This document shows, piece after piece, positions 1 to 64,000 of a stretch of DNA of 64,000 nucleotides. This DNA comes from Bacteroidia bacterium (lineage in GTDB: Bacteria > Bacteroidota > Ignavibacteria > UBA10030): the NCBI GenBank assembly GCA_022180565.1, contig BQML01000035.1, positions 1 to 64,000 of the forward strand, given 5' to 3'. A program made the position numbers and the translations under genes. The notes under the pieces are model-generated. The model ran no database searches and was not told where the DNA came from. It saw only the letters and a program-made list of their open reading frames with translations. Position 1 is the first letter of the stretch; the number at the start of each line of letters is the position of its first letter.

Positions 1-627
1 CTTGGGAGCAGATGCAGGGTCATAAGCGGGCAGATTTTGCTGATTATTGTCGAACCGGTCCACAAGTCCCGCCTCCAGTGGATTATGGTTCTCAGTCAGC
101 TCGACACCCCACCGCGGAATCCCCTTCGCAATGCGATAAATTTCCAGGTCGGTGCTCCCAATTTCTTCCAGATTATGTATTGGATCATTCTCAGTTTGCT
201 CCCGAGCAGTGACTGGAACAAGGATATGCAGTCCCCAGGGATCGACGAACTCTACACGGCCTGCTCTTCCGGTGGCTTTTGAGCGTCCCGGCAGAAGAAC
301 GTGACTGAAATCTGAATTTGCCCGCTCCACCACCACGTTTTCCATAATGATAAAGCGATTGATCCATGTCTCAGGAATTGAGACATCAGTTGAGGTTCCG
401 GCCACCAGCAATACCTGCTCATTCAGGAGAATGACCGTAATCACGTCGACGATCCTTCCTTTTTCATTGGTCAGAACCGTCGTCACAGGACCCGAATCCA
501 GGGCTTTCAGATCGTTTGTTGAGATTCGTTGGAGCAAGTCGCGTGCTTCCCGTCCCTTGAGATACAGAAGGCTGTGATGATCAAGTCTTGCATACCCCCG
601 TTCCACTTTGTCGACAAGTGATTTCAT
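1..627 (-). CDS. ygfZ: YgfZ/GcvT-like folate-binding protein, partial
   Basis: The first 209 codons are present and the 3' part lies beyond the left edge. The protein resembles the YgfZ/IbaG-type relatives of aminomethyltransferase, which bind tetrahydrofolate and help repair or assemble Fe-S clusters in the cytoplasm. Visible family signatures are RISTNDL (residues 35-41), VLTNEKGRIVD (51-61) and GIPRWGVELTENHNPLEAGL (169-188). The ATG at 627 overlaps the TGA of the upstream metallophosphoesterase (ATGA), which suggests translational coupling. Oddity: family members normally carry KGCYxGQE about ten residues after the NPLEAGL block, but the residues up to the window edge do not contain it. 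This could be divergence or an edge or assembly effect. Confidence 0.75.
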   Translation of the reverse strand, partial: MKSLVDKVERGYARLDHHSLLYLKGREARDLLQRISTNDLKALDSGPVTTVLTNEKGRIVDVITVILLNEQVLLVAGTSTDVSIPETWINRFIIMENVVVERANSDFSHVLLPGRSKATGRAGRVEFVDPWGLHILVPVTAREQTENDPIHNLEEIGSTDLEIYRIAKGIPRWGVELTENHNPLEAGLVDRFDNNQQNLPAYDPASAPK

Positions 628-1829
628 GACACGAGCCTGATAACCGATATTTCTGCGGGGGCATGAAACCGAATGGGCGCAAGAGTCATTCCGATACCGT
701 TCGTGACGCTTACAAGCATTGTTCCCACATCATAGAACCCGCTGACATACTTCGATTCCGTGCTTGCCGGGCTGAACAAAAACAGTCCCGGGATCCCAAA
801 CGCCACTCCCCCGCCGTGTGTATGCCCCGCCAGAAACAAGTGATATCCTTGTGAACCAGCAAAGTCGACAAGGCTCTCGGCCGGCTGGTGGACCAGAAAA
901 ATCTTCAGGTTCCCGTTTGCTCCGTCAACAGCTCTCCCAAGATCATTATGGTCAGGCCTCTGTCTGTAGGTATGCGTCACGAGCGTGACGGAAACAACTT
1001 CACCACGCACGCTCACGGTGACCGTGGTATCGTCTGCCATGATGAAGCCGCCCCGACGCAGGGAAGCCATCACCGAATCTTTGTCTGAGAAGATATCATG
1101 ATCCCCCACGGCAGCAATTTTCCCGAAGGGGGCATCGATCTTCCCCAGAATTTCGGCTGTAGACGCGATGTACCTTTCACCCGAGGTCACCAAATCCCCC
1201 GAAAAGAAGACAACATCCGGCTTCAATGCATTCACGCGATCGACATATGCTCTCAGCCGGGCAGGGGTCGTGCGTCCATCCCCCTGGACATCCGAAATGT
1301 GCACGAGGAGAGATCCTGCGAGCTTCTGGGCCCCGATCGGGAGCCTATACACATGTTCTACAGTCCGGACCGTCCATGTGTCCGTGATGATCGTTACGAT
1401 GGAGTACACAGCGACGAAGATACCGACGATCAGTGTGATCGATCCCTGTCTGGCTATCCATGCCAGCTTTCGTTTCCGGTAGATGGGCCACAGAAGGATC
1501 CGGCCAAGGTCCATGAGACCCGCCACGAGCGCCATTTGGACGGTAAACACAAGGCCGAACCAGAAGGGGTACGCGAAGAACAGGTCAATAGCGAGACTTT
1601 CGCCGGAAAAGGCGGGAACTCTCGATCGTCCCTCAATCAGAAATACGATCAGAAACAGGACGGGATAGGCGTTCACATAGGCAAGCACGCTCCAGACATA
1701 CCTTCCCACCCTTTTCCTCTCGCGAACAAAGTAGTCACCGAGGGCATCCCTTAACCTCCTTCCCACGTACCAATACAGCACGACAAGCGGTACAAAAACC
1801 GTAAGGGTGGTTGCGATAATCCATGGCAT
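624..1829 (-). CDS. Membrane-anchored metallophosphoesterase
   Basis: The 401-residue protein has an N-terminal membrane domain with hydrophobic segments near residues 3-22, 47-65, 84-104 and 130-149. A calcineurin-like phosphoesterase domain follows from about residue 170. Metal-site motifs are HISDVQGD (177-184), SGD (210-212), VGDHD (241-245) and a late GHTHGG. In the classical D-x-H and GNH(E/D) motifs, the His is Gln here and the Asn is Asp, so metal coordination or substrate may differ from the YkuE/LpxH-type enzymes. The topology places the catalytic domain after the last membrane span. It sits between the asparaginase-type gene (48-base gap) and ygfZ (4-base overlap) in one directional run. 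The substrate cannot be inferred. Confidence 0.85.
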   Translation of the reverse strand: MPWIIATTLTVFVPLVVLYWYVGRRLRDALGDYFVRERKRVGRYVWSVLAYVNAYPVLFLIVFLIEGRSRVPAFSGESLAIDLFFAYPFWFGLVFTVQMALVAGLMDLGRILLWPIYRKRKLAWIARQGSITLIVGIFVAVYSIVTIITDTWTVRTVEHVYRLPIGAQKLAGSLLVHISDVQGDGRTTPARLRAYVDRVNALKPDVVFFSGDLVTSGERYIASTAEILGKIDAPFGKIAAVGDHDIFSDKDSVMASLRRGGFIMADDTTVTVSVRGEVVSVTLVTHTYRQRPDHNDLGRAVDGANGNLKIFLVHQPAESLVDFAGSQGYHLFLAGHTHGGGVAFGIPGLFLFSPASTESKYVSGFYDVGTMLVSVTNGIGMTLAPIRFHAPAEISVIRLVS

Positions 1830-1877
1830 GTTTGCAGTCTCATGTCCTTTCTTTTCGCGCGAGACACGGGAGTGATG

Positions 1878-2957
1878 TCAGCGCTCGGCACGTTTATAGA
1901 GGTACGCACACTCCATCCTCCGGCTCTCCGCTTCGCCTGTGTTCACCGCATACTGTGAACCGCTCCAGATGGAGGCTCCGCCGTATTCGCCCTTTTTATT
2001 GATCGCATAGAAATTCACGTTAAAGTTGGGACGACCATTGTCATCGAGAAGGCGCTTCATCTTGGTTTGCTCGGCGATCCTCTTGCACGCTTGAAGACAA
2101 GCCTCCTCCGGCGACTTTCCGGCGCGCATATACTCGACAATCATAACACTACTGCAGGAAAGAAGGTTCGCTTCTCCCCTGCCCGTGGAACCGGCCGCCC
2201 CGACCGTATTATCGACATACAATCCTGCACCGAGAATCGGCGAATCACCGACTCTTCCGGGAATCTTGAAGGCCAACCCGCTCGTTGTCGTCACTCCCGA
2301 AATATTCCCGCGCAAATCCAGCCCGTTGCAATTGATCGTCCCCGTTGTCCTGAAGAATTCCTTCAGGGATTCTCCAATGTCCCTCGTATCCATGTCGTGC
2401 GGAGGCAACCAGTCGTCTTTTGTTGAACTATTCTCCTTCCACTTCAGCCACACCTCACGGGCTGCGTCCGTGAGCAGGTCTTCTTCCTTGAAGCCGTGTG
2501 CCTTCGCGAATCGGAGCGCACCTTCACCGACGATCAAAACATGATCCGTTCGCTCCATCACGAGTCTGGCCACCTTGGACGGATTCTTGATGTTTCTGAG
2601 CGAGGCAACCGCCCCTCCCCGACCGGTGGGACCGTGCATGACGCTTGAATCTAGCTCCACCACGCCGTCCTCATTCGGCAGTCCCCCATAGCCCACGCTC
2701 ATATCTGTCGGATCATCCTCAACGATGTTCACTCCGGCAATGACCGCGTCCAGTGCATCGCCTCCCGCCCGAATGATTTCCATGGCTTTTGCCGTCGCCT
2801 TCAGCCCGTTAGAACTCGCAATCACCACAGGTCTGATCGCGCTGTGTGCGCCAAGCCGGCCCGCTTCCGCAAGAAGCTCCGCACTTCCCGCGATCGTGCC
2901 CGCTCCCACAGCCGCCGCAGTCTTCAAGAAATCTCTTCGTTTCATTGGTGAATTCAT
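1878..2957 (-). CDS. Tat-exported N4-(GlcNAc)-asparaginase / isoaspartyl peptidase family (Ntn hydrolase)
   Basis: The start was placed at the ATG giving MNSPMKRRDFLK because it follows a GGAG ribosome site and begins a twin-arginine signal (RRDFLK, then an Ala-rich stretch). The frame is open further upstream but the extra residues are meaningless. The 359-residue product matches the type-2 asparaginase / aspartylglucosaminidase family, an Ntn hydrolase that self-cleaves before a Thr. The likely nucleophile is Thr207 in TGTINC, followed by GVTTTSG (221-227) and the substrate-site block KIPGRVGDSP (231-240). Expected activity is hydrolysis of asparagine-linked GlcNAc or beta-aspartyl bonds in the periplasm. 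It lies 14 bases after the acetamidase, suggesting a joint role in releasing ammonia from secreted-side amides. Confidence 0.88.
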   Translation of the reverse strand: MNSPMKRRDFLKTAAAVGAGTIAGSAELLAEAGRLGAHSAIRPVVIASSNGLKATAKAMEIIRAGGDALDAVIAGVNIVEDDPTDMSVGYGGLPNEDGVVELDSSVMHGPTGRGGAVASLRNIKNPSKVARLVMERTDHVLIVGEGALRFAKAHGFKEEDLLTDAAREVWLKWKENSSTKDDWLPPHDMDTRDIGESLKEFFRTTGTINCNGLDLRGNISGVTTTSGLAFKIPGRVGDSPILGAGLYVDNTVGAAGSTGRGEANLLSCSSVMIVEYMRAGKSPEEACLQACKRIAEQTKMKRLLDDNGRPNFNVNFYAINKKGEYGGASIWSGSQYAVNTGEAESRRMECAYLYKRAER

Positions 2958-2971
2958 GGCATCTCCGTTTG

Positions 2972-3997
2972 TTAGTGTTTGATACGTTCGTGCATGCCCC
3001 CGAATGCCTTGCCGGGGGGCAGGTATTTCTTGTGGATTTTCGCCACCGCGGTGTAGTTCGGATCCACAACTTGGGCTATATCCAGAACACCGACTTGCGA
3101 GCAAAGCTGATACGCATCCATCCTGTCCAACCCGTAATCCGTTACCAACCAATCGATAAGTTCCTTGTAAGCAATGCGAACAGCGTCTTCCAGAGGCCGG
3201 TAACTCCCGGTGGCCATCAGGTACTCGTCGTTTTCCACCCGCGGCCACGCAATCGTGCGCCCCTTGATGACGTCAACCTTCAACCGCACATTCAGCGACG
3301 ATTCTACCGCAGTTCCGATGATCTCACCTTCCCCCTGCGCCAGATGTCCGTCCCCGAACTGCAACAGCGCTCCCGATACATGAATCGGAAGATACACGGT
3401 GGCCCCCTTCTTGATCTCCCAATAATCCATATTACCCCCAAAGGCCTCAGGCGTTACCGTCCACCGAACCTCTCCCCTCTGCGGTGCGATTCCGATTCCG
3501 CCCAGAAAAGGACTCATCGGAATCTCCACGACATGGCTTCCCATCGTTGTCCGGACCACGTTTCGTTTCCTGTCAACCTCATACCACCAAAGCTTCTCAG
3601 GAAGGAACGGCGTGAGCAACGCTGTGTATTCGGTGCCCGTCAGCGCGCCGAAACCGGGATAGTGACTGCTGATACCGTGATCCTTGGCCGGAGAGAGATC
3701 AAGGATATGCACGACCAGGATGTCGCCGGGTTCCGCGCCTTCGATATAAAACGGACCCGTCTGCGGGTTGTCCCGTCCAAGAGGGGCCACTTGGGTCGGG
3801 ATCTCCGTCGGACTCTTGACCGCTCCGTCGTAGCAGTCTTCAGTCCATGTCTCCAGTGTGGTACCGGGCTTCAGGGTCATCACAGGCGGATGGCCGCCAA
3901 ACGTAAATCTGAGATCCTCCTTCTTTGGCATGTACCGCACCGTTTGAGCCGACGTCACGACAACGAACGCCAGCATCAAGAATGCTATGATCTTCAT
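2972..3997 (-). CDS. Secreted acetamidase/formamidase family protein
   Basis: This 341-residue protein belongs to the FmdA/AmdA family, which hydrolyses short amides to ammonia and carboxylate. Family landmarks include the EDCYDG block, the GAEPGD turn, FGDGH(L)AQGEGEI and a long GTAVESS stretch. The chosen ATG follows GGAGACACTCC and starts a clear signal peptide (MKIIAFLMLAFVVVTSAQ), so the enzyme should be exported, which is not typical of cytosolic AmdA. The track-like upstream TTG extension has no such signal. It is 38 bases downstream of glcF and 14 bases upstream of the asparaginase-type gene in the same direction. The exact substrate is unknown. Confidence 0.88.
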   Translation of the reverse strand: MKIIAFLMLAFVVVTSAQTVRYMPKKEDLRFTFGGHPPVMTLKPGTTLETWTEDCYDGAVKSPTEIPTQVAPLGRDNPQTGPFYIEGAEPGDILVVHILDLSPAKDHGISSHYPGFGALTGTEYTALLTPFLPEKLWWYEVDRKRNVVRTTMGSHVVEIPMSPFLGGIGIAPQRGEVRWTVTPEAFGGNMDYWEIKKGATVYLPIHVSGALLQFGDGHLAQGEGEIIGTAVESSLNVRLKVDVIKGRTIAWPRVENDEYLMATGSYRPLEDAVRIAYKELIDWLVTDYGLDRMDAYQLCSQVGVLDIAQVVDPNYTAVAKIHKKYLPPGKAFGGMHERIKH

Positions 3998-4035
3998 GGA
4001 GTGTCTCCTTCGCGAAGTGGGTCTCAGATTTTCTC

Positions 4036-5331
4036 TCAATCAGCTCCGCAGGCATGTCGGAGAAATGTCGCGGTGTGCATCACTTCTGTGCGCCTGCCAT
4101 CACGCTTTAGTCCGAATCCAATCTGGATCATGCATCCGGGATTTCCCGTGACAAGGATATCGGGCGCGATCGCACCGATATTGGCCAGCTTGCGCTCGAG
4201 AAACGCCAGCGAATCGTCGTGGCGGACGATATTGTAGATCCCGGCGCTGCCGCAGCACCACGACGATTCCGGAAGCTCCCTGTAGAGGATGCCGGGAACG
4301 CTCCGCATCAATTCCCTGGGCTGACGAGACACTTTCTGCGTGTGAACAAGATGGCACGCGTCGTGGTACGACACGGTTTTTCCTTCCAATGCAGGAGACG
4401 GATTGTTGGAAGGGGAAAATCCCGTCTCGTACAGAAACTCCGTAAGATCCCGTATTTTCGCCGAGACCCTCTCCGCTCTCTCCTTCCATTGGGGATCCCC
4501 CTTGAATCGATGAGCATATTCCTTCATGAAGGCACCGCATCCCGCAGAGTTCATTACGATGCAATCGAGCGATGAATCATCAAAGGCCTCGATATTGATC
4601 TTTGCAAGTTCGTCGGCATGGCGGAGATCGCCGTTGTGCGCGTGCAGAGATCCACAACATTCCTGGCCGTCAGGAATGACAACCTCACACCCATGGCGAC
4701 GAAGCACCTCGACCGTATCGTTGTTGACGTCAGCATAGGAAACGTCCATGACACAACCTGTGAGAAAACCGACCTTGTATCGAACGGACCCTCTCAGAGG
4801 TGCGTTGGTATTCGGCAGCACGGTGCTGGAGAAGCGGGGGGAAACAGGAGGAGTAAGTCCGGTGAACGAAGCGAGCCTTGAAGAAATCGTTTCGAGGATA
4901 CCGCTCGTTTGAAGTGCCTGCGGTATTCCTGTCCGCCTGATCCAATCCAGCACTCTCGCAAAGGCATGGACTCTTCGGCGCTTCATGAGCAACCATCCCA
5001 AAAAGAATCGCTTCCCGGCCCTTCGGAGCCAGGACTCCCTCTTTTGCTGATGAATGTGCGCTCTGGCCGCCTCGACGAGAGCGCCGTACTTCACGCCCGC
5101 CGGACAGGCCGTCTCACACGCCTGGCAATCGAGACAGAAATCCATTTCGTCGGCAAAGGTGTCCGTGATCGGCAAAATGCCGTCAGCAACGGACTTCATT
5201 AAACGAATACGTCCGCGCGGGGATGACCGTTCATTGCCTGTGATCGCATAGGTTGGGCACTGGGGCAAACACAGGCCGCAGTGCATGCAATGCACCAGGA
5301 TATCGTATTCCGGCGCCATGAGTTCAGCCAT
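4036..5331 (-). CDS. glcF: Glycolate oxidase iron-sulfur subunit
   Basis: The 431-residue subunit passes electrons from the flavin subunit GlcD to the respiratory chain at the inner membrane. Two 4Fe-4S ferredoxin motifs are visible: C15-C18-C21-C25P (CMHCGLCLPQCP) and a second CLDCQACETACP about 45 residues later. Two CCG domains follow (ECCGSLHAHNG and WCCGSAGIYN). The start at MAELMAPEYD was chosen because it overlaps the TGA of the rhomboid gene by eight bases; a second ATG four codons later is also possible. Its partner glcD is three genes upstream, with a methyltransferase and a rhomboid protease between them, an unusual interruption of the glcD-glcF pair. Confidence 0.92.
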   Translation of the reverse strand: MAELMAPEYDILVHCMHCGLCLPQCPTYAITGNERSSPRGRIRLMKSVADGILPITDTFADEMDFCLDCQACETACPAGVKYGALVEAARAHIHQQKRESWLRRAGKRFFLGWLLMKRRRVHAFARVLDWIRRTGIPQALQTSGILETISSRLASFTGLTPPVSPRFSSTVLPNTNAPLRGSVRYKVGFLTGCVMDVSYADVNNDTVEVLRRHGCEVVIPDGQECCGSLHAHNGDLRHADELAKINIEAFDDSSLDCIVMNSAGCGAFMKEYAHRFKGDPQWKERAERVSAKIRDLTEFLYETGFSPSNNPSPALEGKTVSYHDACHLVHTQKVSRQPRELMRSVPGILYRELPESSWCCGSAGIYNIVRHDDSLAFLERKLANIGAIAPDILVTGNPGCMIQIGFGLKRDGRRTEVMHTATFLRHACGAD

Positions 5332-6001
5332 AGGCAAGCGTGCGTTTGAACGGGAGAATGAGGACGACACCCGCAACAAATCCGCCGACATGCGCCCACC
5401 AGGCAACACCGCCGCTCCCTTCTATACCATAACCCAGCGACACAAGTCCGTTCAGGAACTGCATCACAAACCAAAACCCGAGAACAAAAATGGCAGACAG
5501 TTCAGCGATCTGCAGGAAGAAGAACACGGGAATGACGGTCAGCACTCTTGCACGAGGAAACAGCACCAGATACGCCCCGAGAACACCCGAGATTGCTCCG
5601 CTTGCACCCACAGTGGGCACGTCGGAGCCCGGATCAAGGCCGAGATGGCTCAGGCCCGCCGCCAGGCCACACACGACGTAAAACCAAGCGTATCGCGCAT
5701 GACCGAGCCTGTCTTCGATGTTATCTCCGAAGATCCAGAGATAGAGCATGTTCCCGCCCAAGTGAAGCAACCCTCCGTGGAGAAACATGGAGGTGAAAAA
5801 CGGGAGGACAGCATCCATGTAACGGTATTGGGCGAATGCGAGCACGACATCCGAAGGAACGACGCCATACTGAAAGTAAATGCGCTCAATCTCCGGTCCG
5901 AGGGAAACACTCCAGACATAGACCGCGACGTTGGCGATGATCAAAGCAATGTTCACAACAGGAACCCTGCGGGTCGGATTCCTGTCCCGGAGGGGAATCA
6001 T
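5324..6001 (-). CDS. Rhomboid-family intramembrane serine protease
   Basis: The 225-residue polytopic protein has the rhomboid catalytic layout. There is an HxxxN oxyanion motif at H80-LGG-N84, the nucleophile Ser134 in VGASGAISG, and the general base His204 in WWAHVGG. Rhomboids cut transmembrane substrates within the inner membrane. The start ATG overlaps the methyltransferase stop (ATGA) and the stop overlaps glcF, so it is translated as part of the glcD-methylase-rhomboid-glcF run. No substrate can be named from context. Length and motif spacing are normal for small bacterial rhomboids. Confidence 0.93.
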   Translation of the reverse strand: MIPLRDRNPTRRVPVVNIALIIANVAVYVWSVSLGPEIERIYFQYGVVPSDVVLAFAQYRYMDAVLPFFTSMFLHGGLLHLGGNMLYLWIFGDNIEDRLGHARYAWFYVVCGLAAGLSHLGLDPGSDVPTVGASGAISGVLGAYLVLFPRARVLTVIPVFFFLQIAELSAIFVLGFWFVMQFLNGLVSLGYGIEGSGGVAWWAHVGGFVAGVVLILPFKRTLAYG

Positions 6002-7188
6002 CCTCTGCCTCCCTTCTGAAAGAGCACGATTCTGTTTGTGTTTGTGCCGCCTGCGTTGTTGCGAACTCCCCAGATGTTCGATGTCTTGGTGAACCTCTGT
6101 TTGTTGATCATGATCCTCTCGACGACAAACCCGGCACGTTCTCCAAGGGGCAAAACAATTTCATCAAGATTCACTGTCCCCTTCCGCACTTCCCCCACTT
6201 CAAAAGCCACCCGGCCACCCGGAGCGGTCACGCGCCACAGCTCGCGAAACACATCCTGCATCGCGTCCGTCCATTTCTCCAAGCTGGAGGATATCATCAT
6301 CCGGGCACTGATTTCTTCCGTGGGGATTTCATTAAACCAACACCGCAACCAATTGTCGGTTGCATAGTTCACGATGTTCAGGAAGGGAGGTGAAGTAACG
6401 GTGAGGTGTACCGAAGCGCTTGGAATGACCGACGTGTTTCTGGCATCTTCACTCAGAAACAGCGTCCGACCGTTTCCGTCTTCAAGCATGGCCCGCTCCT
6501 CCGGACGTACTGCGCGTAGCATCCTCCATGTCTTTCGGAGAATAAGCGCCTTCACGTCGCGATACTCCGGCGTCTGACCCCTCTGCCGATTGATCCTCGT
6601 TTGGTTCTCCGGTGTCGTCGCCTGGTTCGGGGGGAGAGTATACACTGAAAAGAACCCCGGAGAATGGCCGGTTAATCTGTTCGTTGCAATCATTCTGATC
6701 CAACGATCGATACTATCCTCTGATCCGCTCTTTCGTCGTACGCTTAGGTACCGTCGGAGTGAGACCAGCTCTGCCTCGGTTGCCGGATGATAGAACATGG
6801 AGAGATCCATGTCGGCTCTTGCAGACGCGTCAACAGGAATCGCCGCAAGGCGTTCTCCGACGTGCTCCGGATCGGGCAACCTGGTCCGCGGTTCGACGAG
6901 AATCCTGCTCAACGGATTGATGTCATTCCCGATCGCTTTGCGCCCAAGTAAGAGGGCTTCCAGCACTGTCGTACCCCTTCCCATAAAGGGGTCGTACACG
7001 ACCTCATCCGGTTCGGTGAAGGCGTTGATAAAATACCGCGGGACCTGCGGCTTGAAACACGCACGGTAGGAAATCTCGTGGAGGCTTGAAGCCTGCCGTT
7101 GGGCGGATGTCCAGAACTCGGCTTCGGTCCGCGGAGGGATGGCCGTGAGCATGGGCTGAAGACCTGCGACCTCGCCCGCGCTGCTCAC
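5998..7188 (-). CDS. Orphan DNA methyltransferase (N4-cytosine/N6-adenine class)
   Basis: The SAM-binding motif DPFMGRGTT is at residues 66-74, followed by GNDINP (88-92), and the catalytic motif TSPPF is at 265-269. The order (SAM motif first, catalytic motif about 195 residues later, with a spacer able to hold a target-recognition region) suggests sequence-specific DNA modification. No restriction endonuclease, specificity subunit or integrase is adjacent. The GTG start overlaps the glcD TGA (GTGA), and the stop overlaps the rhomboid ATG, so it is embedded in a metabolic operon. A nucleic-acid methyltransferase acting on RNA cannot be excluded, but TSPPF with DPFxGxGTT is the DNA methylase pattern. 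Confidence 0.85.
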   Translation of the reverse strand: MSSAGEVAGLQPMLTAIPPRTEAEFWTSAQRQASSLHEISYRACFKPQVPRYFINAFTEPDEVVYDPFMGRGTTVLEALLLGRKAIGNDINPLSRILVEPRTRLPDPEHVGERLAAIPVDASARADMDLSMFYHPATEAELVSLRRYLSVRRKSGSEDSIDRWIRMIATNRLTGHSPGFFSVYTLPPNQATTPENQTRINRQRGQTPEYRDVKALILRKTWRMLRAVRPEERAMLEDGNGRTLFLSEDARNTSVIPSASVHLTVTSPPFLNIVNYATDNWLRCWFNEIPTEEISARMMISSSLEKWTDAMQDVFRELWRVTAPGGRVAFEVGEVRKGTVNLDEIVLPLGERAGFVVERIMINKQRFTKTSNIWGVRNNAGGTNTNRIVLFQKGGRG

Positions 7189-8642
7189 ACAAACACCCCC
7201 TGGTCAAGAAACTTTTGAAGCTGTTCCCTCGTCCGAGGCATCGGGCCTTCACACCGCGGCCGGGGCGAAAAAATCTTGCCCGGATTCATAATCGCGTTCG
7301 GGTCAACCACGCTCTTGATCCGGCGCATCAGCTCAACGGCCGGACTGCCCATCTGCTTTTCCAGAAACTTCTTCTTTGTCAAGCCCGTTCCGTGTTCCCC
7401 GGTGATCGTCCCTCCAAGCTCGATTGCCTTCTCGTAGATCTCTTCAAACGCGGCCTCGGCCTGATGAATCTCCTGAGCATCCCGTTCATCAGTGAGGCAC
7501 GTAGGATGGAGGTTCCCATCTCCCGCATGCCCAAAGTTGCCGAAAGTCAGATTGCGCTTCTTTGCAACCTGCTGAATGAATTCCAGCATGGGAGCGACAA
7601 GGCTGCGCGGCACCGTTGCATCTTCCAGAATTGTGGTCGGGCGAATGCGCGCAAGAGCCGCAAACGCAACCTTACGAGCCGACTTCAGCCTTTGCGCCTC
7701 TTCATCGTCCTGCGCGACGGATACCGACCCGGCACCGTGCTTCTTGCAGATTGCGAGAATCTTCTCCGCATCTTCGTCCACCACAAGTTTTCTGCCGTCA
7801 ACCTCGATCATCAGAAGCGCTTCCAGATTTGTCGGCAGTCCCAGTTTTGCATACGCCTCAACAGAGCGTATGGTCGTGTTATCAAGAAACTCCAGGGCAG
7901 CCGGCAAGATGCGCGCCGCAATGATGGCGGAAACGGCCTCGGCGGCATCGGCCAGACGGTCGAAAAACACAAGCATCGTCCGCGCCGTCTCCGGCTTGGG
8001 AACCAGGCGCAACAGGATCCTCGTGAAAATCCCCAGTGTTCCCTCTGACCCGACCAGCCAGTCTTTCAAACAGTATCCCGCCACATCCTTGACGGACTTT
8101 CCCCCTGTTCTGACAAGATCCCCGTTCGGCAACACTGCTTCCAAGCCAAGGACATAGTCCTTTGTCACGCCATATTTGAGGCCTCTCAGGCCGCCGGCAT
8201 TCTCCGCCACGTTTCCCCCGATGGTACATATGGCAGCGCTACCCGGATCGGGCGGATAAAACAGGCCCTTGGCTTCAACCGCGGCATGCAACTGCCCTGT
8301 GATGACCCCCGGTTCCACCCAGACCGACAGGTTCTGCTCGTCTATCTCCAGAATCCTGTTCCAATGGTTCGTCAAGACAACAACACAGTTCTCCACCGGT
8401 ACGGATCCTCCGCTCAATCCGGATCCCGACCCGCGCGCAACAAGAGAAAACCCCGCTTCGTTGGCCAGCCGAACAAGAGCACCAATCTCCTCCGCCGAGC
8501 GGGGTCTGATCACGGCCTCCGGAGACTGTTGAAGCAAGGGGGTTCCGTCATAGGAATAGGCGATCTTGTCTTCCGGAGCGGTGAGAAGATTGGAGGGACC
8601 GGAGATCGAGGCGAGCTTTGAAAGTGTTTCGCCGGAGAGCAT
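7185..8642 (-). CDS. glcD: Glycolate oxidase FAD subunit
   Basis: This FAD-linked (PCMH-type) oxidase subunit oxidises glycolate or a related 2-hydroxy acid. The flavin domain shows RGSGSGLSGGSVP, PPDPGSAAICTIGGNVAENAGG, YGVTKDYVLGLE and VGSEGTLG. The C-terminal cap has GNFGHAGDGNLHPT and GTITGEHGTGLTKK. I place the start at the ATG giving MLSGETLSKL; a TTG twelve codons earlier is also open, and neither has a strong ribosome site. It is the first gene of the long minus-strand run, and its upstream region contains a cluster of ACGATCGATTG repeats that may regulate it. Confidence 0.92.
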   Translation of the reverse strand: MLSGETLSKLASISGPSNLLTAPEDKIAYSYDGTPLLQQSPEAVIRPRSAEEIGALVRLANEAGFSLVARGSGSGLSGGSVPVENCVVVLTNHWNRILEIDEQNLSVWVEPGVITGQLHAAVEAKGLFYPPDPGSAAICTIGGNVAENAGGLRGLKYGVTKDYVLGLEAVLPNGDLVRTGGKSVKDVAGYCLKDWLVGSEGTLGIFTRILLRLVPKPETARTMLVFFDRLADAAEAVSAIIAARILPAALEFLDNTTIRSVEAYAKLGLPTNLEALLMIEVDGRKLVVDEDAEKILAICKKHGAGSVSVAQDDEEAQRLKSARKVAFAALARIRPTTILEDATVPRSLVAPMLEFIQQVAKKRNLTFGNFGHAGDGNLHPTCLTDERDAQEIHQAEAAFEEIYEKAIELGGTITGEHGTGLTKKKFLEKQMGSPAVELMRRIKSVVDPNAIMNPGKIFSPRPRCEGPMPRTREQLQKFLDQGVFV

Positions 8643-8679
8643 TTGCAAAAAGATACTCGATGAGTGAATGAAAAGCAAT

Positions 8680-8716
8680 ACGATCGATTGGGTTGAACGA
8701 TCGATTGATCGATTGA
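8680..8716. promoter_or_regulatory. Cluster of GATCGATT repeats between divergent glcD and tpl
   Basis: Two perfect copies of ACGATCGATTG (8680-8690 and 8697-8707) lie 17 bases apart, start to start, and a third GATCGATTG follows directly (8707-8715). ATCGAT is itself palindromic. The cluster sits in the 166-base gap between the divergent glcD and tyrosine phenol-lyase starts. A repressor or activator binding array is a reasonable inference; no known regulator site is recognised. Confidence 0.4.
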
Positions 8717-8733
8717 GCCTTGCATCACCGTGA

Positions 8734-10194
<1,461 letters not shown>

Positions 10195-10277
10195 GAGAGC
10201 ACACAGCTTCTCATGCACAACGATCAGCCAACGACACGAAACGGTCCGGACGTCAATTGCCGACCTGTGGGGGCAAC

Positions 10278-10664
10278 ATGAGCTCCCTGCGCGTGATGAA
10301 GCTCCTCATGCTCCTCTGTGTTGCTCTGGCGGGCGTGCTTTCCTGCTCCCGCGATACGAACGAAACGCGCGGAAAAGATGAGGACGCGGCGCATAGTGCG
10401 TCTTCAAATGCCGTTCATTCCGAACAACGCCGCGAGGAGTTGATGCGAGCGGGACGTTACGACTGCTGTACGAAGCCCGGATGCACCGAATGCATCGCAA
10501 ACTACGATTCTTGCGGGTGTTACCTCGCAATACAGCAGAAGGACCCGATCTGCGGAGAATGCCTGAAAGGGTACAAGGCGGGACAAGGAAAGCTTAAGCT
10601 CGTCAGCATCGTCGAGCTCGAGCGGATCCGGGAACAGGCCCGGTTGGGAAGGGCGACGCCTTAG
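10278..10664 (+). CDS. Cys-rich lipoprotein, possible metal binding
   Basis: The ATG at 10278 follows a run of G residues and starts a lipoprotein signal (MKLLMLLCVALAGVLSC, lipid-acceptor Cys23). The mature part has a charged linker and then a dense cysteine block: DCCTKPGCTEC, then CGCYL, then ICGECLKGY. Such a CC-x4-C-x2-C ... C-x-C ... C-x2-C arrangement is suited to binding Zn, Cu or a small cluster at the outer or inner membrane surface. I know similar small conserved Cys-rich proteins but cannot name a function. It follows tpl by 83 bases and its last four bases overlap the convergent rhodanese gene. Confidence 0.7.
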   Translation: MSSLRVMKLLMLLCVALAGVLSCSRDTNETRGKDEDAAHSASSNAVHSEQRREELMRAGRYDCCTKPGCTECIANYDSCGCYLAIQQKDPICGECLKGYKAGQGKLKLVSIVELERIREQARLGRATP

Positions 10665-10993
10665 CGCAATGGATCCTTGGGGTCAAAGACAGGAGCGCTC
10701 TGCAAAGGCCAATCTTTGAGTCCGCCGACAAGAGTTCTCACTTTCTTGAAACCGCGCTGAGCCAGAAAATTTGCGGCGTACGCGCTTCGATTGCCGCGTG
10801 TGCAATAGACGACGATTTCCTGGTCAGCATCAAGTTCGCGAAACCGGCGGCGCAGTTGATTCAGCGGCATTGGGACTCCGCCGATATTCGATTGCTCATG
10901 CTCATACGCTTCACGGACGTCGAGGAGAACGACCTTTCTGCCCTCTTCCAACATTTTCTTGAGTTCAGGAGTTGTGATCTGCAGTTTTTTCAT
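10661..10993 (-). CDS. Single-domain rhodanese-like protein
   Basis: This small protein of about 110 residues is a single rhodanese domain, which typically moves sulfane sulfur through a persulfide on the active-site Cys. The active loop is CTRGNRS, preceded by EIVVYC; the family start VVLLDVREAYEHEQSNIGGVPMPL is also clear. The ATG giving MKKLQITT was chosen; an ATG six codons earlier is equally possible, and neither has an obvious ribosome site. No N-terminal signal is seen, so it is cytosolic. It converges on the Cys-rich lipoprotein gene. Confidence 0.85.
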   Translation of the reverse strand: MKKLQITTPELKKMLEEGRKVVLLDVREAYEHEQSNIGGVPMPLNQLRRRFRELDADQEIVVYCTRGNRSAYAANFLAQRGFKKVRTLVGGLKDWPLQSAPVFDPKDPLR

Positions 10994-11111
10994 CGTGGGA
11001 AATGTGTACATCCCAAAAACAAACCCGCGGGGTGCGTCAATATAGCGATGAGCACTCCATCAGGGTGTGAACCACGTCACGAAACGCCGGTCAGGCACCA
11101 ATGCCGGAGTT

Positions 11112-11660
11112 CTAAAGGCCGAGCCGGTCTGCAGAACCCTTCATGGCCTTAATGACAAATCCAATGTGTTCGTCCAGAGTCACCCCAAGCTCCTCCGCAC
11201 CTTTCAGAATGTCGTCCCTGCTGACATTTTTTGCGAATCCTTTATCCTTCAGCTTTTTCTTGACTGACGCAACTTCGAGATCTCTGATTTTGTTCGGCCT
11301 AATCACTGCCACAGCACTGATGAAGCCGCATAACTCGTCACAGGCATACAAGGCCTTGGCAAGCAGGGTATCCCTTGGCACGTTCATGTAGTCGGCATGA
11401 CCCAAGATGGCCCTGCGAACCTCCTCTGAATACCCTCGTTGTTCAAGGATCTTCGACCCTTCGGCCGGGTGGTCAGGAGGATTCGGATACTTTTCATAAT
11501 CGAAGTCATGGAGCACACCCGTGATTGCCCATAGCTCCTCATCTTCCCCGTATTTGCGGGCATAAGCTCGCATGGCCGACTCAACGGCATACATATGCCT
11601 CCGCAAGGCCTCACTCTCCGTGTATTCCTTCATCAAAGCAACGGCTTCGTCGTAGGTCAT
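11112..11660 (-). CDS. HD-domain phosphohydrolase
   Basis: The 182-residue protein carries an HD metal-dependent phosphohydrolase fold. There is RRHMYAVE (first His), LLHDFDY with the HD pair, a later HPAEG and ILGHADYM. It is similar in size to the small HDIG-type hydrolases of unknown substrate found in many bacteria. A good AGGAGG ribosome site lies just before the ATG. It is divergent from the small zinc-ribbon membrane protein gene, with only 37 bases between the starts. Confidence 0.82.
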   Translation of the reverse strand: MTYDEAVALMKEYTESEALRRHMYAVESAMRAYARKYGEDEELWAITGVLHDFDYEKYPNPPDHPAEGSKILEQRGYSEEVRRAILGHADYMNVPRDTLLAKALYACDELCGFISAVAVIRPNKIRDLEVASVKKKLKDKGFAKNVSRDDILKGAEELGVTLDEHIGFVIKAMKGSADRLGL

Positions 11661-11697
11661 GATTCCTCCTTACGCCTTTTTTTTCTTATATTGAACC

Positions 11698-11961
11698 GTG
11701 CTCACCACGCTCGCCATCGCCTTCGTCATCCTCCTCCTGGGCTTGATTCTCTACGGTTTCGGCATCGTCATGCGCCGTATCCCCACCTCCTCCGAGCTCC
11801 AATCCGAACGCTGCTTGCTGTGCAGACAGCGGTTTGACAAGAGCGTGTTGATCGAACGCGAGGTCGGCGATACCACAATTGTTTACTTCTGCCGCACTTG
11901 CATCCGGCGCCTTGCGGCCGATGCTGCCGCCGGGTACGTCAAGAATGAAACTTCCGCATAA
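11698..11961 (+). CDS. Small membrane protein with CxxC/CxxC zinc ribbon
   Basis: This 87-residue protein starts with GTG, with no clear ribosome site. One hydrophobic helix spans residues 4-24, followed by ERCLLCRQRFDKS and, about 24 residues later, YFCRTCIRRL. The two CxxC pairs should bind one zinc. The function is unknown. Its 3' end overlaps the convergent nth gene by 23 bases, which is rare enough to leave some doubt about one of the two ends. Confidence 0.6.
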   Translation: MLTTLAIAFVILLLGLILYGFGIVMRRIPTSSELQSERCLLCRQRFDKSVLIEREVGDTTIVYFCRTCIRRLAADAAAGYVKNETSA

Positions 11962-12610
11962 ACCCCTCTGCTGAGGGACACTGCCGCCGGAGGATGCACT
12001 CCGGACACAGCGGTTTCCTCGCAAGACACACGTTCCTTCCGTGCAGGATCAGCAGGTTGCTGAAGTCGTACCACTCTTCCCTCGGAACGGTTTCCATCAG
12101 GTCTCGCTCGATCTTCTCGGCGGTGGCCTGTTTTGTCAAACCGAGCCTCTGGGAAAGCCGCTCCACGTGTGTGTCCACCACGACGCCTTCGTTGATGCCA
12201 AAAGCGCCTCCGAGGACGCAATTCGCCGTCTTTCTGCCCACGCCCCCCAGCTCCAGCAGTTCCTCCATCGTCCGCGGCACTTCTCCCCCGAATTTCTCCA
12301 CGATGCTTGTGGCGGCCGCTTTGATGTTCTTCGCCTTGTTCCGGAAGAACCCCGTCGACCGGATCTCATGCTCCAGTTCCTTCTGATCCACTGTGGCGAA
12401 ATGCTGAGGTGTGGGAAACTTCCGGAACAGGCCCGGAGTCACCATGTTCACCCTCGCATCCGTGCATTGAGCCGAGAGGATCGTGGACACCAGAAGCTGA
12501 AACGGATTCTCGAACTTCAGGGCTGTCTTCGGAGTCGGATAAACCTTCCGCAGACGCGCAATGATCGTTCGAGTGCGCCGTTTCAGCGAGGTGCGGGATT
12601 CCCGTTTCAT
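11939..12610 (-). CDS. nth: Endonuclease III
   Basis: This 223-residue bifunctional DNA glycosylase/AP lyase removes oxidised pyrimidines in base-excision repair. The helix-hairpin-helix is LGGVGRKTANCVL with the catalytic Lys in GRKTA, and the catalytic Asp is in VVDTHVERL. The C-terminal 4Fe-4S loop is C-x6-C-x2-C-x5-C (CLARKPLCPECILRRQC). The ATG giving MKRESRTS was chosen because it overlaps the TGA of the upstream gene (ATGA); the open frame beyond it lies inside that gene. Neighbours polX and an unknown gene make a repair-type context. Confidence 0.95.
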   Translation of the reverse strand: MKRESRTSLKRRTRTIIARLRKVYPTPKTALKFENPFQLLVSTILSAQCTDARVNMVTPGLFRKFPTPQHFATVDQKELEHEIRSTGFFRNKAKNIKAAATSIVEKFGGEVPRTMEELLELGGVGRKTANCVLGGAFGINEGVVVDTHVERLSQRLGLTKQATAEKIERDLMETVPREEWYDFSNLLILHGRNVCLARKPLCPECILRRQCPSAEGFMRKFHS

Positions 12611-13536
12611 GTGATGATCAGCTCCTTGCAAAGCACATGTCCGCCGGCAAGCGCGGTCCGTACGTATTTCTCCCTGCTTCCGCTCCGGAGATCGTCCACC
12701 GCCCCGTAGAGCTGGCTCAGATCGTTGCCCTGCAGGCGCACGACGAACTCCCGCCCCGAGCCCAGACCCAGCTTTCTTTGCCACACCGATGCATGAGACA
12801 ATACGTTCCGTTCACCGACCAATCGTTCCAACTCTTCTTTCAAGGCGGATCGAAAAACATCGTACTTCACTCCGCCTTTGGAACACCAGACGGCCGCCTC
12901 GTACGTGGCGGACGGCTTCATCTCTCCCAGAAGCATGACCAGATTGTGCGCGTTGTACGCGTACGAATCGAACTCGCCGATATGTTTGCCATGCACCGGC
13001 GTGTAGATCCCGATCCGGTCCCGAACCATGTGTTCGATGATGTCAAGGTTCCCGGCTCCCTCGACCAGGAACATGGACTCGTAGATCTCCGGACGCCCTT
13101 TTGCCGTTTGAAACCCCAACTCAGAGAGATATGTTCTCCCCGTAACGACCAGTTTCCTGAAAGACCCATCCGTGCTCTCCACGATCCTGCCCTCGGCCGT
13201 CGACAGCATTCCGGGCCGGGCTTGAACACCGACAGCAGTCCCATACTCCTCCAGCCGTTCCTTGAGGATCCTTTGAATATCATCGACATCGGACTTCAGA
13301 GGAGTGCTGAGATACTGGGTCAGAAGACTTCGTGCAGACTGGACCGCCCGGGATAAGGCTTCGGTCCGGTGCGCCTCCCACACCTTCCGGATGGCCTCTG
13401 TTTCCTCACGCAAAAGCCGGTGGAAATCCTCCATGGTCTTCGTATACGCCTCCGCCGTCACGCCTTTTCTGGCCTGATGCAGGGCGGAATACGCAATGAC
13501 GGGAACCTCGAATCGAAGGGCAGAATAGATGTTCAT
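12607..13536 (-). CDS. Unknown protein between polX and nth
   Basis: I do not recognise this 309-residue protein. It starts MNIYSALRFEVPVIAYSALHQARKG and is soluble, with a charged helical first third (residues about 25-105, suggestive of coiled coil or helical bundle). A more mixed second half contains VEGAGNLDIIEHMVRDRIG, HGKHIGEFDSYAYNAHNL and EAAVWCSKGGVKYDVF. The start overlaps the polX stop (ATGA) and the stop overlaps the nth start (ATGA), so it is translationally coupled on both sides to DNA repair genes. A role in repair or nucleotide handling is an inference from context only. Confidence 0.75.
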   Translation of the reverse strand: MNIYSALRFEVPVIAYSALHQARKGVTAEAYTKTMEDFHRLLREETEAIRKVWEAHRTEALSRAVQSARSLLTQYLSTPLKSDVDDIQRILKERLEEYGTAVGVQARPGMLSTAEGRIVESTDGSFRKLVVTGRTYLSELGFQTAKGRPEIYESMFLVEGAGNLDIIEHMVRDRIGIYTPVHGKHIGEFDSYAYNAHNLVMLLGEMKPSATYEAAVWCSKGGVKYDVFRSALKEELERLVGERNVLSHASVWQRKLGLGSGREFVVRLQGNDLSQLYGAVDDLRSGSREKYVRTALAGGHVLCKELIIT

Positions 13537-15278
13537 GTCCTGGCCGTGGACCGTCGGGATTGGAAGAATGATTCCAGCTTTTTGACCGACCAGGCATTCA
13601 CAACGTCCTTCTTCTCCAGCCATCCCTTCCGTGCAATGCCGACGCCGTAGCGTACATCCCCCAGACCGTCCACATTGTGAGCGTCCGGATTGATCGCGAT
13701 GGGCACGCCCTTTTCTTTAGCGAGTCGAACGAGCCGCCAATCGAGATCCAGACGATGGGGATGCGAGTTGATCTCGATCGCCTTTCCATAATCCGCCGCG
13801 GCCTGGATCACCCGGGCCATGTTCACGGGATATCCATCCCGCGACAGGAGCACCCGACCCGTCGGATGTCCCAGCATCGTCACATACTTGTTCTTCAGGG
13901 CTTTGATCAGCCGCTTCGTGGCCTCCTCCTCCGTCATGTTGAACTTTCCGTGGATGGAAGCAATGACATACTCATACTGGGCGAGCAGCCTGTCCTGATA
14001 ATCCAGCGATCCGTCAGCCATGATATCGCATTCGATCCCTTTGAAAATCCTGACGTCTGAAAGCTTCTCGTTCAGCGCATCGATCGCCTTGAGCTGTGCC
14101 TTTGCTTTTTCCATGGTCATACCCCCGGCATACGCGGCGGCTCTGCTGTGATCCGCCACACCCCAATACTTCCAACCCTTCTTCCGCACCGCCTCGCTCA
14201 TCTCTTCCAGCGTGTTCGCACCGTCACTGAAGTCCGTATGGCAATGGAACGTGCCCTGCAAATCCTTCTCCTCGATCAGATTCGGCAGACGATCTTCCCT
14301 GGCGGCGTCAAACTCACCCATGTTTTCCCGTAGTTCGGGTGCAATGTAGCGCAGACCGAGAAATTCATAGAGCTCCGACTCATCCTTGCAGACGGGGGCC
14401 TTCTTTCTTGATCCCTCCTCAACCGGAGAGAATCCATATTCGTTCAGGCTCCATCCCTTCTTTCGTGCGAGGGAGCGCATTTCGACATTGTGTTCCTTCG
14501 AGCCCGTGAAATAGTTCATCGCAAACGGAAACTCCGGTTCGCTCACGATCCTGAGGTCACAATTGATGCCGGTCGCAAGCACGATGCTCGATTTGGTATC
14601 CCCTTGCGCAACGATGCTCTCCCCCAGCCTCACAAACGCCTCCATGATGCCCGGCCGGTCCTTTTCTGCCGCGCTCACCACAATGTCAATATCGCCGATT
14701 GTCTCCTTCCACCGCCGTAGACTTCCGGCGATCTCGCAGTGGCGGACCGTCGGTAGGCGTTTTAGGTGGTCCACGACTCCTTCAGCGGCCTCGAGAGCTG
14801 TGCTGAGCAGTTGGCGATCCGACGATTTCTTCAGGCGTTCAATCCGTCGGATAATGTTCTGCTCCATTTTCTCCCCGAATCCCTCCACTTCGGAGAGGCG
14901 GTGTTGTTCCGCGGCGCTTTTCAGGTCTTCGATCGATTCAATGCCGAGTCTGTCGTAGAGAAGTTTAATCCGTTTCGGGCCAAGGCCGGGAATTTTCATG
15001 ATCTCCAGCAGGCCGGGCGGAATCGACCGTTTGAGCGACTCGTATTCCTCCGATTTCCCCGTCGTCACGAGGTCTTCAATAATTTGCGCCAGCCCTTTGC
15101 CGATGCCGTCGACGTCTGTCAGTGTTTTGGTTCTCACAAGCTCGGCCAAATCGTCTGCCAGACCCCCCACAATGATTGCACCGTTGTGGAAGGCCCTGCT
15201 ACGGAACGGATTCGCTCCCTGAAGATCGAGAATGGTCCCCATCTCCTCAAGGATTTCCGCGACCCGTTTCTTATCCAT
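13533..15278 (-). CDS. polX: DNA polymerase X family with PHP exonuclease domain
   Basis: The 581-residue protein has the bacterial PolX architecture: N-terminal helix-hairpin-helix region (IPGLGPKRIKLLYDRL), a family X nucleotidyltransferase domain (GSLRRWKETIGDIDIVV with its metal Asp pair) and a C-terminal PHP phosphoesterase domain. The PHP motifs are FHCHTDFSDG, VADHSR, GIECDI, ASIHG, GHPTGR, NSHPHRLD and NPDAHN, giving a 3'-5' exonuclease. It fills short gaps in repair. The ATG giving MDKKRVAEI overlaps the end of dusB by eight bases. A larger open frame upstream is dusB in another frame. Confidence 0.95.
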   Translation of the reverse strand: MDKKRVAEILEEMGTILDLQGANPFRSRAFHNGAIIVGGLADDLAELVRTKTLTDVDGIGKGLAQIIEDLVTTGKSEEYESLKRSIPPGLLEIMKIPGLGPKRIKLLYDRLGIESIEDLKSAAEQHRLSEVEGFGEKMEQNIIRRIERLKKSSDRQLLSTALEAAEGVVDHLKRLPTVRHCEIAGSLRRWKETIGDIDIVVSAAEKDRPGIMEAFVRLGESIVAQGDTKSSIVLATGINCDLRIVSEPEFPFAMNYFTGSKEHNVEMRSLARKKGWSLNEYGFSPVEEGSRKKAPVCKDESELYEFLGLRYIAPELRENMGEFDAAREDRLPNLIEEKDLQGTFHCHTDFSDGANTLEEMSEAVRKKGWKYWGVADHSRAAAYAGGMTMEKAKAQLKAIDALNEKLSDVRIFKGIECDIMADGSLDYQDRLLAQYEYVIASIHGKFNMTEEEATKRLIKALKNKYVTMLGHPTGRVLLSRDGYPVNMARVIQAAADYGKAIEINSHPHRLDLDWRLVRLAKEKGVPIAINPDAHNVDGLGDVRYGVGIARKGWLEKKDVVNAWSVKKLESFFQSRRSTART

Positions 15279-16263
15279 GAGCGAGAGGGACGGATTCCTG
15301 TGCGAGGGATTCGGCGTAGGCCAGAATGCGCTCGCGGACCGGGGCATGTTCTACAAACTGCATCAGGTCCTGCCGCACTTTGGAGGAATTCGGAAGAGCT
15401 TTGAGATAGCCGCTGTAGTGTTTGCGAAACTCGATCACGCCCTTTCGTTCGCCCTTCCATTGAACGGAGAGGTCCAGATGTTCCAAAAGGACGCGGAAAC
15501 GTTCTTCAAGCGGAACCGGAGGAGGCACTTCGCCGGTACGAAGAAACTCCTTCGCTTGGCGGAAGATCCACGGGTTGTCGATCGCCCCGCGCCCGATCAT
15601 GATCCCATCACATCCGGTTTCAGCAAACAGTTCTCTGATCCGCTGCGGCGTTTCGATACTGCCGTTGATCAGAATGGGAATCTGGACGGCTTCTTTGACC
15701 TTCGGAATCCAGGAGAAATCGGGGTCGCCTTTATGCCCTTGCGCCCGTGTCCGGCAATGGATGGTTAAGGCCTTGATCCCCGCATCTTCCAGCATCTTCG
15801 CAACGTCGACAATTCGTATGCTTTCGCGGTCCCATCCGAGTCGCGTTTTCACCGTCACAGGTTTCTTCGCAGCGTTCACCACGGTGCGGACGATCCGCTC
15901 CATCTTCGGAAGGTCCCTGAGGAGGCCGGCTCCTGCTCCGCGCAGAGCCACATCCTTCACCCAGCAGCCGCAATTGATATCAATGAGGTCAGGATTCTGC
16001 TCCTCAGCGATCCGCGCCGCTCCCTCCATGGAGGATTCCTCACCGCCATAGATCTGAATTCCAAAAGGCCGTTCCTCTTCGAGGAAGCGCAGTTTCTCCT
16101 TTGCCTTCCTCGAGTCGCGGATCAGGCCTTCCGAGTTCACAAACTCCGTATAGACAACATCCGCACCCAGCCGTTTACAGATTACGCGAAACGGCATATC
16201 CGTGACATCCTCCATGGGCGCAAGGACAATTGCCTTATCAAAATTGAGAGAGCCTGCAAGCAT
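15271..16263 (-). CDS. dusB: tRNA-dihydrouridine synthase
   Basis: This 330-residue FMN enzyme reduces uridine to dihydrouridine in tRNA D-loops. Recognisable features are VLAPMEDVTD at the start of the TIM barrel, the IQIYGG strand, VKTRLGWD, TIHCRTRAQGHKG, INGSI and IMIGRGAIDNPW. The catalytic Cys lies in IDINCGCWVKDV; the usual GCP is GCW here, with the reactive Cys kept. It heads the dusB-polX-unknown-nth run. Assignment to the DusB branch rather than DusA or DusC rests on general similarity. Confidence 0.92.
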   Translation of the reverse strand: MLAGSLNFDKAIVLAPMEDVTDMPFRVICKRLGADVVYTEFVNSEGLIRDSRKAKEKLRFLEEERPFGIQIYGGEESSMEGAARIAEEQNPDLIDINCGCWVKDVALRGAGAGLLRDLPKMERIVRTVVNAAKKPVTVKTRLGWDRESIRIVDVAKMLEDAGIKALTIHCRTRAQGHKGDPDFSWIPKVKEAVQIPILINGSIETPQRIRELFAETGCDGIMIGRGAIDNPWIFRQAKEFLRTGEVPPPVPLEERFRVLLEHLDLSVQWKGERKGVIEFRKHYSGYLKALPNSSKVRQDLMQFVEHAPVRERILAYAESLAQESVPLAHG

Positions 16264-16420
16264 CGGTTGTCAAATTCGAATGACGAATTTCGAAGCACAA
16301 AACAAATTCGAAATTCGAATATCGAAAATCAAAATAGCTGCGGATGTACGAAGACGGCACTGTTTGAACTTAGGATTTCCAATTTGTTTCGAATTTCGAT
16401 ATTGGATTTTGCGATTTTTC
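16264..16420. repeat. Palindromic intergenic repeat, copy 1 (most degenerate)
   Basis: This AT-rich stretch is built from recurring words such as AAATTCGAA, ACGAATTTCGAAGCAC and AAACAAATTCG. The opposite-strand words (TTGTTTCGAATTTCG) lie near its right end, giving an overall imperfect inverted repeat around a unique centre near 16345-16365. It shares its vocabulary with three further copies at 17505-17650, 18676-18880 and 19248-19396. Its right arm lies inside the 3' end of the isocitrate dehydrogenase gene and encodes that protein's last residues. Confidence 0.65.
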
Positions 16421-17434
16421 AATGGCGTTCACAATCGCATCCGTCATTTTGTCCGTCCCCACATGAGCCGTTGCATTCAGATCACGGGTGACTTTTTTTC
16501 CTTCTGCTATGACTGTTTCAATGGCCCTTCGTAACCTCCCTGCGGCTTCATCTTCCCCGAGGTGATCGAGCATCATTGCGCCTGCGAGAGCCAACGCGCA
16601 CGGATTGGCCAGGTTCTTCCCCGCGATGTCGGGGGCGCTTCCATGGACCGCCTCGAAGATCGCCGTATCATCGCCGATATTCGCCCCAGGCGCGAGGCCT
16701 AATCCGCCCACCAGCCCCGAGCACAGGTCGGACAAGATATCGCCGAACAGATTCGTCGTAACAATCACGTCGAATTGATACGGGTTCATCACCAACTGCA
16801 TCGCCATGTTGTCGATAATGCGATCGTTGAATTCGATATCGGGATATCCCTTTGCCACCTGCGAGCCGACTTCGAGAAACAGTCCGCCCGTGTATTTCAT
16901 GATATTGGCCTTGTGTACCAACGTGACTTTGCGCCGATGGTGTTTCTTGGCGTATTCGAAGGCCGCCCTGACGATTCGTTCACAACCCACACGGGTCACG
17001 ACGCCGATGGTTTCTGCGGCACTCTTACGGGCATCGATGTAGTGCTCAATGCCGGAATAGAATTCTTCCGTGTTTTCGCGGAACATCACAAGATCGATGT
17101 TCTCGAACCGTGCAGGCACCCCTTTCATTGATTTTGCGGGGCGGAGATTAACGTAGAGGTCGAATTCCTTCCTGAGAGCGACATTGACGCTTCGGAATCC
17201 CGTGCCTACCGGTGTCGTCAGAGGTCCCTTCAGCGCCACCTTGTTCCTGGCGATCGATTCCAGAACGTGCGGCGGAAGCGGATCCTTGTGCGTTTCGATC
17301 GCCTTCAGGCCAGCTTCCTGAACGTCCCAATGGATCTTCACACCCGTAGCATCGATCATCCGGCGGGTTGCCGCACTGATATCAGGACCGATCCCGTCGC
17401 CCGGGATGAGTGTAACCGTGTAGGAAGTTGGCAT
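16370..17434 (-). CDS. Isocitrate dehydrogenase, NAD-type
   Basis: This 354-residue member of the isocitrate/isopropylmalate dehydrogenase family is close to the NAD-dependent (IDH3-like) branch of the TCA cycle. Visible motifs are LIPGDGIGPDI, LKGPLTTPVGTGFRSVN, LRP, FRENTEEFYSGIEH (isocitrate-type rather than isopropylmalate-type) and VTTNLFGDILSDL. HGSAPDIAGKNLANP carries an Asp of the kind that favours NAD+. The last fifteen or so residues (KSQNPISKFETNWKS) are encoded within the palindromic repeat, so the natural C-terminus may have been replaced. It is separated from dusB by that repeat. Confidence 0.9.
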   Translation of the reverse strand: MPTSYTVTLIPGDGIGPDISAATRRMIDATGVKIHWDVQEAGLKAIETHKDPLPPHVLESIARNKVALKGPLTTPVGTGFRSVNVALRKEFDLYVNLRPAKSMKGVPARFENIDLVMFRENTEEFYSGIEHYIDARKSAAETIGVVTRVGCERIVRAAFEYAKKHHRRKVTLVHKANIMKYTGGLFLEVGSQVAKGYPDIEFNDRIIDNMAMQLVMNPYQFDVIVTTNLFGDILSDLCSGLVGGLGLAPGANIGDDTAIFEAVHGSAPDIAGKNLANPCALALAGAMMLDHLGEDEAAGRLRRAIETVIAEGKKVTRDLNATAHVGTDKMTDAIVNAIEKSQNPISKFETNWKS

Positions 17435-17504
17435 GAAAAAAGCCGATGTTCTTTAAAATATAACGCTAAATGGGGGGAGTTACAAGAACCCATCGGTCGT
17501 TTCC

Positions 17505-17650
17505 CAGTAGGCACCAAATTTCAACTCACAAACACACAACAAATCGAAAGAATCAATTGATAGAAATTCGCAGAAGCCGGTTTCGAACCTTTGGTCATTT
17601 CGTCAGAGGTGCTCGTTTGTGATTTCGAATTTCGTGCTTCGGATTTCATC
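17505..17650. repeat. Palindromic intergenic repeat, copy 2
   Basis: The copy begins near GCACCAAATTTCAACTCAC and ends with GATTTCGAATTTCGTGCTTCGGATTT. Its right arm shares GGTTTCGAACCTTTGGTCATTTCGTCA almost word for word with copy 4 (GGTTTTGAACCTTTGGACATTCTGTCA). It ends at the 3' edge of the broken yifB fragment, exactly as copy 4 ends at the 3' edge of the intact yifB. The region between the isocitrate dehydrogenase start (17434) and 17505 is AT-rich and may carry that gene's promoter. Confidence 0.75.
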
Positions 17651-18140
17651 ATATGACCGCATAGAAGTTTCTATCCAGACTCCGATACTGAATCGCCTCG
17701 CTCAAGTGCTCCGGCCGGATTGAGTCGCTCCCTGAAAGATCAGCAATGGTTCGGGAGACTTTCAGGACTCTGTCGTACGCTCTTGCCGATAATCCGAGCT
17801 TTGTCATTGCCATCTTCAAGAGCTCTGCACATGTTTCATCAATGGTGCAGAATTCCTTGATTTCCTTCGTCTCCATGTCCGCGTTGGAGAAGAGCCCCTT
17901 CTTTCCTTGAACCTTTCTGCCTGAATCATCCTCGCATTCATGACGCGCTCCCGAATCACGTGCGATGGTTCGCCCGTTCGTCTTCCCGAGAGTTCATTGT
18001 ACTTTACTGCCGGGACTTCGACATGAATGTCAATTCTATCAAGCAGAGGACCCGAGATCTTCCCCATATACTTGTGAATCTGCTGAGGAGGGCATGAACA
18101 CTCCTGCGCCGGATTTCCATAGTTACCACACACGCACCGT
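17649..18140 (-). pseudogene. Frameshifted 3' fragment of a yifB/comM paralogue
   Basis: The encoded fragments match the last third of the intact YifB at 19401-20942: CGNYGNPAQECSC, HKYMGKISGPLLDRIDIHVEVPAVKYNEL, then METKEIKEFC, KLGLSARAYDR and YRSLDRNFYAV. One base is missing relative to the intact gene around 17906-17930, splitting the frame. The upstream two thirds, including the Walker motifs, are absent; similarity fades near 18135. Many differences from the intact copy are silent, so this was probably a functional diverged copy before truncation, not a recent duplication. No product is expected to be active. Confidence 0.85.
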
Positions 18141-18152
18141 TGCGTCGCGCTT

Positions 18153-18566
18153 TTGCCAATCACCCTCAGGTGCCCAAAACCGTCGAAGATCCCCAAAAAC
18201 CTTCAGACTTGGGGTGATCATATTCTGAAAAGGAGGCTCGAACTCGGCATGCTTCAGAGGGACGTAGCTGCCATTGTCGGGTGCGACACAACTACGGTTC
18301 ATAACTGGGAAAAAGGTCGGACAAGGCCGCCCCTGCGTTTTTTGCCCAGGATCATCCGCTTTTTGGAGTATGATCCTTTCCCGAGCGAGGCAGAGACATT
18401 GGGAGAGCAACTACTCAAATATCGGCGAGATAGAGGCATGACGCAGAAGGAGCTTGCCCGGCGGATAAGGATTGATCCGGGGACGTTGAGTAGGTTGGAG
18501 AGAAGCAAGGACAGTAAGGTCTTTCGGACTGTCTTGCAGAAGGTGCAGAGTTACCTGAGTAGATAG
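18153..18566 (+). CDS. Double helix-turn-helix (XRE-type) protein, 5' end uncertain
   Basis: The protein has two Cro/CI-type HTH units. The first is around LELGMLQRDVAAIVGCDTTTVHNWEKG and the second around RRDRGMTQKELARRIRIDPGTLSRLERS, so it should bind DNA as a small regulator. The only upstream start is a TTG at 18153; the first in-frame ATG lies inside the first HTH. Because the frame abuts the broken edge of the yifB fragment on the other strand, the natural start may have been lost at the junction. Similar stand-alone two-HTH proteins occur widely in bacteria, but no target is known to me. Confidence 0.6.
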   Translation: MPITLRCPKPSKIPKNLQTWGDHILKRRLELGMLQRDVAAIVGCDTTTVHNWEKGRTRPPLRFLPRIIRFLEYDPFPSEAETLGEQLLKYRRDRGMTQKELARRIRIDPGTLSRLERSKDSKVFRTVLQKVQSYLSR

Positions 18567-18587
18567 CTGCGATGAGGACAAAAGAAA

Positions 18588-18616
18588 GGCGAACGGTCGG
18601 GAAATCACCGTTCGCC
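18588..18616 (+). terminator. Hairpin after the double-HTH gene
   Basis: A perfect 10-base stem (GGCGAACGGT / ACCGTTCGCC) encloses a 9-base loop, 22 bases after the HTH stop codon. No T-run follows, so it is either a factor-assisted terminator or a stabilising 3' hairpin. The rest of 18617-18675 shows no gene. Confidence 0.5.
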
Positions 18617-18675
18617 CATGCCGCTGATGAGTGATCCGAACTATTTGGTCAACGCCATCTTCATCACCTTAGTCC

Positions 18676-18880
18676 TTCGTTGAATAAGCACGAAATCACA
18701 AATCCGAAATCCGAAACAAATCCCAAGCATCAAATGAAAGAAATTCAAAACAGCTTTGTAGAGGGTTTTGGGTCTTGTTTCATTTCTCTTCATTCGTGCT
18801 TGTTTGAGATTTCGTGCTTGGTGCTTCGGATTGTTCCCTTTTGGTGTTTGTTTCGGATTTGATGATTCGCATTTCATATT
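18676..18880. repeat. Palindromic intergenic repeat, copy 3
   Basis: The left arm (GCACGAAATCACAAATCCGAAATCC..., GAAACAAATCCCAAGCATCAAATG) and the right arm (TTTCGTGCTTGGTGCTTCGG, GTTTGTTTCGGATTTGATGATTC) are imperfect reverse complements over roughly 60-70 bases. A centre near 18750 contains GTTTTGGGTCTTGTTTCATTTC. This is the longest copy. It ends directly at the stop codon of the four-helix-bundle gene. A 78-residue open frame within it is only repeat sequence. Confidence 0.8.
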
Positions 18881-19237
18881 TCATCCCTGCTTCCCTTCCG
18901 CCTTTCTTAGGATTGCACTGAAGATCATCATCAGCTCCGTCGCTTCCTGGATGAGAGACTCCTGTTCATTCCTTTGACTCTCGCTGGGGATAATCAAGCG
19001 CAGCCAGTATCGCGCCTCCTTTGACTCCTTTCGACTGATTCTGATTCTCATCAGAAAGTCCTTCTTGCTCAGGGCCTCGTTGGCTTCAATGTAATTGGCT
19101 CCGACGGAGCCGGAAGACCGAATAAGTTGGCGCCCATATTCCAGCTTTGTCAGGTCTTTGGGGAGCTTCCGGACGAAATCACGGACTTTCCTGGCAAATA
19201 TCTCTGTTCGCTCTTCCAGATCATAGCGTTTGCTCAT
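18881..19237 (-). CDS. Four-helix-bundle protein (23S rRNA intervening-sequence protein family)
   Basis: The 118-residue product begins MSKRYDLEERTEIFARKVRDFV and shows the family landmarks (R)QLIRSSGSVGANYIEANEALSKKDFLMRIRISRKESKEARYWLRL. These small helical proteins were first seen encoded in intervening sequences of 23S rRNA and are related to the Avd accessory protein of diversity-generating retroelements; their action is unclear. The ATG at 19237 follows a GGGGG ribosome site, and the open frame beyond is repeat-encoded. The gene fits exactly between palindromic repeats 3 and 4, with no reverse transcriptase or rRNA nearby. Confidence 0.88.
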   Translation of the reverse strand: MSKRYDLEERTEIFARKVRDFVRKLPKDLTKLEYGRQLIRSSGSVGANYIEANEALSKKDFLMRIRISRKESKEARYWLRLIIPSESQRNEQESLIQEATELMMIFSAILRKAEGKQG

Positions 19238-19247
19238 AATTCCCCCA

Positions 19248-19396
19248 GATTGAAGCACGAAATCGCAAGCACCAAATCCGAAACAAATTCTAAGACCCAA
19301 ATGACAGAAGTCCCAAACAACTTATCGCGGTTTTGAACCTTTGGACATTCTGTCATTCATATTTGTTTCGAATTTCGTGCTTCGTGCTTCGGATTT
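19248..19396. repeat. Palindromic intergenic repeat, copy 4
   Basis: The left arm begins TTGAAGCACGAAATCGCAAGC and continues with CCAAATCCGAAACAAATTC and CCAAATGACAGAAGTCCC. After a centre near 19325 (AACTTATCGCGG), the right arm reads TTTTGAACCTTTGGACATTC, TGTCATTCATATTTGTTTCG, then CGTGCTTCGTGCTTCGGATTT. The arms pair over most of their length (for example AATGACAGAA with TTCTGTCATT). It lies between the four-helix-bundle start and the end of the intact yifB gene. Confidence 0.8.
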
Positions 19397-19400
19397 AACC

Positions 19401-20942
19401 CTAAACAGCATAGAAGTTCCTGTCCAAACTCCTATACTGTATCGCCTCGCTCAAGTGTTCTGATCGGATGGATTCACTCCCGGCAAGATCTGCGATCGTC
19501 CGTGATACTTTTAGAATCCGATCATAGGCTCTGGCCGACAGTCCCAGCTTCGTCATGGCCATCTTCAGTAACTCCACCCCCGCCTCATCAATTCCGCAAA
19601 ATTCCTTGATCTCCTTCGTCTCCATATCTGCATTGCTGTACAATCCCTTCCTTCCTTCAAATCGATTTGACTGAATCTTCCGAGCTCTCATCACGCGTTC
19701 GCGAATCGTCTGCGATTGTTCCCCTGTACTCTTCGACGACAGCTCATTGTATTTCACTGCCGGTACTTCCACATGAATATCAATTCGATCAAGCAGTGGT
19801 CCCGAGATCTTGCCCATGTACTTGTGGATCTGCTGAGGATTGCATGAACACTCCTGAGCGGGATTTCCATAATTGCCGCACAAACAGGGATTCATTGCGC
19901 ACACCAGCATGAAGTTGGCCGGGTACTCAACGGACATCTTCGATCGGCTGATCGTGACCAGGCCATCTTCGAGAGGCTGACGGAGCACCTCCAAAACGTT
20001 CCGGGCAAACTCCGGAAGCTCGTCCAGAAACAGCACGCCATGGTGTGCAAGAGAAATCTCACCTGGCCGGGGAATGGTACCTCCGCCTACCAGAGCCGAA
20101 TCGGAAATCGTATGATGCGGAGACCGGAACGGCCGCGTCGAAACCAGGGCCGTATCGGGAGCAAGGAGTCCCGCCACGGAATGGATCTTGGTGGTCTCCA
20201 GGGCCTCCTCGAACCGCATGGGCGGAAGAATCGATGGCACTCTCTTTGCCAGCATTGTCTTGCCGGAGCCCGGAGGACCTATAAGAATTACGTTGTGTGC
20301 CCCCGCCGCGGCAACCTCCAGCGCCCTCTTCACGTTCTCCTGACCCTTCACGTCAGCCATATCCAGATCATACCTTGGGTCAGCATGAAAGATTTCATCC
20401 ATATTTACCTTGAAGGGCTGAAGCAGTTTATATTCTCCCGCAATAAATTGAACGGTTTCTCTCAAGCAACTCATAGGATAAACCGCGATGCCATCGACCA
20501 TCCCGGCTTCCTTGGCGTTTTCCTTCGGCAAAATGATCCCCCGGACTCCGCGCGCCTTTGCCTCAAGGGCTATGACCAGCGCCCCATGGACCGGCCGAAG
20601 AGCTCCGTCCAACGCCAACTCGCCCAGGAAGACGTAATGCTCCGCAATGTCAGAAAACACCTCTCCTGTCGTCAGAAGAGTTCCAAGAGCTATTGGAAGA
20701 TCGAACGCCGATCCCTCCTTGCGTATATCCGCCGGAGCAAGATTCACGCTCAACCGGCCGGTCGGATAGTGAAAGCCCGAGTTTTTGATGGCCGCAAAAA
20801 CACGCTCCCGACTCTCTTTAACAGCATTGTCCGGTAGTCCGACAATGTTGAATCTTGGATCCCCCGGTGCAAGGCTGGTCTCTACATCAACAAGGTAGGC
20901 ATCGACACCCAAAGTGGCGCCGCTATACAAATGAATGAACAT
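19401..20942 (-). CDS. comM: YifB/ComM-family Mg-chelatase-like AAA+ ATPase
   Basis: The 513-residue protein is complete: N-terminal Lon-like fold (VDVETSLAPGDPRFNIVGLPDNAVKESRERV), AAA+ core with Walker A GPPGSGKT and Walker B VLFLDELPEF, then CGNYGNPAQECSC (a Cys cluster) and the C-terminal chelatase-like domain. ComM homologues promote branch migration during integration of transformed DNA. It is single-standing, flanked downstream by palindromic repeat 4 and upstream by a heptamer repeat. A broken paralogue of its last third lies about 1.75 kb away in the same orientation. Confidence 0.93.
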   Translation of the reverse strand: MFIHLYSGATLGVDAYLVDVETSLAPGDPRFNIVGLPDNAVKESRERVFAAIKNSGFHYPTGRLSVNLAPADIRKEGSAFDLPIALGTLLTTGEVFSDIAEHYVFLGELALDGALRPVHGALVIALEAKARGVRGIILPKENAKEAGMVDGIAVYPMSCLRETVQFIAGEYKLLQPFKVNMDEIFHADPRYDLDMADVKGQENVKRALEVAAAGAHNVILIGPPGSGKTMLAKRVPSILPPMRFEEALETTKIHSVAGLLAPDTALVSTRPFRSPHHTISDSALVGGGTIPRPGEISLAHHGVLFLDELPEFARNVLEVLRQPLEDGLVTISRSKMSVEYPANFMLVCAMNPCLCGNYGNPAQECSCNPQQIHKYMGKISGPLLDRIDIHVEVPAVKYNELSSKSTGEQSQTIRERVMRARKIQSNRFEGRKGLYSNADMETKEIKEFCGIDEAGVELLKMAMTKLGLSARAYDRILKVSRTIADLAGSESIRSEHLSEAIQYRSLDRNFYAV

Positions 20943-21010
20943 GGATCCCCCCGATGAGAAATGAGAAGTAAAATGTGAAAAGTGAAAAGCGGCGGAAATA
21001 CCCCCCGGAA

Positions 21011-21065
21011 GGTCAGGGATCAGAGGTCAGAGGTCAGAGATCAGAGATCAGAAGTCAGAGGTCAG
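21011..21065. repeat. Heptamer tandem repeat (RRTCAGA)
   Basis: About eight units of a 7-base motif run in succession: GGTCAGG, GATCAGA, GGTCAGA, GGTCAGA, GATCAGA, GATCAGA, AGTCAGA, GGTCAGG (one extra base after the first unit). It occupies the intergenic space between the yifB start and the nuoI stop and contains no gene. Such slippage-prone arrays can vary in copy number; no function is evident. Confidence 0.75.
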
Positions 21066-21094
21066 GAAGCGACTTAGACCTTGAAACCTTGATC

Positions 21095-21595
21095 CTAGCG
21101 ATGCTTATGCAGAAACTCCAACCTGTCCCTCACCTTTTCAATCGGAACCAGAAGCTTGTCCTTTCCAAAAACAGCTTCCTCCTGGCTTTCGAACACAAGT
21201 TCGTACTCCTTACTCATGATAATCGCCTCTTCCGGACAAACCTCCTCACAGAATCCGCAAAAGATACAACGGACCATATTGATCTCGAATTTTTCCGGAT
21301 AACGTTCTTTCTCGAGCGCCGTTTCATTGGCCTGAACCTCAATTGCAAGGGCAGGGCAAACACGGGAGCATAATCCGCAGGCGACACAGCGCTCCACCCC
21401 ATTCTCTTCAACCAACACAGGACGGCCTCTGAACGAATCCGGCGGCGTGAACCGCTTTTCAGGATACTGGATCGTGATCTTCCTGCGAAACAGAGCCATG
21501 AACGTTAACCGCAGACCCTTCAGGATCTCCGGAATGTAAATCCTCTGCCAGAAACTGAGATCCTCCTTACGAATCATTTTCCCGTTCTGCGACAT
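21095..21595 (-). CDS. nuoI: NADH-quinone oxidoreductase subunit I
   Basis: The 166-residue peripheral-arm subunit of complex I carries the two 4Fe-4S clusters N6a and N6b. Both motifs are intact: ERCVACGLCSRVCP and VRCIFCGFCEEVCP. It starts MSQNGKMIRKEDLSFWQ, one base after the nuoH stop. It passes electrons toward the quinone site. The downstream nuoJ-N genes usually next to it are not present in this window; the run ends here at the heptamer repeat. Confidence 0.95.
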   Translation of the reverse strand: MSQNGKMIRKEDLSFWQRIYIPEILKGLRLTFMALFRRKITIQYPEKRFTPPDSFRGRPVLVEENGVERCVACGLCSRVCPALAIEVQANETALEKERYPEKFEINMVRCIFCGFCEEVCPEEAIIMSKEYELVFESQEEAVFGKDKLLVPIEKVRDRLEFLHKHR

Positions 21596-21596
21596 A

Positions 21597-22643
21597 TCAC
21601 GCCCAGTTCATCAATGCAAGAATTGAAGCGGTTACCACAAGATTTGCGAGAGCGATCGGCAGCATCACCTTCCAACCGAGACGCATCAACTGGTCGTAGC
21701 GAAATCTCGGAAGAGTCCACCGAATCATTATAATGAAGAACATGACCAGACCGGTCTTGACGCAGAACGTCAGCACTTCGGCCACGGCAAGCGAATTGCC
21801 CGAAAGTCCGAACTGCTCCCCCCAGGGGAAAGCATATCCTCCAAGAAATAAAGTAACAATGATTGCGCTCGCGACAATCATGTTCACGTATTCCGAGAGC
21901 ATGAACAACCCGAACTTGAGACCCGAATATTCGGTGTGATAGCCGCCCACCAGCTCCGGTTCGGCTTCCGGCAGGTCAAACGGGAGTCTGTTGGTTTCTG
22001 CAAATGCCGCGACGACAAACGTGACGAACGCCACGGGCTGGAGGAACACATTCCATGCCGGAATGCCGCCCCAGAGCGTTGCGGCCTGTTTCCCAACGAT
22101 CTCATCCAACTCAAGGGAACCTGAAATCAGCAGAACCCCGATGATCGACACACCCATTGAGAGCTCGTAACTGATCAACTGGGCTGACGAACGCAGGCCG
22201 CCCAAAAGGGAATACTTGTTATTCGACGACCATCCTGCCAGCGTAATTCCATACACCCCCATTGATGTGAGCGCCAATATATAGAGAATCCCGATATTCA
22301 CGTCGGCAATCATCATGTCGATCTGCCGGCCGAAGAGCGTCATGGTGCTCCCGATCGGAATGACGGCAAACGTGCTCATAGCAACACCGATGGAAATCAT
22401 CGGCGCGAGGTCATGAATGGGCTTGTTCGCGTTCTTCGGCACAATGTCCTCTTTCATGAGCAGCTTGACGACGTCAGCTACCGCCTGAAGGAGACCCTTG
22501 GGGCCGACACGGTTCGGACCCACGCGGTCCTGCACAAACGCGCTGACGCGCCGCTCCGTGTACACGGTCAGTACGACCAGTGTTAAGAGCGTAATCAGGG
22601 TAAGGACGATCTTCGCACCCGCGATGATGGCAGTCTCAAACAT
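21597..22643 (-). CDS. nuoH: NADH-quinone oxidoreductase subunit H
   Basis: This 348-residue polytopic subunit of the complex I membrane arm helps form the quinone pocket. The highly conserved YTERRVSAFVQDRVGPNRVGPKGLLQAVAD and the loop AETNRLPFDLPEAEPELVGGYHTEYS are intact, as is the WTLPRFRYDQLM end. It lies between nuoG (52-base gap) and nuoI (one base). Confidence 0.97.
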   Translation of the reverse strand: MFETAIIAGAKIVLTLITLLTLVVLTVYTERRVSAFVQDRVGPNRVGPKGLLQAVADVVKLLMKEDIVPKNANKPIHDLAPMISIGVAMSTFAVIPIGSTMTLFGRQIDMMIADVNIGILYILALTSMGVYGITLAGWSSNNKYSLLGGLRSSAQLISYELSMGVSIIGVLLISGSLELDEIVGKQAATLWGGIPAWNVFLQPVAFVTFVVAAFAETNRLPFDLPEAEPELVGGYHTEYSGLKFGLFMLSEYVNMIVASAIIVTLFLGGYAFPWGEQFGLSGNSLAVAEVLTFCVKTGLVMFFIIMIRWTLPRFRYDQLMRLGWKVMLPIALANLVVTASILALMNWA

Positions 22644-22695
22644 GTTCAGGTCTATCGGAAGAAAAATCCTCTCTCAGGAAAACGTTCTTCGTCGA

Positions 22696-24357
22696 TTATG
22701 CTTTTTCCGTCACCCGTTGCGGAGTTCTCAGCAGGGCGCCCCGCGTTCCAATCGAGAGGTATCGCAATCCCTTGAATTCCGGCACATTCTCGGCAAGCTC
22801 GGCAAAAACATTCTCCGCAGTAGTGAATTTCCACTTCGTCCCCATCGCCCCGGCAAGCGACTGGACGATTCGCCAGCTTGGTCTGGCATCGCGCCGCGGT
22901 CCTTTGCCCCAACGGTCATTGTGTGAAGCAAACTTGTCCCACCGGCTCATCGCGAATCCGTCAAGCGCCCTGTCTTGCTCCGTTGTGGCAACCGCGGGAC
23001 GTATCCGTTGCACTCGCTTTTGAAAATTGACAAACGTACCGTGCTTCTCGGCATAGGTGGAAGCCGGAAGGACCACATCGGCCAATTCCGTCGTTGCATT
23101 CTCAACAGGTGAATGCACAACCAGGAATTCCAGCTTGGCGAGTGCATTCTTCCAGTCGGGGTTTGCTGCAATGTCATCTTCGAGTGCGTACAGCGCCCTG
23201 ATCGCACCATCGTTGATCCTGCGAAGGATGGAGTCTGCATTGCTGCCAATCCCAAGGGCCCGGACACCGCCTGCATTCGGCGTCTTGTCGGCACGAATCA
23301 GCAGATCATCATCTTCGCCCGCCGTGTGCTCCAGAAATGCTATCGCTTTTGTCCCTACCACATCGCGCATGAATTTCAGAAACGCAAAATTGTCCTCATT
23401 CGTCGCATACGCGGATGCCAGGCCTGCGATCTCGCCTTTCTTGAACGCCTTCAATCCCGATGCGGCCGCTGCGATCGCCTCATCCCAACCGACCGTCACT
23501 TTCCGATCATCCTTCCGAATCCACGGAGAAGACACCCGGCCGGGCCCGTTCACGAATTTGAATGTGCCAAGGCGCCCCTCATCGCACATCCAAAACGAAT
23601 TCACGTCCTCGTTCTGCCGCGGTGTGAGCCGGAGAATCTCGTTGTTCCGCACCCAGATGTTGATGTTGCATCCCCGCGCACAGCCGACACACACGCTTTC
23701 CGTCGAGGACATCTCCCATACGCGTGCCCGGAAACGGAAGTCCGTACTCGTCAAAGCACCGACGGGACACAACTCAATGACGTTCATAGAGTACGGACTG
23801 TCGAACTGGGTCTCGGGGAACGTCGTCAACACAACGTGATCGCCCCTCTGCGTAAACGTCAAAACGGGCTGATGAGCAATCTCATCGGCAAAGCGGACGC
23901 ATCGCGAACACATGATACAGCGCTCCACATCCAAGATCACATTCGGTCCGAGGGGGTAGCGTTTAGGCTTGTGGACCTTGTCTTCATCGAATCTGCTCGC
24001 TCCGATGCTGTACTTGTACGCATAATCCTGAAGCTTGCATTCGCCTGCCTCATCGCAAATTGGACAGTCGAGCGGATGGTTAATCAGGAGGAACTCCATC
24101 ACGGCATGCTGGGCTTTGAGGACCCGCTCGCTCCTGGTCTTCACGACCATGCCGTCAGCCACCTGCGTGGCGCACGCGATGGCCAGCTTCGGCATTTTCT
24201 CGATCTCCACGAGGCACATTCTGCAATTCCCCGCCACCGAGAGCTTCGGGTGGTAACAAAAGTGCGGAATCTCGATCCCCTGTTGCGCCGCCGCCTGGAT
24301 AACCGTCAACTGCGGATCCACCTCGAACTTCTTTTCGTCAATCGTAATTGTCGCCAT
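22696..24357 (-). CDS. nuoG: NADH-quinone oxidoreductase subunit G
   Basis: The 553-residue subunit carries a 2Fe-2S cluster (HFCYHPKL, GNCRMC), the His-Cys3 4Fe-4S site (HPLDCPICDEAGEC), a further site (ERCIMCSRCVRF ... CPVGAL) and the CVGCARGCN cluster of the molybdopterin-like fold. The C-terminal domain is shorter than in E. coli-type NuoG (about 900 residues), as in several FCB-type complexes. It begins four bases after the aminotransferase stop. It is the first complex I gene in the run; nuoA-F are elsewhere. Confidence 0.93.
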   Translation of the reverse strand: MATITIDEKKFEVDPQLTVIQAAAQQGIEIPHFCYHPKLSVAGNCRMCLVEIEKMPKLAIACATQVADGMVVKTRSERVLKAQHAVMEFLLINHPLDCPICDEAGECKLQDYAYKYSIGASRFDEDKVHKPKRYPLGPNVILDVERCIMCSRCVRFADEIAHQPVLTFTQRGDHVVLTTFPETQFDSPYSMNVIELCPVGALTSTDFRFRARVWEMSSTESVCVGCARGCNINIWVRNNEILRLTPRQNEDVNSFWMCDEGRLGTFKFVNGPGRVSSPWIRKDDRKVTVGWDEAIAAAASGLKAFKKGEIAGLASAYATNEDNFAFLKFMRDVVGTKAIAFLEHTAGEDDDLLIRADKTPNAGGVRALGIGSNADSILRRINDGAIRALYALEDDIAANPDWKNALAKLEFLVVHSPVENATTELADVVLPASTYAEKHGTFVNFQKRVQRIRPAVATTEQDRALDGFAMSRWDKFASHNDRWGKGPRRDARPSWRIVQSLAGAMGTKWKFTTAENVFAELAENVPEFKGLRYLSIGTRGALLRTPQRVTEKA

Positions 24358-24361
24358 GCGT

Positions 24362-25627
24362 TCAACTATCTGAGCGCTTGTTCCGTGAATAGGCCTTCAG
24401 GGCCTCTTTGATAATGAGGAGGGATCGTTGCAACGATTCCCTGTTGAGCATAAAAGCCAGCCGAACTTCGTTCAATCCTTTTCCGGGTGTTGCATAAAAA
24501 CCTTGTGCCGGGGCAAGAAGCACTGTTTCCTTTTCGTACTCGTACTCCTCGATCAACCAGCGTGCAAAATGCTCCGCATCTGCCACTGGGAGGCCAATGA
24601 CGATGTAAAAAGCTCCTTCCGGCTTGTAAAACGTAACGCCCTCAATCTGCCCCAGTCCTCCATAGACCAGATCCCTGCGCCTCCTGAACTCCTCTGCAAT
24701 CGGTCTCGTGTATTGTTCCGGCGAATTCAGGAGAGGCACCAGAGCCAGCTGTTCGACGGTGGCCACCGATAACCGGGCCATGCCGAACTTGAACGCGCTC
24801 TGGACAACCTCAGGGTTGTGGCTGACCAACGCGCCGATTCTTGCTCCGCAGACATTAAACCGCTTCGATGTGCTGTCAAGCAGAATCGCCCTGTCGGCAA
24901 CTTCAGGAAAGCTCATGACACTGTGCGACACGCCTTCGTAGGCAAACTCCCGGTACACCTCGTCTGAAAGGAGAAACAGATTATGCTTCTGTGCGAGCGA
25001 TACGAGACCCGCGACTTCACCCCGTGAATAAACGGTCCCCGTCGGATTGCTCGGATTACAGAACAAGAATCCGCGCGTCCGGGGCGTGATGTACTGCTCA
25101 ATGACGTCCGCCGGCGGCAAATGGAAACCGTTCGCGATGTCAAGGGGAACAGGCCGGAGCGTGACGTTTGCGATCGTGGCAAACCCGTTGTAGTTCGTGT
25201 AGAATGGCTCAAACACGATCAACTCATCTCCGGCATCACAGATGGCGCACATCGCGAAGATGATCGCCTCAGAACCGCCGGAGGTGACGACGATTTCCTT
25301 CTGATCGACCTTGATGCCTTTTGCTTCCAAATAGCGTTGCCAGGCCGAGAGCGACTCCGGCATACCGTTCGACGGAGCATAAGCGAGAGTGTTCAGGTTC
25401 AGCGACCGGATGGTTTCAAAGACCACAGGCGGAGTCGGCAAATCGGGCTGGCCGATGTTCAGGTGATACACCCGAATGCCCTTCTTTTTTCGCTCTTCCG
25501 CGATCGCTGCGAGCTTTCTGAGAGGCGACGCCTGCATTTCTCCCGCCCGCTGCGAAAGCCGCAATGCCGGGGCCTCCGCCCTTCCAGACCGTGCAGGCCG
25601 CGTTTCGAGAACAGCTTCAGGAGCCAT
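24362..25627 (-). CDS. Class I aminotransferase (aspartate aminotransferase-like)
   Basis: This 421-residue PLP enzyme of fold type I has the family blocks HLNIGQPDLPTPP, VTSGGSEAI, FCNPSNPTG, SDEVYREF, the PLP lysine in DSTSKRFNVCGARIG, and the C-terminal substrate Arg in NEVRLAF. Aspartate or aromatic amino acids are likely donors; the precise substrate is not decided by sequence. The ATG giving MAPEAVLE overlaps the end of the M16 protease by eleven bases and follows AAGGACGG. Confidence 0.85.
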   Translation of the reverse strand: MAPEAVLETRPARSGRAEAPALRLSQRAGEMQASPLRKLAAIAEERKKKGIRVYHLNIGQPDLPTPPVVFETIRSLNLNTLAYAPSNGMPESLSAWQRYLEAKGIKVDQKEIVVTSGGSEAIIFAMCAICDAGDELIVFEPFYTNYNGFATIANVTLRPVPLDIANGFHLPPADVIEQYITPRTRGFLFCNPSNPTGTVYSRGEVAGLVSLAQKHNLFLLSDEVYREFAYEGVSHSVMSFPEVADRAILLDSTSKRFNVCGARIGALVSHNPEVVQSAFKFGMARLSVATVEQLALVPLLNSPEQYTRPIAEEFRRRRDLVYGGLGQIEGVTFYKPEGAFYIVIGLPVADAEHFARWLIEEYEYEKETVLLAPAQGFYATPGKGLNEVRLAFMLNRESLQRSLLIIKEALKAYSRNKRSDS

Positions 25628-26957
25628 GATTTCCGTCCTTTTTCGCCGCGAGGGCAAGCGACCGAGCCCCGCGCTCCTTTATCGAAGTGGGAAGAAACCG
25701 AACCCGGGCGAATTGCTCCGGCCGGAACAACGCAACGGCGAGGTTCTGGAGATCTTCGGCTGTGACGCTATCGATCTCCTGAATGATCGTGTCCAGCGGA
25801 CTGTATTCCTGAAAATACAGTTCGGAGGTTCCCAATCTCATCATTCTGCTCGGAATATTCTCAAGGCTCAGCATCATGCTTCCCTTGAGCTGTTCCTTGG
25901 TGCGTCGAAGCTCGGCATGCGAGACGGGACGGGACTTCAGCTTGTCGAGTTCCTTCAGGACAAGTTCTTCGCACGCTCCGACATGCGCCTTGTCCGTACC
26001 CACATAAATCCCGAACGACCCTGTGTCACTCAGAAGGCTTGCGAAACTATACACACTGTAGGCAAAGCCGTACCGTTCGCGAATATTCTGAAACAGCCGC
26101 GAACTCATTCCGTCACCCAACAGCGTATTCAGAACAAGAAGCGGATACCGCTGTTTGCTCTTGATGCTGAACGTCGTGGTTCCCAGCGCCAGGTGAGCCT
26201 GCTGAATCGGTTTCTCCACCTCCACCTGCTCGGGGCGCCTTCCGTTCGGCTTTCGTCTCCGGGCCTCGCTGAGCTTCGCAGAAGCCCCCTCAAACAGCCT
26301 CTCGGTCAATTCAACAATCTCTTCGTGTCTGACATTCCCGGCGGCTGTTACCACCATACGTGACGGCACGTAGTAGCGCCGGCGGTGATCGAGAAGATCG
26401 GCCTTGCGGAAGCTCCTGAGATTCTCCTCAGTCCCGATCACCGGAAAACCCATGGGGTGGCGGCCATAGAGGGCCTTCTCGAGATAATCGTGGATGATGT
26501 CATCGGGATCATCCTCGGCATTCCGAAGCTCTTCGATCACCACCCCCTTTTCCTTTTCGAGTTCCTTTTCCGGGAATACGGCGTTCACCGCAAGATCTGA
26601 AAGGACATCCATTGCGAGCCGGGTGTGATTGTCCAGCACCCGTGCGTAGAAGCAGGTATGCTCCTTGCTCGTAAACGCATTCATGTACCCGCCGACGGAT
26701 TCAATACTTCGGGAGATTTCCTGCATTGACCTTCGCGTTGTGCCCTTGAACACCATGTGCTCAATGAAATGCGTGATCCCGTTGGTTGTCTCCGTTTCAT
26801 CCCGCGAGCCGACATCGACCCAAACGCCCACAGAGACACTTCGGATGTGCGGAATGTGCTCCGTGACAACGCGGAGCCCGTTCGGGAGGATGGTCTTCTG
26901 ATACAGGGATTGCGACACCGGGGGGGTAGATATGCGCTTACGGGATGTGGTTTTCAC
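25617..26957 (-). CDS. M16-family zinc protease (processing peptidase-like)
   Basis: The protein of about 446 residues is similar to mitochondrial processing peptidase beta / PqqL-type single-domain M16 proteases. The inverted zinc motif HFIEH is at residues 63-67 and the third ligand lies in EKGVVIEELRN about 75 residues on. The C-terminal half has RYPLLVLNTLLGDGMSSRLFQNIRE. A GTG giving VKTTSRKRIS was chosen as the start; the longer frame overlaps udk and has no meaning. No signal peptide is seen, so it is cytosolic or exported by another route. Confidence 0.88.
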   Translation of the reverse strand: MKTTSRKRISTPPVSQSLYQKTILPNGLRVVTEHIPHIRSVSVGVWVDVGSRDETETTNGITHFIEHMVFKGTTRRSMQEISRSIESVGGYMNAFTSKEHTCFYARVLDNHTRLAMDVLSDLAVNAVFPEKELEKEKGVVIEELRNAEDDPDDIIHDYLEKALYGRHPMGFPVIGTEENLRSFRKADLLDHRRRYYVPSRMVVTAAGNVRHEEIVELTERLFEGASAKLSEARRRKPNGRRPEQVEVEKPIQQAHLALGTTTFSIKSKQRYPLLVLNTLLGDGMSSRLFQNIRERYGFAYSVYSFASLLSDTGSFGIYVGTDKAHVGACEELVLKELDKLKSRPVSHAELRRTKEQLKGSMMLSLENIPSRMMRLGTSELYFQEYSPLDTIIQEIDSVTAEDLQNLAVALFRPEQFARVRFLPTSIKERGARSLALAAKKDGNHGS

Positions 26958-27060
26958 GAGAATTTGCCGTACTCCGTAGAAAAACCCTTGAAACGACAAG
27001 AAAAAGATACCTGTTTTTCCGGGGAGAGTCAAGAAAACGCCCGATGCTGGGCCACCGGGC

Positions 27061-27690
27061 TCACCCCTCACGCCGGCCTTCCAGAAGCGTCTTGATTTTC
27101 GTGACCACCATGTCGATAGCGACGATGTTGTCCACTCCCCGCGGAATGATAATGTCCGCCCAGCGCTTGCTCGGCTCGACAAACTCCAGGTGCATGGGTT
27201 TCACCGTGGAGAGATATTGCTCCATAACGGATTCCACCGTTCGTTCTCGCTCCCGTACATCCCTTTTGAGACGTCGAAGGACGCGTTCATCAGCATCGGT
27301 ATCGATGTAGATCCTGATGTCCATGAGCTCTCTGAGCTCCCGCGAAACGAAGATCAGAATACCTTCCACAATGATGACATCGGTTGCCTCCACACGAATT
27401 GTCTGACTCTTTCGACGGTGGGTGGCGAAATCATACACCGGTATGTCCACCGGCTTCCCTGACCGGAGAGACCGGAGATGCTCCACCAGAAGACTTGTTT
27501 CCAGAGAATCCGGATGATCAAAGTTCATCTGCGGTGGGGAACCGGACTGAGAGGAGGGGCTGTCGTAATAGTACGCGTCGTGCGGAATGACGCTGACGCG
27601 CGTCCAATCAAGCGATTCCAGTATCCGCCTCGTGACGCTTGTCTTCCCCGCGCCGCTCCCCCCGGCAATCCCGATTATCAGGCTTTTCAT
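27061..27690 (-). CDS. udk: Uridine kinase
   Basis: The 209-residue kinase phosphorylates uridine and cytidine in pyrimidine salvage. Walker A is GGSGAGKTS at the N-terminus, followed by PHDAYYYD, NFDHPDSLETSLL, YDFATHRR, VIIVEGIL and the lid RLKRDVRERERT. The ATG giving MKSLIIGIAG was chosen over an upstream start because P-loop kinases begin here. It is divergent from the first glycosyltransferase of the 27.8 kb operon, with 103 bases between the starts. Confidence 0.93.
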   Translation of the reverse strand: MKSLIIGIAGGSGAGKTSVTRRILESLDWTRVSVIPHDAYYYDSPSSQSGSPPQMNFDHPDSLETSLLVEHLRSLRSGKPVDIPVYDFATHRRKSQTIRVEATDVIIVEGILIFVSRELRELMDIRIYIDTDADERVLRRLKRDVRERERTVESVMEQYLSTVKPMHLEFVEPSKRWADIIIPRGVDNIVAIDMVVTKIKTLLEGRREG

Positions 27691-27793
27691 GAGGTATCGA
27701 TCCGAACGCGCCTTCAATATACACCAAACTCCGGCGACACACAATCAGACTCGCATCTTGAAAAAGAGGGCATTATTTCCGACTTTCGTTCCG

Positions 27794-28945
27794 ATGAACC
27801 TCTCCGATTTCTTCCTCGCGTTGTCTCTCTGTTCTTGCACCTTCTACCTTTTGACACTGCTCCTCCTGCTCTCCGGGATCAAACGCTCCACTCCCCTCCG
27901 TTCGGATTCAGGCAACAAACTTGTTTCGGTCATCGTCGCCGCACGGAACGAAGAAGCAACGATTCGAACCCTGCTTGAATGCCTGATACAACAGACTTAC
28001 CGCAACTATGAGATCATCATCGTGGATGACAGATCAGAGGACAGAACCGCCGACATTGTCAGGTCGTTTAAGGAGAAGAACAGAACGTTGCGGCTCATCA
28101 GCATATCGGACCTGAGCGCCGACATGCCGCCCAAAAAGAGGGCCCTTGAAGCCGGCATAAGGGAAAGTAAGGGGGAGATTCTTCTTTTCACCGACGCCGA
28201 TTGTAAGCCGCCCAAGGGCTGGGTCGAGGCCTTTGCAACCGCTTTCGCCGAAGACGTGGGATTCGTGGCAGGATATTCACCGTATGATGTGGCATCTCTT
28301 CTCGTGTCCAGGAACACGTTCTTCCGACGGATGGCCGGGGCTTTCCTTCAGTTTGAAGAGCTCAAGAATGCACTCTGGTCAGCGGGCTCCATCGGCCTCG
28401 GGAAGGCCTGGCTGTGCACAGGAAGAAATCTGGCCTACCGCAAGCAGGTCTGGGAAGAGGTTGGAGGATTTGATGCGATCAGGAGGTCCGTGAGCGGGGA
28501 CGATGACCTGTTCCTCCAGCACGTCAGACGCACGACTCAGTGGAAAATCAAATACCTGAGCGTTCCTGAATCAGTCGTTCCGACCATCCCGCCGGCATCC
28601 CTGAGATCCTTTGCGGCGCAACGGATACGTCATTTTTCCGCAGGCCGGTTCTTTCCCTTCCCCATGAAGGCGTTCTTCGTCTTGTTTCACGGAGCGAACT
28701 TTGTGCTCTATGCCGGATTCGCAGCGTTTTTTCTTTGGCACTTCCCGGCGGGAATTCTCTCTTTCGCTCTCAAGTCCGCGGCCGATATCCTTTTCCTCGG
28801 ACTTGGCCGGAGGTTCCTCGGGATCGGCACCCGTGTATCGTCCGTCATTCTTCTTGAAGTACTGTATGCTTCCTACAACGCTTTGTTCGGACCCTTGGGA
28901 TTGTTTGCGCCGTACACCTGGAAGGATTCTCCGGGCAACCGATGA
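27794..28945 (+). CDS. Family 2 glycosyltransferase, membrane-bound (1 of 3)
   Basis: The 383-residue protein has one N-terminal helix (residues about 8-28), a GT-A domain and two or three C-terminal helices. GT2 motifs are SVIVAARNEEATI, IIIVDDRSEDRT, LFTDADCKPP (the DxD-type metal site) and SGDDDLFL, then QRIRHF in the place of the processive QxxRW. It should transfer sugars on the cytoplasmic face, with possible extrusion of a polymer. It is the first gene of six coupled by 4-base overlaps. The donor sugar is unknown. Confidence 0.88.
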   Translation: MNLSDFFLALSLCSCTFYLLTLLLLLSGIKRSTPLRSDSGNKLVSVIVAARNEEATIRTLLECLIQQTYRNYEIIIVDDRSEDRTADIVRSFKEKNRTLRLISISDLSADMPPKKRALEAGIRESKGEILLFTDADCKPPKGWVEAFATAFAEDVGFVAGYSPYDVASLLVSRNTFFRRMAGAFLQFEELKNALWSAGSIGLGKAWLCTGRNLAYRKQVWEEVGGFDAIRRSVSGDDDLFLQHVRRTTQWKIKYLSVPESVVPTIPPASLRSFAAQRIRHFSAGRFFPFPMKAFFVLFHGANFVLYAGFAAFFLWHFPAGILSFALKSAADILFLGLGRRFLGIGTRVSSVILLEVLYASYNALFGPLGLFAPYTWKDSPGNR

Positions 28946-29883
28946 ACACCACGCCCTTTCCCTCCCGCATTTCTCTCCGCACCATCCTCCGGTTTCTCCT
29001 CGCGGCGGTCCTTCTCGCATTGCTCCTTCGGTTCATCGAGCCGGCCAGAATGGCTGCTGCGTTTGCGGAAGCAGACCTGTTTTTGATCTGTCTGGCGTTT
29101 GCCCTTGTCGTTTTCAATCTCGGTATCCAGATTCTTAAGTGGCGCTCTCTCTTGCGCGATTCCGGCTACTCTTTTCCGCTCACAAAGGTGACCCAGTCCG
29201 TTCTCTTTGGAATCAGCATCGGTACGCTCACACCGGGCCAAATCGGCGAGTTCGGTGGGAGGGCAGTTCTCTTGCAAACCGATCCTCAGCGAATTGTCGG
29301 ATTAACAATTATTGACAAGCTCCAGGTTCTCTGCGTGATGACGTTGGGCGGCATCGCTGCGTTGGCGGTCCTGTTTTCTTTCGACACATTGCTTTCGCTC
29401 GCCGCCCTTGCAGGCGCTCTGGCGGTTCTTGCCGTTCTGCTCAGGCCCGGAACGGCAACCGACTGGATCCATCGAAGGTTGTTCAGGGACATCAAAAGCA
29501 CTTGGATTCAGGAGTTCTTTCTCGCCGCCAGGACCTTGCGCGGCGGCAAGGTCATTCTGACCACAACGCTCCTTACGCTCGCTTTCTACGCGGTGCTTTG
29601 GATCCAGGTACACGTTCTGCTCAACGCCTTCCATCCGGTCTCGGCCCTCGACAGTTTTCTGGGTTTCGCGGCCACAATGTTCGTAAAGTCGTTCCTGCCG
29701 TTTACGATCGCCGATCTCGGCATCCGCGAAGCCGGTCTCGTGTATTTCCTCTCTCTTCGCGCCGTCCCGGAACCGGTCGCGCTCAATGCATCCCTTCTGC
29801 TCTTTGCCATCAATATTCTCCTCCCCTCGATTGTAGGTCTTCTTTTTATTCCCGAATCCATCTCGATGAAATCCACACCATGA
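28942..29883 (+). CDS. UPF0104 / lysylphosphatidylglycerol synthase-type membrane protein
   Basis: This 313-residue protein has about eight hydrophobic segments and the family marks FGISIGTLTPGQIGEFGGRAVLL and PFTIADLGIREAGLVYFL. UPF0104 proteins include the flippase part of MprF and AglD-like proteins that support glycolipid synthesis. Lying between two glycosyltransferases with ATGA overlaps on both sides, it may flip or present a lipid-linked intermediate; this is inference. Confidence 0.85.
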   Translation: MNTTPFPSRISLRTILRFLLAAVLLALLLRFIEPARMAAAFAEADLFLICLAFALVVFNLGIQILKWRSLLRDSGYSFPLTKVTQSVLFGISIGTLTPGQIGEFGGRAVLLQTDPQRIVGLTIIDKLQVLCVMTLGGIAALAVLFSFDTLLSLAALAGALAVLAVLLRPGTATDWIHRRLFRDIKSTWIQEFFLAARTLRGGKVILTTTLLTLAFYAVLWIQVHVLLNAFHPVSALDSFLGFAATMFVKSFLPFTIADLGIREAGLVYFLSLRAVPEPVALNASLLLFAINILLPSIVGLLFIPESISMKSTP

Positions 29884-31001
29884 CGAGTCCGGTCTTCATC
29901 TTGGCCCTCTTGCTGTCATTGTTCACCCTCGGCTACGCCTTCTTCCTTCTCCACGTGTATGTCGGACTTACCCGGCTCCGCTCTCCCCTTGCACGTTCCG
30001 AACACAGGCCTTTTGTCACAGTCCTCCTCGCCGCAAGGAACGAAGAAGGCACAATCGGACGATGCCTTGGATCCCTGCGAGCTCAAACGTACCCCCCGGA
30101 ACTCTACGAGATCCTTGTCATTGACGACGGCTCGACAGACAGGACAGGAGAGATTGCCACCGAGGTTGCTCAACAAGCATCAAACGTTCGCCTGCTTCGT
30201 CTCCGCAGCGGCGGACACAAGCCCACCGCACTTGCCGCCGGCATAGCGCAAGCACGGGGAGAGGTTCTTCTCGCCACCGATGCCGATTGCATCGTTCCGC
30301 AGGGGTGGATCGGTTCCATGGTGAAACATTTCAACGAAACGACTGACTTTGTTGCGGGCCCCGTCGTCGAACGTCCTGGAGAGGGGTTGATTTCCGAGCT
30401 TAGCCGGATCGAGTTTCTCGGCCTCATGGGAGTTGCCGCCGGACTGATCGGATCGGGAACGCCGATTTTCTGTAATGGGGCAAACATCGCGTATCGCAAG
30501 GAAGCCTTCACGGAAGCGGGCGGATTCGGGGCCGGTCATGCATCCGACGATGAGGCCCTCCTGCAAAGAATCCATCATCGCAACCCCGGCTCTGTGGTTT
30601 TCTCTGTCGATCCGGAATCCGTTGTGATAACCGATCCTCCGGAGACATTCCGGGAATTCTGGCTCCAACGTGTTCGTTGGTCTTCCAAACGCCGTGTTTA
30701 TGACCGCAAGAGCGTTCTTGCCATTCCCGTGGCCTTGTATTGTTTCTTCCTCTTGTATCTTCTCACTGCGGTTGCCTGCATAGGAACATCGGAGCTTCTC
30801 CCTTTCCTGCTCGCTGCCACGATTGTGAAAGTTGTCCTCGAGATCACGGTCTTGCATGGCACAGCCCGTCTGCTTCGACAGCCAATTCTGTGGAGCCGCG
30901 TCTTCCTTGCAGAGCTGGGTCACGTTCCGTATATTGTGTTCGCCGCGCTGCAGGGACAGGCGGGGATGTTTCGCTGGAAAGAGGCCCCCATCCGCTCATG
31001 A
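29880..31001 (+). CDS. Family 2 glycosyltransferase, membrane-bound (2 of 3)
   Basis: The 373-residue enzyme has an N-terminal helix, a GT-A domain (TVLLAARNEEGTIGRC, LVIDDGSTDRTG, LATDADCIVPQGW), an acceptor-site motif HASDDEALLQ and the processive-type QRVRW, then two or three C-terminal helices. The start at the ATGA overlap was chosen; the upstream open frame is the UPF0104 gene read out of phase. It is clearly paralogous in layout to the first and third glycosyltransferases of this operon. Confidence 0.9.
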   Translation: MTSPVFILALLLSLFTLGYAFFLLHVYVGLTRLRSPLARSEHRPFVTVLLAARNEEGTIGRCLGSLRAQTYPPELYEILVIDDGSTDRTGEIATEVAQQASNVRLLRLRSGGHKPTALAAGIAQARGEVLLATDADCIVPQGWIGSMVKHFNETTDFVAGPVVERPGEGLISELSRIEFLGLMGVAAGLIGSGTPIFCNGANIAYRKEAFTEAGGFGAGHASDDEALLQRIHHRNPGSVVFSVDPESVVITDPPETFREFWLQRVRWSSKRRVYDRKSVLAIPVALYCFFLLYLLTAVACIGTSELLPFLLAATIVKVVLEITVLHGTARLLRQPILWSRVFLAELGHVPYIVFAALQGQAGMFRWKEAPIRS

Positions 31002-31621
31002 CAATTCCCACGACGAGACCACTGCAGAAGCTGTTTCCGCAGATACGCTGGAACGGCCCGGACAAGAGCCTCTATCTTACATTCGACGACGGTCCGCATT
31101 CCGAAGCCACGCCTCGCGTGCTTGATGTCTTATCTGCTCATCGCATCAAGGCCACATTTTTTCTCATTGGCGTCCATGTGAAGCGTCATCCTGAAATTGT
31201 TCGCAGAATCGCCGCCGAAGGCCACACGATCGGAAACCATTCATTCGATCATCCTCTCATGATCTTTAGAGACGCGGCCTTCCTGCGCAGCCAGATTCTT
31301 CTGACACGGGAGATCATTGAGGATTCCGCGGGAATCCCTTGCCGCTACTTTCGACCCCCGTACGGCGCCATAGGCCCTGCTGTGTACAGGATCGCCCGGG
31401 AAAACGATCAGGAGACCGTTCTCTGGGACATTGACAGCGGCGATTTTCGCTCTTCCGATCCAGAAAGGGCCGCGCGACGTTCTGCACAGCTCGCCCGCTC
31501 GGGATCCATCCTGCTGTTCCACGATAACGAGCAGACGAAGAGCAGGATTGGCGACATTCTTCAGCGTTTCCTCGATCTTCTTCCTTCAGACAGACGCTCC
31601 TTTGCCGTTTTGCCCCCATGA
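30998..31621 (+). CDS. NodB-type polysaccharide deacetylase
   Basis: The 207-residue carbohydrate esterase family 4 domain contains LTFDDGPHSEATP (catalytic Asp and metal Asp), GHTIGNHSFDHP (the two metal His), YFRPPYGAIG and SGSILLFHD. It removes N-acetyl groups from a GlcNAc-containing glycan. There is no signal peptide, so it is cytosolic or acts at the inner face of the membrane, which fits modification of a precursor made by the neighbouring glycosyltransferases. Both ends overlap neighbours by ATGA. Confidence 0.93.
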   Translation: MTIPTTRPLQKLFPQIRWNGPDKSLYLTFDDGPHSEATPRVLDVLSAHRIKATFFLIGVHVKRHPEIVRRIAAEGHTIGNHSFDHPLMIFRDAAFLRSQILLTREIIEDSAGIPCRYFRPPYGAIGPAVYRIARENDQETVLWDIDSGDFRSSDPERAARRSAQLARSGSILLFHDNEQTKSRIGDILQRFLDLLPSDRRSFAVLPP

Positions 31622-32715
31622 ACTACGAGTTCCTTCTCGCCATAACCACCGTCTTGTACCTGTCGCAGATCGCCCTTTTTCTCTACGGATTTCGTCGCAT
31701 CCCACAAAGAGGCGGCAGTCGGGAGCAGCCCCCGGTGTCCGTAATTGTTGCGGCACGAAACGAGGAGCACTCAATCGGTCAATGCATTGCGTCTTTGCAG
31801 GCACAGAGCTATCCCAGCGAGCGCTACGAGATCATCGTTGTGGATGATTCTTCTGAGGACGGCACACGGGCCATTTGTGAAAACCTTGCGGCCGGCGACC
31901 GGAGAATCCGTGTCATCCCTTCTGCCCCGAAGGCATCATTGCGGGGAAAGGTTAATGCTCTTGCTACAGGAATCCGGGAATCGAGCGGCGAGTTGCTCAT
32001 GATTACGGATGCAGACTGCATCGTTCCGCCGACCTGGATCGAAGCGACGGTCAGGTTCTATGAACCCGGCATGGGCATTGTCGGGGGCATCTCGCTTCAG
32101 CATGCGACCAATGCCTTTACGGGCATGCAATCGCTGGATTGGGCTTTCCTCCTTGGAGTCGCCGCGGCCGGTGTCGGCCTGAGGAATCCTCTGAGTACTA
32201 TAGGAAACAACTTGTCCTTTCGCAGAGCGGCCTATCAGCAGGTCGGCGGCTATGAGGGGATCCCCTTTAGCATTACGGAGGATTACAGTCTCTTCCAGGC
32301 CATTGTTCGCACGGGAAGCTGGCGGTATGCGTATCCTGCAGACGATTCGCTTCTGGTCATCAGCAAGCCCTGCAGATCCTGGAGGGAGCTTATCCGTCAG
32401 AAGCATCGCTGGGGAAAGGGCGGACTGGACATGAAGTTCAGCGGCTTTCTCATCATGGCGATCGGCTTTGTTCAGCACCTGATGATCCTCACGGGCCCGA
32501 TGCTGTACGGGGCAGTCTCCGCCGCGCTCACGGGGTGGCTCCTCAAATCCGTTGGGGACTACGCCTTCCTCCACACCGTGTTGCGACGTGTCCGGCGTCT
32601 GGATCACTTGCGTTACTTTCATGCCTTCCAGGTCTATTACCTCCTGTATGTTCTTATCCTTCCCTTCCTTGTGTTTTTCGGCAGAAAGGTCATTTGGAAA
32701 GGTCGCGAGTATTGA
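31618..32715 (+). CDS. Family 2 glycosyltransferase, membrane-bound (3 of 3)
   Basis: This 365-residue protein has the same plan as the other two: N-terminal helix, SVIVAARNEEHSIG, IIVVDDSSEDGT, MITDADCIVPPTW, ITEDYSLFQ and RQKHRW, then three C-terminal helices. The ITEDYSL and QKHRW motifs are typical of processive GT2 enzymes. Its stop TGA overlaps a TTG that appears to start the next gene. Three similar enzymes in one operon suggest successive sugar additions or gene family expansion. Confidence 0.9.
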   Translation: MNYEFLLAITTVLYLSQIALFLYGFRRIPQRGGSREQPPVSVIVAARNEEHSIGQCIASLQAQSYPSERYEIIVVDDSSEDGTRAICENLAAGDRRIRVIPSAPKASLRGKVNALATGIRESSGELLMITDADCIVPPTWIEATVRFYEPGMGIVGGISLQHATNAFTGMQSLDWAFLLGVAAAGVGLRNPLSTIGNNLSFRRAAYQQVGGYEGIPFSITEDYSLFQAIVRTGSWRYAYPADDSLLVISKPCRSWRELIRQKHRWGKGGLDMKFSGFLIMAIGFVQHLMILTGPMLYGAVSAALTGWLLKSVGDYAFLHTVLRRVRRLDHLRYFHAFQVYYLLYVLILPFLVFFGRKVIWKGREY

Positions 32716-34319
32716 TAGCGCCCCGTGACATTCCGTTCGAACTTCTTGCACTCCTCCTCTATGCGGAGACACACTACCGATTCCGTTTCTTCTTCAGCTC
32801 CCTGAAGAAAAACGAGCCTGAGATCATCGCCGACGCTCCCTTTCGTGTGCAACCCGGGCACGCGATTCCGCTTCTCCTCCTCGCAAAAGACGGGGACCGG
32901 TTTCCCGGTCTCCTCAAAACGGCAACAGTGATTGTTTCCCAGGGGGGGAGGGAGGTCAAGCGGCTGGAACTCCTTCGAACGCCGCAAAGGCTCATCAAGA
33001 AGTGGTGGTGGAAGATCGCCGACATTCCTGTAGAGGAATTGCGGGGATGGGTGGATCTGGACGTTGTGTTTGATGTTGAAGTTGCCGGACGGACTCGCAC
33101 GTACCGCAACGACAATTATCGGACTTCATCCCACTCTCCGCTTCGGGTCTTTGTTGCATCCGATCCGCTTCCAACTCTCCCCGGAATGGTTCTTGGCGAC
33201 CTGCATACGCATTCGGACCGGACGGACGATCAGGTTGAATTCGGCATTCCTCCCGCGGCGCCGATTCGTCTTTCCCGTTCCCTAGGCCTCTCGTTTTTCG
33301 CCGTCACCGATCACTCCTACGATCTGGATGACCGGGTGGACAGCTACCTTCGCAACGATTCCGGAATCCCCAAGTGGCACGCCCTTCAGAGGGACATTGA
33401 TGTGCTGCTTCGTCGTCATCGCGATTTCGCGATCCTTCGCGGTGAGGAGGTGAGCTGTCGGAGTGTTTCCGGCCACAATGTGCATCTCCTTCGACTTGGT
33501 TCTCGGGTATTCATTCCAGGCTCAGGTGACGGGGCAGAGCGTTGGTTCCGCACGCGATCCGAACACTCTGCGCACGACGTCCTTGCCGCAGTCGATTCCG
33601 CTGTCTCGTTCGCGGCCCACCCTGTTGAGGACGTACCGCTCCTTCAGCGGGTCCTCTTGCACCGCGGACCCTGGCTGGATCGCGATATTCGTCTTCCGGG
33701 GCTTACCGGTGTCCAGTTTGCCAATGGGTCTCGACGAGGTTTTCTGAGAGGTGTGCGGCAGTGGACGCGTGCACTCCTTGAGGGGCACAGGCTTCTTGCG
33801 GTTGCCGGCAGCGATGCGCACGGCAACTTCAACCGATTCCGGCAGATCGGAATTCCGTTCCTGAAGATCAGGGAGTCCGGGGAGCATCTTTTCGGACGGA
33901 TGCGTACGGGAGTCTTTGTATCCCGCATCTCGGAGATTGGCCTTCTGAAGGCTCTCAAGGCGGGCAATTGCATCATCACCGATGGTCCCGTGGCCGGGAT
34001 TCAGGCATGGACGACAGGCCGCGGTCGTGTTCCCATGGGTTCAAGAACCCGCGAGCGGGACCTGCGGATACTGGTCAGGGCGTTGAGTACGCCTGAATTC
34101 GGGAGCATTGACCGGGTAGTGCTTTGGACGGGAACGATAGGAGAAGCGGACGAGCGCCCGTTGTATGAGGTCAGGGGAAACAACCACGAGTTGTCCTTTG
34201 ATCTGTCGTGTCATTTTCATCGTCCTTCGTATGTGCGCTTGGAGGTTTGGACAAGCAGTGCAGGTACCTTCGACGGGCAGGGGCATTGGTGTCTGACCAA
34301 TCCACTTTGGGCGGGGTAA
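32712..34319 (+). CDS. PHP-domain hydrolase, CehA/McbA-like
   Basis: The protein of about 535 residues has a beta-rich N-terminal part (residues about 1-160) and a PHP metal-dependent domain: VLGDLHTHSDRTDD, FFAVTDHSYD, ILRGEEVSC, SFAAHPVED, VAGSDAHGNF and NCIITDGPV. CehA-type members hydrolyse ester or phosphate bonds of various substrates. A TTG start at 32712 overlaps the preceding stop (TTGA), matching the ATGA coupling used throughout the operon; the frame stays open into the previous gene. It has no signal peptide. Confidence 0.82.
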   Translation: MIAPRDIPFELLALLLYAETHYRFRFFFSSLKKNEPEIIADAPFRVQPGHAIPLLLLAKDGDRFPGLLKTATVIVSQGGREVKRLELLRTPQRLIKKWWWKIADIPVEELRGWVDLDVVFDVEVAGRTRTYRNDNYRTSSHSPLRVFVASDPLPTLPGMVLGDLHTHSDRTDDQVEFGIPPAAPIRLSRSLGLSFFAVTDHSYDLDDRVDSYLRNDSGIPKWHALQRDIDVLLRRHRDFAILRGEEVSCRSVSGHNVHLLRLGSRVFIPGSGDGAERWFRTRSEHSAHDVLAAVDSAVSFAAHPVEDVPLLQRVLLHRGPWLDRDIRLPGLTGVQFANGSRRGFLRGVRQWTRALLEGHRLLAVAGSDAHGNFNRFRQIGIPFLKIRESGEHLFGRMRTGVFVSRISEIGLLKALKAGNCIITDGPVAGIQAWTTGRGRVPMGSRTRERDLRILVRALSTPEFGSIDRVVLWTGTIGEADERPLYEVRGNNHELSFDLSCHFHRPSYVRLEVWTSSAGTFDGQGHWCLTNPLWAG

Positions 34320-34360
34320 ATCGTTTGTCGGGCGGGTTCCGACAGGGTGCGTACAACAAA

Positions 34361-34387
34361 CAAGCCCCTCAATCGAGGGCCTTGTTG
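34361..34387. terminator. Hairpin between convergent genes
   Basis: CAAGCCCCTC and GAGGGCCTTG form a stem (nine of ten positions pair) around AATC, with AACAAA on one side and TTG on the other. It sits between the convergent PHP-hydrolase and AAA+ regulator genes and could end both transcripts. The 92-base gap holds nothing else. Confidence 0.5.
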
Positions 34388-34411
34388 CAGGTGATAGAAC
34401 CGATTGCGTGC

Positions 34412-35392
34412 TCAGCGCGATCGGGCGCTTGCGATACCGAGGCGTTTGAGCTTGTATCGTAGTGTTTGCTCTGTCATGCCGAGGAAGTGGGCGGCCCGGG
34501 ACTGGTTGAAGCCAAATTTGGCCAGAGCGCGCTCGATGATACCTTTTTCGATGGCGTCCAGTGAATTGTCCAGAACAAACGATTGTCCGGACAGTACGTT
34601 GTTGATCATCTTGACCACCTCGGTCTTCTCGTCTGCCAGCTCCGGCGGCAGGGCGAACTTGCCGTCGGTCGAGAATAGAACGGATTTGTCGATGACCGCC
34701 TTGAGTTCGCGGATGTTTTCCTTCCACGGGTGCCTGACGAGGACATCAACGGCGTTAATGTCGAGGGCGAGGTCCTTGATACCGAGGTCCTTCGAAATTT
34801 CCGACACAAAATGTTTCACGAGGAGGGGGATATCCTCTTTACGTTCGCGGAGGGGCGGAATACTGATCCGTTCCATTCCGCTGATTTTCTTATGGAATCC
34901 GTCGTAGAGTTTATTGGCGGCCAGGAGGTCATCGGGGTGTTGTCGCATTGTCATAATCACCCGGACATTGACGGGTCGCCCGTTAGTGCCGCCGAGTCTC
35001 TTGACTTTGCGTTCTTCGAGGAAGGTCAGGATTTTGATCTGGTTTCTGAAGCTTGCTTCTTCGACTTCTTCGATCAGGACGGTGCCGTCGTTGCCCAGTT
35101 CGAAGATACCTCGTTTCGTTGTTGGGGGCATACCGGGCACTCCCTTTTCGAATCCGAAGAGGACGGCTTCAAGTTCCCGGTCATCGATCACCGTGCAATT
35201 GACGGAGACGAAGGGATGTTCGTTTCTTCCGTTTTCCTTGAACTGCTCCGCATGAATGTTCTTCGCTACCGCACCCTTGCCCGTACCTGTTTCACCGATG
35301 ATCAGGACATCCTTCTGTGTCTTGGCGATCTTGGCCACCTGTTTTCGCAGGTCGTCTGTCGCCTTGCTCTTTCCGATAATCGGATATTCCAT
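34412..35392 (-). CDS. AAA+/Fis-type regulator with degenerate sigma-54 loop
   Basis: The 326-residue protein begins directly with the AAA+ domain of the sigma-54 activator type (no receiver or sensor domain) and ends in a Fis-type HTH (NQSRAAHFLGMTEQTLRYKLKRLG). Walker A is GETGTGKG (33-40). The GAFTGA loop, needed to touch sigma-54, reads GVPGMP after LFGFEK (79-84), and Walker B has Glu in place of Asp (VLIEEVEEA). It may bind DNA without activating sigma-54 in the usual way. The start follows GGAGGAGCC. It is last in the divergent group whose other members are two membrane proteins. Confidence 0.88.
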   Translation of the reverse strand: MEYPIIGKSKATDDLRKQVAKIAKTQKDVLIIGETGTGKGAVAKNIHAEQFKENGRNEHPFVSVNCTVIDDRELEAVLFGFEKGVPGMPPTTKRGIFELGNDGTVLIEEVEEASFRNQIKILTFLEERKVKRLGGTNGRPVNVRVIMTMRQHPDDLLAANKLYDGFHKKISGMERISIPPLRERKEDIPLLVKHFVSEISKDLGIKDLALDINAVDVLVRHPWKENIRELKAVIDKSVLFSTDGKFALPPELADEKTEVVKMINNVLSGQSFVLDNSLDAIEKGIIERALAKFGFNQSRAAHFLGMTEQTLRYKLKRLGIASARSR

Positions 35393-35406
35393 GGCTCCTC
35401 CCGGGA

Positions 35407-35607
35407 TCACTCTTTTGTATCAGCTTGTTTACCGAAGACTTTCAGCATGAAGCGTTGGATAATGTTAGGCTTTGGACTTTGCCTCGCGCGGTGCAAAAAG
35501 CCTTCCATGAATCGTTTTCGGGTTAAGAAAATGACGAACAACGAGGCTATCAATATTGTCACGCCAGCGACTAATATGTTCAGAATCCAGAACCAGCTCT
35601 CGCTCAT
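35407..35607 (-). CDS. Small membrane protein overlapping the upstream gene out of frame
   Basis: This 66-residue protein has one strong helix (residues about 6-28, WFWILNILVAGVTILIASLFVIF) followed by a basic tail (RKRF ... HRARQSPKPN ... KVFGKQ). The ATG at 35607 follows AAAGGCG at suitable spacing. Its first 143 bases lie inside the 3' end of the larger membrane-protein gene in another frame, yet both products look protein-like. Its stop is 14 bases before the AAA+ regulator start, so it bridges the two genes. Function is unknown; a holin- or regulator-like adaptor role would be a guess. Confidence 0.6.
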   Translation of the reverse strand: MSESWFWILNILVAGVTILIASLFVIFLTRKRFMEGFLHRARQSPKPNIIQRFMLKVFGKQADTKE

Positions 35608-36610
35608 AGAATTCGCCTTTTATGCTCGTGATGAAACTGAGCCGAAGGCTGAAAAAGATAAGAAGATTGAGGAGGTTGAAGATTACGAGGTACTGAGCAA
35701 TAGAATATAACTGCTGGTATGTCGCGTAATCGTTGGAGGTAACGTAGGAAAAGAAGTGAAGAATTTCAAGGGAACAATACGGAAGAAAAAGGAACACGAT
35801 CTTCTCAATGTACGCACCTTGAGGCGGATCATTTTTATACTGGTATCCGAAAAAGACAAAAATGAATGCTATTGCTAGGACCTCCAAGTAGATGATGTTA
35901 AGGTGAATGGGTTTCAAGAGCAGAAGGGCATAATTGGCTCCTTGGAGATACGGGAGAAGGAAGGCAATTCTTTCTACATTTTGGTCAGGGAAAAGCACGC
36001 CGACAGGCTCGCCATTTCGCCATACATTGAGCGTAACCCTGGCGCCAATCTGTTCCGGCGTGGGGTCCGCTACCCCTTCGGCTTGAAGTCCCCTTACGGC
36101 ATCGTCTACGATCTTGAAGTCTGTAATGTCCTGAGTTTTGTACAAATACTTTGGATCCGATAGGTAGGGATGATAATAGTACGACGCAACAGAACCAACT
36201 ATCGCGATAGCAATGATATACTTTCTTGCCATCGACAAGTCGTTGAAGAGTGTGTCAATCGCAACATAGACGATCGACAGTCCTAAGAAGAAAACAACAA
36301 GTCCCGAGGATACATATTGGTAAAAATAAAGAGGGGCGAATTGACTATTCGTAAATAATGAATGGCCAATCAGCGGATATATAAGACCTGCAATTGAAAG
36401 GAGGAAAAAAATTGCGAAATTCAGGAAGACGGGTTTGTTTTTCTTACTTGGCTCCTTAAGAAAAACGGCCAATGCCACTATCCCCAAAAGGAGCAATAGG
36501 CCATTAACTACAACGCTTAGCCGATTGATTTCACCATGGTCGACAATTGCGTAGAGCCCAAGGAAGAAAAGAACGACGCTCGCCCAAATCACGAATATGC
36601 GCTTTGCCAT
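35465..36610 (-). CDS. Polytopic membrane protein of unknown family
   Basis: I do not recognise this 381-residue protein. Hydrophobic segments occur near residues 5-23, 30-51, 61-81, 95-121 and 128-145. A soluble loop follows (about 146-225, with YKTQDITDFKIVDDAV and GARVTLNVWRNGEPVG), then three more segments and a charged tail (DSEHISRWRDNIDSLV). A layout of about eight spans with one large external or internal loop would suit a sensor or transporter. It starts the minus-strand group divergent from the repeat-peptide gene. The DNA here looks more AT-rich than its neighbours, which hints at transfer. Confidence 0.75.
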   Translation of the reverse strand: MAKRIFVIWASVVLFFLGLYAIVDHGEINRLSVVVNGLLLLLGIVALAVFLKEPSKKNKPVFLNFAIFFLLSIAGLIYPLIGHSLFTNSQFAPLYFYQYVSSGLVVFFLGLSIVYVAIDTLFNDLSMARKYIIAIAIVGSVASYYYHPYLSDPKYLYKTQDITDFKIVDDAVRGLQAEGVADPTPEQIGARVTLNVWRNGEPVGVLFPDQNVERIAFLLPYLQGANYALLLLKPIHLNIIYLEVLAIAFIFVFFGYQYKNDPPQGAYIEKIVFLFLPYCSLEILHFFSYVTSNDYATYQQLYSIAQYLVIFNLLNLLIFFSLRLSFITSIKGEFYERELVLDSEHISRWRDNIDSLVVRHFLNPKTIHGRLFAPREAKSKA

Positions 36611-36686
36611 GGTTTTCTATTCGTAGGATGAAACGAATTTAACTTTGATTGCTTACCAAGTCAAGAAGATTTTTCCTTCTGGTGAT

Positions 36687-36708
36687 ATTTGTGAGTTGTC
36701 GCACAAAT
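36687..36708. promoter_or_regulatory. Inverted repeat, possible operator
   Basis: ATTTGTG (36687-36693) and CACAAAT (36702-36708) form a perfect 7-base inverted repeat around an 8-base spacer in the 278-base AT-rich gap between the divergent membrane-protein and peptide genes. It is a plausible site for the nearby Fis-type regulator, which is an untested inference. The rest of 36611-36888 shows no coding sequence. Confidence 0.4.
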
Positions 36709-36777
36709 CTTCCCACCATCTTATCTTCTTTGTTTTCAACAACTTATAACAACAACACCTCGATTAAGAGACTCCCA

Positions 36778-36809
36778 TTTGACATTAATTAAGAATTCGC
36801 CAATATTTG
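36778..36809 (+). promoter_or_regulatory. Candidate promoter of the repeat-peptide gene
   Basis: TTGACA at 36779-36784 and AATATT at 36802-36807 give a 17-base spacing. The same bases also fit the Bacteroidota pattern: TTTG (36778-36781), 20 bases, then AATATTTG (36802-36809), one mismatch from TAnnTTTG. The predicted start would leave a leader of about 70 bases before the AAGGAG ribosome site. Confidence 0.45.
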
Positions 36810-36888
36810 CATGTTTTCTGATCGTGAAATGAGGATTCACCGCATCCAAACAATCACAACCACCCCACAAATCTAAGGAGATTCAAAA

Positions 36889-37110
36889 ATGACGAACCAC
36901 GGGATCATCAAGAAAGTCCGCACAATTGCTGTCGCGCTCACATTGACGTTCGCGGCCAACTATGCGATTTCCCAGGTAGCAGATGGCGGAGTTGAAATCC
37001 CTATTCCACCCCGACCAGCAATGCATGACGGTGGCGTGGAAATTCCCATTCCCCCACGTCCGACACTCCAGGACGGTGGAGTCGAGATTCCCATCCCTCC
37101 TCGCCCATAA
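36889..37110 (+). CDS. Secreted peptide precursor with three DGGVEIPIPPRP repeats
   Basis: The 73-residue protein follows a strong AAGGAG (36875-36880). Residues 1-28 are a signal peptide (basic start, hydrophobic IAVALTLTFAANYAIS), with likely cleavage after Ser28. The rest is QVA-DGGVEIPIPPRP-AMH-DGGVEIPIPPRP-TLQ-DGGVEIPIPPRP, ending at the stop. The three 12-residue units are identical in protein, but their codons differ at 10, 8 and 10 of 12 positions in the three pairwise comparisons, every change silent. That is direct evidence of selection on the peptide. Period is 15 residues. A Rho-independent terminator follows. I know no family with this repeat. Signal, toxin or structural roles are all open. 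Confidence 0.85.
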   Translation: MTNHGIIKKVRTIAVALTLTFAANYAISQVADGGVEIPIPPRPAMHDGGVEIPIPPRPTLQDGGVEIPIPPRP

Positions 37111-37126
37111 CTATCACAATTCACAG

Positions 37127-37172
37127 GCGGTGGCATTGCAGTCGTGCATTGCCACCGCTTCTTACTTTTCCA
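37127..37172 (+). terminator. Rho-independent terminator after the repeat-peptide gene
   Basis: GCGGTGGCA (37127-37135) and TGCCACCGC (37150-37158) form a perfect 9-base stem, followed by the T-rich TTCTTACTTTTCC. It lies 17 bases after the peptide stop and separates the peptide transcript from the M50 protease gene. The remaining stretch to 37275 may hold the protease promoter; no gene is seen there. Confidence 0.8.
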
Positions 37173-37275
37173 ATTACGCCGCCGTTCCGGTCCCCCTCCT
37201 ATCATCATCACATTTTTTTCCTTATCTTCCCTTCTATAATTCAGCATTTCCCTTTCTGATCCGCAGAAAAACTGA

Positions 37276-38313
37276 ATGAGTTACGATTTCTCCTCACTTT
37301 CATCACAAACAAGCCCGACTTCTCCTCGCAGGCTTCTCCTTCATAGCGGCCTCTTTGTCGTAACATTCTTCACCACAACACTGGCCGGTGTACAATGGTC
37401 AAACAGGGATCCGTTTGAACTGACGAATTTTCCGCACGGACTCTCCTACTCTCTTGCCATTCTCTTCGTCCTTGCCAGCCATGAGTTCGGCCACTATTTC
37501 GCCGCTCGTTACCACAGGGTCAATGCAACGCTTCCCTACTTCATTCCTTTTCCGCCGTTTCCGTTTCTCATCAACTTCGGAACCCTGGGGGCTGTCATTC
37601 GCACAAAATCGATCGTGCCGTCGCGCCGCATCATGTTCGACATCGGAGTCGCCGGCCCTCTCGCCGGCTTCGCGGCCTGCCTCATTCTGCTCATCTACGG
37701 CTTCTCCAACCTTCCGGGACCGGAGTTCATTCTCTCCATTCATCCCAACTTCGATTTCGCGCTGAACTCCGACCCCACCGTCGAGGGCCTTCCCCTGGAG
37801 TTCGGCGATACGCTGCTGTTCGCTTTGCTCAGAAATCTCCTGACTGACCCTACGATCCAGTTTGTTCCGCCCATGACGGAGATCTACCACTATCCATTCC
37901 TTTGCGTCGGATGGTTCGGTCTCTTTGTGACCGCCATGAACCTCATTCCCATCGGACAGTTCGACGGCGGACATATCATTTACACGATGTTCGGCGAACG
38001 GCACCGCACCATCGCCCGCGGGGCGTTCATTCTCTTGCTCGTTCTCGGCCTCCCCTCGATCCTCGACGCGTTGTTGAGAGTGCTCTTCCAGTACTTCACC
38101 GGTGAACCGATCAGTCACGTGGTTCCGTTCGCTCAGTACAGCTGGAGCGGCTGGTTTCTCTGGGCCATGATCTCGTACTACGTTGTCAAACTCTCTCATC
38201 CCCCTGTGCCCGATGAAACACCGCTCGACGAAACACGCATTCTGCTCGGTTGGACCGCGTTTCTCATCCTCGTTCTGTGTTTCTCCTTCGCACCATTCAC
38301 CATACCGATCTGA
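37276..38313 (+). CDS. M50-family intramembrane metalloprotease (site-2 protease type)
   Basis: The 345-residue polytopic protein has the zinc motif HEFGH (SHEFGHYFAARYHRV) in an early helix and the late NLIPIGQFDGGH, which supplies the third ligand (Asp). There is also the FPPFPFLINFGTLGAVI membrane-reentrant region typical of this branch. No PDZ domain is visible. Site-2 proteases cut membrane-embedded signal peptides, anti-sigma factors or peptide pheromone precursors. It lies 165 bases after the repeat-peptide gene in the same direction. No clear ribosome site precedes the ATG. Confidence 0.92.
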   Translation: MSYDFSSLSSQTSPTSPRRLLLHSGLFVVTFFTTTLAGVQWSNRDPFELTNFPHGLSYSLAILFVLASHEFGHYFAARYHRVNATLPYFIPFPPFPFLINFGTLGAVIRTKSIVPSRRIMFDIGVAGPLAGFAACLILLIYGFSNLPGPEFILSIHPNFDFALNSDPTVEGLPLEFGDTLLFALLRNLLTDPTIQFVPPMTEIYHYPFLCVGWFGLFVTAMNLIPIGQFDGGHIIYTMFGERHRTIARGAFILLLVLGLPSILDALLRVLFQYFTGEPISHVVPFAQYSWSGWFLWAMISYYVVKLSHPPVPDETPLDETRILLGWTAFLILVLCFSFAPFTIPI

Positions 38314-38428
38314 ACCTCTGCACCCTTGCGAGTCCGTCAAAACTTCTTTACCATATCATAACTCACCGAAAGGACACGACCGCGCCGCGCTTGTTACGAA
38401 TCTCCACGCTGACAATAGCAGGGTCACT

Positions 38429-39970
38429 GTGTCCATCTTCCGCTTGCTTTACATTCTTCTGCCGCTCTTCTGGTGCGCCGGCGGTGCCTTCGCACAAGGG
38501 GTACAGAGCTTTCGTCTCTTTCCCGGAAGCGCCCCCCTCCCCCTGAGCAATCAAACCGAAGTTCTTGCCAAGAGCAGGGACACGGTCTGGGTAGGGACGG
38601 CGGCCGGACTGAGTGCGACCTCCGACGGTTCGTCCTGGCACCATTTTGCCAACACGGGAACATTCGGTACCATCGGGATCTCCGCGATCGGGCTGAACGA
38701 TAAAATGCTCTGGGTGGCGACCGCCTACAACGAACGCAGGAATGACAGCGTCATTCCGACGGGCGGGGGATTGCACTGGTCTGCCGACCGCGGCGTCACC
38801 TGGACATTTGTACCGCAACCTGTCGATGCGGGAACGGTCGATACCGTCAGCTATGGGATCAATCGGATCAAGGCCCTCGCTGTCACGGTTCCACAGCAGA
38901 ACCTTACCTATGACGTTGCGATCACTGATTCTGTGGTGTGGATCGCATCGTTTGCAGGGATGTTGAGAAAGTCCGCGGACAAGGGACAAACCTGGGAGCG
39001 CGTCGTGCTCCCTCCGGATAACCTCGACTCGATAGCCCCGGACGATACTCTCGACTTTGACCTTTCGCCCACCAGCGGTTCCTTTGGGCTACGGGGGAAC
39101 CTGAACCATCGCGTTTTTTCCGTGCATGCGCCGGACGACTCGACGCTCTGGGTCGGAACAGCGGCCGGAATCAACAAGTCCACAGACGGCGGAATACGGT
39201 GGCAACGATTCTCCCATCAGAATCAGGTGAAACCGATCTCCGGCAATTTTGTCGTCGCCATCAGTGAACAGCGATATGGAGCCAGGAGGATCGTGTGGGC
39301 GGCAACCGTTCGGGCTCTTGATCCGGATGAAACGAGCGGCGTCAGTTTTTCCGATGATGGAGGAGCAACATGGTCGGTGACGCTTACCGGTGAAAGGGCT
39401 CACAACTTCGCCTTTCAGGACTCCATCGTGTACGTGGCAACGGACCGCGGCGTTTTCCGGTCCGACAACAACGCCCTCACATGGTCTCTGAACAACGCAA
39501 TATTCGATCCCGCAAGCGGACACCGCTTCACGGGCCAAACGATCTATGCTGTGGCCGTCCGCGGAGACACAGTGTGGGTGGGCGGACCTGAGGGTGTTGC
39601 CCATACGATCGACAATCCCCTGCAGAGCTTCGGGACGGCCTGGCGTGTGTTCAGAACGTATGATCCGGTGGGTCTGTCCCGCACTACCTACGCCTATCCA
39701 ACCCCCTTTTCCCCTGACGAACAACCTGTCCGCATCCATTACGGTACCGAGGGCATCACGAGAACGGTCACTATCAGAATCTATGATTTCGGGTTGCAGA
39801 TTGTCAGAACGATCATTGAGAACGAGATCCGTACCGGAAACAATGAACACGACGAGGTATGGGACGGGAAGGACGATGCCGGACGTCGTGTCGCAAACGG
39901 TGTCTATTTTTATAGTGTCGACATCGGTTCCGGGGATCCGGCCTGGGGCAAGATCTTCGTCCTCCAATGA
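38429..39970 (+). CDS. Secreted beta-propeller protein with C-terminal sorting-type domain
   Basis: The GTG start gives a signal peptide (IFRLLYILLPLFWCAGGAFA) and follows AGGG. The body of 513 residues contains repeating BNR/propeller units with DTVWVGTAAGLSATSDGSSWHH-like turns (also TLWVGTAAGINKSTDGGIRWQRF, SGVSFSDDGGATWS, TVWVGGPEGVAH). The end is a FlgD-like Ig domain, VWDGKDDAGRRVANGVYFYSVD, closing with GKIFVLQ, the type of C-terminus used for type IX secretion or surface attachment in FCB bacteria. The next two genes overlap or closely follow and encode barrels of the PorV kind. Confidence 0.85.
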   Translation: MSIFRLLYILLPLFWCAGGAFAQGVQSFRLFPGSAPLPLSNQTEVLAKSRDTVWVGTAAGLSATSDGSSWHHFANTGTFGTIGISAIGLNDKMLWVATAYNERRNDSVIPTGGGLHWSADRGVTWTFVPQPVDAGTVDTVSYGINRIKALAVTVPQQNLTYDVAITDSVVWIASFAGMLRKSADKGQTWERVVLPPDNLDSIAPDDTLDFDLSPTSGSFGLRGNLNHRVFSVHAPDDSTLWVGTAAGINKSTDGGIRWQRFSHQNQVKPISGNFVVAISEQRYGARRIVWAATVRALDPDETSGVSFSDDGGATWSVTLTGERAHNFAFQDSIVYVATDRGVFRSDNNALTWSLNNAIFDPASGHRFTGQTIYAVAVRGDTVWVGGPEGVAHTIDNPLQSFGTAWRVFRTYDPVGLSRTTYAYPTPFSPDEQPVRIHYGTEGITRTVTIRIYDFGLQIVRTIIENEIRTGNNEHDEVWDGKDDAGRRVANGVYFYSVDIGSGDPAWGKIFVLQ

Positions 39971-40917
39971 AAACCGCCGTCTCCATCGCCATAGCTCTTT
40001 TTTGGGCATCATCGTCTGCGCAGATGTCTTCGCCCCTGGGAGGAAAAGCCGGCGCACCCATGAGGTTGGGCTTCGGGTCTGAAGGCATCGCCATGGGTAA
40101 CGCGATGGCCGGGACCCTTGTTCGGGTGAAAACCGGGTATTACAACCCCGCCCTTGTTGCGTTTCAGGAAACTCAGGACGTTTTTGTCTCTGTAGGCATT
40201 CTTTCGTTGGACCGGGGGCTGAATTTTGCAAACTTCAGCACACCCCTCCCCCCCTCTGCAGGGCTCTCCCTCGGCCTGGTGAATGCAGGGGTTTCGGACA
40301 TCGATGGACGGGATGCGGATGGTCGTCATACGGAAACGCTCTCGACGTCGGAAAACATGTTCATGCTTTCTTTCGGCGTCCGGCCGGAGAACCATTTCGC
40401 AGTCGGAGTGACGGCGAAAATTCACTACTACCGGCTCACTTCCGACATGTCGAGCACCACGGCTGGATTTGACATCGGTCTTGCCTGGCTGGCGACCTCC
40501 GAACTTGCCGTTGGAATGGTTCTTCAGGATATTGGATCAAAGTATCGATGGGATTCCATGCAGCGCTATGGGCTGCAGGGCAACGCCACAACGGACTATT
40601 TCCCCGTCCGGAAGCGACTCGGGATCGCGTACCATTCTCTCAGCCTCCCGTTGACCGCGGCGGTGGAGGGGGAGTGGATAAGCGAGATGCTTATGATGCG
40701 CATCGGCGCCGCTCTTTCTCCCATGGAATCGTTCACGATCAGGGCGGGGATTGACCAAATCGGCATTTCGAGTCGGCTTAAGCCCCGCCCTTCGTTTGGA
40801 TTTGGCATTCAGACTTCGACAGGATGTTGGCAATCCCATCTTTCCTATGCGATCGTCCTTGAACCTTATGCTCCCCACCCTATGCATCTGGTCACGATAG
40901 GAATGGAATTCCGGTGA
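39967..40917 (+). CDS. Outer-membrane beta-barrel, PorV/UPF0164-like (1 of 2)
   Basis: The 316-residue protein has a signal peptide (MKTAVSIAIALFWASSSAQ), then FGSEGIAMGNAMAGTL and YYNPALVAF, the N-terminal plug motif of PorV/PorQ and UPF0164 barrels. It continues in alternating amphipathic strands to an aromatic-poor IGMEFR end. PorV shuttles type IX cargo at the outer membrane; whether this one does is inferred from the adjacent sorting-domain protein. The ATG overlaps the preceding stop (ATGA). Confidence 0.8.
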   Translation: MKTAVSIAIALFWASSSAQMSSPLGGKAGAPMRLGFGSEGIAMGNAMAGTLVRVKTGYYNPALVAFQETQDVFVSVGILSLDRGLNFANFSTPLPPSAGLSLGLVNAGVSDIDGRDADGRHTETLSTSENMFMLSFGVRPENHFAVGVTAKIHYYRLTSDMSSTTAGFDIGLAWLATSELAVGMVLQDIGSKYRWDSMQRYGLQGNATTDYFPVRKRLGIAYHSLSLPLTAAVEGEWISEMLMMRIGAALSPMESFTIRAGIDQIGISSRLKPRPSFGFGIQTSTGCWQSHLSYAIVLEPYAPHPMHLVTIGMEFR

Positions 40918-40922
40918 GATTC

Positions 40923-41822
40923 ATGATCCGTTGCAGAATTGTGTTTCTCTTCCTTCTCTGTTTTCTGCCGATGGCGCTCCATGCACAAGGGTCATCGACG
41001 GGCTTTGGGTTTCTTGGTCTTCCGTATTCGGCCCGGAACGCGGCTTTGGGCGAAGCCTCCGTTGCCGATACTTCAGACAGACTTTCCGCTTTTCTGAATC
41101 CCGCCGCCCTCTCTGGAACATCGGCTTTCGGGATTTCGCTTTCCCATCAGCAATGGATTCAGGGTGTGACGAGCAATCTTCTCCATGCAGACCTTGCTCT
41201 CCCTTTCGGGAGGCTGGGAATCAGGGTCGCCAGCACCACGGTTCCCGGCATTGAAATCCGAACCGTACCGGGGCCGCCGGAGGGAATCTTCAATGCCAGA
41301 TCTGCCCTCATCGGTTTGACTGCGGCTTTTCCTCTGCAGACGAATCTGACTGCGGGGATTACGCTTCAGCACATCTACGAAAAGCTTTATGTCGATGAGG
41401 CAACGGGCACATTGTATGACATGGGGCTTTTGTATGTGACCCCTCTCGAGGGGATCTCCGCAGGAGTTTCGCTTCAGCATGCCGGGTTTGTGGGGCGATT
41501 GAGGGACAGGAGATCGCGCCTCCCCGTCACTCTTCGCGGAGGACTCGCCTACCGGTTTGAGACCGGCGATTATGTGGTAAGAACGCTATTTGCGATTTCC
41601 ACGGAGGCCAATCAATCAGGAGCGCGGATGCACGGAGGGATCGAGGGTGTATATGCGGACCTTGCCGCCATCAGGATCGGCTACCAGACAGGTCATGAGA
41701 CGCGTGGATTCGCGGCCGGTTTTGGAGTTCACTCTTCGAACCTCATGCTCGATTACGGATTCGTTCCGTTTTCTCATGGTCTGGGGAGCGGGCATCTCAT
41801 CACGATCGGCTACCGGATTTGA
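40923..41822 (+). CDS. Outer-membrane beta-barrel, PorV/UPF0164-like (2 of 2)
   Basis: A signal peptide (IRCRIVFLFLLCFLPMALHAQ) precedes FLGLPYSARNAALGEASVAD and FLNPAALSGTS, the same family motif as the previous gene. Amphipathic strands continue to LITIGYRI. The ATG at 40923 was chosen because GGTGAG lies just upstream; a GTG three codons earlier overlaps the previous stop. The pair with the propeller protein forms a small surface-protein operon. Confidence 0.8.
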   Translation: MIRCRIVFLFLLCFLPMALHAQGSSTGFGFLGLPYSARNAALGEASVADTSDRLSAFLNPAALSGTSAFGISLSHQQWIQGVTSNLLHADLALPFGRLGIRVASTTVPGIEIRTVPGPPEGIFNARSALIGLTAAFPLQTNLTAGITLQHIYEKLYVDEATGTLYDMGLLYVTPLEGISAGVSLQHAGFVGRLRDRRSRLPVTLRGGLAYRFETGDYVVRTLFAISTEANQSGARMHGGIEGVYADLAAIRIGYQTGHETRGFAAGFGVHSSNLMLDYGFVPFSHGLGSGHLITIGYRI

Positions 41823-41840
41823 ACAAGCTCTGTTCACCCT

Positions 41841-42803
41841 ATGATCAAGGTCATTCGCTACACATCGGAACTGAAAGATTTGTGGGACCGATTCGTCCTC
41901 CGTTCCAATAACGGGACGATCTTCCATTTGCAGTCATTCCTGGAGTATCATCTGGACCGCACATTCGACTGGCATCACCTCGTGTTCTTCGAGGGCAAGG
42001 AGATCCTCGCAGTCCTTCCGGGGGCGCGGATGGCAACAACATTTGAATCCCCCATAGGAGCGTCATATGGATCGTTCGTGACGGGAGAGATTTCGTTTGA
42101 GAAAAGTGTGGCGTTGGTCGATGCGTTTTCTCAGTACTGCCGTGAGGCCGGTTTTGAGCGGACTCTCCTCACGCCTCCGCCATTCATCTATCAATCTTCT
42201 CTTTCGCAAAACATCGACTATGCCCTTGCATACCGCGGCTTCCAGTTCGATAAGCATTACATTTCGCATGCCGTTCCTTTGCGGAGCGCAGGAGATGTTC
42301 GATCATTTCACAGCACCGCCCGAAGGTACGTCCGCAAGTACCTTCGCGAACAGAATATTGCGATCACGCTCAGCACGGATCTCGAGGCATTCTATCCGAT
42401 TCTCGTCGCGAACAAGAGGCGTCACGGTGTGCAACCGACCCACAGTCTCGAGGAGCTGAAGAAACTTCGGCGGATATTTCCCGACAAGGTCCTCCTCTTT
42501 CTTGTTACGCGCGGTTCGCGGCCCATCGCGGGCTCTCTCGTCTTTCTCTGCAACACCAAGGTTGCTCTCTGCTTCTACAACATGCTCCTGTACTCCTACG
42601 AGCAATACCATCCGATTCACGCCGTGATGTATGAAGTGATCCGATGGGCTGTGGAACGGGGTTTTGAGTGGCTTGATCTTGGAGTATCGCAAGACACCCA
42701 TGCCCTCAATCCCATGACACCGGCCATGAGCCTCATCAGGTTCAAGGAACAATTTCGGGCCCGCGGCATTCTCAGAAGTACGTGGTACAAGAGGTTTCAG
42801 TAG
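41841..42803 (+). CDS. FemAB/GNAT-like acyltransferase
   Basis: The 320-residue protein has the double-GNAT fold of FemAB and BioF2-type transferases. The N-terminal WDRFVLRSNNGTIFHLQSFLEYH is the usual opening, and the second domain has RPIAGSLVFLCNTKVALCFYNM and YEVIRWAVERGFEWLDLGVS. Members transfer aminoacyl or acyl groups to sugars or peptides during cell-envelope polymer synthesis. It lies at the start of the glycan locus, one base before the GT4-like gene. Confidence 0.85.
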   Translation: MIKVIRYTSELKDLWDRFVLRSNNGTIFHLQSFLEYHLDRTFDWHHLVFFEGKEILAVLPGARMATTFESPIGASYGSFVTGEISFEKSVALVDAFSQYCREAGFERTLLTPPPFIYQSSLSQNIDYALAYRGFQFDKHYISHAVPLRSAGDVRSFHSTARRYVRKYLREQNIAITLSTDLEAFYPILVANKRRHGVQPTHSLEELKKLRRIFPDKVLLFLVTRGSRPIAGSLVFLCNTKVALCFYNMLLYSYEQYHPIHAVMYEVIRWAVERGFEWLDLGVSQDTHALNPMTPAMSLIRFKEQFRARGILRSTWYKRFQ

Positions 42804-42804
42804 T

Positions 42805-43875
42805 ATGAAGCGTCTTCGGATTCTCCACATCGCGCCGTTGAATGTTGCGGGAGTCCCCTTTGCGATGGTGGATATGCAAAAGAAGTTTGGACATGAGGCC
42901 CGACTGGTGACTCTCCACCGAAACAACTACGGGTTTCCGGAGGACCTGTGCCTTGACTTACCCCTCCCGAGAGGTATCGTAGCACGGGTGTGGCGGAACA
43001 AGAAAATCCGGGACTCAAGGAAGGCGGGAGGAGGACCTCCAAACCTGAAACCTCGCAACGTTGCTGAGCGGATTTACTGGGCCTTGGACGATACATTCCG
43101 GAAGTCCGCAATCCGGAGAGCTGTCAGGGATTATGAACTTGAATCGTTTGATGTTATCCACTACGACGGCGGCATGGACGTCTTTCGTGATGCGCGTCTC
43201 GCAAAAGAGTGGAAACGCCGCGGCAAGAAGATCGTGTGTCATTATATGGGAAGCGATCTCCGCCTGAGAGGTGTTCATCCCGATATGGACAGGATCAGCG
43301 ATCTCAACCTGACCAACGAAACCGACCACCTGCTCCTGCATCCTGACATCCACTATCTCTTTATTCCCTTCGATCCCTCCCCGTATACCATGAGGGGGTC
43401 AGAGAATCCTATCCTCCGCATTGTCCATTCACCCACCAATCGGGCGATGAAGGGAACCGAGCATATCCTTGCCGTCATGGATCGCATTTGCAAAGTGAGG
43501 AACGTCGAGTTTGTCTTGGCCGAGGATCTCTCCCACGCAGAAGTGCTTCGTGTGAAAGCGACGTGCGACATTGCCATCGAGCAGGTAGGGAATTATGGAG
43601 GGACCGGATATGGGAGAAATTCGCTCGAGACGCTTGCGATGGGAATTCCGACGGTCACCGACATGACGCCGGAATGTATTCAACAGATACCGGATCATCC
43701 TTTCATTCTGGCCACGCCCGAAACGCTTTATCAAAAACTGCTGGAACTGATTGACGATTGCAATCTTCGGCGTTCCCATGCCCGAAAGGGCAGGGCCTGG
43801 CTGGAGCGGCACCATTCCTACGCATCCGTTTATCGCCGGCTTGTCTCGCTTTACAAAGACCATGGTATTGTCTAA
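42805..43875 (+). CDS. Family 4-like glycosyltransferase
   Basis: This 356-residue GT-B enzyme begins ILHIAPLNVAGVPFAMVD. Its C-terminal donor domain has RIVHSPTNRAMKGTEHILAVM, CDIAIEQVGNYGGTGYGRNSLETLAMGIPTVT and the terminal ARKGRAWLERHHSY. It is soluble or peripheral and transfers a sugar from a nucleotide donor, sugar unknown. The stop overlaps the following GT39-type gene by 14 bases. Confidence 0.85.
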   Translation: MKRLRILHIAPLNVAGVPFAMVDMQKKFGHEARLVTLHRNNYGFPEDLCLDLPLPRGIVARVWRNKKIRDSRKAGGGPPNLKPRNVAERIYWALDDTFRKSAIRRAVRDYELESFDVIHYDGGMDVFRDARLAKEWKRRGKKIVCHYMGSDLRLRGVHPDMDRISDLNLTNETDHLLLHPDIHYLFIPFDPSPYTMRGSENPILRIVHSPTNRAMKGTEHILAVMDRICKVRNVEFVLAEDLSHAEVLRVKATCDIAIEQVGNYGGTGYGRNSLETLAMGIPTVTDMTPECIQQIPDHPFILATPETLYQKLLELIDDCNLRRSHARKGRAWLERHHSYASVYRRLVSLYKDHGIV

Positions 43876-45163
43876 TCCAACCGGTCTTCAACAGCTTGTC
43901 GTCATTGTCGCGCTGACGCTCGTCGTTCGCCTTTGCTTCGTTCTCACCTTCGATCATCAGCCCGTTTCCGACGAACGGGCGTATGATGAGCTGGCTCTCC
44001 ATCTCGCCTCAACGGGTACGTATGCTGTGGAGGGGAAACCGACAGCCTACCGTCCCGTTGGGTATCCGGCGTTCCTTGCCCTTATGTATGTGCTCTTTGG
44101 TCATTCGATAACGGCCGCACGGGTTGTCCAGGCGATTCTCGATACAAGTGTGTCCCTCGGTTTGTTTTTTCTTGCCGGACGCTACGGGGTCCGAAACGGA
44201 ATTCTCGCCGCCGGCCTATGGGGTGTTTATGTTCCCGGTATCATCTACTCCGGCCTGCTGCTTTCGGAGACCCTTGTGGTTTCCCTTCTCGTGTGGTCCT
44301 TTGTTCTCTTTGCGCATCCTCGCCCTTTGACTCTTTCGCGTGGAGTTCTTGGCGGTGTTTTGGCCGGCATCATCATTCTCATCAAACCCTGGACCACCCT
44401 GTTCTACGGACCTCTCTTCCTTTTTCTCTCCACACGGTCTTCTTCGACTCGCCCCATGATCCTTGCTATGGCCATGACTTTTCTCATCACGGGCGCCTGG
44501 ATGGCGAGGAATCTGAAGAAGCTTGATACGCTCGCAATTTCGACAAACGCAGGCCTTAATTTGTACATCGGCAACAATCCCGATGCGACCGGAGCGTACC
44601 ATGCTCTATCCGCCTCGCGTTTCGACGGGTCTCCAAATGAAGCTTGGACCAATACGACGGCCGCGATCGAGGCAATCACGTATATTGCATCCAATCCGAT
44701 GGACTTTGCGGTCGGTTTTTTCCGAAAGACCGCTCATCTTCTCCGAACCGAAGGAGAGCTTCTGGTGATTGCATTTCATGGATCACCAGAGGACAGGGCT
44801 ACGAGCTTTCTCCAAAAATACTCTCAGGTCCCTCTCGTCCTTGTCGTTCTCGTTAACCTTCCGTTTATCGTCGTGTTGACCGTCGGCACATACTCGCTCT
44901 TCGCCTCATCCCGGGACGACCTGACGTTTCTGATTGCGTGGCTCGTTGCCGTGGTTTTCCTCGTTCATGGAATATTTTTTGGAGGAAGTCGTTTTCATTT
45001 TCCGTTGATGCCGTTTCTTGCGGTGTTATCAGCCCGGGTGATTCCTTCCATCCGGAAATCCTGGACGGAACTGGATCTCCTTCGCCGATTTTCCTTCCTT
45101 GTGATCATAGCCCTTTTGATCGGACTGTGGGCCTATGAATATTTTCTCGTCAGCGGGCTCTGA
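43862..45163 (+). CDS. GT39-type membrane glycosyltransferase (PMT/ArnT-like) 1
   Basis: The protein of 433 residues has about ten membrane spans. The first periplasmic loop carries the acidic pair typical of ArnT and dolichyl-phosphate mannosyltransferases (SDERAYDELALHLASTGTYAVEGKPTAYRPVGYPAFLAL). It uses lipid-phosphate sugars on the periplasmic side. The ATG giving MVLSNPTGLQQL was chosen; the upstream frame lies within the previous gene. It overlaps the next gene by 29 bases. Confidence 0.85.
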   Translation: MVLSNPTGLQQLVVIVALTLVVRLCFVLTFDHQPVSDERAYDELALHLASTGTYAVEGKPTAYRPVGYPAFLALMYVLFGHSITAARVVQAILDTSVSLGLFFLAGRYGVRNGILAAGLWGVYVPGIIYSGLLLSETLVVSLLVWSFVLFAHPRPLTLSRGVLGGVLAGIIILIKPWTTLFYGPLFLFLSTRSSSTRPMILAMAMTFLITGAWMARNLKKLDTLAISTNAGLNLYIGNNPDATGAYHALSASRFDGSPNEAWTNTTAAIEAITYIASNPMDFAVGFFRKTAHLLRTEGELLVIAFHGSPEDRATSFLQKYSQVPLVLVVLVNLPFIVVLTVGTYSLFASSRDDLTFLIAWLVAVVFLVHGIFFGGSRFHFPLMPFLAVLSARVIPSIRKSWTELDLLRRFSFLVIIALLIGLWAYEYFLVSGL

Positions 45164-46853
45164 CCGCCCCATTGCGCTCTGGCAATGGGTTGTTGGAGTG
45201 AGCGTGGCGCTTGTGCGGTTTGTTCACCTGGGATTCCCGGACCTTCAGGCATGGGACGAGGCGCTGTACGCCCTGAGGGCCCAGAGCATCGTCCAATTTG
45301 GTGTCTGGATTGATCAGACTCCCTATGCCCCGGACGGCTTGTACTCCTCGCTTCATCCTCCTCTCCAGGTTTGGCTCACGGCCCTGGTGTTTCATGTGTT
45401 CGGAAGCGGTGAAGCTCAGGCCAGATTCATCTCCGCCGTCGCGGGCGCTCTTACCGTGCCCGTAATCTTTGCTCTTGGTCGCCGCATGGGCGGCCCCATC
45501 GTCGGAACCATCGCCGTCGTTTTGTTTGGATTGAATCCGTTCATGGTTTTTTTCTCACGGCAAGGGCAATTTGACTCCCTTCTTGTGTTTTTCCTCACTC
45601 TTTCGGTGTACTGGTGTATCCGCATGCAAACGGACCACACGGTACGGTCCGCCTCAATAGCGGGTCTTGCCCTGGGCGCCGCATTGATGACCAAACTCTT
45701 TGTCGCCGGCGCCCTACCCCTTGCGCTGGTCGTTGACAGATTGATTCGACGTCAGCCGTTCGACCGCTCTTTCAGGCACAGTCTGCTTACCATGCTGTCG
45801 GTTGCCGGCGCTGTCGCATTCCCGTGGCATGGTTTCATGACCATTGTTCACGGCTCGGGTAATCCGCTCTTCTTCTTCCAACAGTCGGCTCTCTGGGAAC
45901 GGACGGTGACCGGCATTGAGGGCAATGTCAAACCTCTCGGAGCCCTCTACTACATCAATCAGCTCATCGTCCTCTTCCCGATCGGCATCTGGTGGATGAT
46001 TGATCGCGTTCGATCGGGCGTACAGTCTGCCGCTGCGGGAGTCCTCACGTCGTGGTTTGCCGTGTACTTCACCGTTTTTTCGCTTATGCAAACGAAGCTG
46101 GCTGTCTACGTTCTTCCGTTCCTTGTTCCCTGCGCCCTTTTGGCGGCCGATGGATTGTGGAATCGTGCTTCAGGGCCGTTCAAGAGGACATCCTGGCGTT
46201 TTCTCCTCTCTGCGACCTCGCTTTCCGTGGTCTGGTCGGCCAGTCAGGACTGGCGAAATGCCCTGAGAGAGATCATTGCAGGAATAGGCTCTTTCGATGC
46301 CGTTCCGGCCGACGCCTGGCATTCTTTTTTCTGGCTTCTTGCTCTCTCCGTCATTGCCGTTTCTGCCGCATTGTTTCTTGCTTCCTTTGATCGATTTCGC
46401 GTTCACATAGTCTTCTTTTTTGGACTCGCTCTCTTTTTCCAAACTCTCTTTAATGTCTTCATACGGGACAAGACACAGTTCAAGGATGGCGCAACCGAAT
46501 TGGGGGAATTTGTTCGCGACAATCGTGTTCAGAACATCGTCGTTGCCGGGAAACGCAGAAATCCGCAACTCTCCTATTATCTGGGTGGGGCCGATCTTGG
46601 CTGGCGGGATGATCTCCATGTCCGGAGAATAACTCCGCCGCGCGACACGTCGGCCTATACACAGTGGATTGCCAGCGAGATGGCTGGCGAACAGAAGACT
46701 TCACTGCTCATTATCGAAAAAGACATGTTGATTCGGTACAGAACGGTCAGCCCGGAAACCTTTATTCCCACGGGGTTCCGGCCGGTCTTTGAAAGCAGGC
46801 GATACGCGGCCTACATCACGGATACAAATCGATATGCGGCATCCGCCTGGTAA
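45135..46853 (+). CDS. GT39-type membrane glycosyltransferase (PMT/ArnT-like) 2
   Basis: The 572-residue paralogue of the preceding gene has LQAWDEALYALRAQSIVQFG and LHPPLQVWLTALVFHVFG in the first loop, about ten spans and a C-terminal periplasmic domain. A conserved first-loop Asp-Glu pair (WDEALY) is present. It may modify lipid A, O-antigen or protein; substrate unknown. A hairpin follows its stop. Confidence 0.87.
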   Translation: MNIFSSAGSDRPIALWQWVVGVSVALVRFVHLGFPDLQAWDEALYALRAQSIVQFGVWIDQTPYAPDGLYSSLHPPLQVWLTALVFHVFGSGEAQARFISAVAGALTVPVIFALGRRMGGPIVGTIAVVLFGLNPFMVFFSRQGQFDSLLVFFLTLSVYWCIRMQTDHTVRSASIAGLALGAALMTKLFVAGALPLALVVDRLIRRQPFDRSFRHSLLTMLSVAGAVAFPWHGFMTIVHGSGNPLFFFQQSALWERTVTGIEGNVKPLGALYYINQLIVLFPIGIWWMIDRVRSGVQSAAAGVLTSWFAVYFTVFSLMQTKLAVYVLPFLVPCALLAADGLWNRASGPFKRTSWRFLLSATSLSVVWSASQDWRNALREIIAGIGSFDAVPADAWHSFFWLLALSVIAVSAALFLASFDRFRVHIVFFFGLALFFQTLFNVFIRDKTQFKDGATELGEFVRDNRVQNIVVAGKRRNPQLSYYLGGADLGWRDDLHVRRITPPRDTSAYTQWIASEMAGEQKTSLLIIEKDMLIRYRTVSPETFIPTGFRPVFESRRYAAYITDTNRYAASAW

Positions 46854-46858
46854 AGGAT

Positions 46859-46886
46859 CAGGGGAACAAAGACCGGTTTTCCCCTG
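46859..46886 (+). terminator. Hairpin after the second GT39-type gene
   Basis: CAGGGGAA (46859-46866) and TTCCCCTG (46879-46886) pair perfectly around 12 bases, directly after the stop codon. No T-run follows, so termination is uncertain. The 75-base gap holds nothing else. Confidence 0.4.
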
Positions 46887-46928
46887 TTCCCTCTCAGAGA
46901 ACAAATCCCTATATTTCATCGACTTCCA

Positions 46929-47462
46929 ATGACAAGAGCCACTTTCATTGCCACTGCCATGATCCTCGGCGTCGTATTGATTGCCTTTCTCTTTCAATTC
47001 CAGAACACGGCTCCCGCAACGGAATCTCCCGCAGGAATTCCATGGGTCTCTTTTGACGAAGCGGTGGCTCTTGCCGCCCGGGACAACAAGAAGATTCTTG
47101 TCGATGTGTACACCGATTGGTGCGGATGGTGCAAAAAGATGGATTCCGAAGTGTATGCGAATGAAACCGTCGCCGCCATCCTCAAGGCATCATTCATTCC
47201 CGTGAAGCTGAACGCTGAATCTTCAGCGCCTCTGACGTTCCAGGGCCAGAAACTCACTTCACAGCAATTTGCTGCTGCGGCCGGTGTCAGCGGTTATCCC
47301 AGCACGTTGTTTCTCGACCACACGTCCATGCCGATCACGATTGTCCCGGGATTCCATCCACCGGAGCGCTTCGCCCCCATTCTCCGGTACGTTGGGGAGG
47401 ATCATTACAAGTCCATCTCTTTTCAGGAATATCAGGAAAGAAACGGCCGGACTTCGCAATGA
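46929..47462 (+). CDS. Membrane-anchored thioredoxin-like protein
   Basis: This 177-residue protein has an N-terminal hydrophobic segment (residues about 4-24) and a thioredoxin fold with active site DWCGWCKKMD. The cis-Pro loop is GYPSTLFL. The CGWC motif and DUF255-like opening (DEAVALAARDNKKILVDVYTDWC) indicate an exported or periplasm-facing disulfide handler. Its stop overlaps the next gene (ATGA). Its presence in a glycan operon is unexplained. Confidence 0.87.
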   Translation: MTRATFIATAMILGVVLIAFLFQFQNTAPATESPAGIPWVSFDEAVALAARDNKKILVDVYTDWCGWCKKMDSEVYANETVAAILKASFIPVKLNAESSAPLTFQGQKLTSQQFAAAAGVSGYPSTLFLDHTSMPITIVPGFHPPERFAPILRYVGEDHYKSISFQEYQERNGRTSQ

Positions 47463-48322
47463 GGATCAGCGGATTTTCGTTTGTCCGCAACGGCGTCATC
47501 TACGATTATCCCTTTCTCGAATCCCTCCGCTCCCTCCTGCCGCTGTGCGATGAGGTCATTGTTGCCGTAGGTCGATCAGACGACGACACGCTTGACCGTA
47601 TTCGGAACATTGGTTCCCCCGCAATCAGGATCATCGAAACGGTGTGGGACGATTCGCTTCGTACCGGCGGCGTGGTTCTTGCCCGGCAAACTGACATCGC
47701 TCTCGATGCCGTACGCGGCGACTGGGCCATCTATTTGCAGGCCGATGAAGTCCTGCACGAAAAGGATTATGCAGTGATCCGTTCAGCCATCGACAACGCG
47801 GCTTCCGATCCGCGGGTCGAGGGCCTCCTCTTTCCTTATTTCCATTTTTACGGAAGCTATGACTATGTAGGGTCATCCCGCAGATGGTACCGCAATGAGG
47901 TGCGGGCTGTGCGGGTCGGCACCGGCGTGCGTTCCTGGGGGGATGCCCAGGGGTTTCGCATCCATGGGAGAAAATTGAAGGTGCTCCCCGTCCAGGCACA
48001 CATTTATCATTACGGATGGGTACGTCCGCCCCGGATTCAGCAGAAGAAACAGCGAAGTTTTCATCGTCTCTGGCATCCGGATCAATGGATTCAGAACCAT
48101 GTGGGAGATTCTGAAGAATTCGACTATCGCTCCGGCGGGCGATTACAAAGGTTCAGCGGATCGCACCCATCGGTCATGAGGGAAAGAATTTCCCGGCAGG
48201 ATTGGCGCTTCGCGTACGACCCCCAAGCGACAGGCGGGCCTCTGAAAGACCGGGTTCTGGACTGGCTGGAAGACAAGACGGGATGGCGACCGGGCGAGTA
48301 TCGGAACTACGAACTCTTATGA
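47459..48322 (+). CDS. GT2-like glycosyltransferase
   Basis: The 287-residue protein has a GT-A opening, SGFSFVRNGVIYDYPFLESLRSLLPLCDEVIVAVGRSDDDT, and the acidic site YLQADEVLHE, followed by a family-specific C-terminal half (GSSRRWYRNEVRAVR, HIYHYGWVRPP). It has no membrane segment. The family is like small lipopolysaccharide-type GT2 enzymes. ATGA overlaps join it to both neighbours. Confidence 0.8.
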   Translation: MRISGFSFVRNGVIYDYPFLESLRSLLPLCDEVIVAVGRSDDDTLDRIRNIGSPAIRIIETVWDDSLRTGGVVLARQTDIALDAVRGDWAIYLQADEVLHEKDYAVIRSAIDNAASDPRVEGLLFPYFHFYGSYDYVGSSRRWYRNEVRAVRVGTGVRSWGDAQGFRIHGRKLKVLPVQAHIYHYGWVRPPRIQQKKQRSFHRLWHPDQWIQNHVGDSEEFDYRSGGRLQRFSGSHPSVMRERISRQDWRFAYDPQATGGPLKDRVLDWLEDKTGWRPGEYRNYELL

Positions 48323-49446
48323 CCGTTCCGCGACCGCCGTCTGTGGGAATCGTGTGTTTCTCGGCATCCTGGGGAGGTCTTGAGATGGTGCTTGTGCGCA
48401 TTGCTCGTTCGCTCAGAGAGCGTGCTCACCCGGTTCTTCTGATCTCTCCTCCGGGAAGTCCCCTCGAACAAACGGCCCGAGAACAGTCCCTTCCCCACAG
48501 AAGCCTTCTCCCCCGGTTGCGGTACCTTGATATGGCCGCAGCAAAGAAACTTGCCGCAATCAGCCGCGAACAAGGAATAGGTACTTTGATCGCAACGCGG
48601 TCACGCGACATCAGTACCGTCGTCCTGACGAAGGTCTTCCGTCGCGGCCTACGTTGTGTCTATTTTCAGCAAATGCAGTTCGGACACTCCAAGCGCGGGC
48701 TCTTTCACAGAATTCTTTACAGGAACCTTGATGCATGGATCACTCTGACCGAGGCCATGAGACGGTCGGTGCTCAGAAATACTGTTGTGCCCGATCGCCG
48801 GGTGAACGTCATTCCCTTTGGTGTGAAGACAGACGAATTCGATCCCGGGCGGTTCAGTCGCGCGGGATCCCGGAGAACATTTCGCCTCCCTGTCTCGAAG
48901 CAGATTGTCGGCGTTCTCGGACGCTTTGACCGCCAGAAGGGGCAGGCGGACCTCTTGCGGGCCGCCCCGCTTATTCTTCGGAAAAGCCCCCGCGTCCATT
49001 TTGTGCTTGTGGGAGAAGAAACGCGGGGGGAAGAGGGACACCTCGCCGAGCTCAGAGCGCTGGTAAAAGATAAAGGACTCGCGCGCCACGTTTCGTTTCT
49101 GCCCTTCACGTCTGAAGTGCCGCGCCTTCTTCGCGGACTGGATCTCCTCGTCGTCCCGAGCCATAACGAAACCTTCGGTTACGTTGCCGTTGAGGGGATG
49201 GCCATGGGCATTCCTGTCGTCGGCACCGATGCCGGCGGGCTTCCCGAAATCATCCGTCATGGAGACACCGGGATTCTGGTGCCGCCTGCGGATGTCGGAG
49301 CGCTTGCTGAGGCTGTGACCAAACTCTTACGAGACCGGAAGCTTTACAAGAAAATGTCTGCTTCGGCGCGCCGCCGGGCACGAGGAATCTTCGATTTCGA
49401 AAAAAACATCGATCAACTGGAATCGGTGCTCGCATCGCTCGCGTGA
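48319..49446 (+). CDS. Family 4 glycosyltransferase
   Basis: The 375-residue GT-B enzyme has an N-terminal acceptor domain (CFSASWGGLEMVLVRIARSLRERAH) and a donor domain with VGVLGRFDRQKGQADLLRAAP, FVLVGEE, and SHNETFGYVAVEGMAMGIPVVGTDAGGLPEII. The E-x7-E motif is present (ETFGYVAVE). It starts at an ATGA overlap; the upstream open frame is the previous gene. Its 3' end overlaps the convergent O-antigen ligase gene by 34 bases. Confidence 0.92.
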   Translation: MTVPRPPSVGIVCFSASWGGLEMVLVRIARSLRERAHPVLLISPPGSPLEQTAREQSLPHRSLLPRLRYLDMAAAKKLAAISREQGIGTLIATRSRDISTVVLTKVFRRGLRCVYFQQMQFGHSKRGLFHRILYRNLDAWITLTEAMRRSVLRNTVVPDRRVNVIPFGVKTDEFDPGRFSRAGSRRTFRLPVSKQIVGVLGRFDRQKGQADLLRAAPLILRKSPRVHFVLVGEETRGEEGHLAELRALVKDKGLARHVSFLPFTSEVPRLLRGLDLLVVPSHNETFGYVAVEGMAMGIPVVGTDAGGLPEIIRHGDTGILVPPADVGALAEAVTKLLRDRKLYKKMSASARRRARGIFDFEKNIDQLESVLASLA

Positions 49447-50636
49447 GCCGTCTCTTCCAGACGAACCCCAGCGAAAAGAAGCCCCACCAGGAACCACCAC
49501 CCCAGGCAATTGGCAAAGGTGCCGTAGTAATTCTGAAAAAAGCTTCCCACCAAAAGCCCCGTCAGACCCAAGGTTGCCCCCATCGAAATCCCGCGCACAA
49601 AGGCGGAACCCGAACCCGTGGCCAGCCGATATCCGCTTCGAAGGGCTATGGTCCAGAGAGCGACAAAGGCGAGCAGTCCGGGAATACCCGACGATACGAG
49701 GGCATCCAGATAGTCGTTGTGGGGATGAACCATCGTGTCGTAGTATCCCTCAACCTTATAGCGGTCGAACACGTATACGAAGTTATCCTCGCCGACGCCG
49801 AACAGAGGATTCTCCTTCGCAATGGCGAGGGACGTTTTCCAGAGGTTAAGCCTTGTTTCGTTCTGTCGCGGGTCGATGATCGATTCCGCCCGCTGGCGTA
49901 TTTCGGGAGAAAGAACGACCGCCCCCGTCGCGAGCAGAACCGTAACGGCAATCGACACGAGTCCTGCCTTCTTGCTCTTGAAAAAGCCCACAAACGGCCC
50001 GACCATCACCATCCCCACCCAAATGCTCCTGGCAAAGCTTCCAATGATTGCCAGCGCGCTTAACACCGCTACCAACAACGTGGCCCGTCGGGCGTTTTTG
50101 TTTCGGGCATGGACGGCGATGCCAACAGCCAAAAAGAACACCGTCATGGCAAAGGCGGCGAAGGTCAGATAGAACCCATAGAATCCAACATTGCGGTAGA
50201 ATTCTCCGAATGGAGTCAAATTCATTCCGCGGTAGAACTCCACTCCTCCGAATGTTTGCCAAATCCCGTACACCATGGCAAGCGACGAACTCCCAAGGAA
50301 GAGGACGACGAGTCTTTTCAAGATTCGTTCCTCTCCCACCAGCCAAAACATCAACAGCATCAGGACTGCCGGCCACTCATTATCCCCAACTGCCAGGAGG
50401 CTTCCGACCGGTCTTTCCGATATCAGGGCCGCAAGGATGTTCCATCCTGCATAGAAAAGGAGGACAGCAAGGAAGGGATGCCAGCGGACCGGCCAAGATC
50501 GTTCCGGCAGTCCCTGAAGGAACCACCCCACTCCTGCAAGGGCAATTCCCCACTCCGCGGGAACGAAGGAGACCGGGATGGACACGGCAAACAGGTACAG
50601 TCCGTATTCGCCAAGGCGCTTACCGACACTCTTCAT
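49413..50636 (-). CDS. O-antigen ligase/polymerase family protein
   Basis: The 407-residue protein has about twelve membrane spans and the Wzy_C domain loop with NPLFGVGEDNFVYVFDRYKVEGYYDTMVHPHNDYLDALVSSGIPG, where the conserved H-x-H-N-x-x-L is present. Such proteins attach O-antigen to lipid A-core or polymerise repeat units at the periplasmic face. The ATG giving MKSVGKRLGEY overlaps the stop of the upstream GT9 gene (ATGA). Neighbouring GT9s and an MsbA-like exporter support the WaaL role, though Wzy is possible. Confidence 0.85.
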   Translation of the reverse strand: MKSVGKRLGEYGLYLFAVSIPVSFVPAEWGIALAGVGWFLQGLPERSWPVRWHPFLAVLLFYAGWNILAALISERPVGSLLAVGDNEWPAVLMLLMFWLVGEERILKRLVVLFLGSSSLAMVYGIWQTFGGVEFYRGMNLTPFGEFYRNVGFYGFYLTFAAFAMTVFFLAVGIAVHARNKNARRATLLVAVLSALAIIGSFARSIWVGMVMVGPFVGFFKSKKAGLVSIAVTVLLATGAVVLSPEIRQRAESIIDPRQNETRLNLWKTSLAIAKENPLFGVGEDNFVYVFDRYKVEGYYDTMVHPHNDYLDALVSSGIPGLLAFVALWTIALRSGYRLATGSGSAFVRGISMGATLGLTGLLVGSFFQNYYGTFANCLGWWFLVGLLFAGVRLEETAHASDASTDSS

Positions 50637-51748
50637 AAGAAGCCTCTCTCGCTCATGAACTTCCGGATTTCCTCGGCGATCCGTTCCACTGCGATTTCTC
50701 TGACAGGCTGGGTTTCCGCGGCCATCACCACTTTGTTCGGCACTCCGTACGGGAGCCATTCCGTCGACACCTGCAGAGGTGTGAATAATCCGATCACCGG
50801 AGTCTGCATAGCCGAGGCCACGTGAACGATGGCCGTATCTGGTGTCACGACAAGTGCCGCGTATCCCACAAGAGCCGCGACCTCTCGGAGGTCTGCCGTC
50901 CCTTCGGCCGGAAACGCCAGCACATCTGAGAAGTGCCTTGTGACGGATGTTCTCCAGGTGTTGTCCGCCGGGCTGCTGATGACCACGGCGGGAAGACCGG
51001 AATTCCTGATCGCGTCGATGATTCCCAGAGCCTGCTCGCGGCTGATCTTCCGTACGTCGTCCGTTGCGGAAATGTTCACCACGGCAAAGCCGGGTTTTCC
51101 TTGATCTCTCGGTTTCAATCCATGTTTCTTCAGAAATTCCCTCGGACGATGCGTATCTCCGTGACTGAGGGCAATCCTCATCCGCACATCCGCCCTCCCG
51201 AACTTTCTTCCAAAAGAGGCCTCCGCGAAATCGAAGAGGACATCGACCATATGACGTTGTCCCCGATCCAGTTTGAGCAAGCGGTCGAAGTAAAAGCCAT
51301 AGTGGTCTGCTCCTTGTCCGATCTTGATCCCCCGCGGAGCGATGAGGTTGGCAAGAATTCCCCCCGACGTTGTTCTGTTGAAAATAAAATTCAGGACGAC
51401 ATCATAACGTTCTTTGCGCGCCCGCACGATCTCGCGCACCAGCCTCATCCAGTTCTTCGAGAGAACATACACATGATTCACCTGGGGGTCGTGCGTGATC
51501 AATGCCGAGTTCGCGGGACTTGCGACAACGCCGATGACGAGGTGCGGAGCGGCCTTCTTGAGCGCCTCGATCACCGGTGTGGTTACGATAATGTCCCCGA
51601 TTCGATCGTAGCGCAGAAGAAGGACCTTCTTCACCTGCTCTAAGGACACCGGTTCGTTCACGACGGGATTGCGGAAGAGGGCCCGAAAGAGAGGATAAAC
51701 GAACGCGAATCTCACGAAGCGCTCGAGTTTCCGGATCAGGATTTTCAT
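50633..51748 (-). CDS. GT9 family (heptosyltransferase-like) glycosyltransferase 1
   Basis: This 371-residue GT-B enzyme has the family opening KKVLLLRYDRIGDIIVTTPVIEALKKAAP. The donor domain carries VNISATDDVRKISREQALGII, VVISSP and VVTPDTAIVHVASAMQTPVIGLF. GT9 enzymes transfer heptose from ADP-heptose to LPS core. The start overlaps the stop of the next GT9 gene (ATGA) and the two are paralogues. Confidence 0.9.
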   Translation of the reverse strand: MKILIRKLERFVRFAFVYPLFRALFRNPVVNEPVSLEQVKKVLLLRYDRIGDIIVTTPVIEALKKAAPHLVIGVVASPANSALITHDPQVNHVYVLSKNWMRLVREIVRARKERYDVVLNFIFNRTTSGGILANLIAPRGIKIGQGADHYGFYFDRLLKLDRGQRHMVDVLFDFAEASFGRKFGRADVRMRIALSHGDTHRPREFLKKHGLKPRDQGKPGFAVVNISATDDVRKISREQALGIIDAIRNSGLPAVVISSPADNTWRTSVTRHFSDVLAFPAEGTADLREVAALVGYAALVVTPDTAIVHVASAMQTPVIGLFTPLQVSTEWLPYGVPNKVVMAAETQPVREIAVERIAEEIRKFMSERGFL

Positions 51749-52866
51749 CGTCGGTCGCGGGCCGTATCCCGCGTGAGGACATTTTTCCGCGTTCTCATCC
51801 ATAGTCTTTCGAAAGCCGCGAGGACTTCTTCGATTGGGATCGTCGATAGGTCATCCACGGTCGTTATGACGGCCTCGTGCGGGGATCCGTAGGGCTCCCA
51901 GATACGGAGATCCGGATTGGACTGAACGTAGAGGACCACAGCAGGAATCCCGAAGGCGGCAGCGAGGTGAACGGCCGAGGTGTCGGGGGTGACAAGAAGT
52001 GCGAAGCGGCTGATCCATGCCGCGAACACATCGAAGGAGGTCTCGGGAGGTACAAGAGCGTTTCCGATTCCGGCCGCGATATCGGCCAGCCGGCTGCGGT
52101 CCTGCGGTTTTCCCAGCAGGACGACAGTCATGTCGGGATAACCGGCGGCAATTCGTTCTATCAGACCCCTGTAGTTCCGAATCCCCCAGAACCGCGTATC
52201 GCTTCCTGCGGAAATGTTGATTCCGACCAAAGTACTCCTGTCTTTCCCCGTTGCTTCCAGGAACCGACTGACCTCATCGTTGGACTCCTTGTCAATGAAG
52301 TATCTGACGGCGAGGTGTTCCTTCGACGGATCGATCCCAAGCGGCCGCATGAGTTCCGCGATCCGCTCAACGATGTGCGAATCCCGTCGTGATTTGAGCG
52401 GGACAACAATATCACAGGCATAGGAGTTTTCTTTTGCCAATCCGACGTTCCACTTTCCGCCGGCAAGCAGGAGGATGACGGTGGATGTCGCAGAGGGGTT
52501 ATCCATCAGATCAATAACGAAATCGTATCGTTCTGCACGGATGTTCCTCAGCAGACGGAGCGATTCCAGCGGGGATTTTGTGTATATCCATCGCTTTCGG
52601 ATGTGCGGGCTGTTTGCGAGGACGAAGTGGTTGCCGGGGCTCAGAACAATGTCCAGCGTGCAATCCGGAAACCGGTCTTTCAGCGCGGAGAAGACGGGAG
52701 TGGAGACCAGGACATCGCCGATTCTATCCTGGCGGATGAACAGGATTTTGGCGCCTGCGGCGCTTGCATCGTGCGGCACGGAACGGCGACGGCGTGCAAC
52801 AATGCGAAGAACCTCCAGGAGAAGGTTCCGAAACCCCCGTTCGAGTGTTTTGAGAGCGCCCTTCAC
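51745..52866 (-). CDS. GT9 family (heptosyltransferase-like) glycosyltransferase 2
   Basis: The 373-residue paralogue has AKILFIRQDRIGDVLVSTPVFSALKDRFP, VGINISAGSDTRFWGIRNYRGLIERI and LLVTPDTSAVHLAAAFGIPAVVLYVQ. It begins with a GTG that overlaps the ABC transporter stop (GTGA). An added Arg-rich segment (RRRRSVPHD) precedes the first strand. Heptose or another sugar of the LPS inner core is the likely substrate. Confidence 0.9.
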   Translation of the reverse strand: MKGALKTLERGFRNLLLEVLRIVARRRRSVPHDASAAGAKILFIRQDRIGDVLVSTPVFSALKDRFPDCTLDIVLSPGNHFVLANSPHIRKRWIYTKSPLESLRLLRNIRAERYDFVIDLMDNPSATSTVILLLAGGKWNVGLAKENSYACDIVVPLKSRRDSHIVERIAELMRPLGIDPSKEHLAVRYFIDKESNDEVSRFLEATGKDRSTLVGINISAGSDTRFWGIRNYRGLIERIAAGYPDMTVVLLGKPQDRSRLADIAAGIGNALVPPETSFDVFAAWISRFALLVTPDTSAVHLAAAFGIPAVVLYVQSNPDLRIWEPYGSPHEAVITTVDDLSTIPIEEVLAAFERLWMRTRKNVLTRDTARDRR

Positions 52867-54707
52867 TTCCCTCCGCTCTCAAGTTCCCCTTCTTCCGACG
52901 ACTGCAGGGAATACAGCCGCTTGTACAACCCACTGTCTTTTTTCAAGAGTTCTTCGTGTGTGCCCTCCTCGACGATTCTTCCCCGCTCCAGCACAAGAAT
53001 GCGGTCGCACCGGTAAACGGTCGAAAGCCTGTGGGCGATGATGAACGACGTCCTTCCCTGCATGAGCCGGTCAAGAGCTTCCTGCACGGCAAGTTCGGAT
53101 TCCGCGTCAAGGGCGGAAGTTGCCTCGTCCAGGAGGAGGATTTTCGGGTCTCTCAGGACGGCACGGGCTATGGCGATTCTCTGCCGTTGACCACCCGAGA
53201 GCTGGACTCCCCGCTCTCCCACCTCCGTTTGGTACCCCTTTTCGAGTTTTGCGATAAATTCCGCCGCATTCGCGATGCGCGCCGCTTCTTCGATTTCGGC
53301 CGCAGTCGCCTCAAGCCTGCCGTAGCGTATATTGTCGTAAATCGTTCCCCCGAAGAGCATTACTTCCTGCGGAACAATAGCGATGCGTGAACGCAAGCGT
53401 TGCAGGCTCAAGCTTCGGACATCCCTTCCGTCGATGACAATCGATCCTTCGTCGACTTCATAAAATCGCGGTATCAGATTCACCAGCGTCGTTTTCCCGC
53501 TTCCGCTCGGCCCCACGAGCGCCACTTTTTCCCCGGCCTGAACCGTAAAGGAGACACCCTGCAGGGCGGGTGCCTCAGGGCGATAGGAGAACGCGACCGA
53601 CCGGAATTCCACACGCCCTTCGGTGATCCCTTCATCGTCTGATGCCCCTTCCTCCATGGATTCTTTTTCGAGATCCAGCATGTCGAAAATGAATCCCGCC
53701 GACACGAGGCTCTTCTGCAACCGCGCAATGTTTTCCCCGATGGCCTTAACGGGCTTTGCGAGGAATGTTATGAGAATCAGGAAGCTGATCATCATTTCGA
53801 TCGTCATCGATCCCTGGATGAAGAGATAGGCGGTAAATACGACCAGCAACGCAACGACGATCGTATTAAAGAGCTCGTTGACGGGACTCAAGAGCGCCAC
53901 GGTACGAACGATCTTCATATTAAAATGGTAATTATGTTCGACTTTTTGTCTGAACTGCTTCCGCTCATGCTGTTCCCGTGTAAACGATTTGACGATGCGA
54001 ATTCCGTTAATCTTCTCCTGGAGGAAAGAAGAGATATCGGCAAGCGTGTTCGTGATCTCGCGGCTGAAGGAACGGATGCGGTCTCCAAACTTGCGGGAAA
54101 TGATGCCCGATATCGTGAAAATCACCACAGTGAAGATCGTCAACTGCCAGTTGGTCAGAAACAGGGCGGTTGCAAAGATCACGGCGTACACGCTGTTCTG
54201 CGCCATTTCGACCATCTGAAAGAGGGACTGTTCGAGGGCGTTCACATCATTCGTAATCCGGGACATGATGCGTCCCGTTTTCTGTGAGTCAAAATAGCGG
54301 GCCGGAAAGAAGACGATGTTGTCAAAGAGTTCGAGCCGGAACCTCATCAACAACTTTTGCTGGACAGAGCTCATCACGATTTCGCGAACATAGACAAAGA
54401 CGACCTTGATGAGTACAATGCCCAGAATCGCCGCGGCGAAGAGGGCGATCAGACGGAAGCTCTCGTCGTATCCGTTGATCGCAAAGGAGGTTATCCTGAT
54501 CCCGTAAATCGTCACCGGAACCTCCATGGCGACTGTCGCACCGCGCTGGACGAAGTCCTGGATTTGCTGGAGGACCGCAAAGAGGCGCGCCACCAGGAAT
54601 GCGGAAACCGTGTCGGCGAGGCTCATGACGGCGACAGAGCATAGTCCGGCGATGATGCGCCATTGATACCGAAGAAAGTAGCGGCTGAGTCGGAGGAAGG
54701 TGTTCAT
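52863..54707 (-). CDS. MsbA-like ABC exporter (lipid A-type)
   Basis: The 614-residue half-transporter has six N-terminal spans and a nucleotide-binding domain: Walker A GPSGSGKTTL, signature LSGGQRQRIA, Walker B ILLLDEATSALD, and the switch His in IIAHRLSTV. Its layout is that of type IV ABC exporters such as MsbA, which flip lipid A-core. Position at the head of an operon with two GT9 enzymes and O-antigen ligase supports that role. The ATG giving MNTFLRLSRYF follows GGAAAG. Confidence 0.9.
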   Translation of the reverse strand: MNTFLRLSRYFLRYQWRIIAGLCSVAVMSLADTVSAFLVARLFAVLQQIQDFVQRGATVAMEVPVTIYGIRITSFAINGYDESFRLIALFAAAILGIVLIKVVFVYVREIVMSSVQQKLLMRFRLELFDNIVFFPARYFDSQKTGRIMSRITNDVNALEQSLFQMVEMAQNSVYAVIFATALFLTNWQLTIFTVVIFTISGIISRKFGDRIRSFSREITNTLADISSFLQEKINGIRIVKSFTREQHERKQFRQKVEHNYHFNMKIVRTVALLSPVNELFNTIVVALLVVFTAYLFIQGSMTIEMMISFLILITFLAKPVKAIGENIARLQKSLVSAGFIFDMLDLEKESMEEGASDDEGITEGRVEFRSVAFSYRPEAPALQGVSFTVQAGEKVALVGPSGSGKTTLVNLIPRFYEVDEGSIVIDGRDVRSLSLQRLRSRIAIVPQEVMLFGGTIYDNIRYGRLEATAAEIEEAARIANAAEFIAKLEKGYQTEVGERGVQLSGGQRQRIAIARAVLRDPKILLLDEATSALDAESELAVQEALDRLMQGRTSFIIAHRLSTVYRCDRILVLERGRIVEEGTHEELLKKDSGLYKRLYSLQSSEEGELESGGK

Positions 54708-54778
54708 CGGCTTTCCGCGATGGCTAACGTACTCGTTTTTCGGGCGAGTTGCAACGAAGAGACGAAGGAAAGGACGGG

Positions 54779-55084
54779 TCACTCACACAACGAGCGAAGC
54801 CGTTCCCATGTGTAGAGACCTGTGGCGTGTCCGTCACCCCAGGTCACCTGGAGGGCATACGAGCCGACCTGCTGCATTCCTCTCAGATCGTATTTTCCGG
54901 GCATGTCCGGAACCGGTTCCGGTTTGTAGGTTTTGAGGAGAACGGTTTCTCCCTGGCATCCCGCGCAGGGGCAGTGGTCCCTCAAGGCCTTCAGACGAAT
55001 GATCCCTCTGTAGCCGTCATTCCACTCAACTGTAAGGTCGCCGGATCCGGTCCGTGTGATTTTCGTAGGGAGCGTCATGAACAT
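54779..55084 (-). CDS. DUF971 family protein
   Basis: The 101-residue protein has the DUF971 (gamma-butyrobetaine hydroxylase N-terminal-like) pattern: ITRTGSGDLTVEWNDG, LRDHCPCAGCQGE and GSYALQVTWGDGHATGLYTWERLRSLC. The CPCAGCQGE block suggests a zinc site. In many bacteria it sits beside Fe-S scaffold genes, but not here. Two possible ATGs lie two codons apart. Confidence 0.88.
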   Translation of the reverse strand: MFMTLPTKITRTGSGDLTVEWNDGYRGIIRLKALRDHCPCAGCQGETVLLKTYKPEPVPDMPGKYDLRGMQQVGSYALQVTWGDGHATGLYTWERLRSLCE

Positions 55085-55205
55085 AAAAAGGACAACACCA
55101 TTTTGTTGTCCTCTCCATACCGCATCATTCGATATTCTTCATTCAGCGTTCGACATCATTTTTCCCCTGTCGGAGATCGACGTCCACGGCCAAACGGAGT
55201 GTGGG

Positions 55206-55279
55206 TGGACCGTACCGGGGTCGAACCGGTGACCTCCACAATGCCATTGTGGCGCTCTCCCAAGCTGAGCTAACGGCCC
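55206..55279 (-). tRNA. tRNA-Ala (GGC)
   Basis: Read on the minus strand, the gene folds into a normal cloverleaf. The acceptor stem GGGCCGT pairs with ACGGTCC, and the D arm is GCTCAGCTTGGGAGAGC. The anticodon arm CCACA-ATGGCAT-TGTGG gives anticodon GGC, and the T arm contains CGGTTCGAACCCCG. The 3' end is A followed by CCC, so CCA is not encoded. It stands alone between DUF971 and the cytochrome-like lipoprotein. No integrated element or att-like duplication is seen beside it. Confidence 0.95.
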
Positions 55280-55365
55280 GTATATGATCTAAAGTACGGA
55301 AGGTTCATCGCAAAGTCAATTTGTGCGGTTTGAATCTACGGGAATTTCTCAATACGTTTGTTTCT

Positions 55366-55746
55366 ATGAAGCGTACGGCACAACAATCCTTTCTTATCCT
55401 GATGCTTGTCATCGTGAGCAGTTCCTGCAAAGATGAATTGCCGACGGGTGCTATCGTTTTTCCGGAATCCAACGTCAGCTATGGCAGGCACATCGAGCCG
55501 CTGTGGACGCAAAAATGCCTCAGCTGTCATCAGGGATCCACGCCACCCAACCTCACGCCGCCATCGTACACAAGTCTCATGACCTATCAGCCGCAGTTAG
55601 TGATTCCGGGTCAGGGGTACAACAGCCTGCTTGTGCAAATGCTTGACGGACGCATCGGTCCGCCCATGCCCCCGACGGAGAAGCTGAATGACAACCAAAT
55701 CAAGGGGATCATGACCTGGATCAACGAAGGGGCGCAGAACAACTGA
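55366..55746 (+). CDS. Small cytochrome c-type lipoprotein
   Basis: The 126-residue protein has a lipoprotein signal (MKRTAQQSFLILMLVIVSSSC). A single c-type haem motif is CLSCHQG, and a possible axial Met lies in GPPMPPTEKLND, with the downstream IMTWINEGA helix usual for class I cytochromes. It should sit at the periplasmic membrane surface and carry electrons. The ATG at 55366 was chosen because it begins the signal. It is 9 bases from the convergent nadK stop. Confidence 0.85.
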   Translation: MKRTAQQSFLILMLVIVSSSCKDELPTGAIVFPESNVSYGRHIEPLWTQKCLSCHQGSTPPNLTPPSYTSLMTYQPQLVIPGQGYNSLLVQMLDGRIGPPMPPTEKLNDNQIKGIMTWINEGAQNN

Positions 55747-55755
55747 GCACCTCTC

Positions 55756-56667
55756 TTATCCGCCTCTTCTTCCTCTTTCTTTCCGCTTAGCTTCCACACG
55801 CACGTCGCTCCCCCAGTGGAGCTTTTTCCGAAGGACATCGTAGTAACTCACGTGCAATCTCTTCACCAGCCTTGCCTTGAAGGGGGCCTTTCTGATTTGA
55901 AAGGTCACCGGGGGTCTGAAGAGCTGTTCCAATTGTCCGTCGGCAGTGAGGTGCACTTGTTTGCCGGCATGGGGAATGCTGATCGCTATCACAGAATTAT
56001 CCGGCACAATGACGGGCCTGGCGGTAAGTGTGTGGGGGCAGATGGGGCTGATTGTTACGGCATGGTTTTCCGGAGTGACGATGGGCCCCCCGTTGGCCAG
56101 TGCGTATGCCGTTGATCCCGTGGGCGTGGAGACGATAATGCCGTCCGCCGAGTACGTCGCCAGATATTCATCGTTCACGGCGGTTTCAATGCTCATGACC
56201 CGCGACGTGCCGTACTTATCCACAACGATGTCGTTCAGTGCCACAAACGGCTTTTTCATAGACGCCGTATGCGCCTGAAGCATCATGCGTTCTTCCACCC
56301 GATAGCGTCCTTGCAGGATCTCCTGCACACAAGCCTCCACTTCATCCAGGGAGACTTCGGCAAGGAATCCCAGCTTTCCCAGGTTGATTCCCAGAATCGG
56401 CGTTCCCCGGTCGGCAACCATGCGGGCGGTTTCCAGAATTGTACCATCGCCGCCAAGGGCAATCAGAAGATCCGAATCCTCCAGGATTCTTCTCTCCGCA
56501 GCCACACGTGCCCTGCTCAGTACTTCGCGGCTCAACGACGAGCAGGCCCTGCCCACGGGCGCCGATACGAGAAACCGCACGGAATCCTGTGGTGTGCGCA
56601 GAAGCAGCTCTTTGACAACAAGCGGCAGTTCCTTCTTCTGCACATTACCGACAATCCCGAACGTCAT
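55756..56667 (-). CDS. nadK: NAD kinase
   Basis: The 303-residue enzyme phosphorylates NAD+ to NADP+. The motif LLIALGGDGTILETARM, the glycine-rich GINLGKLGFLAEV, the NDIVVDK turn and TPTGSTAYALANGGPIV are all present. It starts at an ATGA overlap with DUF1844. A basic tail (RVEAKRKERGRRGG) is not typical of all family members. Confidence 0.95.
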   Translation of the reverse strand: MTFGIVGNVQKKELPLVVKELLLRTPQDSVRFLVSAPVGRACSSLSREVLSRARVAAERRILEDSDLLIALGGDGTILETARMVADRGTPILGINLGKLGFLAEVSLDEVEACVQEILQGRYRVEERMMLQAHTASMKKPFVALNDIVVDKYGTSRVMSIETAVNDEYLATYSADGIIVSTPTGSTAYALANGGPIVTPENHAVTISPICPHTLTARPVIVPDNSVIAISIPHAGKQVHLTADGQLEQLFRPPVTFQIRKAPFKARLVKRLHVSYYDVLRKKLHWGSDVRVEAKRKERGRRGG

Positions 56668-56954
56668 TGCTTCTCCGCCGCGCCGGCAGACCCATTTGCT
56701 TTTTCATCCACGAAGTTTAGTTTCAAATCCCGCAACACTCCTGTCAGGAATTGTTCTTCGTCTGCGGTCAAATTGCCCTTGGTTTTTTCTTTCAGCATAT
56801 CCAGCATGTCAATAGACATTTGCGCCTGCTCCAGATCCCGCTCAATCTTGTCCGTGACGGGATTCTTCACCTTTCCCATCTGTTGTAGCGCGGCGGCCTG
56901 AAACATTGTAATCAGGCCTCCGAACAGGGCAGTATTCTTTTCCTCCGGCGTCAT
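56664..56954 (-). CDS. DUF1844 protein
   Basis: The 96-residue protein matches the DUF1844 pattern: LFGGLITMFQAAALQQMGKVKNPVTDK, then DLEQAQMSIDMLDMLKEKTKGNLTADEEQFL. It is a short helical protein of unknown function. The ATG overlaps the stop of the upstream glycosyltransferase, and its stop overlaps nadK, so the three are translated together. Confidence 0.9.
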   Translation of the reverse strand: MTPEEKNTALFGGLITMFQAAALQQMGKVKNPVTDKIERDLEQAQMSIDMLDMLKEKTKGNLTADEEQFLTGVLRDLKLNFVDEKANGSAGAAEKQ

Positions 56955-57712
56955 TCGATCGTCTCCATCGTTCGAGTTCGTTCCCACAGTTTTGCATACT
57001 TCGTAAAGACATAGCCTGCCGAAAGCATGCACAGAATCAATCCCGGCATCCCATCGAGGAATCCCAGCCGCAGAAAGTACATTCGGACAAAGGTCCACAT
57101 GGGATTCAGCAGCAGCCTCCCGACACCGCTTCGGCGTCCCTTCCCGGCAAGATCGTCCGCCGCAAGCGACGTGTAGCGGTTGAATTTCGTGAAGTAATGT
57201 TCAAGCGACGGATCGGTGTAATGGAGGAGGTCCGCTTTCAGCTCCGCCACAGGCCCGTCGACGATCAGCGTTTCGTGGACACGATCATTGGAAAAGGTCC
57301 CCTTGTCCCGTCGAAACAGCCGCACGACCCGACCCGGATACCATCCGCAGTGCTTGATCCATTTCCCAAGGAAGAAAGCCTTTCTCGGAACGGAAAACCC
57401 GGCTTTGTCGGTTCGTTTGGAGATAGACAGTTCAATTTCCTCGGCCAACTCGGGTGTAATGCGTTCATCCGCATCCAGCCAAAACACCCAATCGTTCCGT
57501 GCCTTGCTCAGGGCAAAATTCTTCGAAGCACCGAAGCCCTCCCAGGGCCGTTCGAACACTTTTTCGGAAAACTCACGCGCGGCCGCCACTGTGCCGTCCG
57601 AGCTCCCTGAATCCACGACGATAATCTCGTCTGCCCAGCGCGCGCTGGACAGGCAGTCGCGGATGTTCCGCTCCTCATTCCGAGTGATGACGATGACCGA
57701 GACGCGTGTCAA
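56951..57712 (-). CDS. WaaE/KdtX-like family 2 glycosyltransferase
   Basis: The 253-residue enzyme has [49 protein letters not shown] and [13 protein letters not shown], which is the pattern of LPS-core glucosyltransferases of the WaaE/KdtX type. A C-terminal stretch near residues 205-235 is hydrophobic ([20 protein letters not shown]). It lies between leuS and DUF1844 with ATGA overlaps, away from the main glycan locus. Confidence 0.88.
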
Positions 57713-60294
57713 TTCCGCTCCTCGTTCCCCACGACCAGATTGACGAGCTTGTCTCTCACGACAATCTTCCGGGCAATCCGTCTTCCGTCGATATGGCGCT
57801 TCACATTGGCGTCGTTCAGGGCAATCGTTTCGAGCTCTGCTTCCGGGGTTCCCGCCGGTACCTGTGCTTTCGACCGTACTTTCCCGTTGACCTGAAAGAC
57901 GACCTCAATGCTCTTCATCCTTGCCTTTTCCGAATCGTACGCCGGCCACGGCTCTGCGGCCAGGCTGGCCGGATGTCCGAGTTTCTCCCAAAGCTCCTCT
58001 GCTATGTGAGGCGCAAAGGGGGCAAGAAGCAGAACAAACTGTTCCATGAGCCTTCGCGGCTTCCTTTCCAGCTTGTATGCCTCATTGATGAAGATCATCA
58101 TTTGAGAAATGGCCGTATTGAACCGCAGAGCCTCGATATCCTCCCCCACCTTCTTCACCGTCCGATGGAACAACCTCTCGAACTCCGGGTCGGGGTCGAT
58201 GTCGGCAAGGCCCGGCTCGATAGAGCCGTCCTCGCCGATGAAAAGCCGCCAGACGCGGTTCAGGAAACGAAACACTCCTTCAACGCCGCGCGTGCTCCAC
58301 GGTTTCACCTCTTCAAGGGGGCCCATGAACATTTCAAACAGTCTCATGGCATCCGCCCCATACTCTGCGACAACCGTGTCAGGATTCACGACATTTCCGC
58401 GGGATTTTGACATCTTGCGTGAATCTTCGCCCAGAATGGTGCCTTGATGCCGGAGTTTGAGAAACGGCTCCTTCGTACTGACATATCCCAGATCGTACAG
58501 CACCTTGTGCCAGAAGCGCGCATACATCAGATGAAGAACCGCATGTTCAGCCCCTCCGATGTACAGGTCAACAGGCATCCAGTACTGTTCCCGTTCCGGA
58601 TCGCAGAATATTCTCTCATTGTGCGGATCCAAATACCTGAGGTAATACCAGCACGAGCCTGCCCATTGGGGCATTGTATTCGTTTCTCTGCGACCCTTCT
58701 TTCCCGTTTGGGGATCCTGTACACGCACCCAGTCCTCCGCAAGCGCCAGCGGAGACTCCGTCGTTCCACTTGGCTGGAATTTTTCCAGATCCGGCAAGAG
58801 GAGGGGCAATTCAGATTCCGGAACGGCACTCATGGTGCCGTCCTCCCAATGAATGATCGGAATCGGCTCTCCCCAGTACCGTTGTCGTGAGAAGAGCCAA
58901 TCGCGCAGTTTGTACGTCACCTTCCTCGCGCCCAGATTCTTCTCCTCGAGCCAGCGGATGATTCGTTCCTTGGCGGCATCGACATTCAATCCGTCAAGGA
59001 ATTCGCTGTTCACTGCAGGCCCGTCTCCCGTATACGCCTTTCCCGCAAATCCATCGGGTGGCTGAACTGTTCGAACAATGGGGAGTCCGAACTTCTCCGC
59101 AAATTCCCAGTCTCTCTCGTCTTGCCCGGGCACACCCATGATGGCTCCCGTGCCGTAGCCCATGAGCACATAATCGGCCACCCAGATCGGAATGTTCTTT
59201 TGGGTCGCGGGATTGACCGCATAGCTGCCGGTGAAGACTCCCGTTTTCTCTTTTTCAAGGCCTCGATCCAGTTCGCTCTTGAGCGATGCCGCCCGCTGAT
59301 AGCGGACAACATCCTCGCGGTGCGCGGCGTCGGTGAGCTGGGGCACGAGAGGGTGTTCGGGAGCGAGCACAAGATAGGTCGCTCCGAAGAGCGTATCGGG
59401 CCGTGTGGTGAACACCCGAATTCTTCTGTCCGACCCATCCGCCACAAAGTCAATTTCCGCCCCTTCCGACCGTCCGATCCAGTTCCTTTGTTGTTCAACG
59501 GTCGATGAAGGCCAATCAAGCTCTTCCGCGTCGACAAGCAATCGCTCAGCGTAGGCCGTGATGCGCATCATCCATTGTCTCATGGGCCTCCGCTCAACGC
59601 TGTAGCCTTTTTCCACCCATTCGTCAACCTCCTCGTTGGCGAGAACCGTTCCAAGCTCTTCGCACCAATTGACGGGCACCTCTGCGACATAGGCCAGGCG
59701 GAACCGGGCAAGGACCTCCTGGCGTTCGCGTTCCGTCATTGATTTCCACTGCGCCGCCGAAAACGGCGCTTCCACGGGGAGATCTTTGCTTCCCTGCGCT
59801 TCAAACTCCTCCACCAATGTTTCGATCGGCCGGGCTTTGTTCACACGAGGGTCAAACCATGACTGATAGATCTTGAGAAAGATCCACTGTGTCCATTTGT
59901 AGTAGGCCGGATCGGTGGTATTCACTTCCCGGTCCCAATCGTAGCTCAGACCGAGCATTTTGATCTGGCGGCGAAAGGTTGCTATGTTTTCCTCTGTGGT
60001 TTTGCGCGGATGGATGTTCGTCTGCATCGCGTAGCGTTCAGCGGGAAGACCGAACGCATCCCAGCCGATCGGGTGGAGAACATGAAAACCCTTCATGCGC
60101 CTGTAGCGGGCCACAATATCCGTGGCGGTGTATCCCTCGGGGTGTCCGACATGGAGTCCCGCCCCGGACGGATAGGGGAACATGTCAAGGATGTAGATTT
60201 TCCTGCCGGGATGTTTGTCGCGGACCCGAAAGGTGCCGTGTTCCTCCCAGTACTTCTGCCATTTCGGTTCAATTTCGGATGGATGGTATTTCAT
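57709..60294 (-). CDS. leuS: Leucyl-tRNA synthetase
   Basis: The 861-residue class I synthetase charges tRNA-Leu. The HIGH-type motif is [11 protein letters not shown], the KMSKS loop is KMSKSRGN, and the editing domain has [23 protein letters not shown] and [21 protein letters not shown]. Length and order match bacterial LeuS. It starts [20 protein letters not shown]. The 85 bases upstream to the next gene hold nothing recognisable. Confidence 0.97.
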
Positions 60295-60379
60295 CGCCGG
60301 AGAGAAAATGTACGGAAACGAGGCGGGAATTACAATTCACAGACGGAGGTTCACTGGATCGGCAAGGGTTCAGACACGT

Positions 60380-62101
60380 TCATTGGACGCTCATCACGAG
60401 CATGGTGACATCGTCGGACTGTGCAATGCCCTCGGAGAAGCTCTCGATGGCGGCCCGAACCGCTTGCACAACTTCCCGCGCGGTCGATCCCCGGAGGGAC
60501 CTGAGGAGCGCTTCAAGCCGCTCCTCGGTGAAATCCTCACCCTGTGCATTCATTGCCTCACTCACTCCATCGGTAAAGAGAAACAGAAGGTCTCCCTCCT
60601 CCAACGTCACCTCCTCTTCTTCATAAGGCGCCGTGGTCTTCATGATCCCGAGAATCAATCCGCCCTTCTCCAGGCGCTCCACGGTTCCATCCTTTCGCAG
60701 GAGAAAGGGAGGATTGTGGCCCGCGTTCACATAGCGAAGGGTGCGACGTTCTGTGTCGATAAGGCCCCAGAAAAACGTGATGAACTTGTCCCCACCCGTG
60801 TTGTCGCATGTGATCTCGTTGATACGAGCCGTTGCCTGGGGTAAATCGTGCATAAGCGGAACGAGAGCCCTCAAGGCCGCCTGGACGTTTGCCATCAGGA
60901 GAGCGGCGGGTGTTCCCTTGCCGGACACGTCGCCGATCGCAATCACATATTCCGTTGCCGATCGTCGGATTACGTCGTAGTAGTCGCCGCCCACTTGTTT
61001 CGACGAGACATTGATTGCGGCAAGGTCCAACCGGGAGATCGCGGGAAGCGTCTGCGGCAGGAGTCCCTGCTGAATCTCTCGGGCAATCTTCAGTTCATCC
61101 TCGAGTCTTTGCTTCTCGAGGGTTTCCTGAAACAGCCGCGCATTTTCAATGGAGATCATCGCCAGGTTTCCGAGCGAATACAGAAACTCCAGGTCTTCCT
61201 TCGTATATGCGGCGCCACCGAGCTTCCGCCCGAGCAGGATCAGCCCCTTCGTTCTGTTTTGGGTGTGCATGGGAATCAGCAGTTCAACACCCGCTTCTTT
61301 CAGCAGAGCGGCTGAAGGCCCGCGTTGTTTGTCCACATCGTCCACCACCACGGCGTTCTTGAGTTCGCAGAAGTCTTGCAAGGCCCTGAGCAGACCGGGA
61401 TCATCCGGCAGGCGCGATGCCACGATCTTCAAGCTCGCGTTCTCCATCAAGCACACCGCGTAGCGGTTCACCCCGATCTGTCCCAGGAGCGAGAATGTGA
61501 GAAGGCGGATGACCTTGTCCGCGTCCAGGACAAGATTGAACTCCTTGCTCAACTCGAACAGAGTTTTCAGCTCCTGCAGTTTTCTGTCGAGGGACCGGTG
61601 TGCTTCCTTCAGACGTTCAAGCATCACCGCCTTGTCGACTGCGGCGGCGGAAAGGCTGACCAACGACGTGATCAGCTTCTTGTCGGAGGATGAAAAGGAC
61701 TTCCTGCCTGCCCGAGCGCCCAGAACAAGATACCCCACCACGTGGGAGGCGGAGATGACAGGCACGATCAGGCGAAGTTCATGCTTCACAAGCCATGAAT
61801 TTCCATGCTCCGCCTTTCCGCCTTTCTTAAGCTCGCGCATTCCCTTCGGCAGGGTCTGAAAATCGACCGTTGCTCCCTCAACGTCTCCCAAACCCCGTGC
61901 CGCAACAATTTCAAAAGCCGTCTTGTCGCGTTTGAGCAGAACCGCACCGCGTGTGACGAGCATTTTGCCCATGACCGTCAGAAGCACAGTTCCGAGAATG
62001 AATTTCAGATCATGAGAGGAATTGACGACGTTGCTGAACTCAAACAGGGGAAGCAGATCCGCGGATGTTGAGGCCAGGGTGGAGCGGGCGGATTTTGTCA
62101 T
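60380..62101 (-). CDS. GAF-domain PP2C (SpoIIE/RsbU-type) phosphatase
   Basis: The 573-residue protein has two GAF-like regions (residues about 25-170 and 195-330), then a coiled linker (LEKQRLEDELKIAREIQQGLLP). A SpoIIE domain follows with VGGDYYDVI, IAIGDVSGKGTPAALLMA, YVNAGHNPPFLL, LFTDGVSEAMN and QSDDVTMLVM. It dephosphorylates an anti-sigma-factor antagonist in response to a bound ligand. It is the last gene of the Rsb group. Confidence 0.92.
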   Translation of the reverse strand: MTKSARSTLASTSADLLPLFEFSNVVNSSHDLKFILGTVLLTVMGKMLVTRGAVLLKRDKTAFEIVAARGLGDVEGATVDFQTLPKGMRELKKGGKAEHGNSWLVKHELRLIVPVISASHVVGYLVLGARAGRKSFSSSDKKLITSLVSLSAAAVDKAVMLERLKEAHRSLDRKLQELKTLFELSKEFNLVLDADKVIRLLTFSLLGQIGVNRYAVCLMENASLKIVASRLPDDPGLLRALQDFCELKNAVVVDDVDKQRGPSAALLKEAGVELLIPMHTQNRTKGLILLGRKLGGAAYTKEDLEFLYSLGNLAMISIENARLFQETLEKQRLEDELKIAREIQQGLLPQTLPAISRLDLAAINVSSKQVGGDYYDVIRRSATEYVIAIGDVSGKGTPAALLMANVQAALRALVPLMHDLPQATARINEITCDNTGGDKFITFFWGLIDTERRTLRYVNAGHNPPFLLRKDGTVERLEKGGLILGIMKTTAPYEEEEVTLEEGDLLFLFTDGVSEAMNAQGEDFTEERLEALLRSLRGSTAREVVQAVRAAIESFSEGIAQSDDVTMLVMSVQ

Positions 62102-62128
62102 GACGTGGTATCGGGAGAGCGGGCGCTG

Positions 62129-62566
62129 TTACCGACGCGAACGCACCGGGTGGAGATACTTTGTCAGGCGGACTTCATTTCGCTTGTCCCCCAGGGAATT
62201 GTATTCCACTTTGTCCATCAGGGTTTTCATGAGATACACCCCCAATCCGCCGCGGCGATAGCGCGTCAGATGTTCTTTGAGATTCAGTGGCTTGAGCATT
62301 GACGGGTCGAACCTCCTGCCCTCGTCAACAATGCTTACCTCGAACCGGTCCTTCTTCTTCTCAACCGTGATTGCGATCTCGTGATCGGGATTATTCTGAT
62401 AGGCATGCCGGATAATGTTCGTGCATGCTTCATCCACCGCAAGGGCAATCTTCGAGATATCCTCGTCGGAAAAACCGAAGTCCCGCGCCTCGGAGGCAAC
62501 GAACTCCCGGACTTCGAGAAGTTTGCCCGTTTTGCTGGGAATAGTTTTTGTAGCAGACTTCGCCAT
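62129..62566 (-). CDS. Anti-sigma-factor serine kinase (RsbW/SpoIIAB-like)
   Basis: The 145-residue HATPase_c protein has ALAVDEACTNIIRHAY (N box), VDEGRRFDPS (G1-like) and RRGGLGVYLMKTLMD (G2). RsbW-type kinases bind a sigma factor or phosphorylate the STAS antagonist. It lies 16 bases after the STAS gene. No sigma factor gene is adjacent, so the partner may be elsewhere or not a sigma factor. Confidence 0.9.
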   Translation of the reverse strand: MAKSATKTIPSKTGKLLEVREFVASEARDFGFSDEDISKIALAVDEACTNIIRHAYQNNPDHEIAITVEKKKDRFEVSIVDEGRRFDPSMLKPLNLKEHLTRYRRGGLGVYLMKTLMDKVEYNSLGDKRNEVRLTKYLHPVRSRR

Positions 62567-62582
62567 CGAGCGTTCCGTCGGA

Positions 62583-62945
62583 TCACCCTTTTTTCATCTG
62601 TTGACGAAACTTGGTCGCTGCCTCCTGCTCATCCTTGTAGATTTCATAGAGAACAGGGAATCCCAGGAGGTCGAAAACATTGTATACCTTCGGGGACATG
62701 TTCGTCAACTTGATATCCCCCCGGTTTTTTCGAACATCTTCGATGTACGCCATGAACACGCCCAGACCCGCACTGCTGATGTACGTCAGATCCTTGCAGT
62801 TCACAATGATGTTGAATTTCTTGTCTGTGAGGAGCTTCTGGAAAGTCGTTTCCAGATCGGGGGCCGTGTGTGCGTCGAGATACCCCTTCAACTCGAGCAC
62901 GCTGAATCCCTCTCCGTCACGGTGATTCACTTTGAATTCACTCAT
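62583..62945 (-). CDS. STAS-domain anti-sigma-factor antagonist (RsbV-like)
   Basis: The 120-residue STAS protein has VLELKGYLDAHTAPDLE and the phosphorylation loop LTYISSAGLGVFMAYI; Ser in ISSAG is the likely site. Its state is set by the kinase and phosphatases around it. The ATG giving MSEFKVNHRD follows AAGGAGACCACC. An eight-base overlap joins it to the upstream phosphatase. Confidence 0.93.
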   Translation of the reverse strand: MSEFKVNHRDGEGFSVLELKGYLDAHTAPDLETTFQKLLTDKKFNIIVNCKDLTYISSAGLGVFMAYIEDVRKNRGDIKLTNMSPKVYNVFDLLGFPVLYEIYKDEQEAATKFRQQMKKG

Positions 62946-64000
62946 GGTGGTCTCCTTGATGCACCTTGCTATCCTTCGGTCTTTTCCCAAGCCATTTGAC
63001 GACGACCAGTGTCAGGTCGTCCTCGGGGCCTGAACTGCCACAATATGCGCCAATTTCCGATAAAATCCGATTCTGAATTTCCATAGCCGGAAGATCCTTA
63101 GCCTCCGTAGCCAGCTCCACGAGGCGGTCGTAGCCGAACTCACGGCCTTCCCCGTTTCGGGCCTCCGTGATTCCGTCGGTATAGAAAAGACAGACATCCC
63201 CCTCTGCAAGAGTCAAAACCGTCTCCTCCGTCGATTGCTCGAACAGTTCTCCATCCGTCAGGCCTAATCCGAGGCCATTGGGTCGAATGAGACGGTTCGA
63301 GCGTCTGGAGATGAGGACCATCGGGCAGTGGCCTGCCCTGGCAAGAACCACCCGCCCCGTTGCAAGCTCAAACACAGCATAGACAGCGCTGATAAAGGCC
63401 TTTCGCTCAAGGTTTTCGCGCAGTGTTTCATTTGCCCAAATCAGCAGTTCCCGCGGAGAGCGGGTCATTTTGCTCAGAGACTGGAAGATCCCCTTCACTT
63501 CGGCCATGTAGAACGCGGCAGATACCCCTTTCCCTGAAACGTCTCCCACGACGATCCCCACCGTTTGTTCGTCCAAATGGACGAAATCGAAATAATCCCC
63601 TCCGACTTCAAGAGACGGTTCGGAGTGGGCAGAAACGTCCATGGCGGGATTTTCCGGAAAGCGGTCCGGCAGGAGCCGCTTTTGCACGTCCCGTGCCACC
63701 ATCAGCTCTTGCTTCAAGCGTTCGCGCTCGAGCGATTGCTCGATCAGGCGGGCGTTCTCGATCGCAATCGTCACATGATCGGCCAGGGTCGTCAGCACGT
63801 CGCTGTCATCCTGATCGAACCCGTAGGAGATTTCCTTTGTGGCATGCAGGATGCCGACGAGGGATCCATGCGATACGAGCGGCACACTCAGGAGCGAGCC
63901 AATGGAGAGTCCCCGGCCTTTCAGATGCCGCGTCCTGCGGTCTGCTCCGACATCGTCGATCATCAACGCCTTTTTCGATTCCATCACAAATTGTCTCGGG
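62938..64000 (-). CDS. GAF-domain PP2C (SpoIIE/RsbU-type) phosphatase, partial
   Basis: The frame is open through the right edge, so the N-terminus is missing. Visible are the end of a GAF domain (LLSVPLVSHGSLVGILHATKEIS), the coiled linker ERLKQELMVARDVQKRLLP and a SpoIIE domain with VGGDYFDFV, GIVVGDVSGKGVSAAFYMA, LARAGHCPMVLI, LFYTDGITEARN and PEDDLTLVVV. It is homologous to the phosphatase at 60380 and is encoded upstream of the STAS and kinase genes in the same direction. Confidence 0.9.
   Translation of the reverse strand, partial: PRQFVMESKKALMIDDVGADRRTRHLKGRGLSIGSLLSVPLVSHGSLVGILHATKEISYGFDQDDSDVLTTLADHVTIAIENARLIEQSLERERLKQELMVARDVQKRLLPDRFPENPAMDVSAHSEPSLEVGGDYFDFVHLDEQTVGIVVGDVSGKGVSAAFYMAEVKGIFQSLSKMTRSPRELLIWANETLRENLERKAFISAVYAVFELATGRVVLARAGHCPMVLISRRSNRLIRPNGLGLGLTDGELFEQSTEETVLTLAEGDVCLFYTDGITEARNGEGREFGYDRLVELATEAKDLPAMEIQNRILSEIGAYCGSSGPEDDLTLVVVKWLGKRPKDSKVHQGDHHE

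Follow-up and report, generated by a model that had tools for sequence, protein, structure and literature searches.

In the 64,000-nucleotide stretch of DNA analysed here (hereafter the window), a gene encoding a protein of 118 amino acids lies on the minus strand at 18881–19237, between two palindromes. The protein was assigned to the S23 (23S rRNA-IVP) family of four-helix-bundle (4HB) proteins by profile matches above the curated cut-offs (PF05635, 53.9 bits against 33.8; TIGR02436, 69.2 bits against 24) and by its AlphaFold2 model, which consisted of four helices with a mean pLDDT of 94; its subfamily is termed 'YDLEERT' here. No transposase or other catalytic domain was detected in the profile search, PF05635 being the only domain found. 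The closest solved folds were 2rld, a member of the S23 family (E 4e-5) and the only sequence match at E ≤ 1 among solved structures, and 2gsc (Xcc0516; E 0.0025), which is reportedly a homopentamer. Avd of diversity-generating retroelements (DGRs; 4dwl) was a weaker Foldseek match (E 0.15, TM 0.62–0.69 over the query), as was a DGR ribonucleoprotein. The link to 23S rRNA intervening sequences and to Avd drawn in the initial annotation holds.

The palindrome on the 5′ side of the gene (19252–19396), which also lies directly 3′ of comM, and that on its 3′ side (about 18685–18866) reach to approximately 15 bp of the start and stop codons, respectively, and belong to one repeat family built of CGAAxxx heptads. 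When folded as single-stranded DNA, both were better than 200 of 200 dinucleotide shuffles (z = −6.5 and −3.8, respectively), and the bracketing of the gene noticed in the initial annotation proved to be real. The gene-proximal arms, at 19259–19287 (21 bp from the start codon) and 18847–18875 (5 bp from the stop codon), form an inverted pair with a score of 18. Two palindromes of the same family without a gene were identified nearby: one at 17508–17645, 3′ of a comM fragment, aligns with 19253–19396 including the 3′ end of comM, and the other at 16273–16410 occupies the IDH–dus junction, from which it is absent in the same-genus genome G001. More copies of the family were present elsewhere in the same genome. 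Just upstream of comM, at 20975–21080, an AGGTCAG-type heptad tract that reads as an SEVRGQRSE ORF was also seen; it resembles a tract of another motif that carries no gene. Two further hairpin scans were uninformative, one being too strict for gapped palindromes and the other saturated.

The surroundings of the gene were characterized using the ORF list, profile searches, and comparison with relatives. An intact comM/yifB gene (19401–20942, minus strand) lies on one side, and on the other lie a double helix-turn-helix (HTH) gene (18153–18566, plus strand) and, beside it, a decayed 3′ fragment of comM/yifB (17655–18148, minus strand) covering amino acids 349–513. Besides the window, seven further places in six relatives (G004, G010, G012, G016 twice, G026, and G029) showed this break near amino acid 349 and an HTH gene adjoining the 3′ fragment, and a large serine recombinase with Resolvase and Recombinase domains was located at a truncated comM in G010, G026, and G033. 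No serine recombinase ORF was found between comM and the comM fragment in the window. The recurrent break, the HTH neighbour, and the recombinases in relatives indicated that an integrative island, whose end gene is the HTH gene, has left a scar here and that the window module is located within it. In this order, codon ~349 of comM/yifB emerged as a hotspot at which islands with a large serine recombinase integrate (window 17655–20942; L102, L105, L106, L107, L108, L110, L111, L112, L114, and L115), and the double-HTH gene is conserved close to the comM 3′ fragment there. Several large ORFs that on visual inspection resemble metal-efflux genes separate comM from its fragment in G004.

The occurrence of empty sites in relatives, which the initial annotation had raised, was borne out, as the position is not stable: in four genomes of the window's family (G009, G011, G013, and G021), full-length comM and IDH are ~95–160 bp apart, with neither a 4HB gene nor a palindrome of the CGAAxxx repeat family between them. 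In the same-genus genome G001, an unrelated gene comes after the 3′ end of comM, ahead of IDH and dus, and neither a 4HB gene nor such a palindrome is present; this comparison shows the downstream side alone, since the contig begins inside comM and an island further upstream is possible there.

We then investigated the flanks of other 4HB genes. Such genes were present in 39 of the 41 genomes examined, often in several copies, and ten were identified in the window's own genome. As the sample, 118 distinct 4HB genes were taken from the higher-scoring, listed part of the family search, so that weak or decayed members are under-sampled; six of the 118, whose flanks were too short, were set aside. 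For each remaining gene, the 150-nt upstream flank was aligned with the reverse complement of the 150-nt downstream flank, and a score of at least 13 was counted as a pass. Inverted arms were detected in this way around 71 of the 112 4HB genes of this order, compared with 1.9% of 621 other ORFs, 3.6% of 169 small ORFs, 2.3% of 1109 mismatched pairs (in which the downstream flank was that of another 4HB gene), and 0.4% of 560 shuffles. The score in direct orientation passed in 9 of the 112. The number of passes ranged from 60 to 72 at flank lengths of 80–300 nt, and the positive control, 20 Y1 transposase genes, gave inverted flanks for 13. When the 3′ window was begun 45 nt earlier, a measure chosen after the plasmid cases described below, 78 of the 112 genes and 2.7% of mismatched pairs passed. 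Some of the 41 genes without arms at the threshold may be decayed or may have arms overlapping the gene end. Within the window's own genome, six of the ten 4HB genes passed.

The arms are built of degenerate heptads. The mean flank profile showed periodicity at 7, 14, and 21 nt, also in genes below the threshold; flank by flank, heptad periodicity (lag 7, z > 2.5) was detected in 41 upstream and 43 downstream flanks of the 112 genes versus 14 of 220 random stretches, and is thus far from universal. Upstream arms were G-rich and downstream arms C-rich, the upstream arm being the G-richer in 66 of 71 pairs. Arm motifs differ between subfamilies and match between the two arms of one gene: between subfamilies, arms were alike only above ~50% protein identity, and the similarity then rose with identity. 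Mismatches between paired arms were G-U-compatible in 146 cases and A-C in 145; this equality gave no support for selection on an RNA stem, which was rejected as the reason for the arms.

Complete palindromes were not a general mark of 4HB genes. Among 56 4HB genes with folded flanks (for five of them a single flank was folded), the window copy alone had strong hairpins (z < −3) on both flanks, and in the window's subfamily the count was 1 of 78. The initial annotation had suggested that a palindrome–gene–palindrome unit could be a mobile module and that enrichment of palindromes at other copies of the gene would be a check; the idea of a mobile module held up, inverted arms being strongly enriched at other copies, but complete palindromes on both sides turned out not to be typical. 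The general form is arm–gene–arm, that is, inverted degenerate-heptad arms with the gene in the loop, and the window copy is unusual in that its gene lies between two complete palindromes. Because it does so within an old comM island scar, its own arms are indistinguishable from neighbouring gene-less copies.

To follow the window's subfamily across phyla, three members were used as queries against named GTDB genomes, and the best 80 of 550 candidate loci were taken. The proteins were 56–74% identical and came from Bacteroidota, Patescibacteria, Planctomycetota, Desulfobacterota/Deltaproteobacteria, Omnitrophota, Chloroflexi, WOR-3, Armatimonadota, and others. After two loci were dropped, the arm test was passed by 67 of 78, compared with 1.1% of 1701 places elsewhere in the same loci and 3.1% of shuffles; the subfamily set and the order set may share genomes, and the genes in them are not phylogenetically independent. 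When arms were mixed between loci, 51% of the mismatched pairs still passed, indicating that the subfamily keeps one motif across phyla. The second base of the heptad varies within the subfamily (CGAA, CTAA, and others), and the same variant letter occurred on both arms in 44 of 70 loci (8 of 78 having been dropped), while 5000 shuffles gave a mean of 21.9 and a maximum of 36. DNA similarity between copies stops at the arms: matches spanning the gene were obtained for 440 of 3003 locus pairs, with a median extension of 34 bp on the 5′ side and 60 bp on the 3′ side, and nine of the 440 ran more than 200 bp beyond the gene. The median distance from outer arm to outer arm was 472–489 bp, giving a unit of ~0.47–0.49 kb.

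Occupied and empty sites were compared at base level on cyanobacterial plasmids. A plasmid backbone shared by T. variabilis ATCC 29413 and Scytonema NIES-4073 bears, in both, a 4HB unit directly at one gene's stop codon, and the ~97% identical plasmids of Nostoc carneum, Tolypothrix, and Aulosira have 13 bp at the corresponding site. The occupied site showed a clear 5-bp duplication, and plasmid E of Nostoc sp. C052 retained a decayed remnant at the same insertion place. At the other base-level sites, the target duplication was 3–5 bp (a second site, in Nostoc), 3 bp at most (a third), or not clear (a fourth). The gap between cas10 and cmr3 contains a unit in Picosynechococcus PCC 7003 and 12 bp in PCC 7002 (90% identical), with no duplication resolvable. 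These occupied and empty sites indicated that the arms arrive with the gene. Since the 3′ arm overlaps the gene end in the plasmid units, the 3′ window was moved 45 nt earlier: 5 of 11 units passed the arm test from the annotated stop and 11 of 11 with the shift, a post hoc measure under which 24 of 110 mismatched plasmid pairs also passed (several of the units are near relatives). The units with the best empty sites (L341, L345, L355, and L351) passed only with the shift. 4HB units were also observed within CRISPR (csx2–cas1 and cas10–cmr3) and DISARM (drmD–pglX) operons of cyanobacterial plasmids (L346, L347, and L340).

Presence and absence were further seen between congeners belonging to the window's order. 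G024 lacks a unit of G008, although the boundaries are not exact, and G039 lacks a subfamily unit of G034. Another gap of the latter locus (G034:C24, G039:C3; L162 2456–3022) holds different 4HB units in the two genomes, with 35% protein identity and unrelated arms, as if the site had been re-used. A congener search with L145 yielded nothing beyond a single short flank match, located where a contig of G023 begins. A search of phage records for 4HB relatives, using one query protein of another subfamily, gave no match.

Orientation was counted for copies with both neighbours (ORFs of at least 150 aa) within 600 bp in the two sets of genes. The 4HB gene was in sense to both neighbours in 48 of 57 and 74 of 93 copies, and antisense to both in one and four copies, respectively, which sums to 122 in sense versus 5 antisense. 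If insertion and survival were blind to the strand, equal numbers would be expected. The bias reflects either entry through transcription or survival only where the gene is read, and it may be due to selection rather than to the insertion mechanism.

The motif also occurs without the gene. The window's own genome, which has two strong subfamily genes, contained 89 heptad-core places (three mismatches allowed) versus 11 for the reversed control, and palindromes occur in four of its stretches (L059–L062) that contain no 4HB gene. Across 22 further host genomes, 197 exact motif matches were found (gene arms counted) versus 13 in the control; no match was found in three of the 22 and one to three in six more, so that wide gene-less dispersal is not universal. 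G051, a Patescibacteria genome of 0.7 Mb in which only one 4HB relative was found (E 1e-12), had 34 matches, 30 of them of the CTAA variant, as in the arms of its 4HB gene. Separately, a ~34-bp palindromic repeat at L128 4394–4427, perhaps an ordinary REP of the Y1 kind, had more than 30 matches in G008.

The protein itself was conserved. Identities at the three codon positions were 0.67, 0.78, and 0.40 (600 random pairs; four of the 80 subfamily proteins, having a stop or an odd length, were left out), a pattern that indicates purifying selection. Residues Q37, S44, N48, E51, and E74 were kept in 102–105 of the 105 family sequences of the order set, and on the model four of them are located on helix 2 and one on helix 3. 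These near-invariant residues may constitute an active or docking site.

Considering these results together, we propose that the 4HB gene is probably the sole gene of a minimal mobile element of ~0.47–0.49 kb, which has inverted heptad arms and enters operon gaps in sense. The unit would comprise a 5′ arm, a 4HB gene presumed to lack a promoter of its own, and a 3′ arm, the arms carrying, in opposite orientations, a degenerate heptad motif that is specific to the protein subfamily. It would insert in sense into gaps between operon genes and be expressed by read-through. The 4HB protein would recognize the heptads of its own arms and drive or guide the movement of both the unit and the gene-less palindromes, perhaps through Q37/S44/N48/E51/E74 or by recruiting a host enzyme. 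The reading with the best support appears to be that of an independent system, with the 4HB protein working on its own arms. A bolder version, which we regard as possible and put forward tentatively, is that these units form a class of minimal transposable elements whose mobiliser is the S23/4HB protein itself: with a putative new nucleic-acid active or docking site (Gln, Ser, Asn, and two Glu), it might form a ring that reads the heptads, five subunits with seven nucleotides each, and move its own unit and the gene-less palindromes into operon gaps across phyla, and 23S rRNA intervening sequences might be members trapped in rRNA.

Another system might instead disperse the heptad palindromes, with 4HB genes riding in their loops as passengers. 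REP/BIME elements and RAYT (Y1/HUH) transposases provide the precedent, in which palindromes flank the transposase gene and gene-less copies lie elsewhere. The 4HB units resemble them in having a palindrome-flanked gene and gene-less copies, dispersed palindromes of the same motif being found in the window's own genome and in G051, and in some genomes the gene-less palindromes outnumber the genes. Y1 transposase genes were detected in 23 of 25 4HB-bearing genomes, the window's own included, compared with 5 of 14 control genomes. However, among 20 Y1 genes examined in the same genomes, 13 had inverted flanks of their own and none had heptad periodicity, indicating that those Y1 genes use other repeats; Y1 transposases were accordingly rejected as the source of the heptads, and the 4HB protein differs from them in lacking a Y1 domain. 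Moreover, G060 carries 4HB genes and five motif matches with no Y1 match (this genome may be incomplete), the arm motif goes with the 4HB subfamily whatever the phylum, and purifying selection acts on the protein, all of which make passenger status unlikely.

The strong bias for the sense strand would also fit movement through RNA, in which a reverse transcriptase supplied in trans copies back a folded sense operon transcript that holds the gene in its loop, and the 4HB protein acts like Avd. Very well matched arms in some copies are consistent with this route, as are the Foldseek matches, which included Avd and the DGR ribonucleoprotein, though neither of these at E ≤ 0.001. Against it, RVT_1 had matches in 10 of 25 4HB-bearing genomes and none in the other 15, some of which are incomplete; the window's own genome is among the 15, in contrast to a DGR. 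The arms also showed no G-U excess. Retro-movement is therefore improbable, and a reverse transcriptase was rejected as a necessary partner.

As for the module in the window, it might have been merely carried along by the comM island with its serine recombinase, the palindromes being incidental. The module is indeed flanked by comM and the displaced 3′ fragment and adjoins the end gene of the island, and a serine recombinase occupies the same comM position in three relatives. Nevertheless, none of the 19 comM loci L102–L120, whose islands were read in part, contained a 4HB gene, and the only comM locus with one was L121, a short contig of G027 with a truncated 5′ comM. In addition, the genome's other subfamily copy lies on C32, away from comM, and carries the same motif on both sides. 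The cargo explanation thus appears quite improbable, and the module was rejected as standard cargo of comM islands. That the arms are host regulatory or RNA-processing stems (terminators or RNase III sites) under selection, with the gene spreading by ordinary horizontal transfer, would fit the sense positions in operons and the excision of the Coxiella intervening sequence by RNase III described in a passage of PMC4990558, but it is highly improbable given the lack of G-U asymmetry, a motif that follows the protein subfamily across phyla, arms that arrive with the gene at base-level empty sites, and the existence of gene-less copies.

For the proposed 4HB element, the nearest described relative is the intervening sequence (IVS) of 23S rRNA. 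Passages of PMC4990558 describe the Coxiella IVS as 428 nt long, with an S23 ORF, a 28-bp terminal stem of inverted repeats, and tandem heptameric repeats before the start codon whose number varies between strains. The same passages call it a selfish element held to be horizontally acquired, cite older proposals of mobile IVSs, and state that the function of the S23 family is unknown and that the function and origin of IVSs are still unclear more than 25 years after their discovery. According to a passage of PMC11270868, rRNA insertions of CPR bacteria contain 23S_rRNA_IVP ORFs, and PF05635 is noted as Avd-like in a passage of PMC10053308. Going by its description, the Coxiella IVS shares with the 4HB units the protein family, an ORF enclosed by inverted ends, and heptamers. 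An S23-family ORF enclosed by complementary ends characterizes the class, the window arms being confounded by the complete palindromes. Whereas IVSs lie inside 23S rRNA genes, the window copy does not, and 4HB units are located between protein genes in many copies with many motifs; unlike IVSs, they have gene-less relatives and base-level empty sites. By analogy, 23S rRNA IVSs may be such units lodged in rRNA, where they would occupy stem-loops. The protein also differs from the product of a classical insertion sequence in that it has no transposase domain; if it is the mobiliser, it would represent a transposition principle without any known transposase domain. Free-standing matched-arm units in culturable cyanobacteria (T. 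variabilis ATCC 29413, and Picosynechococcus PCC 7003 versus PCC 7002) make both the function of 4HB proteins and the origin of IVSs directly testable.

Intergenic repeats of 7 bp are known in cyanobacteria as STRR. Passages of PMC4679880 describe 7-bp intergenic heptamer repeats of Beggiatoaceae and cyanobacteria that are patchy across phyla; they describe no matched inverted arms around a gene, and the terms '23S' and 'helix bundle' are absent from its main text, which does not link the repeats to 4HB genes. Among the literature matches listed, which were open-access and left most subscription journals outside, no link of free-standing 4HB genes with matched heptad arms was found. With the proposed element, at least some of the degenerate heptad repeats found between genes would be accounted for as pieces or remnants of mobile units. 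Tandem arrays of heptad units with an exact spacing of 32 bp, six copies each, were additionally observed at G000:C32:12812–12988 and G000:C13:42456–42632.
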